From Corynebacterium sp. (lineage in GTDB: Bacteria; Actinomycetota; Actinomycetes; Mycobacteriales; Mycobacteriaceae), in assembly GCF_012837295.1 (NCBI RefSeq), contig NZ_DURI01000053.1:1-42668 (forward strand): 42,668 nt of DNA. Direction: 5' to 3'. Below the pieces are notes generated by a model. It was not told the DNA's origin. It did not search any database and saw nothing but the letters and a program-made list of their open reading frames with translations. Below, one piece after another: positions 1-42,668 of the stretch. The position numbers and the translations under genes were made by a program. The stretch's first letter is position 1, and every line of letters begins with the position of its first letter.

Positions 1-1824
1 CTGCTGCTCGGCGCGTCGACGTTCGTGCCCGGCGCGCTGACCGGCCTGTTCCGGCATCGCCGCCTCGGCATCGGTCTGCTCATGACCATCAGCGCCATCG
101 GCGCCGTCCTCCTCGGGTACGTCGCCGAGGCCGCGGCCCTGGCGTTCCTGTACTCCATCTCGGAGGCTCTCGAGGACAAGGCGATGGACCGCGCCCGCCG
201 CGGCCTGCGTTCGCTGCTCTCCCTCATCCCCGACACGGCGACGGTGATCGACCCGGATTGCGGTTCGCGCCGCACCATCCCCGCGCGCGAGATCCGTCCC
301 GGCATGCGGTTGGCGGTGCCCGCGGGTGGGCGGGTGCCCACGGATTCTTTGCTTGACGACGCTTACGCCACCGTCGATTCCTCATCCGTGACGGGCGAGT
401 CGATCCCCGTGGAGGTCGCCGCCGGCGACGAGATCATGGCCGGCGTCATCGCGGTCGGCGCCCCGATGACGGTGACGGCGACCGCGCCCGGCGACGACAA
501 TTCCCTGACCGCCGTGGTGCGCCTGGTCGAGGACGCCCAGGCGGAGAAGGGCGACCGCGCCCGCATCGCCGACCGCATCGCCCGGCCATTGGTGCCCGGC
601 GTGCTCGTGCTGGCGGCGGTCGTGGCGATCATCGGTTCCCTGCTCGGCGATCCGGTCGAGTGGATCACCCGGGCCCTGGTGGTGCTGGTGGCCGCCTCCC
701 CGTGCGCGCTGGCCATTTCGGTGCCGGTGACCGTGATTTCGGCCATCGGCGCGGCCAGCCGCTTCGGCGTCGTGGTGAAGTCCGGTGCCGCGTTCGAGCG
801 GCTCGGCGCGATCGGCCGCGTCGCCATCGACAAGACAGGCACCCTGACCCGCAACGAACCGACGGTCACCGCCGCCATCGCGTCGAAGCCCATGCGCGAG
901 CGGGGCGTCACCGCCGATGACGTCCTGGACTGTGCGGCGGCCCTGGAACGGCATTCGACGCACCCCTTGGCCGCCGCCATCACGGCGGGAGCTCTCCGAC
1001 GGGAGGCCGGAACACCCGGGGCCGACGGCGCCACCGAACGAGTCGATGCGGCCGAACGAGCGGCCACCACCGAACCCCCGATCGCGGTCGATGTGCGGGA
1101 ACGTGCGGGCACGGGACTGACGGGCACCGTCGGGGGCACGGCCATCGCCGTCGGCAGCCCGCGCAACCTCGACCCCGGCGATCTCCGCGACGAGGTGCAC
1201 CGGCTCGAAGCCGACGGCAACACCGTGGTCGTGGTCCACCGGGACGGCGAACCCGCGGGCATCATCGCCGTGCGCGATGAACTGCGCCCCGAAGCCGCCG
1301 AGACCGTCGCCGCACTCGAGCGCGCCGGCATCGGCGTCACCATGCTCACCGGCGACAACCGCCGTGCCGCGCATGCGCTGGCAAAGCAGGTCGGCATCGG
1401 CGACGTCCGCGCCGAACTGGCCCCGCGCGACAAATCCGATGCCGTGACGGAGCTGGCCGCCGCCGGGCACGGCCGCGGCCAGGGCGTCGCCATGATCGGC
1501 GACGGCATCAACGACGCGCCCGCGCTGGCCTCGGCCGACATCGGCATCGCCATGGGCGCCACCGGCTCCGATGCCGCCGTCGAGTCCGCCGACGTTGCGT
1601 TCACCGGCCATGACCTGCGGTTGCTGCCCAAGGCTCTGGAACATGCCCGCCGCGGCCGCCGGATCATGGAGCAGAACATCGGCCTGTCCCTGCTCATCAT
1701 CGTGGGGCTGCTGCCGCTGGCACTGACCGGCGTCCTCGGCCTGGCGGCGGTGGTGTTCATCCACGAAGTCGCGGAAGTGGTGGTCATCCTCAACGGGCTC
1801 AGGGCGGCGAAGGCGAAGATCTGA
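1..1824 (+). CDS. Heavy-metal translocating P1B-type ATPase, 5' end outside window
   Basis: This is the C-terminal 607 residues of a membrane pump that exports a transition-metal ion at the cost of ATP. The frame is open from base 1, so the GTG at 25 in the ORF track is not the true start. The order of motifs is typical: actuator TGES near residue 131, membrane metal site SPC (VAASPCALAISVPV) near 233, phosphorylation site DKTGTLT near 277, the P1B hallmark HP (STHPLA) near 320, and hinge GDGINDAPAL near 500. SPC in place of CPC points to the P1B-4 group, which moves Co, Fe or Zn. The last membrane helix reads HEVAEVVVILNG, whereas P1B-4 pumps usually carry HEGGT there, so the ion specificity is uncertain. 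No N-terminal metal-binding domain can be judged because the start is missing. Family call is firm; substrate is inference. Confidence 0.93.
   Translation: MLLGASTFVPGALTGLFRHRRLGIGLLMTISAIGAVLLGYVAEAAALAFLYSISEALEDKAMDRARRGLRSLLSLIPDTATVIDPDCGSRRTIPAREIRPGMRLAVPAGGRVPTDSLLDDAYATVDSSSVTGESIPVEVAAGDEIMAGVIAVGAPMTVTATAPGDDNSLTAVVRLVEDAQAEKGDRARIADRIARPLVPGVLVLAAVVAIIGSLLGDPVEWITRALVVLVAASPCALAISVPVTVISAIGAASRFGVVVKSGAAFERLGAIGRVAIDKTGTLTRNEPTVTAAIASKPMRERGVTADDVLDCAAALERHSTHPLAAAITAGALRREAGTPGADGATERVDAAERAATTEPPIAVDVRERAGTGLTGTVGGTAIAVGSPRNLDPGDLRDEVHRLEADGNTVVVVHRDGEPAGIIAVRDELRPEAAETVAALERAGIGVTMLTGDNRRAAHALAKQVGIGDVRAELAPRDKSDAVTELAAAGHGRGQGVAMIGDGINDAPALASADIGIAMGATGSDAAVESADVAFTGHDLRLLPKALEHARRGRRIMEQNIGLSLLIIVGLLPLALTGVLGLAAVVFIHEVAEVVVILNGLRAAKAKI
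351..361 (+). repeat. Dispersed 11-bp motif GCTTNNCGACG (first of about 28 copies)
   Basis: This entry stands for the whole set. Left ends on the window, with strand: GA centre 351+, 3039-, 6845-, 17233+, 18614+, 20510-, 24819+, 37007+; TG centre 4117+, 11718-, 20876+, 27419+, 27654-, 31624+, 34640-; TA 14697+, 35318+, 42334-; GG 11600+, 24729-; TT 30885-, 31912-; GC 26092+, 17585-; and single TC 7555+, CC 33729+, CT 4698-, CA 35607-. Most lie in genes, three in gaps. Minus copies read CGTCGNNAAGC on the plus strand. Count is by eye. Confidence 0.75.
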
Positions 1825-1827
1825 CTC

Positions 1828-1849
1828 CCGGGTGCCGGGCATCACCCGG
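1828..1849 (+). terminator. Possible terminator hairpin after the metal ATPase
   Basis: CCGGGTG, an 8-nt loop and CACCCGG form a 7-bp stem beginning a few bases after the stop codon. There is no T-run, as is common in high-GC actinobacteria, so this is only a candidate. Confidence 0.4.
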
Positions 1850-1879
1850 CCCGAGGGAATACCCTTCACCGGGCCCGGG

Positions 1880-1885
1880 TTATAT
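1880..1885 (+). promoter_or_regulatory. Candidate -10 box for the ABC exporter
   Basis: TTATAT stands out in a very GC-rich 160-bp gap and lies about 100 nt before the GTG start of the ABC gene. No convincing -35 was seen. Confidence 0.35.
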
Positions 1886-1987
1886 GGGGTTGGCCGTTCG
1901 CGGCCGCGCGGCAACCCCCGCACCCGCCCCTGGGCCGGTTCCCGGATCAATGCCCCGCCTGCCTCCACCCCCGACAGGAGCCCTCCC

Positions 1988-3886
1988 GTGAATTATCTCG
2001 CCAGGATCCTCGGCACCACCAAGGTGCTGTGGCCCTTCTACGTGGGCATCGTCATCAGCTCGATCGGCACCGCGATCGCCTCGCTGGTCAGCCCGTTCTT
2101 GATCCGCGACGCCACGGACACCATCGTCGACGCCATCGGTGCCGGTGACCCGGACACGGTCGCCCGCGCGGTGACGGCGATCGTCTGGTTGGCCATCGGC
2201 CTGCTCATCGCGGACCTGGTGCAGACGGTCGTGCACAACATAGGCGGCTACCTCGGCGACGTGATGACCTCCCGCATGCGCGAGATTCTGTCCACCCGCT
2301 ACTTCGCCAAGCTCCTGTCGCTGCCGCAGCGCTACTTCGACGACCAGGTCACGGGCACCATCATCGCCCGCCTGGAACGGTCGATCACCAACGTCACGCA
2401 GTTCCTGCAGTCGTTCTCCAACAACTTCTTCCCCATGCTGCTCACCGTCTTCGCGGTGCTCGGCATCACCGGTTGGCACTACTGGCCGCTGGCGCTGCTG
2501 CTGGCGACGGTCTTCCCCACCTACATGTGGCTGACCACGCTGACGTCGAAGCGCTGGCAGAAGATCGAGGGCAAGAAGAACGAGCAGGTCGACATCGCCG
2601 GCGGCAGGTTCGCCGAGGTCGTCGGCCAGGTCAAGGTCGTCCGCTCCTTCACCGCCGAGGTCCGCGAGGTCGATGATTTCGCCGGCCATTACGACCGCAC
2701 CGTGGGCCTGACCCGCGAGCAGTCGTCGTGGTGGCACCGCATGGACGCCCTGCGCGGCGGCCTGCTCAACCTCATCTTCTTCGGCATCTACCTGCTGCTG
2801 TTCTTGCGCACGCTCCACGGAGACTTCACCATCGGCACCATGGTCATGCTCATCCAGCTGGTGAACATGGCCCGTCAGCCGGCGATGATGATGAGCTTCC
2901 TCGTCGACGCCGCGCAGCGCGCCGTCGCCGGTTCCCGCGACTACTTCGACGTCATGGCGCTCGAACCGGAGGCGTCCGCGCCGAAGGAACTCGTCGCGGC
3001 CGCCGCCACCGACGGCGGCGGAAACGCAAGCGCCGGGTCGTCGTCAAGCGAGGGCGAGGACGGCGCGGCAGCCCGCACCGCCCCGGCCCGCCTGGCCCCG
3101 CCCGCCGACGGCTCGCCCGTCATCGATCTGGACGACGTGTCCTTCGCGTACGAGGAGGGCAACCCGGTCCTCGAGGGCGTGACGTTCACGGCCGGGCGCG
3201 GCGAGAAGGTCGCGCTCGTCGGTGAATCCGGCGGCGGCAAGTCGACGCTGGTCAATCTCCTGCTCGGCTTCTACCAGCCCACCGACGGCACGCTGAAGGT
3301 GTGCGGCGCCGACGTGCGCGACGTCGACATGGACGAACTGCGCAATTCGGTCGGCGTGGTGTTCCAGGACGCGGCGCTGTTCTCCGGCACCATCCGCGAG
3401 AACATCGCCTACGGCCGGCCCGACGCCACCGACGCCCAGATCGAGGACGCCGCGCGCCGCGCCAACGCCGACGGGTTCATCCGCCGCTTCCCCGACGGCT
3501 ACGACACCACGATCGGCGAGCGCGGCCTGAAACTGTCCGGCGGGCAGAAGCAGCGCGTGGCCATCGCGCGGGCGATCCTCAAGGACGCTCCGGTGCTGCT
3601 GCTCGACGAGGCGACCTCCGCGCTGGACACCAAGGCCGAGCGCGAGGTGCAGCGCGGCCTGGAGAAGCTCATGGAGGGCCGCACGACGGTCATCATCGCC
3701 CACCGTCTGTCGACGATCTCGAACGTCGACACCATCGTCACCCTCGACCGGGGCCGCGTCGGCGAGGTCGGCTCCCCCGCCGAGCTGGCGGTGTCCGGCG
3801 GCATCTACGCCGAGCTGCTCAAGCTCACCGCGTCGGCGTCGGCGGCCGATCGCAAGCGCCTGAAGAAGTACGGCCTGGAGGTCTAG
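1988..3886 (+). CDS. ABC exporter, fused permease and ATPase
   Basis: A 632-residue half-transporter of the MsbA/MDR type that should dimerise in the membrane and export an unknown substrate. An N-terminal six-helix membrane domain (about residues 5-330) is followed by a low-complexity Gly/Ser/Ala/Glu linker (about 340-375) and the ATPase domain. Walker A is GESGGGKST near 413, the signature LSGGQKQR is near 517, Walker B VLLLDEATSALD is near 537, and the H-loop is IIAHRLS. The ORF track begins at 1832, but the GTG at 1988 has an AGGAG-type ribosome site (ACAGGAG) and begins the membrane domain directly, so that start is chosen. It is separated from the metal ATPase by a hairpin and is probably transcribed on its own. 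The linker contains an inverted copy of the dispersed GCTTGACGACG motif. Confidence 0.92.
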   Translation: MNYLARILGTTKVLWPFYVGIVISSIGTAIASLVSPFLIRDATDTIVDAIGAGDPDTVARAVTAIVWLAIGLLIADLVQTVVHNIGGYLGDVMTSRMREILSTRYFAKLLSLPQRYFDDQVTGTIIARLERSITNVTQFLQSFSNNFFPMLLTVFAVLGITGWHYWPLALLLATVFPTYMWLTTLTSKRWQKIEGKKNEQVDIAGGRFAEVVGQVKVVRSFTAEVREVDDFAGHYDRTVGLTREQSSWWHRMDALRGGLLNLIFFGIYLLLFLRTLHGDFTIGTMVMLIQLVNMARQPAMMMSFLVDAAQRAVAGSRDYFDVMALEPEASAPKELVAAAATDGGGNASAGSSSSEGEDGAAARTAPARLAPPADGSPVIDLDDVSFAYEEGNPVLEGVTFTAGRGEKVALVGESGGGKSTLVNLLLGFYQPTDGTLKVCGADVRDVDMDELRNSVGVVFQDAALFSGTIRENIAYGRPDATDAQIEDAARRANADGFIRRFPDGYDTTIGERGLKLSGGQKQRVAIARAILKDAPVLLLDEATSALDTKAEREVQRGLEKLMEGRTTVIIAHRLSTISNVDTIVTLDRGRVGEVGSPAELAVSGGIYAELLKLTASASAADRKRLKKYGLEV

Positions 3887-3917
3887 CGGGCGGCGCCGGG
3901 AAGCTGGGCGGGCCGCC

Positions 3918-4076
3918 CTACGCGGCGCGGCCGGCCCAGGACACGAGCTCGTTGCCCAGGATTTCGGGGCGGCGGGGGCCGTCGTAGGCGAAGAGCGTGA
4001 CGTAGTCGGCGAAGGTGAACGCGTCGGCGGCTGCGTCCTGATGCTGGGCGGCGGGGGCGGCCAGTGCGGCGGTCAT
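3918..4076 (-). CDS. Small hypothetical protein
   Basis: A 52-residue ORF starting MTAALAAPAAQHQDAAADAF. The ATG has GGAG ten bases upstream, and this is a better start than the longer version in the ORF track. The C-terminal half (TFADYVTLFAYDGPRRPEI) looks like real, folded or conserved sequence, with aromatic residues and no low complexity. No membrane segment or signal peptide is present. It is convergent with the ABC exporter. I do not recognise the family; it could also be a chance ORF. Confidence 0.45.
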   Translation of the reverse strand: MTAALAAPAAQHQDAAADAFTFADYVTLFAYDGPRRPEILGNELVSWAGRAA

Positions 4077-4461
4077 GGCTGGGAGTCTCCGGGAATTCGT
4101 GTGCGGGCTGTCTTTCGCTTTGCGACGAGTACGTCCGCGCGACAACCGCAGGAGCCCGGAAGGGGCGCGCTAGGGTCGCGGCGCGGACGGGTGACAGCAA
4201 CACATCGAGGGCGACGGAACCGCACGATGAGTGTTCGCGTGGACCATCGGGTGCTCCCTTCCGTCGATGTGGCGTTCCCGGGCCGGATTCCCCGGCGGGT
4301 GGCCGGGGTCGTCCCCGGCGGCTAATGAACAACTTAGTCTATTTCGGGGCCCGCACCAACCCCCTCCCCCGAAAAATTCAGCGTGAATCGAATCACGCCC
4401 CTGCGGTGGCGTAGGAGCGCGGGCGCTCCGGCGCGTCACTCCCCGCTGCCGTGCGGGAGCG
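4077..4461. other. 385-bp gap with no confident gene
   Basis: This stretch holds a TAGGGT -10-like box near 4171 on the plus strand, a possible 32-codon ORF (4227-4325) starting MSVRVDHR, the hairpin listed separately, and one GCTTTGCGACG motif at 4117. The tail (4330-4400) is AT-richer than its surroundings. I see no recognised riboswitch or RNA gene. Confidence 0.4.
4302..4319 (+). terminator. Strong short hairpin in the 4.1-4.5 kb gap
   Basis: GCCGGGG-TCGT-CCCCGGC is a perfect 7-bp stem with a tetraloop, followed by AT-richer sequence but no poly-T. It overlaps the end of the possible 32-codon ORF, so it may end a short transcript or be part of a structured RNA. Confidence 0.35.
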
Positions 4462-5409
4462 TCACGGCCGCGGCACGAGGTAGCGGCCGGCCGCCGGCAC
4501 CGCTTCGACGGTGACGGGTAGGAGGGCCATGACGTCCCCGTCGGCGTAGGCGCGGTGCCCGCCGACGCCGAGAAACTCGACGCGCGCGCTGCGGGTGCGG
4601 TGGACGGTGACTTCGTCGACCTCGACGTGCTCGCCGGTGAAGACCTTGGAAAACGTCAGCGCCGCTTTAGTCCGCGACGCGCGGCCGACCACCGTGACGT
4701 CGAGAAGCCCATCCGAGTGGTCCGCGGTCGGGCAGATCTTCATCCCGCCGCCGTAACTGCGGGTGTTGCCGAACGCGGCCAACGTCACCGGATCGTCGAG
4801 CACCGTGCCATCGTCGAGGGTGATGCGGAACGGCAGCGAGTGGAAGTTGAGGAACTCCGCGACGATGGCCAGGTTGTACCGCATCCGCCCGTGGGGCCAG
4901 GTCATCGAATTCACCCGGTCCGAAACCAGGGAGTCGAACCCCGAGCACATGACGGTGCCGAACCAGCGCGACGTCCCGTCGTCGGCCGTGATCCGCCCGA
5001 GGTCGGTGGTGATGGCGAAACCGTCGGCGACCACGTCGGCCGCCGCTTCCGGCGAACTGGGCAGGTGGTACTCGCGGGCGTGGTCGTTGCCCGTGCCGGC
5101 CGGGATGATCCCCAGCGGGAGACCGGTGCCCGCCTGCACCTGCAGCGCGAGGTTGATCATGCCGTCGCCGCCGACCACCACGAGGGCGTCGACGCGCTCA
5201 TCGGCGGCAACTTCGGCCAACAGATCGCGGGAAGCCGCCTCATCGCGGCCCTGCACCGCCACGACCGACACGCCCCGTTCCGTGAGGCGCGCCATCGCCC
5301 GCTCGGCGGCGTGCGAGGCGCAGCCGTGACCCGCACGCGGGTTCGTCACCAGCGCAACGGCGCCGACGTCGACCCAGCCCATGGGGTACTTCTCGCGATC
5401 GAAACTCAC
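4462..5409 (-). CDS. Diacylglycerol kinase family lipid kinase
   Basis: A 315-residue lipid kinase of the DagK/YegS/LCB5 family that would phosphorylate a lipid alcohol such as diacylglycerol, using ATP, at the membrane face. Near the N-terminus VALVTNPRAGHG is the usual first strand-loop. The nucleotide motif is GGDGMINLALQ (normally GGDGT) and the second is GIIPAGTGNDHARE. The C-terminal half carries the beta-sandwich seen in the family (SYGGGMKICPTADHSDGLLDV). The GTG start overlaps the TGA stop of the upstream flavoprotein gene as GTGA, so the two are translationally coupled; the ORF track's longer frame runs into that gene. The pair matches the order of Rv2251-Rv2252 in M. tuberculosis as I recall it. 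Substrate is inference. Confidence 0.88.
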   Translation of the reverse strand: MSFDREKYPMGWVDVGAVALVTNPRAGHGCASHAAERAMARLTERGVSVVAVQGRDEAASRDLLAEVAADERVDALVVVGGDGMINLALQVQAGTGLPLGIIPAGTGNDHAREYHLPSSPEAAADVVADGFAITTDLGRITADDGTSRWFGTVMCSGFDSLVSDRVNSMTWPHGRMRYNLAIVAEFLNFHSLPFRITLDDGTVLDDPVTLAAFGNTRSYGGGMKICPTADHSDGLLDVTVVGRASRTKAALTFSKVFTGEHVEVDEVTVHRTRSARVEFLGVGGHRAYADGDVMALLPVTVEAVPAAGRYLVPRP

Positions 5410-7040
5410 GGCACCAGTGTGCCAGGATTCATGATCCCCGCGGGGTCGATCGCCGTTTTGATGCCGCGCAAGATGGCGACGCCGACGTCGCCGATCTCGT
5501 CCGCCAGGTACGGCAGGTGGTCCGAACCGACCGCGTGGTGATGGGTGATCGTCCCGCCGCCGTCGACGATCGCCCGCGACGCCGCGTCCTTCGTCGCCCG
5601 CCACTGGCCCCGCGGATCCTCCGACTGGGCGGCGACGACGGTGAAGTACAGCGATGCGCCGGTGTCGTAGACGTGGCTGATGTGACACAGCACGAACGCG
5701 GGCGCAGGCGCCAGCGCCGAGGTCACGGCCTCGGCGACCGAGGCATGCAGCGCCGGGATGTTCGACCAGGTGGTCGCGGTTTCCAGGGTTTCGCACAATG
5801 CCCCGGCGTCGATGAGCGCGTCGCGCAGGACCGGAGCGCCGAAGCGGCCGTGCTCCCATGCCCGGGCGGGCTCCTCCCCGAGGGAGCGGCCGCCGTGCGC
5901 CTCGAGGATCGCCCTGGTCCGGGCCATTCGCGCCTCGACGTCGGAATCCGCTCCGGCGTCGCCCGGCCCCTCGTACATCGTGATGCACAGGCAGCCCGGA
6001 TCGAGGTCAACCTCCCCGATGCCGTCGGTGGCTCCCGCCAGGTTGACCATGGTCTCGGATTCGTCGGAAAGCCTGATCACCGTCGGTCCCGCGCCGAGCT
6101 GCGCGACCTCGCGCAATCCCGCCGCGCCGGCCGCGAAATCCGGGAAACGGTACGCCTCGTGGCGGACGACCTCCGGGGCGCGGTGCACGCGCACCCGCAC
6201 CTTCGCGATCACCCCGAACGCCCCCTCCGACCCCAGGAACACCTCGCGCAGGTCGGGCCCCGCGGCCGATGCGGGGGCGCGGCCGGTGTCCGCGATCCCG
6301 GTGGGCGTGACGACGGTCAGCCCGCGCACCATGTCGTCGAAACGCCCGTACCCCGCGGAATCCTGGCCGGAGGAGCGCGTCGCCGCATAGCCGCCGATGG
6401 TGGCGTAGGGGAAGGACTGGGGGAAGTGCCCCAAAGACCAGCCCTTCTCCCCCAGCAAGCGCTCGGCCTCCGGACCCGTGAGGCCGGCGCCGAGGGTGAC
6501 CTCCCCCGACACCTCGTCGAGGTCCTCGACGTCGCGGAACCGCGCCAGATCCACGGAGATCACCGCGCCGTGGCGGCCACGTTCGGGGTTGACGCCGCCG
6601 ACGACGGAGGAGCCGCCGCCGAATGGCACGACGGCGATGCCGCGCTCGGAACACAGCTCCAGCACGGCGAGGATTTCCTCCGCCGACCCCGGGGCGACGC
6701 AGACGTCGGGGGCCTCGATGACATCGCCCGAGCGCCAATCCAGCAGGTCGAGATACGACTTCCCCCGGGCCCGACCCAAACGCTGGTCACGGTCGGATGA
6801 AACAGCCCCGGCGCCCACGATGTTCTCCAGCGCCGCACGGTCGTCGTCGTCAAGCATGGGCTCGGACAACCGCACATCCGCGAGCTCCGGGCGCGACCCG
6901 GAGTCCGGATTCAGGCCGAGGAAATTCGACAGCAGGCCACGGGTGCCCCGGCCCAGCGGGCGCGCCTCTTCCGGGGTACCCCACAGGAAGGGGTGCATCG
7001 GCGGGACGGGGACGGGCTGCGGAGAGCCGGCGTCGGTCAT
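5406..7040 (-). CDS. FAD-linked oxidase, alkyl-DHAP synthase-like
   Basis: A 544-residue flavoprotein of the PCMH/VAO superfamily, resembling alkyldihydroxyacetonephosphate synthase. The FAD pyrophosphate loop is PFGGGSSVVGG near residue 135, followed by GSEGAFGVIAKVRVRV. Near 500 there is ITHHHAVGSDH, the triple-His motif of the AGPS family, and the protein ends DPAGIMNPGTLVP as such enzymes do. AGPS makes ether lipids by swapping an acyl for an alkyl chain; whether this homologue does so is unknown. It is first in a two-gene operon with a lipid kinase, which fits a role in glycerolipid metabolism. The start MTDAGSPQ (7040) lies 7 nt after a TAAGCT box, suggesting a leaderless mRNA; the upstream in-frame ATG is not preferred. 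Confidence 0.87.
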   Translation of the reverse strand: MTDAGSPQPVPVPPMHPFLWGTPEEARPLGRGTRGLLSNFLGLNPDSGSRPELADVRLSEPMLDDDDRAALENIVGAGAVSSDRDQRLGRARGKSYLDLLDWRSGDVIEAPDVCVAPGSAEEILAVLELCSERGIAVVPFGGGSSVVGGVNPERGRHGAVISVDLARFRDVEDLDEVSGEVTLGAGLTGPEAERLLGEKGWSLGHFPQSFPYATIGGYAATRSSGQDSAGYGRFDDMVRGLTVVTPTGIADTGRAPASAAGPDLREVFLGSEGAFGVIAKVRVRVHRAPEVVRHEAYRFPDFAAGAAGLREVAQLGAGPTVIRLSDESETMVNLAGATDGIGEVDLDPGCLCITMYEGPGDAGADSDVEARMARTRAILEAHGGRSLGEEPARAWEHGRFGAPVLRDALIDAGALCETLETATTWSNIPALHASVAEAVTSALAPAPAFVLCHISHVYDTGASLYFTVVAAQSEDPRGQWRATKDAASRAIVDGGGTITHHHAVGSDHLPYLADEIGDVGVAILRGIKTAIDPAGIMNPGTLVP

Positions 7041-7047
7041 GGGACAC

Positions 7048-7053
7048 AGCTTA
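7048..7053 (-). promoter_or_regulatory. -10 box of the flavoprotein/kinase operon
   Basis: TAAGCT on the minus strand ends 7 nt before the ATG at 7040. This TANNNT-7-ATG spacing recurs at many genes in the window and implies that transcription starts at the start codon. Confidence 0.5.
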
Positions 7054-7095
7054 GATTCCCGCCCGAACACGGTTGACGGAGACCCCGAAGATGCA

Positions 7096-7111
7096 TAGAC
7101 CCCTCTGTCTA
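7096..7111 (+). promoter_or_regulatory. McbR operator (TAGAC-N6-GTCTA)
   Basis: TAGACCCCTCTGTCTA is an exact match to the 16-bp palindrome TAGAC-N6-GTCTA bound by McbR, the TetR-type repressor of methionine and cysteine genes in Corynebacterium glutamicum (effector S-adenosylhomocysteine). It lies about 35-50 nt before the probable transcription start of the C-S lyase gene, overlapping the -35 position, as expected for a repressor site. The match is seen in the sequence; binding is inferred. Confidence 0.85.
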
Positions 7112-7132
7112 CTTTGCGGGCCGGCCGGGTGT

Positions 7133-7138
7133 ATGGTG
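7133..7138 (+). promoter_or_regulatory. -10 box of the aecD-like gene
   Basis: TATGGT ends 6 nt before the ATG at 7145, giving a leaderless transcript and placing the McbR operator over the -35 region. Confidence 0.5.
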
Positions 7139-7144
7139 AGCCGC

Positions 7145-8302
7145 ATGCCTGACGTGACCTTCCCCGACATCGCCACCCTGCGCGCCCGCGGCACCCTGAA
7201 GTGGACGGCCTACCCGGAGGACGTGCTGCCCCTGTGGGTCGCCGAATCCGACGCCGCCACCTGCCCCGCCGTCCTCGACGCCGTGCGCGAAGCCGTCGAC
7301 CGCGAGTACTTCGGCTACCCGCGCCGCAGCGTCGCCGATCTCGCCGACGCCACGTCCGACTGGTACGCCGACCACTACGGCTGGCGCCCGTCCCCCGACC
7401 GCATCCACCCCGTCGCCGATGTCGTGCGCGGCGTGACCCTGGCCGTTCGGTACCTGACCCGGCCCGGCTCCGCGATCGTTCTGCCGGTGCCGGCGTACAT
7501 GCCCTTCTTCGAGGTCGGGCCCGCCGCCGACCGCGACATCGTGCACGTGCCCACGCTTTCCGACGGCCCCGATCCCGCCGCGGTGGAAAAGGCCTTCGCC
7601 GGCGGCGCCGGCAGCCTGATCCTGTGCAACCCGAACAACCCGCTGGGCTTCACGTTCACCGCCGAGCGCATCGCCGAACTCGCCGACATCGCCGCGAAGT
7701 ACGGCGCGCGCATCATTTCCGACGAGATCCACGCCCCCGTGGTCCTCGACGGCCGTCACGTCCCCGCCGCCTCGGCGTCCGCAACCGCCGAGGCCGTGAC
7801 CATCACCGTCACCGCCACCTCGAAGGGCTGGAACACCGCCGGGCTGAAGTGCGCGCAGATGATCCTCAACGAGTCCGACGACGAAACGTGGCGCGGCCTG
7901 GCCCACGTGATCAAGGAGGGCGTGTCCACCCTGGGCATGGTGTCCGCCACCGCCGCCTATCGCGACGGCGGCGCCTGGCTCGAGGAGTTCAAGGACGTCC
8001 TGCGCGCCAACCTGGACGTCATCGAGCGCCGCCTGCCGGAGGTCGCCCCCGGTGCCGTGCTCGACCGGCCGCAGGCGTCCTACCTGGCGTGGATCGACTT
8101 CCGCGGCGTCGAGGGCATCGTCGACCGCGACGGCAATCCCGTGGAGCCGCAGAAGTGGCTGCTGGACAACGCGAAGGTGGCCCTCAACCCCGGCCCCGCG
8201 TTCGGCGAGGGCGGTGAGGGCCACGTCCGGCTGAACTTCGCCACCTCCCCCGAGATTCTCGGGGAGGCGCTGGACAGGATCGGCGCGGCGCTGGCGAAGT
8301 AG
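7145..8302 (+). CDS. aecD: PLP-dependent C-S lyase / cystathionine beta-lyase (MalY/PatB type)
   Basis: A 385-residue class I/II aminotransferase-fold enzyme of the MalY/PatB group. In corynebacteria the homologue AecD cleaves C-S bonds of cystathionine to homocysteine, pyruvate and ammonia, in methionine synthesis. The N-terminus shows the group's LKWTAYPEDVLPLWVAESD (usually MWVADMDF); the nucleotide-site Asn is in LCNPNNPLG, the Asp that pairs with the cofactor in SDEIHAPVV, and the PLP lysine in ATSKGWNTAG near residue 227. The start is taken at MPDVTFPD because a TATGGT -10 box lies 6 nt upstream; the ORF track start at 7073 lies before the operator. The McbR site directly ahead strongly supports a sulfur-metabolism role. 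A bidirectional terminator follows. Gene name is by function and regulation. Confidence 0.9.
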   Translation: MPDVTFPDIATLRARGTLKWTAYPEDVLPLWVAESDAATCPAVLDAVREAVDREYFGYPRRSVADLADATSDWYADHYGWRPSPDRIHPVADVVRGVTLAVRYLTRPGSAIVLPVPAYMPFFEVGPAADRDIVHVPTLSDGPDPAAVEKAFAGGAGSLILCNPNNPLGFTFTAERIAELADIAAKYGARIISDEIHAPVVLDGRHVPAASASATAEAVTITVTATSKGWNTAGLKCAQMILNESDDETWRGLAHVIKEGVSTLGMVSATAAYRDGGAWLEEFKDVLRANLDVIERRLPEVAPGAVLDRPQASYLAWIDFRGVEGIVDRDGNPVEPQKWLLDNAKVALNPGPAFGEGGEGHVRLNFATSPEILGEALDRIGAALAK

Positions 8303-8313
8303 ACCCACGACGC

Positions 8314-8353
8314 GATTCAACCCCCGGGAGCGGAAGCTCCCGGGGGTTGAATC
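8314..8353. terminator. Bidirectional terminator
   Basis: GATTCAACCCCCGGGAGC and its exact reverse complement flank a GGAA loop, giving an 18-bp perfect stem. It sits between the convergent aecD-like and PAP2 phosphatase genes and can serve both. The A/T ends of the stem provide short T-runs on either strand. Confidence 0.9.
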
Positions 8354-8391
8354 ATGGGGGGCGACTTCGAAGGGCCCGCCAGTTTCGGGGT

Positions 8392-9837
8392 TTAGACCCG
8401 CACGCCGTTGACCGTCAGCGAACCGTCGGCGTTGACGGTGACGTCGGCCGCCATGGCGGCGGCCATGTTCATGCGCAGATGCGACGCGCGGCCGTCGGTG
8501 CGGTCGAGCGGGAAGCCCGAGTCGATCGCGGTGACCTCGAGGACCTTCACGCGCTGCTCGTCCGTGAGCTGCGGGTGGGTGGTCGCCAGCAGGCCGGCGT
8601 AACCCTGCGGCACCGTCACGGCGACGCCGGCCTCGCCGACGCGGTTGAAGCCGTAGGTCATGCGCTCGGTGTACTGCGCGATCGCGGCATCGTCCGACAG
8701 GTAGGGAGTGTCCGCGGCGATGCACTCGGCCAGCGTCGAGCCGCAGCGCCACTCGAGCTCCGCGCGCAGCTCCGCGGCGGCGGCCTGGATCAGCGGGCGG
8801 AACTGCGGGTCCGCCCAGCGGTCCGCGGCGGCCTGGTTGCCCATCATGCGGCCGCCCATGACGTCGAGCGGGTAGTGCACGCCCATGACCAGGCGGGACT
8901 GTCCGGCCTCGGAGGACCTCGCCTGGATCTGCGGGGCGACCTCCGGCAGCATCATCGACATCAGCGTCGCCGTCCACGCGGCCTTGTTCGTGTGGCCCGA
9001 CGGGTAGGCCGGGGTTTCCGAGTACGGATCGTCATCGCCCGGGTTGTCGCGGTAGTAGCGCTCGATGCGCTCCGGCGCGACCACGAAGGGCCGGTCGTAG
9101 TTGTACGTGTACTTCTCGGCGAACGAGGACGACGCGATTCCGCCCGCGCGGGCCAGGTTGCCGGACATCAGGGCGGTCATCTTCGGCAGACGACCCTCCT
9201 CCACCGCCGCGCGGAAGTGGGTGCCGAGGTTCTCGCCGAAACCGGCGGAGAGGTTGACCAGCGGATCGTCGTGGTCGTCCTGCAGCGCCAGCAGCTGGGC
9301 GGCGCGATCGTCCTTGGCGGCGTTGTTGATGCGCACGACGATCTCGAGGTTCTCGTCCATCACCTCGGGATGGTTCTGCTGCAGATCCCGGAACGGGTCG
9401 ACCACCGAGTGGTAGAACACGCCTTCGCCGGAAGCGTCCGACGGGAAGGCGCGCGCGATGTAGTCGGCCGGGAACGGCTGCGGGACCGGCGCGCCGTTCT
9501 CGTCGACCGCCGGGGCGTTCTGTCCCGGCACGAAGCTGGGCGCGCCCATCGGCGGAATGCCGGTGACGCCCGGCAGCGCGTCGCCGGTGGCGCCCGGAAC
9601 CGCGTCCCCGACCTCGCCGGGCACGGCATCGCCCTGGCCCTGGCCCTCCGGGGCCACGGCGCCACCGGGCAGGCCCGGGATGACGTCGCCGATGCCCGGA
9701 ATGGAATCGCGGGACGGCAGCCCCGGCAGATCCTGGGCGCCGGCGGCGGGGGCCAGCGGCAGGGTGATGGCGAGGGCGGTGACGGCTGCGGCGGAACGCA
9801 GTCCGGCACGGAGGAAACGGCGGGAACCGGTCTTCAC
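8392..9837 (-). CDS. Secreted PAP2-family acid phosphatase
   Basis: A 481-residue exported phosphatase. The three parts of the PAP2 catalytic signature are present in order: KYTYNYDRP (KX6RP), YPSGHTN (PSGH) and SRLVMGVHYPLD (SRX5HX3D), spread over about residues 246-320. This layout is that of class A non-specific acid phosphatases, which remove phosphate from small esters outside the cell or at the envelope. A signal peptide is clear: VKTGSRRFLRAGLRSAAAVTALAITLPLAPAAGA then QDLPG. After it comes a 70-residue Gly/Pro/Asp-rich stretch with repeated DAVPG-like units, probably a flexible spacer. The GTG start at 9837 has AGGAG ten bases upstream and begins the signal peptide, so the ORF track start at 10029 is rejected. 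Exact substrate unknown. Confidence 0.88.
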   Translation of the reverse strand: MKTGSRRFLRAGLRSAAAVTALAITLPLAPAAGAQDLPGLPSRDSIPGIGDVIPGLPGGAVAPEGQGQGDAVPGEVGDAVPGATGDALPGVTGIPPMGAPSFVPGQNAPAVDENGAPVPQPFPADYIARAFPSDASGEGVFYHSVVDPFRDLQQNHPEVMDENLEIVVRINNAAKDDRAAQLLALQDDHDDPLVNLSAGFGENLGTHFRAAVEEGRLPKMTALMSGNLARAGGIASSSFAEKYTYNYDRPFVVAPERIERYYRDNPGDDDPYSETPAYPSGHTNKAAWTATLMSMMLPEVAPQIQARSSEAGQSRLVMGVHYPLDVMGGRMMGNQAAADRWADPQFRPLIQAAAAELRAELEWRCGSTLAECIAADTPYLSDDAAIAQYTERMTYGFNRVGEAGVAVTVPQGYAGLLATTHPQLTDEQRVKVLEVTAIDSGFPLDRTDGRASHLRMNMAAAMAADVTVNADGSLTVNGVRV

Positions 9838-10063
9838 GGTGCGGATACTCCTGAGGCGGGATTCGATTTCTCGAAGCGGGGCGGGAACGCGCGGCGCCCA
9901 CGCGGGGCTGCCGCCGTCAATCCGAGATCGGATGAATCTTATCCCGGAATCCTTTCCAAACGGAGGCAAACCGTCAACCGCGGAGTTAATGGACCATGAA
10001 CCCGAGGTGACGCCAACGGTCCCCGCCAAAACTTTCCCGCCTCCCCGGCGACCGCTCCGGCTG
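9838..10063. other. Upstream region of the PAP2 gene, no gene seen
   Basis: About 225 bp between the PAP2 start and the tandem repeat. It should contain the PAP2 promoter, but no -10 box is convincing. The middle (9930-10000) is AT-richer than average. Confidence 0.4.
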
Positions 10064-10141
10064 CCGTTGCGACGAACTGCTCCGTAGAACCGGTTCGGCG
10101 AACTGCTCCGACGAATTGCGCCGTCGAACTGCTCCGTCGAA
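10064..10141. repeat. Six tandem copies of a 13-nt repeat abutting the fadB2 stop
   Basis: On the plus strand the block divides exactly into six 13-mers: CCGTTGCGACGAA, CTGCTCCGTAGAA, CCGGTTCGGCGAA, CTGCTCCGACGAA, TTGCGCCGTCGAA and CTGCTCCGTCGAA, with consensus CTGCTCCGtCGAA. The last unit ends at the base next to the fadB2 stop codon (complement CTA at 10142). 13 is not a multiple of three and the block lies after the stop, so it is not coding repeat. It may be a slippage-born minisatellite in the 3' UTR. Confidence 0.85.
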
Positions 10142-11011
10142 CTACTTCGCCGAGTAGTCGTAGAAGCCGATGCCGGACTTGCGGCCGAAGCGGCCCGCCT
10201 CGACCATGCGCTTGAGCAGCGGCGGGGCGGCGTAGGTGGGCTCGGCGTACTCGTCGTACATCGCGTCGGCGATGAACTTCACGGTGTCCAGGCCGACCAT
10301 GTCCGCCAGGGTCAGCGGGCCCATCGGGTGGGCGCAGCCGTTGACCATGCCGGCGTCGATGTCCTCCTTGGTGGCCACGCCGTCCTGCAGCATGCGGATC
10401 GCGCCGAGGATGTACGGCACGAGCAGCGCGTTGACGATGAACCCGGAGCGGTCGGTCGCCTTGATCACGGTCTTGCCCAGCGCCTCGGACGCGTAGGCGT
10501 GCGCGCGCTCGGCCTGGACCTCGCCGGTGGACAGGGTGACCACGTGCTCGACCAGCGGCAGGACCGGCACGGGGTTGAAGAAGTGCAGGCCCATGACGCG
10601 CTCGGGGCGCTTGGTCGACGCCGCGATCGACTGGATGGGCAGCGAGGAGGTGTTCGAGGCCAGGATCGCGTCGGGGTCCTCCACGACCTCGTCGAGCTGC
10701 GAGAAGACGCTCGCCTTGACCTCCGGGTTCTCCACGATGGCCTCGATGACCAGCTGGCGGTCCTTGAAGTCGGAGAAGGAGGTGGTCCACGAAATGCGGC
10801 CCAGGATCTCGTCGCGCTCGGCCTGCTCGAGCTTGCCGCGGGACACGGCCTTGTCCAGGGACTTCTCGATGCGCTGCTTGCCGCCGTCGAGGAACTCCTG
10901 CTTGGCCTCCCACACCAGGACGTCACTGCCGGCCTTAGCGCAGACTTCGATGATGCCGGAGCCCATCTGACCGGCGCCGACGACGCCGACTCGGGTGATT
11001 TCATTAGCCAT
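10142..11011 (-). CDS. fadB2: 3-hydroxybutyryl-CoA dehydrogenase
   Basis: A 289-residue NAD-dependent 3-hydroxyacyl-CoA dehydrogenase, length normal for the monofunctional enzymes. It interconverts 3-hydroxybutyryl-CoA and acetoacetyl-CoA in beta-oxidation or the reverse. The N-terminal Rossmann motif is VGVVGAGQMGSG; the substrate region has ASNTSSLPI and HFFNPVPVLPLVE, which holds the catalytic His; the C-terminal dimer domain contains HPMGPLTLADMVGLD and ends KSGIGFYDYSAK. It closely resembles FadB2 (Rv0468) of M. tuberculosis as I remember its sequence. The ATG at 11011 has GGGAG ten bases upstream. It stands alone, in the same direction as the PAP2 gene, with a 13-nt tandem repeat beginning exactly at its stop. 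Confidence 0.93.
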   Translation of the reverse strand: MANEITRVGVVGAGQMGSGIIEVCAKAGSDVLVWEAKQEFLDGGKQRIEKSLDKAVSRGKLEQAERDEILGRISWTTSFSDFKDRQLVIEAIVENPEVKASVFSQLDEVVEDPDAILASNTSSLPIQSIAASTKRPERVMGLHFFNPVPVLPLVEHVVTLSTGEVQAERAHAYASEALGKTVIKATDRSGFIVNALLVPYILGAIRMLQDGVATKEDIDAGMVNGCAHPMGPLTLADMVGLDTVKFIADAMYDEYAEPTYAAPPLLKRMVEAGRFGRKSGIGFYDYSAK

Positions 11012-11216
11012 GTTCGGTTCACTCCCGTGGTTTCGGTTGCGGGGCGATCATCCCCGGCAACCTCACGGGCCGCCGTCGTGATCGCGCTCACGTTCTCCCG
11101 CCCACGTTACCGGCGATTCACGGTTGCCGCGCAGGAATTCGCCCATCCCCCGAACCGTTCGGCCCCGGTGCATACGGTCCCGGGCAAACGCCCCCCCCGG
11201 GCCGATCCCGGATCGA

Positions 11217-11780
11217 TCAGCGCGGCGGCAGCGTGGGCAGCTTCGCGGCGAGCTCCTTGAGCCGGTCCGACGACTCCCGGGCGACCGCGGCCACGTCGGG
11301 GTCGCCGGCTTCGGCAAGCCCGGCCCACGCTTCCCGCAGCCGCGGCACGTGCACTCGCAGCATGTCGCCGAAAGCGCCCGCCGCCTGCTCTCCGGACGCG
11401 CCCAACACCTTCTGGAGCTCGTCCTCGGTGAGCATCGACGCTCCGCCCTCGGAATCCAGACGGTCGGTCTGCGTTTCCAGGATGCCGCGGAACTCCCCCG
11501 CCACGGCCTTGAGTTCGCCGGACACGGCGCCGTCGGCCTGGATGTGCTCGGCGGCGCGCAGCAGCTGCTCGGCGTCGGCGACCAGGTGCGCGGCCCTTTG
11601 CTTGGCGACGTCCGCGTCCCCGACCGAGGGTGCGGAACCCTGCGGCGGTTCCTGGTTTCCGGCGGTGCTGGGGTCGTAGCCGCATCCGGTCAACGCCAGT
11701 GCGGCGGCGAGGCCGGCCGTCGCAAAGCCATGCCGCAGGCGGGCAAGGCCCGTACGGCGGGCGCAACGACCCGAACGCAC
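11217..11780 (-). CDS. Helical lipoprotein of unknown function
   Basis: A 187-residue exported protein with a lipoprotein signal: GLAAALALTGCG, the Cys being the lipidation site. The mature part is Ala/Glu/Leu-rich and probably mostly alpha-helical (AAHLVADAEQLLRAAEHI, AVAGEFRGILETQ), without other Cys. I do not recognise the family. The GTG start overlaps the TAG stop of the ABM-domain gene (TAGTG), so the two form a coupled operon. The long ORF in the track that extends upstream through that gene is a frame artefact. It should sit on the outer face of the cytoplasmic membrane. Confidence 0.75.
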   Translation of the reverse strand: MRSGRCARRTGLARLRHGFATAGLAAALALTGCGYDPSTAGNQEPPQGSAPSVGDADVAKQRAAHLVADAEQLLRAAEHIQADGAVSGELKAVAGEFRGILETQTDRLDSEGGASMLTEDELQKVLGASGEQAAGAFGDMLRVHVPRLREAWAGLAEAGDPDVAAVARESSDRLKELAAKLPTLPPR

Positions 11781-12103
11781 TACTCGACCTCCAGCTCGCC
11801 CATGCGGTCCCAACCGTCCTTGCCCTCGAGGGACTGGGAGACGATGCGCGGGGTCTCCGTCAGCAGGGGCTGCATGGTGTCCATGGCGGCCTTGAAGTGG
11901 TCGGAATTGACGTGCGCCTCGGCGGCGTCGTCCTCGAAAGCCTCGACCAGGACGTACTCGTTGGGATCCTCGACGGAGCGGGACCACTCGAACCACTTGT
12001 TTCCGGCCTCCGCGCGGGTGGCGGCGGTGAAATCGGCGACGTGGGTCATCCACTCGTCGGCGTACTCGGGCTTCACGGGGAACTTGACGACGATGAAGAT
12101 CAT
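11780..12103 (-). CDS. ABM-domain monooxygenase, YgiN-like
   Basis: A 107-residue protein of the antibiotic-biosynthesis-monooxygenase (dimeric ferredoxin-like) family. The pattern MIFIVVKFPVKPEYADEW, then WFEWSRSVEDPNEYVLVEAFED and AHVNSDHFK, is that of YgiN/quinol-monooxygenase-like proteins; the final His-Phe-Lys segment is typical. Small cofactor-free oxidation of quinols or aromatics is known for some members, but the substrate here is unknown. TATGCT ends 6 nt before the ATG, so the mRNA is probably leaderless. It is followed with overlap by a lipoprotein gene; the link between the two is not clear. Confidence 0.82.
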   Translation of the reverse strand: MIFIVVKFPVKPEYADEWMTHVADFTAATRAEAGNKWFEWSRSVEDPNEYVLVEAFEDDAAEAHVNSDHFKAAMDTMQPLLTETPRIVSQSLEGKDGWDRMGELEVE

Positions 12104-12109
12104 GCCGCC

Positions 12110-12115
12110 AGCATA
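12110..12115 (-). promoter_or_regulatory. -10 box for the ABM/lipoprotein operon
   Basis: TATGCT on the minus strand, 6 nt before the ATG at 12103, in the leaderless arrangement seen repeatedly in this window. Confidence 0.45.
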
Positions 12116-12159
12116 CGTGCGCCCTGCACGCCGACCCGGCCCCCTTTCGCCGTGGGCGA

Positions 12160-14031
12160 TCAGGAGGACGGGGACCTCGTCGCGTCGGGGCCGGCCGGAT
12201 CATCGTCGATGAACTCGCCGTCGATGCGAACGTCGCCGGAAATGACCAGCGTGCCGTCCTCGTCGTAGGAGTACTCGATGGGCGGCAGCTCGTTGCCGTC
12301 CTCGTCGTAGCCCGGCGCCGGGGCGGCCTCGTGGGCGGCGAGCTTCTCCGGGGTGTCCGTCTTCTTCCACTCGCGGGTCTTCGGGCGGCGGACGGCCATG
12401 TGGTCGTCGCTCATGCCCTTGACCAGCGACCACATCATGATGAAGTGCATGAAGAAGAAGGGCACGCCGATGAGGATGACCACTTCCTGCAACGCGAGGA
12501 TGCCCGACTCGCCGGAGATCACCAGCATGGCGCCGGCGACCGCGCCGATCATGACGCCCCACAGGATCCGGTAGGACGTCGGCGCCTTGTTCTCCTCGCC
12601 CGTCGACATCATGTCCGTGACCATCGCCGCGGAGTCGATGGAGGTGACGAAGAAGATCATGATGATCAGCAGCGCGAACACGCTCATCGCCGTCGCCAGC
12701 GGGTACTGCTCAAGCAGGATGAAAAGCGCCGGGGACGGGTCGCCGCCCTCGACGACCGGCTCCGACAGCACGCCGGGGTTCGCGGCCTCCAGCTCGAAGC
12801 CCGCGCGGCCGAAGATGGAGAACCAGATGATGACGAAGATCGTCGGCAGCGCGATGACGCCGGCGATGAACTGGCGCACCGTGCGGCCGCGCGAGATGCG
12901 GGCGACGAACATGCCCACGAACGGCGACCAGCAGATGGTCCACGCCCAGTAGAAGACCGTCCACGTGCCCTGCGACCACTCGGGGTTGAGGTCGTAGGAG
13001 TCGGTCCAGAACATGATGCGCGGCAGCTCGCCGGCGTAGATGCCCACGGTGTCCACGACCTGCTTGAGCAGCGTGAGCGTCGGGCCCATCAACAGCACGA
13101 AGATCATCAGGGCGACGGCCATCCAGATGTTGACGTTGGACAGCAGCTTGATGCCCTTGTCCAGGCCGCGGGCCACCGAAATCGACGCGACGATGATGAT
13201 CGCCGCGATGAGCAGCAGCTGGACCATGGAATTCTGCGCGAGGCCCAGGACGCGGGAGGCGCCGGAATTGATCTGCATCGCGCCCATGCCGACGGACACC
13301 GCGATGCCGAAGACGGTGCCGATGATGGCGACGGCGTCGATGAGCTTGCCGGGCCAGGCGTAGATCTTCTCGCCCAACAGCGGCGCGAAAATCGACGACA
13401 CCCGCGGCGGCAGCTTGCGCTTGTAGATGAAGTAGCCCAGGGCCAGGCCCGGCAGCGCCATGATCACCCACATGTGGACGCCCAGGTGGTAGATGGTGAA
13501 GCCCATCGCCTCCTGGCGGGCCTCGATGCTCATGGGGTCGAGGTTGCGCGGCGAGTTGATGGCGTGGTTCATCGGCTCCGCGACGCCCCAGAACATGAGC
13601 ATCGAGCCGGTGCCGCCGGCGAAGAGCATGCCGAACCATTCGGCGACGGTGTACTCGGGGTCCTCGTCGTCGTCGCCGAGCTTGAGGTTGCCGTAGCGGG
13701 AGACGAAGACGCCGATGAGGAAGACCAACGCCGCGGACACGCCGCCGATGAACAGCCAGCCGAGGTTCGTGGTCACCCAGCCGGAGGCGGTGGAATAGGC
13801 CTCGCGGGCGGTGTCGCCCATGACGACGGTGAACACCACGAATGCCAGAATGAAGCCGACCGACGCGAAGAAGATCAGCGGGTCCGTCTTGAGCCACCGG
13901 AATCTCGTCCGCTTCTTTCCGTCCGCCCCCATATCGGCGATGGACCGCGGTTTCGCGTCCGCGTCGCCCGATGGTTCGTGGTCTACGGTGTCTGTTGATT
14001 GCTTTGCGGAAATGGAATCCTGGGGATTCAT
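12160..14031 (-). CDS. BCCT-family transporter with altered substrate site
   Basis: A 623-residue, 12-helix secondary transporter of the betaine/carnitine/choline family. The family signature GTWTVFYWAWTICWSPFVGMF (quoted in part) is near residues 355-375, and FFVTSIDS keeps the Thr-Ser of the sodium site. By alignment to my memory of BetP of C. glutamicum, the aromatic box is largely lost: in helix 4 YHLGVHMWVIM replaces FHWTLHPWAIY (W189 to L, Y197 to M, W194 kept), and in helix 8 WAWTICW replaces WAWWISW (W374 to T). The helix 3 glycine motif is GGTGSMLMF instead of AGMGIGLMF. The charged tails (acidic C-terminus with EDG repeats) resemble osmosensing extensions. Start chosen at MNPQDS (GGAAGG 8 nt upstream) because the -10 box lies between it and the longer ORF start. 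Substrate unlikely to be plain glycine betaine. Confidence 0.9.
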   Translation of the reverse strand: MNPQDSISAKQSTDTVDHEPSGDADAKPRSIADMGADGKKRTRFRWLKTDPLIFFASVGFILAFVVFTVVMGDTAREAYSTASGWVTTNLGWLFIGGVSAALVFLIGVFVSRYGNLKLGDDDEDPEYTVAEWFGMLFAGGTGSMLMFWGVAEPMNHAINSPRNLDPMSIEARQEAMGFTIYHLGVHMWVIMALPGLALGYFIYKRKLPPRVSSIFAPLLGEKIYAWPGKLIDAVAIIGTVFGIAVSVGMGAMQINSGASRVLGLAQNSMVQLLLIAAIIIVASISVARGLDKGIKLLSNVNIWMAVALMIFVLLMGPTLTLLKQVVDTVGIYAGELPRIMFWTDSYDLNPEWSQGTWTVFYWAWTICWSPFVGMFVARISRGRTVRQFIAGVIALPTIFVIIWFSIFGRAGFELEAANPGVLSEPVVEGGDPSPALFILLEQYPLATAMSVFALLIIMIFFVTSIDSAAMVTDMMSTGEENKAPTSYRILWGVMIGAVAGAMLVISGESGILALQEVVILIGVPFFFMHFIMMWSLVKGMSDDHMAVRRPKTREWKKTDTPEKLAAHEAAPAPGYDEDGNELPPIEYSYDEDGTLVISGDVRIDGEFIDDDPAGPDATRSPSS

Positions 14032-14067
14032 CCGTAAGGCCTTCCGTGGTTCGTTGACACTGACATA

Positions 14068-14073
14068 ATTATC
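14068..14073 (-). promoter_or_regulatory. -10 box of the BCCT gene
   Basis: GATAAT (within CTACGATAATTATG) on the minus strand, 36 nt before the chosen ATG. Its position inside the longer ORF argues that the ATG at 14088 is not used. Confidence 0.5.
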
Positions 14074-14134
14074 GTAGCGGCACGGCAATCCCGTTCACTC
14101 ATTCACCCGGCCGCCCGGTTCCCAGGAGGTTCGA

Positions 14135-14812
14135 GTGGAGAGCTACCGCCTCGGCGAGCGCGCGCTCGCGGTGTACCTGTCGTCCATCACCGGATTCATC
14201 GACGCGCTGGGGTTCCTGTACCTCGGAGGCTTCTTCCTGTCGTTCATGTCCGGCAACACCACGCGCCTGACCGCGGCCTTCGCGGAGGGCGCCTGGGAAG
14301 TCGTGGGCAAGGCCGCCGGCGTCATGGCCCTGTTCCTGGTCGGCGTGATGATCGGCGCCCTGATCAGCCGCCTCGGCCACCGCCACTTGCCGCCGACGCG
14401 GGCACGCGAGGCGGTCCTGTTGTTCATCTGCCTCACCGCCACCATCGCGTCGATCTGGGTGGTTACCGGCGAGGAGCTGCCCGCCGTGCTCAGCCTGTCC
14501 TTCACCGTCGGCGCGATGAACAGCATCTTCGAGCGCGACGGCGAAGTCTCCATTTCGCTGACGTACATGACGGGCACCCTGGTGAAGATGTCGCAGCGTT
14601 TCGTCGGCGCCTTCTTCGGCGGCTCGCACCGCGATTGGATCGGCTACTTCCTGTTGTGGGTCGCTCTCGCGGTCGGCGCCATCTTCGGCGGTTGGTGCTT
14701 TACGACGATCGGCCTCAAAGCCGTGTGGGTCGTCACCGCCATGATCATCGGGGGAACCGCGGTGGCGTTGGCCAATCGCCATCGACGCCGAAAGGCCGGA
14801 TTGCACGTCTGA
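14135..14812 (+). CDS. YoaK/DUF1275 family membrane protein
   Basis: A 225-residue inner-membrane protein with about six hydrophobic segments. The opening FIDALGFLYLGGFFLSFMSGNTT is the mark of the DUF1275 (YoaK) family, whose biochemical role is unknown. The GTG start at 14135 has a perfect AGGAGG six bases upstream, which settles it. It is divergent from the BCCT transporter across about 100 bp and followed after 122 bp by the gamma-carbonic anhydrase gene in the same direction. It carries one GCTTTACGACG motif copy at 14697. Confidence 0.86.
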   Translation: MESYRLGERALAVYLSSITGFIDALGFLYLGGFFLSFMSGNTTRLTAAFAEGAWEVVGKAAGVMALFLVGVMIGALISRLGHRHLPPTRAREAVLLFICLTATIASIWVVTGEELPAVLSLSFTVGAMNSIFERDGEVSISLTYMTGTLVKMSQRFVGAFFGGSHRDWIGYFLLWVALAVGAIFGGWCFTTIGLKAVWVVTAMIIGGTAVALANRHRRRKAGLHV

Positions 14813-14934
14813 CGGGTGCGCGCGGGCCGTCGTCGAGCACGGGGCCCGGGCGCGGGACCCGCTCGCGCACTCCCCCGGCCCCCGAAAACACCGTTCGGCC
14901 GCGGGGCGACGCGTTCTTGGGCAAAATGGTCGGC

Positions 14935-15504
14935 ATGGACGCGAACCCCCTCAACCAGGTCCCCCTGATCTTCCCCTGCAACGGCAAGACGCCGCGGATC
15001 CACCGGTCGGCGTGGATCGCCCCCGGTGCGGTGATCATCGGCGACGTCACCATCGGCCCCGATTCCTCGGTGTTCTACGGGTCGGTGCTGCGCGCGGACA
15101 TCAACTCCATCACCGTCGGCGCGCGGACGAACATCCAGGACAACTCCACCGTGCACGTCGACGCCGACGCCGAAACCGTGCTCGGTGACGACGTCACCGT
15201 CGGCCACATGGCGCTGATCCACGGCACCCGCGTGGGCAACGGCACGCTGGTCGGCATGAAGTCGGCGCTGCTGTCGCACTCCGTCGTCGGCGAGGGTTCG
15301 CTCATCGCCGCCGGCGCCGTGGTGCTGGAGGGCCAGGAGATCCCGGCGCGCTCGCTGGCCGCCGGCGTGCCCGCGAAGGTCCGCCGCGAGCTGGACGACG
15401 CGACCGTGGAGGGCTTCATCGCCCACGCGGCGAAGTACGTGGAGACCTCCCACCTGCACGGAGACATCTCCCCGATTCCGCTGTCGGACGTGCTGTTCGA
15501 CTGA
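14935..15504 (+). CDS. Gamma-class carbonic anhydrase-like protein
   Basis: A 189-residue left-handed beta-helix protein of the gamma-carbonic anhydrase/PaaY group. Hexapeptide repeats run from residue 20 to 150. The three metal-ligand His positions can be seen in NSTVHVD and TVGHMALIHG. Members hydrate CO2 or have unknown roles and form trimers around zinc or iron. The start ATG at 14935 (MDANPLNQ) lies 7 nt after CAAAAT, a plausible -10 box for a leaderless mRNA; the ATG three codons earlier is possible. It is convergent with the DUF2752 gene, with only 16 bp between stops. Confidence 0.87.
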   Translation: MDANPLNQVPLIFPCNGKTPRIHRSAWIAPGAVIIGDVTIGPDSSVFYGSVLRADINSITVGARTNIQDNSTVHVDADAETVLGDDVTVGHMALIHGTRVGNGTLVGMKSALLSHSVVGEGSLIAAGAVVLEGQEIPARSLAAGVPAKVRRELDDATVEGFIAHAAKYVETSHLHGDISPIPLSDVLFD

Positions 15505-15520
15505 CGCGGACGCCAGTGCA

Positions 15521-16003
15521 CTACACGTGCAGGGCGGTGAAGGGCGGGAACGGCAGCAGCCGCACGACGGTCCAGATCACCAGCACGGCGACGGTCACGT
15601 GCGGCAGCCATTTCCATGTCGTCCACGTGGGCAGCCGCTTGCCCAGCGTGCGGCCCATCCACACCACCCACGCCCACGCGAGGAGCACCACGGCCACGAC
15701 CGCGACGGCGTTGTAGCGGATCGCCCCGGACAGGTCGAAATGCGTGAGCGAGTAGAGCATCCGGGCGGTGCCGCAGCCCGGGCACGTGACTCCGAGCAGC
15801 GTCTTGGTCGGGCACACCGGCGTCGGACCGCCGGGGGTCGTGGGGTCGGCGACGGCCAACGCCGCGCAGCCGCACACCGCACCGGCGGCGACGATGAGCG
15901 GGCCGGCGGGAGACGTGGCGAACCAATTCCCCGCCCGCTCCATCACGCCGGCCGAACCGCCGTGGGCGTGCCGGTGCGAGTGCTGGTGGGCGTGCTCGGT
16001 CAT
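15521..16003 (-). CDS. DUF2752 membrane protein with His-rich N-terminus
   Basis: A 160-residue membrane protein. The DUF2752 core is CPTKTLLGVTCPGCGTARML followed by a helix pair; the CPGCGxxR motif is diagnostic. The N-terminus is unusually His-rich (MTEHAHQHSHRHAHGG), a possible metal-binding tail. About four hydrophobic segments. The ATG lies 4 nt after the stop of the CD225 gene, so the two are an operon; DUF2752 and CD225/TM2-type small membrane proteins are often neighbours in actinobacteria. Function unknown. Confidence 0.8.
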   Translation of the reverse strand: MTEHAHQHSHRHAHGGSAGVMERAGNWFATSPAGPLIVAAGAVCGCAALAVADPTTPGGPTPVCPTKTLLGVTCPGCGTARMLYSLTHFDLSGAIRYNAVAVVAVVLLAWAWVVWMGRTLGKRLPTWTTWKWLPHVTVAVLVIWTVVRLLPFPPFTALHV

Positions 16004-16007
16004 TCGA

Positions 16008-16613
16008 TCAGTACTGGTTGAGGTAGACGTCCGCTCCGCCGGTGGCGAACACGATGATGTTGGCGATCAGGCCGATGCCGGCGAGCACCGCGGCAACGAT
16101 CATCCAGGTCTTGGCCTTGTTCGAGGCGTCCTGCGCGCCCTGGTAGTCGCCCATGTTCCACAGCGAGTCGACCTTGTTGCCGAACACGATGGCCGCGATG
16201 CCGGCCGGCAGTCCCAGCAGACAGCAGAAGAGGAAACCGCCGATGGTCGCGATGATCGAGGGGACCATGTAGTTCTGGGGCTTGCCGCCGGCGGGGGCCG
16301 ACTGCGCACCGTACGCGCCGTAACCGCCCTGGCCGTAGCCCGACTGGCCGTAGCCGCCCTGGTCATACCCTTGCGCGCCGCCCTGGCCGTAGCCTTCCTG
16401 GTAACCGCCCTGGCCGTAGCCCTGGGAGCCGGACTGCCCGTAACCGCCCTGGTCATACCCCTGGGAACCGCCCTGGCCGTAGCCCTCCTGGCCGCTGCCG
16501 CGGTAGTTCTCGCCGTAGCCGCCGTACGAGCCGTCGCCGGACCCGTTTCCGCCCCTGGCGCCGTCGCCGGAGTCGAAGGGATCGTTCGGCGTGTTGTCGT
16601 TCGGGTTGGTCAT
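16008..16613 (-). CDS. CD225/dispanin membrane protein with YGQGG-repeat N-terminus
   Basis: A 201-residue protein in two parts. Residues 1-105 are a low-complexity region of Gly, Tyr, Gln and Ser with many GYGQGG/GYDQGG units and no charge clusters. Residues 110-200 are a CD225 (dispanin) domain: first membrane segment [20 protein letters not shown], then [30 protein letters not shown], then a second hydrophobic segment. CD225 is the domain of interferon-induced IFITM proteins; bacterial members are common in actinobacteria but their role is unknown. GAAAGG lies 7 nt before the ATG, with a TAAAAT box 72 nt upstream. It is first in the operon with DUF2752. Confidence 0.85.
16318..16500. repeat. 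Coding repeat of the CD225 protein
   Basis: About eight imperfect units built from CCCTGGCCGTAGCC and CCCTGGTCATACCC encode the G-Y-G/D-Q-G repeats on the minus strand. The third-base identity between units suggests recent expansion by slippage or recombination. Confidence 0.75.
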
Positions 16614-16685
16614 CGAAGTGCCTTTCTTCGTGCCCGACGTGATCGGGGTACAAGTGCCGACGATCGGGAAATCGCAGCGCTTTTT

Positions 16686-16721
16686 ATTTTACAGCGGAGT
16701 CATTCTTGCGGCGAAGTCATT
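16686..16721 (-). promoter_or_regulatory. Promoter of the CD225/DUF2752 operon with AATGACT repeats
   Basis: On the minus strand TAAAAT (16686-16691) is a good -10 box in an AT-rich patch. Just upstream, AATGACT occurs twice with a 17-nt period (16698-16704 and 16715-16721), covering the spacer and -35 region, which could be a regulator site. Confidence 0.45.
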
Positions 16722-16791
16722 TTCCTCCGCGAAACTCCAACGTGCACCGCGCTCCCCGCCCTGCCCACGCGGGCCACGCGGGCGGGCCCCG

Positions 16792-17358
16792 TCAGTCGAC
16801 GGCGGTCCGGTACGCCTCGACGGCGCCGACGCAGGAATCCGTGGCCGCACCGTGTTCGGTGACCAGCACGTACTGCATCCCATCCTGCGCCGTCTCACCG
16901 GCGAGGCACTGGGAAAACGTCGTCACCAGCACATCCTCGACCACCCACACCGATTCCGGCGCCTCTGGAGCGACGGTTTCGCGGGCGGGCCTCGGCTCCG
17001 TTTCGGCGGCGATGACGTCGTACTGCAGCGCCGGATCATTCATCAGCAGCGCCAGCCGCCCGCTGTCCGGATCCTCGAAGTCGCACCAGCCGGCGGCCTC
17101 GTCCCGCGTGCGCAGCTCGTACCCGGCGCCCGTCATCCGGTCCACGACCTCGGCCGAGCACATGTCCACCGCAGGCCGGCCCGTCCCCGGCAGGTCCGGG
17201 AGTGCGGCGGGCGTCACGTCTGCGGCGACTTCGCTTGACGACGCCCCGCCGTCACCCCCATCACCGCACGCCACGAGCCCGGCGCCGAGCCCCGCGGCCA
17301 AGGCGACGGCCGCACCGCGCACGACGACGCGGGAGCGGTGGCCGAACCCGGACGCCAC
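16792..17358 (-). CDS. Cys-rich lipoprotein of unknown function
   Basis: A 188-residue exported lipoprotein: VRGAAVALAAGLGAGLVACG gives the signal and lipidation Cys. The mature part has four further Cys (DMCSAE, GWCDFE, SQCLAG, DSCVGA), which could form two disulfides; the pattern resembles DUF3558-type lipoproteins, but this is tentative. Two starts are possible: a GTG at 17382 overlapping the stop of the nicotinamidase gene, and a GTG at 17358 with a very strong ribosome site (GAGGGGAGG, 6 nt away). The second is chosen. It lies in an operon behind nicotinamidase. It contains an inverted copy of the GCTTGACGACG motif. Confidence 0.72.
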   Translation of the reverse strand: MASGFGHRSRVVVRGAAVALAAGLGAGLVACGDGGDGGASSSEVAADVTPAALPDLPGTGRPAVDMCSAEVVDRMTGAGYELRTRDEAAGWCDFEDPDSGRLALLMNDPALQYDVIAAETEPRPARETVAPEAPESVWVVEDVLVTTFSQCLAGETAQDGMQYVLVTEHGAATDSCVGAVEAYRTAVD

Positions 17359-17378
17359 TCCCAGCCTCCCCTCTCGGT

Positions 17379-18215
17379 TCACTTCGCCGCGACGATCTCG
17401 GCGCCGGCGTCGGCCATCTCGCGCAGCGCCGCGGCGCCGCGATCCGCGTCGACGGCCGCGATCTGGTTGGCGTGGACGACGACGTCGAAACCTTCGCGCA
17501 AGGCATCGAGCACGGTCGCCCGCACGCAATGGTCGGTGGCGACGCCGACGACCTCGAGGTGCGTCACTTCGGCGGCGCGGAGGGCGTCGGCAAGCAAAAC
17601 CCCCGCCTCCGTCTTGCCCTCGAAGCCCGAGTACGCGGCCTCGAACTCGCCCTTGGTCACGTCGATGCGCACCGCCTGCGGATTGGTCATGGCGAAGTAG
17701 TCCAGGGCGCGGACCATGTCCGGGTGGATCTCCGAGCCCGGCTCGCCCGCGGCGCAATGGCGCGGCCAGGAATCGACGTAATCGGGGTTGTCCGACCAGT
17801 GCGAACCCGGGTCGATGTGGTTGTCGCGGGTGGTCACCAGCACGGAGTACTTGCCGGCGCGGCCCGCCAGGTGCATGTGCGTGGCGCGGTAGGCGGCGAT
17901 GGCGCCGTCGACGGCCAGCGACCCGCCCTCGGAGAAGTCGTTCTGCGCGTCGACGACGACGAACGCGGTGGTCGGGCGGTCCTCCGGATCCTCCACGGCC
18001 TCTTCCTCGTTGGCCGTCTGCACCGACCGGTAGGTGTCGGCGAAGGAAGGCCGGCGCGACGTCATCTGCGACGGATCATTCGGGATCTGCAGCGGATCGG
18101 CGGCCGGGTTCGCCACCGGATCGCCCGCCGGCGCCGTATTCGGGTCCGGCCGGCGGCCGGGCTGAAGATCGAGCCGCTCGGGGCGGCGTCCGGGCTGGTT
18201 CTCCTGCTCGTTCAT
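17379..18215 (-). CDS. pncA: Nicotinamidase / isochorismatase-like hydrolase
   Basis: A 278-residue cysteine hydrolase; nicotinamidase converts nicotinamide to nicotinic acid for NAD salvage. The catalytic triad is visible: Asp in FVVVDAQNDF near residue 88, Lys in VTKGEFEAAYSGF near 187, and Cys in GVATDHCVRATVLDA near 228. The metal-site His is in TTRDNHIDPGSHW. The family is normally about 190-210 residues; the extra is an N-terminal Pro/Arg/Asp-rich, probably disordered extension of about 80 residues (GRRPERLDLQPGRRPD). A shorter start cannot be excluded (for example MTSRRPSF near residue 51), since the extension has no recognised function. It heads an operon with a lipoprotein gene. Confidence 0.88.
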   Translation of the reverse strand: MNEQENQPGRRPERLDLQPGRRPDPNTAPAGDPVANPAADPLQIPNDPSQMTSRRPSFADTYRSVQTANEEEAVEDPEDRPTTAFVVVDAQNDFSEGGSLAVDGAIAAYRATHMHLAGRAGKYSVLVTTRDNHIDPGSHWSDNPDYVDSWPRHCAAGEPGSEIHPDMVRALDYFAMTNPQAVRIDVTKGEFEAAYSGFEGKTEAGVLLADALRAAEVTHLEVVGVATDHCVRATVLDALREGFDVVVHANQIAAVDADRGAAALREMADAGAEIVAAK

Positions 18216-18269
18216 GGTTCCCGATCATGCCATGCGCGCCGGATTTCCCACCGACCGATCGGCCCGGGC

Positions 18270-18728
18270 TCAGGCCTTCGGCTTGGACTTGCGGAAGTAC
18301 AGGCGCTTGCGCACCTTCGCCACCACGTCGCCCTCCTCGTCGACGATGTCGCACTCGAACCAGCGCAGGTGCTTGTCGCCGCCCGCGATCTCCGCGCGGA
18401 TCTCCTCGATGGTCTCGGCGGGCATCTCGATGACCGCTCGGACCGTGCCGCGGCCGGGCTTGAGGAATTCGATGCCGGCCTCCGTGTCCCACACGCGGTA
18501 GCCGGGGCCCAGCTGGTGCATCGCGAGGATCATGAAGAACGGGTCGGTCATCGACTGCATCGTGCCGCCGAAGACGGTGCCCACGGCATTGGTGAACCAC
18601 GGGCGCAGACGGTGCTTGACGACGAGCCGCGTGCCGTCGTCCGCGGCCTCCTCGATGCGCACTCCGGCGCCGAGGTACGGGGGCCACATCCACATGAATC
18701 GCTTGAGTTGCCTGGGGGTCCATCGCAT
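18270..18728 (-). CDS. Hotdog-fold thioesterase-like protein, DUF4442
   Basis: A 152-residue protein of the hotdog superfamily (DUF4442/PaaI-like). The hallmark region is FTNAVGTVFGGTMQSMTDPF, the usual N-x-x-G-T-x-F-G-G segment, with the long helix after it. Such proteins hydrolyse or bind acyl-CoA thioesters, but the substrate is unknown. The C-terminal end is basic (KVRKRLYFRKSKPKA). The ATG at 18728 lies 7 nt after TAACGT, so the mRNA is probably leaderless; the longer ORF in the track runs through the promoter of the divergent gene. It holds one GCTTGACGACG motif copy. Confidence 0.82.
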   Translation of the reverse strand: MRWTPRQLKRFMWMWPPYLGAGVRIEEAADDGTRLVVKHRLRPWFTNAVGTVFGGTMQSMTDPFFMILAMHQLGPGYRVWDTEAGIEFLKPGRGTVRAVIEMPAETIEEIRAEIAGGDKHLRWFECDIVDEEGDVVAKVRKRLYFRKSKPKA

Positions 18729-18735
18729 GTCGGAG

Positions 18736-18783
18736 ACGTTACCGACGCGTGCGCCGCCGCGGATCCGAATCGGGGCATAGAAT
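18736..18783. promoter_or_regulatory. Divergent leaderless promoters
   Basis: TAACGT (18736-18741, minus) precedes the DUF4442 ATG by 7 nt, and TAGAAT (18778-18783, plus) precedes the ATG at 18791 by 7 nt. The two promoters share a 60-bp gap. Confidence 0.5.
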
Positions 18784-18790
18784 TTCATCC

Positions 18791-18844
18791 ATGAACGACA
18801 GCATGAACAACGTTGACTCCGGTGACCGGGGGGCCGTCCGATGA
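18791..18844 (+). CDS. Possible 17-codon leader ORF before the DUF808 gene
   Basis: ATG at 18791 follows TAGAAT by 7 nt, so the mRNA should begin at this codon. The ORF reads MNDSMNNVDSGDRGAVR and its TGA overlaps the ATG of the DUF808 gene (ATGA). It could deliver ribosomes to the next start, which lacks a clear ribosome site. Not recognised; could be a mere leader. Confidence 0.4.
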   Translation: MNDSMNNVDSGDRGAVR

Positions 18845-19980
18845 GCGGCGGTCTGGCGGCGCTGCTCGATGACGTCGCGGCCCTGGCCCGGGCCGCCGCC
18901 GCATCGGCGGACGACATCGCCGCCGCGACCGGCAAAGCCGGCGCAAAGGCCGCCGGCGTCGTCATCGACGACGCGGCGGTGACCCCCCAGTACGTCACCG
19001 GCATCCAGCCGAAGCGCGAGCTGCCCATGATCTGGCGCATCGCGAAGGGCTCGCTGGTCAACAAGCTGGTCATCATCCTGCCCATCGCCCTGCTGTTGTC
19101 GCAGTTCCTGCCGTGGCTGCTCACGCCGATCCTCATGCTCGGCGGTTCCTACCTGTGCTTCGAGGGCATGGAGAAGGTGTGGGAGAAGATCTCGCACAAG
19201 CTCGCCCACGAGACCGAGGAGGAGCGGGCGGCCCGCGAGGCCGCCGTCGTCGATCGCGAGCCCGCGGACGAGGATGCGCTGGTGAAGTCCGCGATCTTCA
19301 CCGACCTCATCCTGTCGGCGGAGATCATGGTCATCTCGCTCAACGAGGTCGCCGACGAAACCTTCGTGCGCCGCGCGGTGATCCTCATCGTCGTCGCACT
19401 GGCCATCACCATCCTCGTCTACGGCGTGGTCGGTCTGCTGGTGAAGATGGACGACATCGGCCTGGCCATGGCCAAGCGCAGCGACGGCTTCGCCGGAAAG
19501 TTCGGCATGGGCCTGGTCAAGGCGATGCCGGTGGTGCTCACCATCATCGGCATCATCGGCACCTTCGCCATGCTGTGGGTCGGCGGCCACATCATCCTCG
19601 TCGGCGTCGACGAGCTCGGCTGGCACGCGCCGTACCAGTTCGTCCATCACCTTGAGACGATGGTCCCCGCCGGGTTCCTCGCGTGGCTGGTCAACACGAT
19701 CTGTTCGCTGATCCTCGGCGCGATCTGGGGCGCCATCCTCGTCGCGATCATGCACTTCCTGCCCTTCGGCCACGGCAAGGGCCATGGAGACGGCCACGGT
19801 GACGACCATGGCGGGGCACACGACGCAGACCACGCCGGCGACACCGCGGACGCCGCCGCGGGCGACGCCACGGCACGGGTCGACCAGGAGCACACGTCGC
19901 ACATCCGCGCCTCGGCCGGCTCCGTCACCCCGGGCGGCCTGCTGGCCGACCGGGACGCGAAGAAGAAGTCGGGCCACTAA
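18841..19980 (+). CDS. DUF808 (YedI-like) membrane protein with His-rich tail
   Basis: A 379-residue inner-membrane protein. The N-terminal MSGGLAALLDDVAALARAAA and the following GSYLCFEGMEKVWEKIS segment are diagnostic for DUF808/YedI, a family of unknown function, possibly transport. About seven hydrophobic segments lie between residues 75 and 310. The family is usually about 300 residues; the extra here is a C-terminal His/Asp/Gly-rich tail (GHGKGHGDGHGDDHGG then AHDADHAG), suggestive of metal binding. The ATG overlaps the stop of a 17-codon leader ORF. A strong terminator follows. Confidence 0.85.
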   Translation: MSGGLAALLDDVAALARAAAASADDIAAATGKAGAKAAGVVIDDAAVTPQYVTGIQPKRELPMIWRIAKGSLVNKLVIILPIALLLSQFLPWLLTPILMLGGSYLCFEGMEKVWEKISHKLAHETEEERAAREAAVVDREPADEDALVKSAIFTDLILSAEIMVISLNEVADETFVRRAVILIVVALAITILVYGVVGLLVKMDDIGLAMAKRSDGFAGKFGMGLVKAMPVVLTIIGIIGTFAMLWVGGHIILVGVDELGWHAPYQFVHHLETMVPAGFLAWLVNTICSLILGAIWGAILVAIMHFLPFGHGKGHGDGHGDDHGGAHDADHAGDTADAAAGDATARVDQEHTSHIRASAGSVTPGGLLADRDAKKKSGH

Positions 19981-19995
19981 CCGCCGACCCGCCAC

Positions 19996-20035
19996 GATGC
20001 CCCGGTCGGCCGCCGATGCGGCCTATCGGGGCATC
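19996..20035. terminator. Bidirectional terminator
   Basis: GATGCCCCG pairs with CGGGGCATC, and inside it GGCCGC pairs with GCGGCC around a CGAT loop, giving a 40-nt hairpin with one small internal loop. It lies between the convergent DUF808 and YchJ-like genes. Confidence 0.8.
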
Positions 20036-20066
20036 GCCATGTCCGGCGATGGCCGGGGCCCGGGCC

Positions 20067-20552
20067 CTATTTGAACTCGCCGTCGACGTACATCCACCGC
20101 TTGGACCGCAGGATGAACGTCGACCGTTCCCACAGTTCGCCGGGGCCGCCGGCGTCGCGGTAGCGGGCGCGGAACTCCACCACGCCCTCGCGATCCCCCG
20201 CCGCGCCGTCGACGACGTCGAGGATCTCCAGTCCCGACCATTCGACGTCGGGGTCGAAGGTGACGGCCTCGGGCCGGCGGCGCGGGTGCCACGTCATCCA
20301 GATGTAGTCCGCCTCATGCGCCGCGTACGCGGAGTAGCGCGAGGCCATCAGCTCCACGGCCGTCTCCGCCAGGTGCTCCCGCCGATGCAGCGGGGCGCAG
20401 CAATCCCCGTAGCGGGGCGCATCTTCCCCGTCCAGGCGGCCCCGCCCAGCTCCGCGGCCCCGTCCACGCCCCTGCCCGCGCGCCGCGCCGCCGCACGGGC
20501 ACGGTGCGGCGTCGTCAAGCCGAATGCGCGTGAAAAGCGGTCCGCCGCTCAT
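20067..20552 (-). CDS. YchJ-like (UPF0225) SEC-C/NTF2-type protein with RG-rich insert
   Basis: A 161-residue cytoplasmic protein of the YchJ group. The N-terminal SEC-C-like Cys motif is split: CPCGG, then after an insert YGDCCAPLH (the usual form is CPCGSxxxYxxCCxPxH with only a few residues between). The insert, about 27 residues, is almost only Arg and Gly (ARGQGRGRGRGAGRGR). The rest, ELMASRYSAYAAHEADYIWMTWH and ending RWMYVDGEF, is the NTF2-like part. GGGGAG lies 5 nt before the ATG at 20552, deciding against the longer ORF. Function of the family is unknown; zinc binding is likely. Contains a GCTTGACGACG motif copy on the minus strand. Confidence 0.83.
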   Translation of the reverse strand: MSGGPLFTRIRLDDAAPCPCGGAARGQGRGRGRGAGRGRLDGEDAPRYGDCCAPLHRREHLAETAVELMASRYSAYAAHEADYIWMTWHPRRRPEAVTFDPDVEWSGLEILDVVDGAAGDREGVVEFRARYRDAGGPGELWERSTFILRSKRWMYVDGEFK

Positions 20553-20615
20553 GTTCTCTCCCCTATCCCCGGTCGCCCGGCGTCCCGCCGGATTCCTGCC
20601 GGACACCGTAACCCA

Positions 20616-21413
20616 TCACAGGAACAGCAGCAGGCTCACGGCCATGACGGCCATGCCCGCGATGAGCCCGTAGATCGCCGTGTGATGGCGGCCCGTGGCC
20701 TCGGCGGCGGGCAGGAGCTCGTCGAGCGAAATGAACACCATCACGCCCGCGACCATGGCGAACGCGATGCCCATGGTCACCGGCCCCAGGAAGGGCATGA
20801 GCACCAGGAAACCGATCAGCGCGCCCGCGGGTTCCGCCAGGCCGGACAGGAACGACCAGTTCAGGGCTTTGCGACGGCTGCCCGTGGCCTGGTGGATCGG
20901 GACGGCGACGGCGATGCCCTCGGGCACGTTGTGGATCGCGATGGCCACCGCGACCGGGATGGCCAGCTGGGGGTCCTCCAGGGCCGAGATGAACGTGGCG
21001 AAGCCCTCGGGAAAATTGTGGATGCCGATGGCCAGCGCGGTCATCGTGCCCATCTTCATCATCCGGCGCCGCTGCGCGGAGAGCTCCGGATCGTCGGAGA
21101 TGCCCGGCTCGTGCGGGTTGATCGGCTCCGGTACCAGCCGGTCGATGATGGCGATGAGCGCGATGCCGCCGAAGAACGCGGCGACGGCCGCCCAATTCCC
21201 GGTGACCGACCCCCATGCCTCCGTGAGCTCCTCGATGCCCTTGGGCAGGATCTCCAGCATGGAGACGTAGAGCATGACGCCGGCCGAAAAGCCCAGCGCC
21301 CCGGCCATGAACCGGGGACCGGGGTTGCGGCGGCCGACGGAGATCAGGCCGCCGATGCCAGTTGACAGACCCGCGGCCAAGGTCAGGCCGAAGGCGAACC
21401 ACAGATTTTCCAC
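20616..21413 (-). CDS. zupT: ZIP-family metal transporter
   Basis: A 265-residue, eight-helix transporter that takes up zinc and other divalent metals. The two helix motifs with metal ligands are clear: GIHNFPEGFATF and AIHNVPEGIAVAVP, with a third acidic site in FISLDELLPAAEA. Between helices is a cytoplasmic loop with PEPINPHEPGISDD. The GTG at 21413 (VENLWFAFGLTLAAG) lies 6 nt after TATGTT and begins the first helix, so it is chosen; the ATG at 21440 in the ORF track would place the -10 box inside the gene. With the P1B ATPase, it is the second metal transporter in the window. A GCTTTGCGACG motif falls in SRRKALNW. Confidence 0.9.
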   Translation of the reverse strand: MENLWFAFGLTLAAGLSTGIGGLISVGRRNPGPRFMAGALGFSAGVMLYVSMLEILPKGIEELTEAWGSVTGNWAAVAAFFGGIALIAIIDRLVPEPINPHEPGISDDPELSAQRRRMMKMGTMTALAIGIHNFPEGFATFISALEDPQLAIPVAVAIAIHNVPEGIAVAVPIHQATGSRRKALNWSFLSGLAEPAGALIGFLVLMPFLGPVTMGIAFAMVAGVMVFISLDELLPAAEATGRHHTAIYGLIAGMAVMAVSLLLFL

Positions 21414-21504
21414 GACTCGAACATAGCGCGACCCGATCATTCTCGGGACCGGTGGTCGGCCGGACCGGATTTCGCCGGGAAACCGCCGCCCGTGGAGACC
21501 GGGG

Positions 21505-22281
21505 CTACGCCTGGAAACCGACGATGCGCTCGTCGCGAGGATCGACGCGAACGTTCAGGATCGCGCCCGGCCCCAGCTGCTCGGCGGTGACCTCCTCCGC
21601 CCACGTCTCACCCGAGACGGGAAGCTCCGTGCCATCGGCGCGGAGGATGGTCGCGTCGATCCGCAGGGGAACGTGGTGGTGCCGAACGTCCCCGGTGCGC
21701 CGCACCGACGTCACCGTCGCACGCGCGGGCATGCCCTCCGCCGGCAGCCGGGCGTCGACGGCCGATTCGAATCCGAATGCCCGGCGCACGGCACGGAGCG
21801 TGGCCACGACGTCGTCGCTCCCCCGCCGCGACCGGGCGATCGGGGCGAGCCGCTCCGGATCCCCGGCGAAATGGTGGACGGGGATCAAGGTCCCGGGTAC
21901 CAGTTTCCGGGCCTCGAATCCGTCCAGCCCCATGCGGACCACGCCGGGAAATTCCCGGCCGTCCGTCGTGAGCACGTCGACCGAAACGTCGTGCAGCTCG
22001 CCTTCGCTCGTGGTCGCGTTCGCGTACCGGAGCTCCTTCACCACCGCCACCGCCATCGGCTGGGAGTCCCAGTCCACTCCGCTCGTGCCGCCGTTCTCGC
22101 GCGACGAGCGGAGCATGGCGATGACCGTGATCGTCACGATGAGGCCCGCGATGGGCGCGACGGCCACGAAGCCCCGCGCGACCGGGCCCGAGTCCGCGAG
22201 CACCCCGGAGAAATTGAGGTACGCGAAGAGCATGAGCACCGCGATCGCGCCGGCGGCGAAGATCGCGTAACGGGTTTTCAC
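21505..22281 (-). CDS. Two-helix membrane protein with duplicated DUF3592-like domain
   Basis: A 258-residue protein: two N-terminal membrane segments (AIFAAGAIAVLMLFAYL and FVAVAPIAGLIVTITVIAML), then a soluble region that seems to hold two similar small beta domains, each with a pattern of dG..fpg..r..l..pGt.ipV. This resembles DUF3592-type proteins, but the assignment is weak. The GTG start overlaps the stop of the PIG-L gene as GTGA, so the two are coupled; the longer ORF in the track is the same frame reading into that gene. Function unknown. Confidence 0.7.
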   Translation of the reverse strand: MKTRYAIFAAGAIAVLMLFAYLNFSGVLADSGPVARGFVAVAPIAGLIVTITVIAMLRSSRENGGTSGVDWDSQPMAVAVVKELRYANATTSEGELHDVSVDVLTTDGREFPGVVRMGLDGFEARKLVPGTLIPVHHFAGDPERLAPIARSRRGSDDVVATLRAVRRAFGFESAVDARLPAEGMPARATVTSVRRTGDVRHHHVPLRIDATILRADGTELPVSGETWAEEVTAEQLGPGAILNVRVDPRDERIVGFQA

Positions 22282-23081
22282 TCCCGTTCCTTGGCCACGC
22301 CCCCAAGCTCGTACACGCGGAAGGCGACCCCGTTGCCGGCGCCGATGAGCGCACCCGCCTCGGCGAGCTTCGGCGGGATGAAATCGACCGGAGCCGGATG
22401 GCCCGGGAGGTCCGCGAGGTACTGCTCGTGGCATTCCAGGGACTTCACCGCGGCCTCCACATCGCGGGGTTCGACCTCCACGACGTGCGTCGGATCGCCG
22501 ACCTGGCCGACCAGGAACACGTCGGGCTCCCACGGTTCCAAGCCCTCGTCCTCGGCGAGCTCGCGGAAGATCCACCGGTTGCCGGCGTCGCGCGCGGCGT
22601 CGATGGCGGCGCGGCCCGCCGCGCGGTGATCGGCCTGGTTGAGCCCGTGCGGCGCCTCGAACTCGAAGGTCAGCGTGACCACGGCATCGGGGCGCACCTG
22701 GCGGATGCGGCGCGCGATGTCGCGGCGCAGATCGAGCCCCTCGACGAGGTGGCCGTCGGGGTGGTCGAGGATGACGAGGTCATCGACGCCCACGCACTCG
22801 CACGCGGCGCGCTGCTCCTCGGCCCGCAGGGGACCGACCTCGGCGGGATCGCGCTTCATGCCCGCCTCGCCGGCGGTGAGCAGGAGGTACGACACCTCCA
22901 CTCCCGCCCGCGTCCAGGCGTTCACCGCCGCCGAAATGCCGTATTCGGTGTCATCGGGGTGCGCGACCACGCACAGCACCCGCTTCCAGTCCCGCCAGTC
23001 CAAGGCGAGAATGCCATTGCCGCTGCCGTCCGGGACCTCGGTCCCCTCGGTGCCGTCGTTGCGTCCATCGTCGTTGGTCAT
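22278..23081 (-). CDS. PIG-L family deacetylase (LmbE/MshB-like)
   Basis: A 267-residue zinc-dependent N-deacetylase of the LmbE superfamily. Zinc ligands are in VVAHPDDTEYG (AHPDD motif) and the third His in LNQADHRAAGRAA. In actinobacteria relatives deacetylate GlcNAc-inositol (MshB) or cleave mycothiol conjugates (Mca); this protein cannot be placed in either with certainty. TAGGGT lies 6 nt before the ATG, so the mRNA is probably leaderless. It is first of a coupled pair with the two-helix membrane protein. Confidence 0.87.
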   Translation of the reverse strand: MTNDDGRNDGTEGTEVPDGSGNGILALDWRDWKRVLCVVAHPDDTEYGISAAVNAWTRAGVEVSYLLLTAGEAGMKRDPAEVGPLRAEEQRAACECVGVDDLVILDHPDGHLVEGLDLRRDIARRIRQVRPDAVVTLTFEFEAPHGLNQADHRAAGRAAIDAARDAGNRWIFRELAEDEGLEPWEPDVFLVGQVGDPTHVVEVEPRDVEAAVKSLECHEQYLADLPGHPAPVDFIPPKLAEAGALIGAGNGVAFRVYELGGVAKERE

Positions 23082-23099
23082 GCCAGAACCCTATCCGCG

Positions 23100-24599
<1,500 letters not shown>

Positions 24600-24633
24600 T
24601 CATGGTCCGAGCGCCGGAGGTAGCGTCACGGCC

Positions 24634-25512
24634 ATGACCGCGCAGAATGCTCCCGATGCCGTTCGCGATCGCCTGACCGGGGCGGTCACCGTGGTCGTCG
24701 GTGCCCGGGGAGGCATGGGCACGCGGATCGTCGCCAAGCTCCTGGCCGAGGGCGCGACGGTGGTGGCAGCCGACCTGCAGGACGTCGATGCCTCGGACCC
24801 CGCGTCGCTCGGGACATTGCTTGACGACGTCGCCCGGTGCCACGGGAGGATCGACGTCCTCGTGCATGCGGCGGGGATGGTGTCCAACGCGGATTTCGCC
24901 GAGCGGACGACGGAGGACGTCGAGGCTGAGCTGGCCGTGAATCTGGCGTCCCCGATGCACCTGGTGCGGATGGCGCTGCCGCTGTTGAAGAAGGGGCGGC
25001 TGCACGAGTGCGGTGAATCAGCAGAGGCCGCCGGGACACGAGCCCGGCGGAAGAACCCGGTGCGGTCGCACGTCATCGTCCTCGGCTCGCTCGGCGGCGT
25101 GCTGCCCATGCCGGATCAGGCGGTGTACGCGGCCGGGAAATTCGGGCTGCGCGGGGCGATGCTGTCGCTGGGGATGAGCCTGCGCGGCGACGGCATCGCG
25201 GTGACGTCGGTGCTGCCCAGCTCCGTGGACACCCCGATGTTGTGGCGCGAGGTCGCCGAAGACGGCAATGCGCTGCAGTTCCTCGGGCCACCGCAATCGC
25301 CGGAGACGATCGCCGACGCAGTGGCCGCCGTGATCGGGAAGCGCACTGCCGAGGTGTTCCCCAACCGCGTCGACGGGTGGCTGGCCCGGGCGGCGATGCT
25401 GGCCCCTGGCCTGTTGCCACATGTCCTGCCTAGGCTCGAGCCGCTCGGGCGGCGGGGCATGGCCCGCTACCGCGAGGAGCTGATCCGCCGGGGCGACCTG
25501 CCGCTGACGTAA
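24634..25512 (+). CDS. SDR-family oxidoreductase
   Basis: A 292-residue short-chain dehydrogenase. The cofactor motif is VVVGARGGMGT near residue 22, the Asn-Ala-Gly equivalent is HAAGMV, the catalytic Ser is in LGSLGG, and the Tyr-Lys pair is in YAAGKFGLRG. A 25-residue basic insert (KGRLHECGESAEAAGTRARR) sits before the Ser strand. The C-terminal end (RPREL-like, GMARYREELIRRGD) is typical of long classical SDRs. The ATG at 24634 lies 7 nt after TAGCGT, giving a leaderless mRNA, and is divergent from guaB1; the longer ORF in the track overlaps that promoter. Substrate unknown. Two dispersed-motif copies lie in it (24729 and 24819). Confidence 0.85.
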   Translation: MTAQNAPDAVRDRLTGAVTVVVGARGGMGTRIVAKLLAEGATVVAADLQDVDASDPASLGTLLDDVARCHGRIDVLVHAAGMVSNADFAERTTEDVEAELAVNLASPMHLVRMALPLLKKGRLHECGESAEAAGTRARRKNPVRSHVIVLGSLGGVLPMPDQAVYAAGKFGLRGAMLSLGMSLRGDGIAVTSVLPSSVDTPMLWREVAEDGNALQFLGPPQSPETIADAVAAVIGKRTAEVFPNRVDGWLARAAMLAPGLLPHVLPRLEPLGRRGMARYREELIRRGDLPLT

Positions 25513-25628
25513 GGTCCTGGGGCGTCGGCCGCCGCGCCTGCCGTGGGCCCACCCCATCATCGGGCCCGGCACACGGCCGAACCGTCAGTCCACCGGGCAT
25601 CCAGCCCCATCGAACCCGAGGAGTCGCC

Positions 25629-26816
25629 GTGCCCCGATCCGCGTCCGGTCGACTCGTCTTCGCCTCGGTTCTCGCGCTGATCGTCAGCGCCGGTTGGGCG
25701 GCGAACCACTACGCCTCGGTGATCACGGCGCTGCGCGACGGCCTCGGCCTGTCGCCGGTACTGCTCAACGGGGCCTTCGCCATCTATGCCGTCGGCCTCG
25801 TGCCCTGCCTCCTGGCCGGCGGAATGCTCGCGGACCGGGTGGGCGCGCGCCCGGTCGTGCTCGCGGGCGGCGCCGTCGCGGCGGCGGGCAACCTCCTGAT
25901 CCTCCTGTGGGACACCACCGCCGGCCTGCTCACCGGCCGCTTCATCGTGGGCCTCGGCGTCGGCCTGATGATCAGCGCCGGCACCGCCTGGGCCGGCCGC
26001 CTCCGCGGCACCCCCGGGGTCACCATGGCCGGCATCGCCCTGACCGTGGGATTCGCCGTCGGGGCCCTCGCGTCGGGGGCGATCGTGCACGGCTTGCCGA
26101 CGAGCACGTCCATATCCGCGGCATTCGCCACGTCGGTGGCGCTGTCGATTCTCGCTGTGGCGGCATCGGCCGTCATCGGAGACGGCGCCCGCGGGCATGC
26201 GCTGCGCAGCGGGGGCGGCGGACCGTCGCACAGCACCGTGCCGCACCGCCGGGGCATGGGCATCGCCCTGGCCACCGCCCTGCCCATGGCGTTCTGGACC
26301 TTCGCGTGCGTGACCACGTCCTTCCTGGTGCTGGCGGCGCGGGTGAGCAGCCGGTTCGAGTCGGGGGCGCTGCTGCCCGGCTTGGCCGCCGCGCTGGCCT
26401 TCGGGTCGGGCGTCGTGGCGCAAGCGCTGGGCCGGAGACGGAACTGGGGCCCGCGTTCCGGCATCGCCGGCGCACTGCTGGCCGCGGCGGGCATGTCCAT
26501 GGCGGGGCTCGGCGGAGCGGTGCCGCCGGTGTGGCTGTTCATCGCCGCCTCCGTCGTGCTCGGCACCGCGTATGGGCTCTGCCTGCGGGAAGGGCTGCTG
26601 GACATCGAGACGTTCTCGCCGGCGGATCGCCGCGGCACGGCCATCGGCATCTACTACGTGTTCACGTACCTCGGCGCGGGCACGGCCGTGCTCCTGTCCT
26701 GGCTGCTGCCCATCGCCGGGCCGACGCTGCCGCTGCTGGTGATCGCCACTATCGCGCTGGCCGCCGCAGCCGTGCGCACCGGGCAGGTGCGCGCCGGGGT
26801 CTTCGCGGCCAGGTGA
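25629..26816 (+). CDS. MFS transporter, first of a tandem pair
   Basis: A 395-residue, 12-helix major facilitator, probably an exporter. The first helix begins SAGWAANHYASVI; the conserved loop between helices 2 and 3 is GGMLADRVGARPVV, and near the end GTAIGIYYVFTYLGAGT. The GTG start has GAGGAG 5 nt upstream. The next gene is a clear paralogue along the whole length (shared WAANH, LRD, NGAF, GLVPCLL, GTAYGLCLREGLLDIETFSP). Tandem duplication is inferred. Substrate unknown; no regulator gene lies beside it. Confidence 0.88.
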   Translation: MPRSASGRLVFASVLALIVSAGWAANHYASVITALRDGLGLSPVLLNGAFAIYAVGLVPCLLAGGMLADRVGARPVVLAGGAVAAAGNLLILLWDTTAGLLTGRFIVGLGVGLMISAGTAWAGRLRGTPGVTMAGIALTVGFAVGALASGAIVHGLPTSTSISAAFATSVALSILAVAASAVIGDGARGHALRSGGGGPSHSTVPHRRGMGIALATALPMAFWTFACVTTSFLVLAARVSSRFESGALLPGLAAALAFGSGVVAQALGRRRNWGPRSGIAGALLAAAGMSMAGLGGAVPPVWLFIAASVVLGTAYGLCLREGLLDIETFSPADRRGTAIGIYYVFTYLGAGTAVLLSWLLPIAGPTLPLLVIATIALAAAAVRTGQVRAGVFAAR

Positions 26817-26934
26817 GTCGGCCGAGCCCGGCCCGCCCGCAATCGCCGCCACCCTGATGTGACCTGCGCGACACTGGCGTAGAGTTCCTCTCCGATCTGC
26901 GCGCCCGAGCGAAAGTGCGCGAACGCGCGCGGAC

Positions 26935-26964
26935 GCACCGGGAAGCACCGGGAAGCACGGAGGA
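26935..26964 (+). repeat. Three 10-nt direct repeats that include the MFS-2 ribosome site
   Basis: GCACCGGGAA occurs twice back to back and then as GCACGGAGGA. The third, altered unit supplies the GGAGGAGG ribosome site of the second MFS gene. Confidence 0.6.
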
Positions 26965-26973
26965 GGAACGGCG

Positions 26974-28269
26974 ATGAACGCGACCACGAACGCGACGGTG
27001 ACCAGGCGGAGGCCGACGGGGCTGATTTTCGCGACCGTCGCCATGCTGTTGCTCAGCTCCGGCTGGGCCGCCAACCACTTCGCCTCGGTCCTCGTCGTCC
27101 TGCGCGACCAGCAGGACTACTCCCCCGTCCTGGTCAACGGCGCCTTCGGCATCTACGCCCTGGGGCTGGTGCCGTGCCTGCTCTTCGGCGGCATGATCGC
27201 CGACCGCATCGGCGCGCGCCCGGTGGTGCTCACCGGCGGCGTCGTCGCGGCGCTGGGCAACCTCAGCCTGCTGCTGTGGCACGGTGCGGCGGGCCTGATG
27301 ATCGGTCGTTTCATCGTCGGCCTCGGCGTCGGCCTCGCCGTCAGCGCGGGCACGGCATGGGCCGGGCGATTGCGCGGCGCCAGCGGCGTGACCATGGCCG
27401 GCATCATGCTGACCTCGGGCTTTGCGACGGGGCCCATCGCATCGGGATTGCTCGCCCACGTATTGCCGGACTCCGCGACCGTCGCCGTGCCGTTCATCGT
27501 GACGGTGATCTTCTCCCTGGTCGCCGTCGCGGCCTCGGCACTCGTCGGCGACGCGCCGCACGAGCGAATCCGCCTCGATGCGGCCACGTCCCCGGATCCC
27601 GCGGAATCCGGTGACGGCCGGGACGAGAATCCGGGCGACGACGAACAGGCGGGCGTCGCAAAGCAACCGGCCCCGGCACCCGCCCCGGCCCACGACCACC
27701 GGCGCGGCATGGGCATCGCGCTGGCGACGTCGCTGCCGATGGCGCTGTGGGTTTTCGCGTGCGTGACCACCGCCTTCCTGGTGCTGGCCGGACGCGTCAG
27801 CGCGCACTTCGAATCCGGCGTGCTGCTGCCCGGCATGGCCGCCGTGTTCGCGTTCGGCTCGGGGCTGACGGCGCAGGCGCTCGGCCGAAAGTACGGCTTC
27901 GGGCCGCGGTCGGGCATCGCCGGCGCGCTGTTCGCGGCGGTCGGCATGACGCTGGCCGGGCTCGGCGGCGCCGCGCCTCCGGTGTGGCTGTTCATCGTGG
28001 CGTCGATGGCGCTGGGCACCGCGTATGGGTTGTGCCTGCGCGAGGGGCTGCTGGACATCGAGACGTTCTCGCCGCCGGGCCACCGGGGCACGGCCATCGG
28101 CATCTACTACGTGTTCACCTACCTGGGCTTCGGGCTGCCCGTGCTGCTGGAATGGCTGCTGCCCATCGCCGGACCGTCGGTGCCGCTGCTGGTGCTCGCC
28201 GCCGTCGCCGTCGGGTCCGCCGCCGTGCGATTCACCCAGCTGCGCGCCGGAGTCTTCGCCGGGCGTTGA
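26974..28269 (+). CDS. MFS transporter, second of a tandem pair
   Basis: A 431-residue, 12-helix major facilitator, paralogue of the gene before it. The extra length is a charged, Pro/Ala/Asp-rich insert in the central cytoplasmic loop (about residues 190-235: TSPDPAESGDGRDENPGDDE) followed by HDHRRGMGIALATSLPM, which aligns with HRRGMGIALATALPM in the first copy. GGAGGAGG precedes the ATG by 7 nt. A TAGAGT box near 26878 may give it its own promoter. It carries two GCTTTGCGACG motif copies (27419 and 27654), neither at a matching site in the first copy. Confidence 0.88.
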   Translation: MNATTNATVTRRRPTGLIFATVAMLLLSSGWAANHFASVLVVLRDQQDYSPVLVNGAFGIYALGLVPCLLFGGMIADRIGARPVVLTGGVVAALGNLSLLLWHGAAGLMIGRFIVGLGVGLAVSAGTAWAGRLRGASGVTMAGIMLTSGFATGPIASGLLAHVLPDSATVAVPFIVTVIFSLVAVAASALVGDAPHERIRLDAATSPDPAESGDGRDENPGDDEQAGVAKQPAPAPAPAHDHRRGMGIALATSLPMALWVFACVTTAFLVLAGRVSAHFESGVLLPGMAAVFAFGSGLTAQALGRKYGFGPRSGIAGALFAAVGMTLAGLGGAAPPVWLFIVASMALGTAYGLCLREGLLDIETFSPPGHRGTAIGIYYVFTYLGFGLPVLLEWLLPIAGPSVPLLVLAAVAVGSAAVRFTQLRAGVFAGR

Positions 28270-28314
28270 GCACCCGCGCAGCGGTAGCCTGGTCACGAAT
28301 CGGAGGTGATCGGC

Positions 28315-28725
28315 ATGCTCGTGGCGTCCATCTGCATCGCCATCGGTCTGGCGGCCATCGTGGCCGCGATCGTGTGGTTCGCCCTGCGGCACCGGCGTGC
28401 CGAACGACGCTTCCGCACCGACGCGGTGGTCATCGGGTCGATGGGCCGGCCCGGCGATGACCTGCGCGCGATGGTCCTGGAAGTCACCGACCGGGACGGC
28501 ACCACCCGCACCGTGACCGACACGTTCTACAGCAACTTCGCGGCCGGCCACGTCGGACGGGTCGTCGAGGTCGACATCGAGCGGCCCACCACCGACGGGA
28601 AGCCGGGGCGCGTGCGCGTGCCCCGGCAGGCCGACCCCACGTTCCTGCTCAACGCACTGCTCGCGGCGGCGGGCGTGGCTTTCCTGTTGGCCGGGATGTT
28701 CATTCTCATGCAGGCGACCATGTGA
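28315..28725 (+). CDS. DUF3592-like small membrane protein
   Basis: A 136-residue protein with a membrane helix at each end (VASICIAIGLAAIVAAIVWFAL and LLNALLAAAGVAFLLAGMFIL) and a small beta domain between them, the layout of DUF3592 proteins. A near-perfect ribosome site, GGAGGTGAT, lies before the ATG at 28315, so the in-frame GTG at 28306 inside that site is rejected. It follows the second MFS gene by 45 bp and may be cotranscribed. Function unknown. Confidence 0.72.
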   Translation: MLVASICIAIGLAAIVAAIVWFALRHRRAERRFRTDAVVIGSMGRPGDDLRAMVLEVTDRDGTTRTVTDTFYSNFAAGHVGRVVEVDIERPTTDGKPGRVRVPRQADPTFLLNALLAAAGVAFLLAGMFILMQATM

Positions 28726-28833
28726 CGATGCGGGCGCGTCCCCGCCGTTTGACGCTCCCGCCACCTTCGAGTGAACGCGATCTACCCCATGGGGGCATGG
28801 TGACCTGCATTCATAACGTGCCACGATTCCATC

Positions 28834-28923
28834 ATGACATTAGGCTTTCGTTTCGGAAATGACGCGGTCTCGCATGCCTTGCGCGACGGACTGCGCCCGA
28901 ATGAGACACCAGAAATCGAATAG
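28834..28923 (+). CDS. Possible 29-residue ORF upstream of a lipoprotein
   Basis: MTLGFRFGNDAVSHALRDGL and nine more residues, ending 6 nt before the lipoprotein ATG, which has no good ribosome site of its own. It could be a leader peptide whose translation feeds the next gene. AT-richer than its neighbours. Not recognised. Confidence 0.3.
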   Translation: MTLGFRFGNDAVSHALRDGLRPNETPEIE

Positions 28924-28929
28924 CCGACC

Positions 28930-29463
28930 ATGAAGACGACCCTCCACCGCACCATCGCCGCCATCGCCTGCGTCGCACTTCCGATGGCCGTGGCCTCCTG
29001 CGGCGCCGTGGAGGACATCCGCAATGGCGTCGACGTCGCGGAAATCACCGAGGGCACGAAGGAACTCGCCGACGCCGCCGCCTCGCAGACCGGCTCCGCC
29101 GATTCGGATTCCACGCACCACTCGAAGCTGGAGATCGGCGATTGCGTCCTCGGCGGTGCCGGAATCATGGTCGACGACGTCGATCTCGTCGATTTCGCCG
29201 AACCCCACAACGCCAAGCTGTTCCACGTCTTCGACGTCGACCTGCCCGAGTACGACATGAATCTGGTCGCCGAGAAAGCCGAGCGGGGCTGTTCCGCGGA
29301 GTTCGCCGCGTTCGTCGGCGTCCCCGCCGACTCCTCCTCGCTGGGCCTGACCTGGTTCGAGCCCACCGTCGGTTCCTGGATCGACGGCGACCGCGAGGTC
29401 ATGTGCTTCGTCGAGGATTCCGCCGGCGGCCTGACCGGCACCATGCGCGGGGCCAACCGCTAG
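28930..29463 (+). CDS. Lipoprotein of the septum-formation (PF13845-like) family
   Basis: A 177-residue lipoprotein: IAAIACVALPMAVASCG is the signal and lipidation site. The mature region follows the Septum_form pattern: LEIGDCVLGG, then a His-containing EPHNAKLFHVFDVDLP, RGCSAEFAAFVG, WFEPTVGSWIDGDREVMCFV and LTGTMRG. In this family the residue before EPH is usually in a Cys-containing motif; here it reads VDLVDFAEPH, so one Cys of a likely disulfide pair is missing. The role of the family is not proven despite its name. The start is the only ATG before the signal; a 29-codon ORF ends just upstream. Confidence 0.75.
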   Translation: MKTTLHRTIAAIACVALPMAVASCGAVEDIRNGVDVAEITEGTKELADAAASQTGSADSDSTHHSKLEIGDCVLGGAGIMVDDVDLVDFAEPHNAKLFHVFDVDLPEYDMNLVAEKAERGCSAEFAAFVGVPADSSSLGLTWFEPTVGSWIDGDREVMCFVEDSAGGLTGTMRGANR

Positions 29464-29589
29464 CCGCGCTCACCGGTCGGCCCCATCCCCCGCCCGGCCA
29501 ACCCCACGGGTAGAGTCCCTGCCTTGCCGGGGACTCCGGCCCATGAGCATCGTCATTGCCGCCGCGGCGGCCGGGACCGGGAGATCGAC

Positions 29590-30201
29590 GTGAACATCAC
29601 CATCATCGGGGGATCCAAGGGGACGGGTGCGCAGCTGGCGACCATCGCCATCGACGCCGACCACGACGTCACCGTGGTCTCCCGCAGCGGCACCGCCCCC
29701 GCGGGCGCGCGCATTGTCGCGGGCGACGCCACGGATGCCGATGTGCTCCGCGAGGCCATCGCCGGCGCCGGCGCCGTCGTGGTCACCGTCGGCGGGGCGA
29801 AGGGCGTGGAGAACCAGCGGGCGACCGTGACCAAGGCCGTCATCGCCGCAATGGAGGATGTGGGCGTGCGACGGCTCATCGTGCAGTCGTCCCTGGGTGC
29901 CGGCGATTCCGGCGCCCAGATGCCCGCCCCGCTGCGAGTGCTGATGAACGCCGTCCTGGCCAAGCCCCTGGCGGACCACAATGCGCAGGAGGCGGCGGTT
30001 TTCGCTTCGGATCTGGATTGGACGGTCATCCGCCCGACCGGACTCAAGGACAAGCCCGCCACCGGCACTTGGCGTGCCCTCGAGGTCTCCGACGAGGGAA
30101 CGCTGTCGGGGTCGATCCCCCGCGGCGACGTCGCGGCCTGCATGCTCGTTTCCCTCGGCGACGACGCCACGATCGGCAAGGCGCTGGGCGTTTCCGGCTA
30201 G
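29590..30201 (+). CDS. NAD(P)-binding NmrA/SDR-type protein
   Basis: A 203-residue atypical short-chain dehydrogenase. The N-terminal ITIIGGSKGTGAQL is the nucleotide loop, then VTVVSRSGTAPAGARIVAGDATD, VVVTVGGAKG, and RLIVQSSLGAGDS; DWTVIRPTGLKDKPATG near residue 145 is typical for NmrA-like/flavin-reductase-like proteins. No Tyr-x-x-x-Lys pair is obvious, so it may act as a sensor or a reductase of unknown substrate. The GTG at 29590 has GGGAG 6 nt upstream; the ORF track start at 29524 lacks one. Confidence 0.82.
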   Translation: MNITIIGGSKGTGAQLATIAIDADHDVTVVSRSGTAPAGARIVAGDATDADVLREAIAGAGAVVVTVGGAKGVENQRATVTKAVIAAMEDVGVRRLIVQSSLGAGDSGAQMPAPLRVLMNAVLAKPLADHNAQEAAVFASDLDWTVIRPTGLKDKPATGTWRALEVSDEGTLSGSIPRGDVAACMLVSLGDDATIGKALGVSG

Positions 30202-30270
30202 CGGCCCGCGTCCCCGATTCCGGACGTGCGTCGGCGACGGCCGCGCACGCCGATCGGCGGCGGCCCGAAT

Positions 30271-30960
30271 TCAGCTGATGCGCTCCCCCGCCGACGCGAA
30301 TCCGAGCCACGTATGCCGGTTGTTCCACCAGCACCATCCCACCTTCGGCGCGTTCTTGCGGTGTTTCCCATCGCGGCCCGTGCCGTTGGAGATCCACAAC
30401 GCCGGGGTTCGCGAGTCGAAGGCCGCTGGCGCGACTCCGGCCCGGCCGCCCTTCTTGGGCTTGCGCGAGGCGATGGTCATGAAACAGGAATTGCGGGTCA
30501 GCACCGAAGGGTCCTGCAACACCCAGTGAATCCCCTCCGCCAGCGTCAGAGGTTCACGGCCCCGGCCCCCGAATTCTCCCAAGGCCTCGACGGGCGTCCA
30601 ATTACGCAGGTCATCGCCCCTATCGGGAGCGACCACCGCGTACACCTCCGCCTCCGGAAGGGTCACGCCGGTCGCCTCGAAAGCGTCGACGTCGGTCATG
30701 TCCTCGACGACGAAGCCCGGTAGGTCCCCGCCTCCGGGGCTCCCCGGCAATCGGAGATGCGGCGCCAGAATCGACGGCGGCAGCACCGCCTCGGAGACGA
30801 CGAGCAAGGCTCCGCCGGGAACCCGCTCCTCCAGGCTCCGCGCCGACCCCATGAGTTCCCCGGCCGTCAATCCGCGCGCCGGCCCGTCGAAAAGCCCGAG
30901 GTCGATCAGCTTCGCGGCCTGATCCTCCAGCTGCGGCAACGTCCCCGTATTCGATTCCAT
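30271..30960 (-). CDS. DUF5701 family protein
   Basis: A 229-residue cytoplasmic protein. The C-terminal VGWCWWNNRHTWLGFASAG and the middle REPLTLAEGIHWVLQDPSVL with NSCFMTIASRKP match what I recall of DUF5701, a family of unknown function found in actinobacteria. The middle region also includes VYAVVAPDRGDDLRNWTPVEA. GGAGG lies 8 nt before the ATG at 30960; the longer TTG start in the track is not needed. No membrane segments or signal. Confidence 0.75.
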   Translation of the reverse strand: MESNTGTLPQLEDQAAKLIDLGLFDGPARGLTAGELMGSARSLEERVPGGALLVVSEAVLPPSILAPHLRLPGSPGGGDLPGFVVEDMTDVDAFEATGVTLPEAEVYAVVAPDRGDDLRNWTPVEALGEFGGRGREPLTLAEGIHWVLQDPSVLTRNSCFMTIASRKPKKGGRAGVAPAAFDSRTPALWISNGTGRDGKHRKNAPKVGWCWWNNRHTWLGFASAGERIS

Positions 30961-31095
30961 CCGAACAACCTCCAATTCCGGCCGAAAAACACGTCAACGC
31001 CGGAATCGCCCCGCGCATTCCCCCGTGCATCGACCATGCACCATCCTCAACGCCTTCCCGGCATTCAGGGTCGCCATTGACCGTACTGTGGTCGC

Positions 31096-31716
31096 ATGCG
31101 GAAGATCGCCGAGGAACGCCACAGGCAGCTGAGGACCACGGGACGGGTGGACATCCCGCAGTCGATGGGCCATTTCCTGCTCATGCTGGTGTTCGCGGTG
31201 ATGTTCACCGTCGCGGGCGCCGCAATGATCTACGCCGCGGTCGACGCCTCCGATCCCGGGCAGCATGCCCTGGCGAATCCGGCGTTCTGGATCGGCCTGG
31301 TCTCAGTCTCGTTCTTCGGAGTCCTCGGCATTCCCGCCTTGCTCATCCAGATGCGATGGCGCGCGGTGTTGACGCTGACCTGGGACGGCATGGCGGAACA
31401 CCGCGTCAAGAATGGCGAGCGCGTCACCACGTCCGCGACCGCATGGTGCGACATCGAGGGCTTTTCCGGCCAGTACATCGGTGGGCGTTGGCCTGCGAAG
31501 GGCCAGTACACGGTTTTCATGCACTTGCGCCCCGAGGGGCACGCCCGGTACCTCTCCCAACTGTCACCGGCGATGGGCCGGTTGCAGTCGCTGAACGAAA
31601 AGCTGACCGGCCCGGGCAGGATCGCTTTGCGACGCTTCGCCGGCGGCCCGAAATCACTCCACGAATTGCTCGACCGTGCCCACCGCGAGTTCGGCTCACG
31701 GTCACGCCGGGCGTAG
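31096..31716 (+). CDS. Two-helix membrane protein of unknown function
   Basis: A 206-residue protein with a short basic N-terminus, two membrane helices (FLLMLVFAVMFTVAGAAMIYA and FWIGLVSVSFFGVLGIPALLI) and a C-terminal domain that may be a bacterial PH-like fold (LTLTWDGMAEHRV then TSATAWCDIEGF). The layout is like that of the gene at 34926. TACTGT lies 6 nt before the ATG, so the mRNA is probably leaderless. Its last 15 bases overlap the tail of the convergent sugar dehydrogenase gene. Not recognised further. Confidence 0.65.
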   Translation: MRKIAEERHRQLRTTGRVDIPQSMGHFLLMLVFAVMFTVAGAAMIYAAVDASDPGQHALANPAFWIGLVSVSFFGVLGIPALLIQMRWRAVLTLTWDGMAEHRVKNGERVTTSATAWCDIEGFSGQYIGGRWPAKGQYTVFMHLRPEGHARYLSQLSPAMGRLQSLNEKLTGPGRIALRRFAGGPKSLHELLDRAHREFGSRSRRA

Positions 31717-32943
31717 CTCCAGCAAACGGCCGCCCTCGCCATCCTCGAGAACCCACAGCGAACCATCCGGGGCTTCGTCGATGGCGCGGATGCGCTCGCC
31801 CATGTCCCATTCTTCGGCGATGGTCGCCGAATCGCCGTCGAGTTCGACCCTCACGATCTTCTGCCCGGACAACCCGCCGAGCAATGCGGAATTGCGCCAG
31901 CCGTCGAAAAGCGAGCCCCGGTAAATCATCAGATTGCCGGGTGAAATGGCGGGCACCCAATGGGCTTCCGGAGCGGTGAAACCATCGCCGTCTGCATGAT
32001 CGGGGATCTCCTCGCCGCCGTAATGGACGCCCATGGACGCCTCCGGCCACCCGTAATTGTCGCCCTCGACGATGCGATTCAGTTCGTCGCCGCCCTGCGG
32101 GCCCATTTCGGAGGCCCAGATGTCGCCGTCGATGTCTTCGGCGATGCCCAGCGGATTGCGGTGGCCGATGGTCCACAATTCGGCGGACTTGTCGTCGGCA
32201 TCGCCACCTTCGCCCGTGGCCGCTCCCTCCCCCGCCCACGGGTTGCCCGGCGCGGGGTCGCCGTCGAGGGTCAGGCGCACGATCGCGCCGAGGTTGTTCG
32301 TCGTGTCCTGCGCCGGCGTGAACTCCTGCCGGTCGCCGGAGGTCACGAAAAGATGCTCGCCCCGGATGAGCATCCGCAGCGAAAGGTGACCGTCGCCGGC
32401 GGCGGGGGTCTGCTCCCAGATCACGTCCAGGTCCGTCAGTTCCCGCTTGTCGACGTCCAACGTCCCCCGTCCCACGACGCCCTGTGCCCCATCGGCGTGG
32501 TCGCGGACCCAGCTGAGATAGATCGTGCCGTCGTCGGCGAAGGTCGGACCCGGAATGACGTCGTGCATCCCGGCCTGGCCTGCGGCGTGGACCTTCGGGG
32601 CGCCGGAGACGTCGGCGACCTCGCCGGAGTTCTGGTCGCGCAACTTCAGCCCGCCGCCGCGCTCGGTGACCAGGAGGTGATCCGTGCCCGGCAGGAACGC
32701 CATCGCCCAGCCCCGGTCGAAGGTGCCGTGCTCGGTGATGGCGAAGTCCTCGGACGCCTCGCCGACGGTGGCCGCTTGTCCGTGGTCCGCCGAACCGTCC
32801 GCGCCATCCGAAGTGGCGTTCCCGGCCCCTCCCGAGGAGCCCGCGTCGGGCGCGCCGCCGGCACCGTCCGTGCCGGCGGAATCGTCGGAGCACGCCGCCA
32901 GCAAAAGTGAAGCAGCGGCCGTCAGGGCGAGAAGTCGTCGCAT
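31702..32943 (-). CDS. PQQ-dependent sugar dehydrogenase-like lipoprotein (GSDH family)
   Basis: A 413-residue exported beta-propeller protein of the glucose/sorbosone dehydrogenase family. The lipoprotein signal is LALTAAASLLLAACS, followed by a Gly/Ala/Asp-rich spacer of about 45 residues. The propeller includes GWAMAFLPGTDHLLVTERG, GDGHLSLRML, IGHRNPLGIAEDIDGDIWASE, GGDELNRIVEGDNYGWPE and AIDEAPDGSLWVLED. Members with PQQ oxidise sugars; many lipoprotein homologues in actinobacteria have no proven activity. The ATG at 32943 lies 6 nt after TACACT. The ORF track frame extends 391 codons further only because stops are rare at this GC. Confidence 0.87.
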   Translation of the reverse strand: MRRLLALTAAASLLLAACSDDSAGTDGAGGAPDAGSSGGAGNATSDGADGSADHGQAATVGEASEDFAITEHGTFDRGWAMAFLPGTDHLLVTERGGGLKLRDQNSGEVADVSGAPKVHAAGQAGMHDVIPGPTFADDGTIYLSWVRDHADGAQGVVGRGTLDVDKRELTDLDVIWEQTPAAGDGHLSLRMLIRGEHLFVTSGDRQEFTPAQDTTNNLGAIVRLTLDGDPAPGNPWAGEGAATGEGGDADDKSAELWTIGHRNPLGIAEDIDGDIWASEMGPQGGDELNRIVEGDNYGWPEASMGVHYGGEEIPDHADGDGFTAPEAHWVPAISPGNLMIYRGSLFDGWRNSALLGGLSGQKIVRVELDGDSATIAEEWDMGERIRAIDEAPDGSLWVLEDGEGGRLLELRPA

Positions 32944-33042
32944 GCCCGCAGTGTACGGGCGCACGCCGGAATGCTTTTGCCGGCGCAACTTCACCTCCCC
33001 CGCGGCCCACCGGCATGGCCGTGACTGTGATTCACTGGCGGC

Positions 33043-34131
33043 ATGTCCCTCATGCGCCGATACCGTTCCACCGGAGCCGACCCCCTCTTCGGCGATCCCC
33101 GGCGCGCGCACCGCGGCGTGTCGATGGAGGGCTACTTCTGGCGGATCACCGACCCGGAGACCGGCCGCGTGGTCATCGCCCTGTGCGGCGCGAACAAGGG
33201 GCCTGACGGCACGTGGTCGACGATCGGACTGGCATCGTGGCCCAACGGATTCGTGCGCACCGAGGCCCTCGACGGTTCCTGGACCGACCCGGACGGCCTC
33301 GGGGTTCGGGGCGGATTTTCCGAAGCGGGTGACGGACGCCCCGCCTTCGAGGGCAACGACCGTGAACTCCACGTCGATCTCGGCGAGGACGCCCGGCTCG
33401 ACGTGACCTTCCATGAACTGGCCCCGTGGCCGCACAAGATCGCCGGCGGTTCGAGCGTCTTCCAGACCATCCCGGCGCTCAACCAATACTGGCACCCGTG
33501 GCTGCCGGGCGGCCGCGCGTCGGGCACCGCGACCATCGACGGCGAGACCTGGGAGTTCGACGGCGCGCAGGTCTACTCGGAGAAGAACTGGGGCCGCGAG
33601 GGCTTCCCGGTTTCCTGGTGGTGGGGTCAGGCGCAGGGCTTCGACGAGCCCGGCGCGTCGCTGGCGTTCGCCGGTGGGCTGGTCACCTCGGGGCCGATGA
33701 AGGTCGAGGTGACCGCGCTGGTGGTCATGCTTCCCGACGGCCGCGTCATCCGCCTCGGCGATCCCGTCGTCAGTCCCGTGACCACGACCACCGCCGACGA
33801 GGAGTGGAGGCTGTCGGGCCGGGGCTTCGGCTGGCGCATCGAGGTCGAGGCGTCCGCTCCCCTGGACCAGGCATTCGTCCTGCCGGTACCGTTGCCCAGC
33901 GAGCACCGCAACACCCCCGGCGACCTCGAGCATCTCGTGGGCGATTTGGAGGTCACGGTGTCGCGGTTCGGCAAGCACGTCTGGACGGGCACGACGTCCC
34001 TGGCCGCACTCGAGCACGGTGGCCTGGACCGCGCCCGCGCCGAGCTCCGCCGCCGCGGACTGGACGACACCCTGACCCACGCCCCGCCGTCCATGCCAAT
34101 CGACCCCGACAATCATGGGAGCATCCGATGA
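33043..34131 (+). CDS. Tocopherol-cyclase-like / CrtC-like lipocalin-fold protein
   Basis: A 362-residue protein resembling the tocopherol cyclase family, which binds large hydrophobic substrates in a double lipocalin-like barrel. The diagnostic segment is YSEKNWGREGFPVSWWWGQ near residues 180-200, and the N-terminal YRSTGADPLFGDPRRAHRGVSMEGYFWRI also fits. No signal peptide. True vitamin E synthesis is not expected in this kind of organism, so the substrate is unknown, possibly an isoprenoid or other lipid. The stop overlaps the ATG of a DJ-1-like gene (ATGA), so they are coupled. It is divergent from the sugar dehydrogenase gene. Confidence 0.78.
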   Translation: MSLMRRYRSTGADPLFGDPRRAHRGVSMEGYFWRITDPETGRVVIALCGANKGPDGTWSTIGLASWPNGFVRTEALDGSWTDPDGLGVRGGFSEAGDGRPAFEGNDRELHVDLGEDARLDVTFHELAPWPHKIAGGSSVFQTIPALNQYWHPWLPGGRASGTATIDGETWEFDGAQVYSEKNWGREGFPVSWWWGQAQGFDEPGASLAFAGGLVTSGPMKVEVTALVVMLPDGRVIRLGDPVVSPVTTTTADEEWRLSGRGFGWRIEVEASAPLDQAFVLPVPLPSEHRNTPGDLEHLVGDLEVTVSRFGKHVWTGTTSLAALEHGGLDRARAELRRRGLDDTLTHAPPSMPIDPDNHGSIR

Positions 34132-34820
34132 CCAAGCGAATCCTCCACGTCGCCACCAACGTCGACCGTTACGAGACCGACCCCGACGTCCCCACCGGAC
34201 TGTGGCTGTCCGAACTCACCCACGCGTGGGACGTCTTCGAGCAGCACGGTTTCGAGCAGACCCTGGTCAGCCCGGCCGGCGGGTTCGTCCCCCTCGAGCC
34301 CAAGTCGCTGAAGTTCCCGTTCTACGACTCCTCCGCGAAGGCGTGGCACGGGGACCCGGCGCGCATGGCGCTGTTCGGCGACACCGCGAGCCCCGATGAC
34401 CTCGACTCCGCCGATTTCGACGCGATCTACTTCACCGGCGGCCACGGCACCATGTTCGATTTCCAGTCCAGCGAGGGCCTGCAGCGGCTGACCCGGGAAA
34501 TTTTCGAGCGCGGCGGCGTCGTCGGCGCCGTGTGCCACGGCTACTGCGGGCTGTTGGACGTGACGCTGTCCGATGGCGCCCGCCTCGTCGACGGTCGCGC
34601 GCTGACCGGCTTTTCCTGGCGGGAAGAGGTGGCGGCGGGCGTCGCAAAGCTGGTCCCCTACGACGTCGAGGCCGAGATGAAGGCGCGCGGAGCCGATTAC
34701 GGGAAGAACCCGATTCCCTTCGGCCCGCACGTGGTCGCCGACGGCACCCTGATCACGGGGCAGAACCCGACGTCGGCGACGAAGACCGCCGAAAAGATCG
34801 TCGAGGCGCTGGGCGCCTGA
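34128..34820 (+). CDS. DJ-1/PfpI family protein (type 1 glutamine amidotransferase-like)
   Basis: A 230-residue protein of the Hsp31/DJ-1 group. The nucleophile elbow is GAVCHGYCGLLDV near residue 141, the acidic partner region is VSPAGGFVPLEPKS and IYFTGGHGTMFDF. Members act as glyoxalases (glutathione-independent), deglycases or chaperones; the exact role is not settled for most. GGGAG lies 6 nt before the ATG at 34128, which overlaps the stop of the tocopherol-cyclase-like gene. The long ORF in the track, starting at 33426, is an artefact. One GCTTTGCGACG copy (minus orientation) lies in it. Confidence 0.87.
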   Translation: MTKRILHVATNVDRYETDPDVPTGLWLSELTHAWDVFEQHGFEQTLVSPAGGFVPLEPKSLKFPFYDSSAKAWHGDPARMALFGDTASPDDLDSADFDAIYFTGGHGTMFDFQSSEGLQRLTREIFERGGVVGAVCHGYCGLLDVTLSDGARLVDGRALTGFSWREEVAAGVAKLVPYDVEAEMKARGADYGKNPIPFGPHVVADGTLITGQNPTSATKTAEKIVEALGA

Positions 34821-34925
34821 CGCCGTCGGCGGTCGGATCGATGCCCTCGCCGATGACGTGGTGGGGGCCATGGCCCGCATTCCCGCCCGCACCCGAGCAC
34901 CCGCCCCCGACCCACGAGGATCACC

Positions 34926-35561
34926 ATGGCCGACCACCTCCCGGGCAGGGGCGGCCCGTCCCCGGCGACCGCCTCCCGGACCCCCGATGACCTGTGGCGA
35001 GAGCTGCGCGCCAACGGCACCGTTATGCTCGAGCCGAAGCGATTTGAGCTGCGCTCGATCGCGGCGGGGATCGCGGGCGTCGCGCTGCTGATTTCGCTGG
35101 CCGGCGTGATCCTCGTGCTCGCGGGTGCCGCGGAGGTGGGGCTCGCGGCGTTCGGGGTCACCGGCTTCGGCCTCCTCATCGCGGGCACGCTGGCCCGCAT
35201 CAGCCTCTTCTCCCGCGAATCGCAATGGGTGGTAGACCGCCGCGGCCTCACCATCGGCGGCGTCGGTCCGATCCCGTGGACCGACGTCGCGCCGACGACA
35301 TCGCGGATGGAACAGTCGCTTTACGACGAAGGCCGCTCCCTCACCCTGGTCCTCCCCCTCACCGGGCACGGCAGCCGACGGGCCGCGCTGCTGCCGCCGC
35401 ACGCGCAAAAAGTGCTTGATCCCGGACGCAGCCGGGCGTTGCTCGGCGGCGAACGGCCGATGTCGGCGATCCGGATCCCGAACATGAAGGGAACTCCGCG
35501 AGAGGACGTCGCCAGGTTCCTCGACGGTGCGATGGATCTCGCGCGCCGGGGCTTCCTCTGA
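34926..35561 (+). CDS. Membrane protein with PH-like domain
   Basis: A 211-residue protein: soluble N-terminus of about 45 residues, two membrane helices (AAGIAGVALLISLAGVILVLAG and GLAAFGVTGFGLLIAGTLA), then a domain with WVVDRRGLTIGGVGPIPWTDVA, the usual opening of bacterial PH-like domains. GAGG precedes the ATG by 6-7 nt. It follows the DJ-1-like gene by 105 bp and may share its transcript. The arrangement resembles the gene at 31096. Function unknown. Confidence 0.7.
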   Translation: MADHLPGRGGPSPATASRTPDDLWRELRANGTVMLEPKRFELRSIAAGIAGVALLISLAGVILVLAGAAEVGLAAFGVTGFGLLIAGTLARISLFSRESQWVVDRRGLTIGGVGPIPWTDVAPTTSRMEQSLYDEGRSLTLVLPLTGHGSRRAALLPPHAQKVLDPGRSRALLGGERPMSAIRIPNMKGTPREDVARFLDGAMDLARRGFL

Positions 35562-35623
35562 GCCGGAGTCCGGCGCCGGCGATCGCCACCGGGCAGTACG
35601 CCGGGCCGTCGTGAAGCGTGGCC

Positions 35624-35995
35624 CTACAGCTTCTTCACCACGCTCGACTTCAGGTACATCTGCCCCGCCCCGGGGACCTTCGCGTCGATGTCGTGGCCGT
35701 CGACGGGATCCTCGAGCAGGCGGATGTTGGTCACCTTCGTGCCGATCTTGATCGCGCCGCCGCCCTTGACCTTGAGTGACTTCACCACGGAGACGTCGTC
35801 GCCGTCGGACAGCACGTTGCCCACGGCGTCCTTGACCACCGACGCGGACGCGGCGTCGGCCTCCGCTGATTCGGCTTCGCCGGGCACCCACTCATGGCCG
35901 CACATCGGGCAGATGACCGACGAACCGGACTCGTAGGTGTACTCGCTGGCGCACTCGGGGCACGGCGGGATCTGGTCGGTGGCTGGCTCGGTCAT
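35624..35995 (-). CDS. yjdM: YjdM (PhnA-type) zinc-ribbon protein
   Basis: A 123-residue protein very close to E. coli YjdM (formerly PhnA) in my memory: CPECASEYTYESGSSVICPMCGHEW is the zinc ribbon, then VVKDAVGNVLSDGDDVSVVKSLKVKG and KIGTKVTNIRL to the end KSSVVKKL. An Ala/Glu/Ser-rich spacer (GEAESAEADAASAS) separates the two parts. It is not the phosphonoacetate hydrolase despite its old name; its role is unknown. GGAG lies 7 nt before the ATG. Two 16-nt direct repeats stand right upstream of the ribosome site. Confidence 0.92.
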   Translation of the reverse strand: MTEPATDQIPPCPECASEYTYESGSSVICPMCGHEWVPGEAESAEADAASASVVKDAVGNVLSDGDDVSVVKSLKVKGGGAIKIGTKVTNIRLLEDPVDGHDIDAKVPGAGQMYLKSSVVKKL

Positions 35996-36010
35996 GTCAT
36001 TGCTCCAATT

Positions 36011-36049
36011 GTCGGATGAGAGGTGGGGGAAGAGTCGGATGAGAGATGG
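36011..36049. repeat. 16-nt direct repeats in the yjdM leader
   Basis: GTCGGATGAGAGGTGG (36011) and GTCGGATGAGAGATGG (36034) differ at one base and have a 23-nt period. On the minus strand they end just before the yjdM ribosome site, so they lie in its leader or promoter and may be an operator or RNA-binding element. Confidence 0.7.
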
Positions 36050-36104
36050 AATCTGATCGGCTTCATCGGGCGGAAGGCGATGGTCGTCGGCCGGCGACGC
36101 GCCC

Positions 36105-36821
36105 CTAGAACAGTTCGGTCTTTTCCCTGGACATGAACGCGCCCACGCCGGACGCGGTGTCCCAGCAGGTCAATCCCGTCTGCTCGGACAAGCACACGAA
36201 GTCGCCGTGGGACACCGCCTCGCCGTAGCCGACGACCTGCGGGGACAGGGTGTCGCCGGCGCCGAAAGCTCCGGTGCTCCACGGCGGGACGTCGCTGCTC
36301 GCGAACATGGAAGCATTGCCGTCGGTGATGCTCACGCTGTCGATCGGGCCGCCGGTGCGGGCCTCCCCGTAGGGCATATTGTCGTTGTAGCTGGCGATCC
36401 CGCACCGCAGCCCCGTCGACGAGATGCCGCAGCTGATGTTCCCCGACGGCGTCGTGAACACGGCGACGCCCCCGGACTGCGGCTTGACGGTCTGCACGGG
36501 CGACGGATCCGACGGGATGTCGGCCCTGCCCTCCGAGCCGCTCGACCGGGCGGGCTCGTCCCGTTCGTCGGAGTCGCCCTGCGTATCCGGCTCATCATCG
36601 AACGTCGGATTCGGTCGGTCCTCGGCTCCCCCGTCGCCGGACCCGCCGTCGCCCCCGTTCGCGCCGGCCGGCTGAGCGGTATTCTCCGCGGCCGTTCCCC
36701 CGTCCCCGGCGCTTGCATCGTTGCCGCCATCGGCGCCGTCCGCGCATCCCGCCAGCAGAGCGGCCGCCGCGACCGCGACCGCGGCGCCCCGGAACCGTGA
36801 ACGCAGATTTCCCATGCTCAT
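36105..36821 (-). CDS. Lipoprotein with acidic spacer and DUF6636-like domain
   Basis: A 238-residue exported lipoprotein: FRGAAVAVAAAALLAGCA. After it come about 90 residues rich in Gly, Asp, Glu, Pro and Ser, likely a disordered wall-spanning linker, then a compact C-terminal domain with four Cys: FTTPSGNISCGISSTGLRCG and FVCLSEQTGLTCWDTASG. This FxTPSGNIxC domain resembles DUF6636 and related extracellular domains; function unknown. TATGTT lies 7 nt before the ATG at 36821, so the mRNA is probably leaderless; a second ATG two codons later is possible. Confidence 0.75.
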   Translation of the reverse strand: MSMGNLRSRFRGAAVAVAAAALLAGCADGADGGNDASAGDGGTAAENTAQPAGANGGDGGSGDGGAEDRPNPTFDDEPDTQGDSDERDEPARSSGSEGRADIPSDPSPVQTVKPQSGGVAVFTTPSGNISCGISSTGLRCGIASYNDNMPYGEARTGGPIDSVSITDGNASMFASSDVPPWSTGAFGAGDTLSPQVVGYGEAVSHGDFVCLSEQTGLTCWDTASGVGAFMSREKTELF

Positions 36822-36828
36822 GCCTCAC

Positions 36829-36880
36829 AACATACCCGCCGACTTTTCACGCCGAACGCAATCGACGTCGCTGCTACCGT
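36829..36880. promoter_or_regulatory. Divergent leaderless promoters of two lipoprotein genes
   Basis: TATGTT (36829-36834, minus) and TACCGT (36875-36880, plus) each end 7 nt before their start codons (36821 and 36888) in a 66-bp gap, so the -35 regions overlap and the genes may be regulated together. Confidence 0.5.
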
Positions 36881-36887
36881 CGGCGCC

Positions 36888-37361
36888 ATGAGACGACGCA
36901 CCTTCGCCACGGCACTGGTTTCCACGGGACTCGTGGCGGTGACGGCGCTTGCGGGATGCGGCGGGCCGTCGGAAAGCGATGCGCCGACCGGCACCACGCA
37001 GTCCGTGCTTGACGACGCCGACGCCACCGAACACAGCTCGTCAGCCGCAAGCGACCAGGAGTTCCCGGACGTCCTCGACGCCGAGCTGACCCGCAGCGGC
37101 GACGAGCTCCGGATCGCGGTGACCATCTCCTCGCCGTACGACACCCCGGAACGCTACGCCGACGGGTGGCGCGTGATGACCGCCGACGGCGAGGTGCTCG
37201 CCGAACACGACCTCGCCCACGACCACGCCGATGAGCAGCCGTTCACCCGTTCGCGCGGGCCGTTCGCGATCCCCGACGGCGTCGACGAGGTGGTGGTCGA
37301 AGGCCGCGACCAGGCCAACGGATACGGCGGCGACACCGTCACGGTCGCGGTGCCGGAGTAG
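36888..37361 (+). CDS. Small lipoprotein of unknown function
   Basis: A 157-residue exported lipoprotein: FATALVSTGLVAVTALAGCG, then an acidic low-complexity linker of about 35 residues and a domain that may be an Ig-like beta-sandwich (LTRSGDELRIAVTISSPYDTPERYADGWRV and EVVVEGRDQANGYGG). The N-terminus MRRRTF has three Arg but not a true twin-arginine motif. Convergent with the PEP-mutase-like gene, 14 bp between stops. Contains a GCTTGACGACG copy within VLDDAD. Confidence 0.75.
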   Translation: MRRRTFATALVSTGLVAVTALAGCGGPSESDAPTGTTQSVLDDADATEHSSSAASDQEFPDVLDAELTRSGDELRIAVTISSPYDTPERYADGWRVMTADGEVLAEHDLAHDHADEQPFTRSRGPFAIPDGVDEVVVEGRDQANGYGGDTVTVAVPE

Positions 37362-37375
37362 GGTGCCGGCCGACG

Positions 37376-38140
37376 TCACTGAATCGCGAGCGCGTCCACG
37401 TCGGCGTAGGAGATGACGGACGGGGCCAATCCACCGCCCGCGACGTTTGCGGCAACATCGACCGCGGTCTGGAGCGCGGCCCGGTACAACAGCGAACCGG
37501 TGGACACCCTCCGCACGCCGACGCCCGCAAGGGCCGGCACCGAGTGGCGGGCCGACGCCAGCGCGTTGACCGGCCGGGGGATCTCCCGGCACAACACCTC
37601 GAGGTCCTCCAGGTCGAGGTTGCCGGGAATGAAAATGCCGTCCGCGCCGGCGTCGACGTAAGCATGCGCTCGACGCAACGTTTCGGCGACGTCGGCCTTT
37701 TCGCCCAGCCAGTAGGTGTCGACCCGCGCATTGACGAAGAGGGCGGGGCAGCGTTCCTTCACCGCCGTGATTTTCTCCGCATGGCGCGCAGGATCCGACA
37801 ACGAGCCGCCGGTTCCGTCCTCCAGATTGATTCCGTCGCTCCGCAAGGTTGCGACGAAGTCCGCCACCTCCGCCGGATCCGGGGAAAAGCCATCCTCGAC
37901 GTCGATGGTCACGGGACACGGCAGCGTGCGCAACATCCGCGCGAGGGCCGACGTCGCGTCCCGCGCCAGACCGCTCGCGTCCGGCGCCCCCATCGCCGCC
38001 GCCACCCCGAGACTCGTGGTGCCGACTGCCTGGAAACCCGCCTGGGCGAACAGCATCGCCGACGCATGATCCCAGGCGTTGGGCAACACCAGGGGCTCAT
38101 CCAGATGGTGGAGATCATGGAACCGCGAAGTCGTGGACAT
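37376..38140 (-). CDS. Isocitrate lyase / PEP mutase family enzyme
   Basis: A 254-residue TIM-barrel protein of the ICL/PEPM superfamily. VLPNAWDHASAMLFAQAGFQAVGTTSLG opens the barrel as usual, TIDVEDGFSPDP and INLEDGTGG hold the metal-binding acidic residues, and FVNARVDTYWLG is the RxD motif. Members cleave or form C-C or C-P bonds of oxaloacetate-like substrates (methylisocitrate lyase, oxaloacetase, phosphonopyruvate hydrolase). The subfamily without the KKCGH loop, as here, is usually of unknown substrate. The ATG at 38140 is chosen; the 1168-codon frame in the ORF track is an artefact crossing the McrB gene on the other strand. Confidence 0.87.
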   Translation of the reverse strand: MSTTSRFHDLHHLDEPLVLPNAWDHASAMLFAQAGFQAVGTTSLGVAAAMGAPDASGLARDATSALARMLRTLPCPVTIDVEDGFSPDPAEVADFVATLRSDGINLEDGTGGSLSDPARHAEKITAVKERCPALFVNARVDTYWLGEKADVAETLRRAHAYVDAGADGIFIPGNLDLEDLEVLCREIPRPVNALASARHSVPALAGVGVRRVSTGSLLYRAALQTAVDVAANVAGGGLAPSVISYADVDALAIQ

Positions 38141-38282
38141 GCCCCGATGGTGCCAGGTATCGACCGGTGCAACCCGAGAAATTTTCTGGGGGACGGGAGC
38201 GCGAGACCCACCACCCTCGAAACCGCTACATACTGGAGACGACAGCTCGAACCAGTGACCTGAATGGTCGGACGGTCGAATC

Positions 38283-38318
38283 CGAACGCGACCGGAGTTC
38301 AGGTGCGGTTCGCGTTCG
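38283..38318 (+). promoter_or_regulatory. Hairpin just before the mcrB ribosome site
   Basis: CGAACGCG (38283-38290) and CGCGTTCG (38311-38318) form an 8-bp perfect stem around a 20-nt loop, ending a couple of bases before AGGAG. It could influence translation of the restriction operon. A CATACT box near 38227 is a possible -10. Confidence 0.45.
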
Positions 38319-38329
38319 AGAGGAGAGCC

Positions 38330-41080
38330 ATGCCCGAGAGAATCCGGTTGCACCCGCACGAGAGCGAACTGATCCAGCGCTGGCACGGTGCCCACATCCG
38401 TGCCGCGGAGGAATCGGAGGAGTTCCGCAGGGGTTGGCGCGCCGCCAACATCACGCCGCAGGCGGACGAGGCTCGGCGATTGCTGGACACCCTGCGACGG
38501 ACGAGGGACCTTTCGGCGTTCCAATCGGAGTCTAACCGCTGGTCCCGGAGCTTTCCCTCCGGATTCTCCGGAGTCGCGGGACAGATGATCATCAACCAAA
38601 TCGCCAAAATCGCCCCCGACCACGAAGCTGCCATCACCGTATTGCTCGATGCGCTCGAGACTCCCACGGACATCGATGACGCCGCCGAGAAGATCAAGGG
38701 CCTCGCCGACTACCTCGATTCCATCAAGGTCGGGTCGCACCCGAGCCCGGCGCGCGCGCCTTTCGTCGCGTCGTATTTTTGGGGTCTCCAGGGGCCCGAC
38801 ACGTGGCCCGTCGCGTGGCCGAAGTCGACGAACTACGTGGACTACTGCACGGGTATATCTGCTTACGCAGATCAGGGAGACCGGTACCGCGAGCTGCACC
38901 GATTCGCCACGGAGTTGGACGGAGACATCGTCCGCTTCGAAGAAGTCGCCGCATGGTGGGCAGACAACGACTCCGCGCTCATCGATGATTCCCTCTGCGA
39001 CCGCGCCGCATGGCGCGTGAACGAGTTGCGCGAGGGCGCGGATCCGGAGCAGTTCCGCAACAACGCCCAGGCATTGGTGAACGTCGCAGCCCACCTGGGG
39101 GCCGTGCTCGAGTTGGCGATCTCCGAAGCGGCGGGACGGACGCTCAAAGCGAAGAAGCCCTCTGTCATGTGGCAGGAGCTTCGGCCCCGCGGCGATATGT
39201 GGGTGGACTGGCGCGTTCCCGGCACTTATGGACTGTCCGTCCGCGCGTGGCTGAATGCGCATGGGATTGCCATTGGTCTGCGGCCGTTTCCGCATGCCGA
39301 CGCCGGCGCCACGGAGGAGGCCGCCGGAATCATCGAGGCGTCCCCTCTGGGCGGATACGAAATCATCGCCGGTGGTCGATCGAAGATCGGCGTCGACCGG
39401 GGTTTCGTCGGTGGAGGCAGCGGCGAGGTGCTCTACGGAAAATGGTTCGACCGCAGTGAAATCCCGTCGCTGGACTTCGCCGCCGAAATGGTCCGGACCG
39501 CGCGCGACGTCGCCCCGCTGATGGCACAGCTCAATGGCGACGTCGAGGAGTCCGCCGACGACGACGATCTCGCGGCTCTCGTCTCCGAATTCACGTCCTC
39601 GGGATACCCGACGGAAGACGACGAACAGCACCGCGCCGACCGGCGGGATTTCGCGAAGACCCTTGACCCCATGGAATTGGAGGTGACGGACACTGCGGAA
39701 TTGCGCAGAATCTGGAACTCGCGACGATTTGGCTCCACCGGCCCCATGTCCGTCCTGAACACGAGCCTCCGCGACGCCGACGACGCGGAGTACGAACGCA
39801 TCCTCCGCACGATTTCGTACCTCTGTTGGGACGACGGGGAACCGGTGGCCACGAGAATCGATCGGGTTCTCGGCGACAAGAAGCTCAGGGTCAAGGGCCT
39901 CGGGGAATCGGTCATCATGAAGTTGCTGGCGATCTGCCATCCCGAACGATTCATCACGGTGTACCCCTACAACGGCCCCAAGGGGAAGTTGAAAATGCTC
40001 CGCGAACTGGGGATCGAGCCTCCGGCCGCGTCGTCTCGGGGTGAGCTGCAAGTCGCGTCCAACGATGTGCTGCGCGATCGACTGGATCGGCATTTCCCGG
40101 GCGACGCCTGGGGAATCGGTTCCTTCCTCTACTGGCTCATCGAGCGCGATGACGAGGTGGAGGCGGAATCCGAAACCGATCCGCTCGACGATCTCGCCGA
40201 AGAGCTTCTCGTCGACAGGGAGTTCATCGACGACATCGTCGCGCTTCTGAAGGACAAAGGTCAGGTCGTGTTTTACGGCCCGCCCGGCACGGGCAAGACG
40301 TTCTTCGCCCGAAAGCTGGCCGCGGCGCTCGTCCCGGACGTGGAACGCCGGCCGATCGTGCAATTTCATCCCTCGACGTCGTACGAGGACTTCTTCGAGG
40401 GATACCGCCCGGAAACCGACGTCGAAGGCGCGATGACGTATCAGCTGAAGCGGGGCCCTCTCGCAGACCTCGCCGCTCGCGCGGCGGAATCCTCGAGGGC
40501 CCGTCACATCATGATCATCGACGAGATCAATCGGGCGAATCTGCCGAAGGTCCTCGGCGAACTTCTGTTCCTCCTCGAATACCGGGACACCCCGGTCCGC
40601 ACGTTGTACCGGCCCGACGATCCATTCGTGCTGCCCAAGAACGTCTGGTTCATCGGCACGATGAACACGGCGGATCGATCCATCGCGTTGGTCGACGCCG
40701 CATTGCGCCGTCGCTTCCACTTCGTCCCCTTCTTCCCCAATCACGGAAAGATGTCCGGGCTCCTGGAGAAATGGTTGGAACGCAACGACGAGCCCGCATG
40801 GGTGGGTGAACTCGTCGCACAGGTCAACGACGAACTCGAAATCGAACTCGGCGGACCGCACCTGCAGCTGGGTGCGAGCCATTTCATGAAACGCGGATTG
40901 AACAAGGACACGATGCGGCGCATCTGGGAGTACAACATCGCGCCGTTCATCGAAGATCAGTTCTTCGGGGATCCGGAACTCATCGACCGATTCGGTTTTG
41001 ACCGGGTCTGGGCCCGATTCGAGAACGTCGCAGAAGAATCGATTGCGGAGGATTCCGCAACACCCGTTACGGACGGCTGA
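38330..41080 (+). CDS. mcrB: McrB-like AAA+ GTPase/ATPase with large N-terminal region
   Basis: A 916-residue NTPase motor, the McrB subunit of a modification-dependent (type IV) restriction system; McrB recognises modified DNA and drives cleavage by McrC. The AAA+ part is residues 620-880: Walker A YGPPGTGKTFFARKL near 650, Walker B IMIIDEINRANLPK near 727, and the McrB hallmark GTMNTADRSIALVDAALRRR near 777. The first 600 residues are unlike the short E. coli N-domain and seem to hold three modules: 1-220 (with APFVASYFWGLQGPDTWPV), 235-400 (with LSVRAWLNAHGIAIGLRPF), and 440-600 with a helix-hairpin-helix-like VKGLGESVIMKLLAICHPER. AGGAG lies 4 nt before the ATG at 38330. Composition looks less GC-biased than the neighbours, suggesting transfer. 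Target modification unknown. Confidence 0.88.
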   Translation: MPERIRLHPHESELIQRWHGAHIRAAEESEEFRRGWRAANITPQADEARRLLDTLRRTRDLSAFQSESNRWSRSFPSGFSGVAGQMIINQIAKIAPDHEAAITVLLDALETPTDIDDAAEKIKGLADYLDSIKVGSHPSPARAPFVASYFWGLQGPDTWPVAWPKSTNYVDYCTGISAYADQGDRYRELHRFATELDGDIVRFEEVAAWWADNDSALIDDSLCDRAAWRVNELREGADPEQFRNNAQALVNVAAHLGAVLELAISEAAGRTLKAKKPSVMWQELRPRGDMWVDWRVPGTYGLSVRAWLNAHGIAIGLRPFPHADAGATEEAAGIIEASPLGGYEIIAGGRSKIGVDRGFVGGGSGEVLYGKWFDRSEIPSLDFAAEMVRTARDVAPLMAQLNGDVEESADDDDLAALVSEFTSSGYPTEDDEQHRADRRDFAKTLDPMELEVTDTAELRRIWNSRRFGSTGPMSVLNTSLRDADDAEYERILRTISYLCWDDGEPVATRIDRVLGDKKLRVKGLGESVIMKLLAICHPERFITVYPYNGPKGKLKMLRELGIEPPAASSRGELQVASNDVLRDRLDRHFPGDAWGIGSFLYWLIERDDEVEAESETDPLDDLAEELLVDREFIDDIVALLKDKGQVVFYGPPGTGKTFFARKLAAALVPDVERRPIVQFHPSTSYEDFFEGYRPETDVEGAMTYQLKRGPLADLAARAAESSRARHIMIIDEINRANLPKVLGELLFLLEYRDTPVRTLYRPDDPFVLPKNVWFIGTMNTADRSIALVDAALRRRFHFVPFFPNHGKMSGLLEKWLERNDEPAWVGELVAQVNDELEIELGGPHLQLGASHFMKRGLNKDTMRRIWEYNIAPFIEDQFFGDPELIDRFGFDRVWARFENVAEESIAEDSATPVTDG

Positions 41081-41085
41081 CGACG

Positions 41086-42294
41086 ATGGTCGTCTTGAGC
41101 GAGTACTCCTTCGTGGATCTCGACCTCACCGGTCGCCAAGCCGCAGCACTGCAGCGAACCGGTTTCGTCACCGTCAGCCCCCTCGCCGGTGATTCCTGGC
41201 GGGTGACGGCGTCATCCTTCGTCGGGTCGCTGGTGGTCGATGGCGTCGAATTGCTGATTCGCCCGAAGATCAACGCCGAAAATCTGTTTCTTCTGCTGGA
41301 GCCCGGGCTTCCTCCAAACGCGTGGCGCCGAGAATCCTTCGACTACGGCGCCTCCCCGGATCTGCTGCCGGCCGTGATTTCCTTCTTCGCCAAAACCGTC
41401 GAGACGACTTTGGGCCGCGGAATACTGCGGTCGTACGAGTCGCGCCGCGATGATTTGATCGCACTGCGGGGCCGCATGGATTTCACCGGGCAGTTTCGGA
41501 TGGGAGGGACATCGTCCCCCGTGGCCTGCAGCTTCGACGAGTACTCGCAAAACACGCCGGAAAATCGGGCACTCAAGGCCGCGGTCCGAAAGTCGCTGCG
41601 TGCACCACGCATCTCCCCTGCGATCCGTCGGCTTTTGTTGGGGCACGTTTCCGCTCTGGAGGACGTCGATGACGTTTCGGTCTCCCCCGGCGACATCGAC
41701 GCCATCACATGGAATCGACTCAATCAGCACTATGAGCCGGCATTGCGGCTCGCTCGGCTCATCCTCGCCAACCTGACTTTGATGGACACCGAAGGCGCCA
41801 ACTCTGCGCAATCCTTCACGGTGGACATGAATGATCTATTCCAGCGGTTCGTGACCGAACGCCTGCGACGGGTGCTTCGCGGACGGGCCATCGTCAAGGG
41901 CGAACCGACCCACCACCTCGGCGTGGGTCGCCAAATCCCGATGCAGCCGGATCTCGTCTTCACCTCGACCGATGGCGCCACCAATTTCGTCGGCGACGTC
42001 AAGTACAAGATCACCACCGACGCCCGAGCCCGGAGCCAGGACTACTACCAGCTCCTCGCGTACGTCACGTCCCTCGGCCTGCCCGAGGGGATCCTCATCT
42101 ACTGCGGCTCGGACCCCGGGGGCTCGCAAAGGACCGTGCGGATCCGCAACACCGACAAGAGACTCACCGTGCACGCACTCGATTTATCGGGAACCCCCGC
42201 TCAGGTCGAGGATCAGATCCATTCACTCGCGGACGGAGTGACGGCCGCCATGCACCGTGCACGCACCCGCGCGGAGCATTCGAATCGACAGTGA
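41086..42294 (+). CDS. mcrC: McrC-like nuclease subunit
   Basis: A 402-residue McrC-family protein, the nuclease partner of McrB. The N-terminal region is the McrB-binding part (VDGVELLIRPKINAENLFLLL, ILRSYESRRDDLIALRGRMD and DEYSQNTPENRALKAAVR, all typical of McrC). The C-terminal PD-(D/E)xK site is QPDLVF near residue 287 and FVGDVKYK near 303, with the helix DYYQLLAYV after it. All catalytic residues are present, so it should be active. It begins 5 nt after the mcrB stop, has only a weak ribosome site, and is probably translated by coupling. Confidence 0.9.
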   Translation: MVVLSEYSFVDLDLTGRQAAALQRTGFVTVSPLAGDSWRVTASSFVGSLVVDGVELLIRPKINAENLFLLLEPGLPPNAWRRESFDYGASPDLLPAVISFFAKTVETTLGRGILRSYESRRDDLIALRGRMDFTGQFRMGGTSSPVACSFDEYSQNTPENRALKAAVRKSLRAPRISPAIRRLLLGHVSALEDVDDVSVSPGDIDAITWNRLNQHYEPALRLARLILANLTLMDTEGANSAQSFTVDMNDLFQRFVTERLRRVLRGRAIVKGEPTHHLGVGRQIPMQPDLVFTSTDGATNFVGDVKYKITTDARARSQDYYQLLAYVTSLGLPEGILIYCGSDPGGSQRTVRIRNTDKRLTVHALDLSGTPAQVEDQIHSLADGVTAAMHRARTRAEHSNRQ

Positions 42295-42394
42295 TCGGGA
42301 CATTGTGGCCGTCGGCTCGACGGGTGACGGCGGCGTCGTAAAGCAACGCCCGCCGACGGTGAAATTGCCCCTCGCACCCGGACCCCGACAGGCG

Positions 42395-42400
42395 CATAAT
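42395..42400 (+). promoter_or_regulatory. Candidate -10 box of the VOC gene
   Basis: CATAAT within GGCGCATAATGTGAGG, 47 nt before the ATG. The preceding gap (42295-42390) holds one GCTTTACGACG motif (minus strand) and no gene. Confidence 0.45.
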
Positions 42401-42447
42401 GTGAGGCACGCCACTCACCTTGGCGTCCACGAGCGAAGGAGCCGACC

Positions 42448-42668
42448 ATGGCCAACCTGTCCACCTACATCGCATTCCCCGGCAACGCTGCGGAGGCATT
42501 CGCCCACTACCACGAGGTGTTCGGGGGCGATCTGAACCTGATGAAGTACGGCGACAACGAACCGATGGAGGGCATGCCCTTCGAGCCGGACCCGAACCTG
42601 GTCGCCCACGCGAAGCTGGACCTGCCCGGCGGCACCATCACCGGCGGCGACGGCATGCCCGGCGAGGA
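42448..42668 (+). CDS. VOC-superfamily (PhnB-like) protein, 3' end outside window
   Basis: The first 73 residues of a PhnB/glyoxalase-fold protein: MANLSTYIAFPGNAAEAFAH then HYHEVFGGDLNLMKYGDNE, the usual opening of PhnB-type VOC domains, in which the first helix carries AEAFxxYxxVFGG. AAGGAG lies 6 nt before the ATG. The gene runs off the window and is therefore missing from the ORF track. Function of PhnB-like proteins is mostly unknown. Confidence 0.85.
   Translation, partial: MANLSTYIAFPGNAAEAFAHYHEVFGGDLNLMKYGDNEPMEGMPFEPDPNLVAHAKLDLPGGTITGGDGMPGE

What the first reader, a model, noticed from the sequence alone, without database searches (positions are those of the whole stretch)
38330..42294. 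McrBC-type defence operon with an unusual multi-module McrB
The AAA+ and nuclease parts are standard (MNTADRS hallmark, intact PD-ExK), but the McrB-like protein carries about 600 residues ahead of the motor, where the classical protein has about 160. They appear to form three modules, one with a WGLQGPDTWPV segment and one with a helix-hairpin-helix-like stretch. These should define which DNA or modification is recognised, so the system may target something other than methylcytosine.
Basis: partly seen in the sequence, partly recalled or inferred. Interest (0 to 1): 0.7.

Follow-up and report, generated by a model that had tools for sequence, protein, structure and literature searches.

The report
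McrBC with an undescribed three-domain reader
A Corynebacterium defence operon has a standard DNA-translocating motor and DNA-cutting enzyme, but the part that should recognise foreign DNA is built from two diverged copies of a helical, DNA-repair-enzyme-like module around a third domain, a combination absent from the protein-family libraries searched, so what it recognises is unknown and can be tested.

Summary
ORF 38330-41080 is a 916-residue McrB and 41086-42294 a 402-residue McrC with an intact PD-DxK site (not ExK). About 612 residues precede the motor, against about 164 in E. coli McrB. None matches a Pfam, NCBIfam, PADLOC, PHROGs or PDB sequence, so EVE, YTH, SRA and ADAM are not detected.

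Confident AlphaFold2 models (pLDDT 91 and 96) and profile comparison suggest that N3 is an HhH-GPD (DNA-glycosylase)-like helical domain without the catalytic Asp/Lys, that N1 is a diverged copy of N3, and that N2 resembles YktB/DUF1054. The N3-glycosylase link rests on structure alone; profile alignment failed.

The arrangement is an actinobacterial family. N1-N2 travel as a unit. N3 is lost or gained repeatedly, occurs in tandem pairs in other McrBs, and occurs outside McrB on zinc-ribbon proteins. No methyltransferase accompanies the operon.

Best reading: a Type IV (modification-dependent) McrBC with an undescribed composite reader. Specificity is untested. This is a new variant of a known kind; the long N-terminus itself is ordinary among the McrBs fetched here.

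The parts
38321..38325 (+). AGGAG, likely ribosome-binding site of mcrB, four bases before the ATG at 38330
   Evidence: sequence printed
38330..41080 (+). mcrB-like gene, 916 aa
38330..39025 (+). Module N1 (residues 1-232): all-helical; holds the WGLQGPDTWPV segment; W151, W159, W163 invariant in 45 relatives; same helix order as N3
   Evidence: alignment A1, model pLDDT 91.4, profile match to N3, helix agreement
38780..38812 (+). WGLQGPDTWPV segment of N1 (residues 151-161), counterpart of the HPERFITVYP segment of N3
39026..39535 (+). Module N2 (residues 233-402): alpha/beta domain, YktB/DUF1054-like, with the PRGDMWVDWR motif (R287 invariant)
   Evidence: Foldseek 2a8e E=1.9e-3, probability 1.0; profile match above 200 of 200 shuffles
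39587..40153 (+). Module N3 (residues 420-608): helical, HhH-GPD-glycosylase-like, lacking the catalytic Asp and Lys
   Evidence: model pLDDT 95.7; Foldseek; residue counts
39845..39937 (+). Helix-hairpin-helix of N3 (residues about 506-536, VKGLGES hairpin)
   Evidence: DSSP of the model and conservation
40163..41077 (+). McrB AAA+ GTPase motor (residues 612-916); Walker A at 650, IMIIDEINR from 727, MNTADRS at 778
41086..42294 (+). mcrC-like gene, 402 aa, PF10117
41950..42003 (+). McrC nuclease motif PD289...D304-x-K306
   Evidence: conserved in 71-72 of 72 relatives

Best explanation
This is a Type IV (modification-dependent) McrBC restriction system. McrB forms a GTP-driven hexamer activated by McrC; when the N-terminal modules hold recognised DNA, the motor translocates and the McrC PD-DxK nuclease cuts (motor and nuclease shown by homology; mechanism inferred from E. 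coli and Thermococcus McrBC). The recognition part is a composite: N1 and N2 form one unit, and N3 is an add-on. N1 and N3 are diverged copies of a helical HhH-GPD-glycosylase-like module and N2 is a YktB-like alpha/beta domain. N3 has the hairpin and conserved basic residues (K/R at hairpin+6 in 43 of 44, at +28 in 44 of 44) but lacks the glycosylase catalytic residues, so it should bind DNA, possibly with a displaced or modified base, without excising it (inferred). N1-N2 set the primary specificity and N3 adds affinity or site discrimination (inferred from N3 being dispensable). The recognised modification is unknown.
For: Motor and nuclease. Described reader folds not detected. N3 fold: 49 of the 50 best PDB matches are HhH-GPD glycosylases; hairpin-to-catalytic-residue spacing equals Nth/MutY (second G to position +20), with Tyr/Phe there in 37 of 44 and Asp in 2. 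N1 = N3: profile score 22.4 against a maximum of 21.0 in 200 column shuffles; helix/coil agreement, not used in the alignment, peaks at 81% exactly in register and falls to about 40% ten residues away. N2 = YktB-like: (24.1 against a shuffle maximum of 21.7). Modularity. No adjacent methyltransferase or recurrent partner except McrC in 49 loci.
Against: Each single N3-glycosylase match is weak (best E=0.17, query TM at most 0.39) and profile-profile alignment of N3 with Nth/MutY is not significant. N1-N3 by sequence alone is P about 0.015. No coordinates were available for superposition. No data on DNA binding, modification or phage defence exist here. Reader function is inferred from position only.
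Confidence: 0.6

Rival explanations
1. The N-terminus recognises 5-methylcytosine or N6-methyladenine like known McrBs, only with a different fold; nothing new in specificity.
For: E. coli, Thermococcus and H. pylori McrB-type proteins already use structurally unrelated N-domains for 5mC, 6mA and a sequence-specific site (PMC7680126). Winged-helix Mrr_N domains sit in front of N3-N3-McrB in relatives.
Against: No known 5mC or 6mA reader domain was detected in N1-N3.
Confidence: 0.4
2. A LlaJI-like modification-sensitive system in which the N-terminus reads a DNA sequence and a methyltransferase protects the host.
For: The H. pylori LlaJI.R1 B3 domain is a precedent for site-specific binding by McrB relatives (PMC7680126).
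Against: No recurrent methyltransferase near 49 N1-N2 loci; one motif hit in one locus, not examined further.
Confidence: 0.12
3. N1-N3 are protein-interaction or assembly modules, or sense a phage protein or RNA, and do not read DNA bases.
For: N3 also occurs outside McrB on zinc-ribbon proteins; zinc ribbons and helical modules can mediate protein contacts.
Against: HhH-GPD-like fold and invariant basic residues point to nucleic acid; the position equals that of DNA-reading domains in studied McrBs.
Confidence: 0.2

Closest known systems
Escherichia coli K-12 McrBC
   Same: Two-gene operon; AAA+ GTPase with MNxxDRS; McrC with the same D...DxK site.
   Different: N-terminus about 612 residues instead of about 164; no ADAM/DUF3578 match; McrC only distantly similar (E=0.0013).
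HhH-GPD DNA glycosylases (MutY, OGG1, Nth)
   Same: N3 model: helix-hairpin-helix, hairpin-to-catalytic-position spacing, nearest PDB folds.
   Different: Catalytic Asp is Tyr/Phe and catalytic Lys is Ser in most members; no significant sequence match; only partial structural overlap.
YktB / DUF1054 (PF06335; PDB 2a8e)
   Same: Alpha/beta fold of N2, target TM 0.64, probability 1.0; PRGDMWVDW-like segment aligned with NPPADSWVAF.
   Different: YktB is a single-domain protein of unknown function; no Pfam-level match; family absent from 21 near genomes searched.
CoCoNuTs and other McrB branches (Bell et al. 2024, PMC11090510)
   Same: McrB with long composite N-terminus.
   Different: No coiled-coil or cold-shock domain was found by Pfam here; canonical NxxD motif; PD-DxK nuclease intact. 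The paper's main text names no HhH, glycosylase or DUF1054 domain; its supplements were not readable.

Membership tests
McrBC (Type IV restriction) | AAA+ GTPase with Walker A/B and MNxxDRS | tested here: met
McrBC (Type IV restriction) | Adjacent McrC with PD-(D/E)xK nuclease | tested here: met
   PF10117 E=5e-48; D289, D304, K306 conserved
McrBC (Type IV restriction) | N-terminal domain that binds modified DNA, and modification-dependent cleavage | not testable with these tools
   needs binding and restriction assays; absence of an adjacent methyltransferase is only indirect
ADAM/DUF3578, EVE, YTH, SRA, B3 reader families | Sequence match of the N-terminus to the family profile | tested here: not met
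   no Pfam match for the protein or for 45 N1-N2 and 44 N3 members; none of these folds among the PDB matches shown
HhH-GPD DNA glycosylases | HhH-GPD fold | tested here: inconclusive
   49 of 50 best PDB matches for N3 but all weak; no profile significance
HhH-GPD DNA glycosylases | Catalytic Asp at hairpin +20 | tested here: not met
   Tyr in the window; Tyr/Phe in 37 of 44, Asp in 2 of 44
DUF1054 / YktB | Match to PF06335 or the fold of 2a8e | tested here: inconclusive
   fold match E=1.9e-3, profile score above 200 of 200 shuffles, but no Pfam match
CoCoNuT | Coiled-coil McrB with NxD motif and associated nucleases | tested here: not met
   MNTADRS is NxxD; N-terminus is three globular modules

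The most novel reading that the evidence does not exclude
Catalytically dead DNA-glycosylase-like domains, duplicated and diverged, have been recruited as base-flipping readers for a restriction motor. With the YktB-like domain they recognise a DNA modification (possibly a phage hypermodified base) that no described McrB reader recognises, and the same module serves as a reader in other defence proteins.
Probability: 0.22. Interest if true: 0.75.

Novelty: new variant of a known kind. Interest (0 to 1): 0.5.

Why it matters
McrB N-domains decide which modified DNA is destroyed, and only a few reader folds are known. A modular, repeatedly shuffled reader built on a glycosylase-like scaffold would add one, give the YktB/DUF1054 fold a possible role, and offer a new candidate binder of modified DNA. 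Natural pairs with and without N3 make its role directly testable.

Tried and rejected
EVE/YTH/SRA/ADAM/DUF3578/B3 as the N-terminal modules: no match. LlaJI-like system with a methyltransferase: no recurrent methyltransferase. N3 as an active glycosylase: catalytic Asp and Lys not conserved. Profile-profile alignment of N3 with Nth and MutY from related genomes: not significant. Viral structure library with N3: nothing. Viral contigs with N1-N2 and N3: no relatives. Pfam's 'Diatom pyrenoid component 2' weak match to N1: far below cut-off, chance. Empty-site test: the left flank occurs in only one other Corynebacterium genome of 200, so no comparison was possible. Phage record MT835671 with an N3 protein: the neighbouring ORFs (sensor-kinase- and response-regulator-like) look bacterial, so it was not taken as a phage gene. 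L028 and L031, counted as 'N3 only' in the tree, are probably artefacts (a split reading frame; a run-through ORF), so the count of changes is slightly inflated.

Full report
WHAT IS THERE. The operon lies at 38330-42294 on the + strand. mcrB is best started at 38330 (916 aa): AGGAG precedes it by a few bases, and relatives align from there. mcrC follows after a five-base gap (41086-42294). The operon's G+C is 62.8% against 69.2% for the window, with a lower third-position G+C (0.79 and 0.77) than nearly all neighbours (mostly 0.83-0.97), which suggests recent acquisition. The same operon is 99.5-100% identical in Corynebacterium xerosis NBRC 16721, so the window is C. xerosis or very near it.

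MOTOR AND NUCLEASE ARE STANDARD. The AAA+ part matches NF008457 (E=1.5e-42) and E. coli McrB structures (E about 1e-44), with residue 614 corresponding to E. coli residue 165. McrC matches PF10117 (E=5e-48). The nuclease site is PD289...D304-x-K306, kept in 71-72 of 72 McrCs, the same D-DxK arrangement as the catalytic residues of E. coli and Thermococcus McrC (PMC7680126).

THE N-TERMINUS. Residues 1-610 have no acceptable match in Pfam, NCBIfam, PADLOC or PHROGs, nor in PDB sequences, for the window protein; alignments of 45 N1-N2 regions and 44 N3 regions found nothing in Pfam or PDB sequences either. AlphaFold2 models from these alignments are confident: N1-N2 mean pLDDT 91.4, pTM 0.88; N3 95.7, pTM 0.91. 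N1 is all-helical, N2 alpha/beta, N3 all-helical with a clear helix-hairpin-helix. The high pTM suggests that N1 and N2 pack as one unit.

N3 RESEMBLES HhH-GPD GLYCOSYLASES. Of the 50 PDB matches shown, 49 are MutY, OGG1, other OGG or Nth. Each is individually weak (E 0.17 or worse, query TM at most 0.39), but so uniform a class among 350,542 chains is not expected by chance. The spacing from the second hairpin glycine to the catalytic Asp of Nth/MutY, 20 residues in the sequences of related genomes, is also the spacing to a conserved Tyr/Phe in N3 (37 of 44; Asp in 2). Position +2, Lys in Nth, is Ser in 34 of 44. Basic residues at +6 (43 of 44) and +28 (44 of 44) are conserved. Profile-profile alignment with Nth/MutY is not significant, so I call it 'HhH-GPD-like', not a member.

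N1 LOOKS LIKE A DIVERGED COPY OF N3. Profile alignment pairs N1 78-221 with N3 in order, score 22.4; 200 column-shuffled controls gave at most 21.0 (mean 14.1), the reversed profile 15.9. Secondary structure was not used in that alignment, yet helix/coil states from the two models agree at 81% of positions in exactly that register and at only 33-59% when slid five or more residues. Three tryptophans of N1 (151, 159, 163) are invariant in 45 relatives down to 21% identity.

N2 RESEMBLES YktB/DUF1054. Foldseek on the N1-N2 model has one outstanding match, 2a8e (B. subtilis YktB), E=1.9e-3, probability 1.0, target TM 0.64. The Foldseek output does not give the query range; N2 is the only alpha/beta part. 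Independently, the N2 profile aligns with two DUF1054 sequences (PRGDMWVDW with NPPADSWVAF) with a score above all 200 shuffles (24.1 against 21.7). The DUF1054 sequences were read from PDB records, found with a rough YktB query recalled from memory. The function of DUF1054 is not known to me, and a paper search brought up none.

FAMILY AND MODULARITY. Relatives occur across Actinomycetota. Four architectures were seen: N1-N2-N3-motor; N1-N2-motor without N3 (including Corynebacterium pollutisoli, L046); N3-motor, often with two tandem N3 copies 36-56% identical (L041, L043, L048, L049, L050, L054) and sometimes with an Mrr_N winged helix in front; and motors with other N-termini. On a motor tree the N1-N2-only form needs 10 changes (at least 8 by well-supported branches) and the N3-only form 8, although a few rows are probable artefacts. 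In 297 genomes of the phylum, N1-N2 is found in 5 and N3 in 7, this genome included, so both are rare. In 151 Corynebacterium genomes 27 have a McrB-like motor, but only this one matches over N1-N3. N3 also occurs outside McrB: zinc-ribbon-N3 proteins in L089, L090, L136 and L137, one beside two DUF262 genes on a conjugative Paenarthrobacter plasmid.

MECHANISM. Inferred: N1-N2, with N3 as an accessory, recognises DNA; McrB hexamers translocate on GTP; McrC cuts. In 49 loci the only recurrent neighbour is McrC, and a motif scan found one possible methyltransferase in one locus, which favours modification dependence over a LlaJI-like system. Which modification is read cannot be told from sequence.

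VERDICT. An ordinary McrBC in its motor and nuclease, with an undescribed, modular N-terminal reader. The long N-terminus by itself is not rare among these relatives (median about 602 residues in 98 loci, a set biased towards relatives). The interest lies in the duplicated glycosylase-like module and the YktB-like domain.

Noticed in passing
L136:3665-4486 (Paenarthrobacter plasmid), L089:1231-2364, L090:1496-2331, L137:5710-6561: Stand-alone zinc-ribbon plus N3 proteins outside McrB. The plasmid copy lies beside two DUF262 genes between IS3 transposases; L089 is followed by a small gene containing PKYWWVNQG that looks EVE-like (not tested). They may be another defence component.
   Followed up: partly
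L083:11-4213: A 1400-residue McrB whose N-terminal extension ahead of N1-N2-N3 seems to hold two further copies of the helical module (RNALLHLVHPDTF and LSIAATLLMGVDPTRFVPW); read by eye, only one is weakly supported by the N3 profile (E=0.5).
   Followed up: partly
L122-L135 (other Corynebacterium McrB N-termini): Most carry a segment like 'IRNAxQFLxxPExFEPIS' or 'GLFWIRPETF' (11 of 13 match a loose pattern), reminiscent of the N3 core 'MKLLAIxHPExFLPVYP'; the helical module may be widespread in McrB N-termini.
   Followed up: partly
L043:7107-10337, L048:7134-10535, L056:614-2908: Mrr_N winged-helix domains (PF14338) fused in front of McrB motors, two of them with tandem N3 modules.
   Followed up: no
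L084:1400-4245: N1-N2-like region fused to a different AAA_5 ATPase, with a segment between that looks EVE-like by eye.
   Followed up: no
window 37376-38260: Gene on the minus strand left of the operon reads like an isocitrate-lyase/PEP-mutase family protein (by eye); its DNA is found in only one other genome of 200 in the genus, so the left flank may be acquired too.
   Followed up: no
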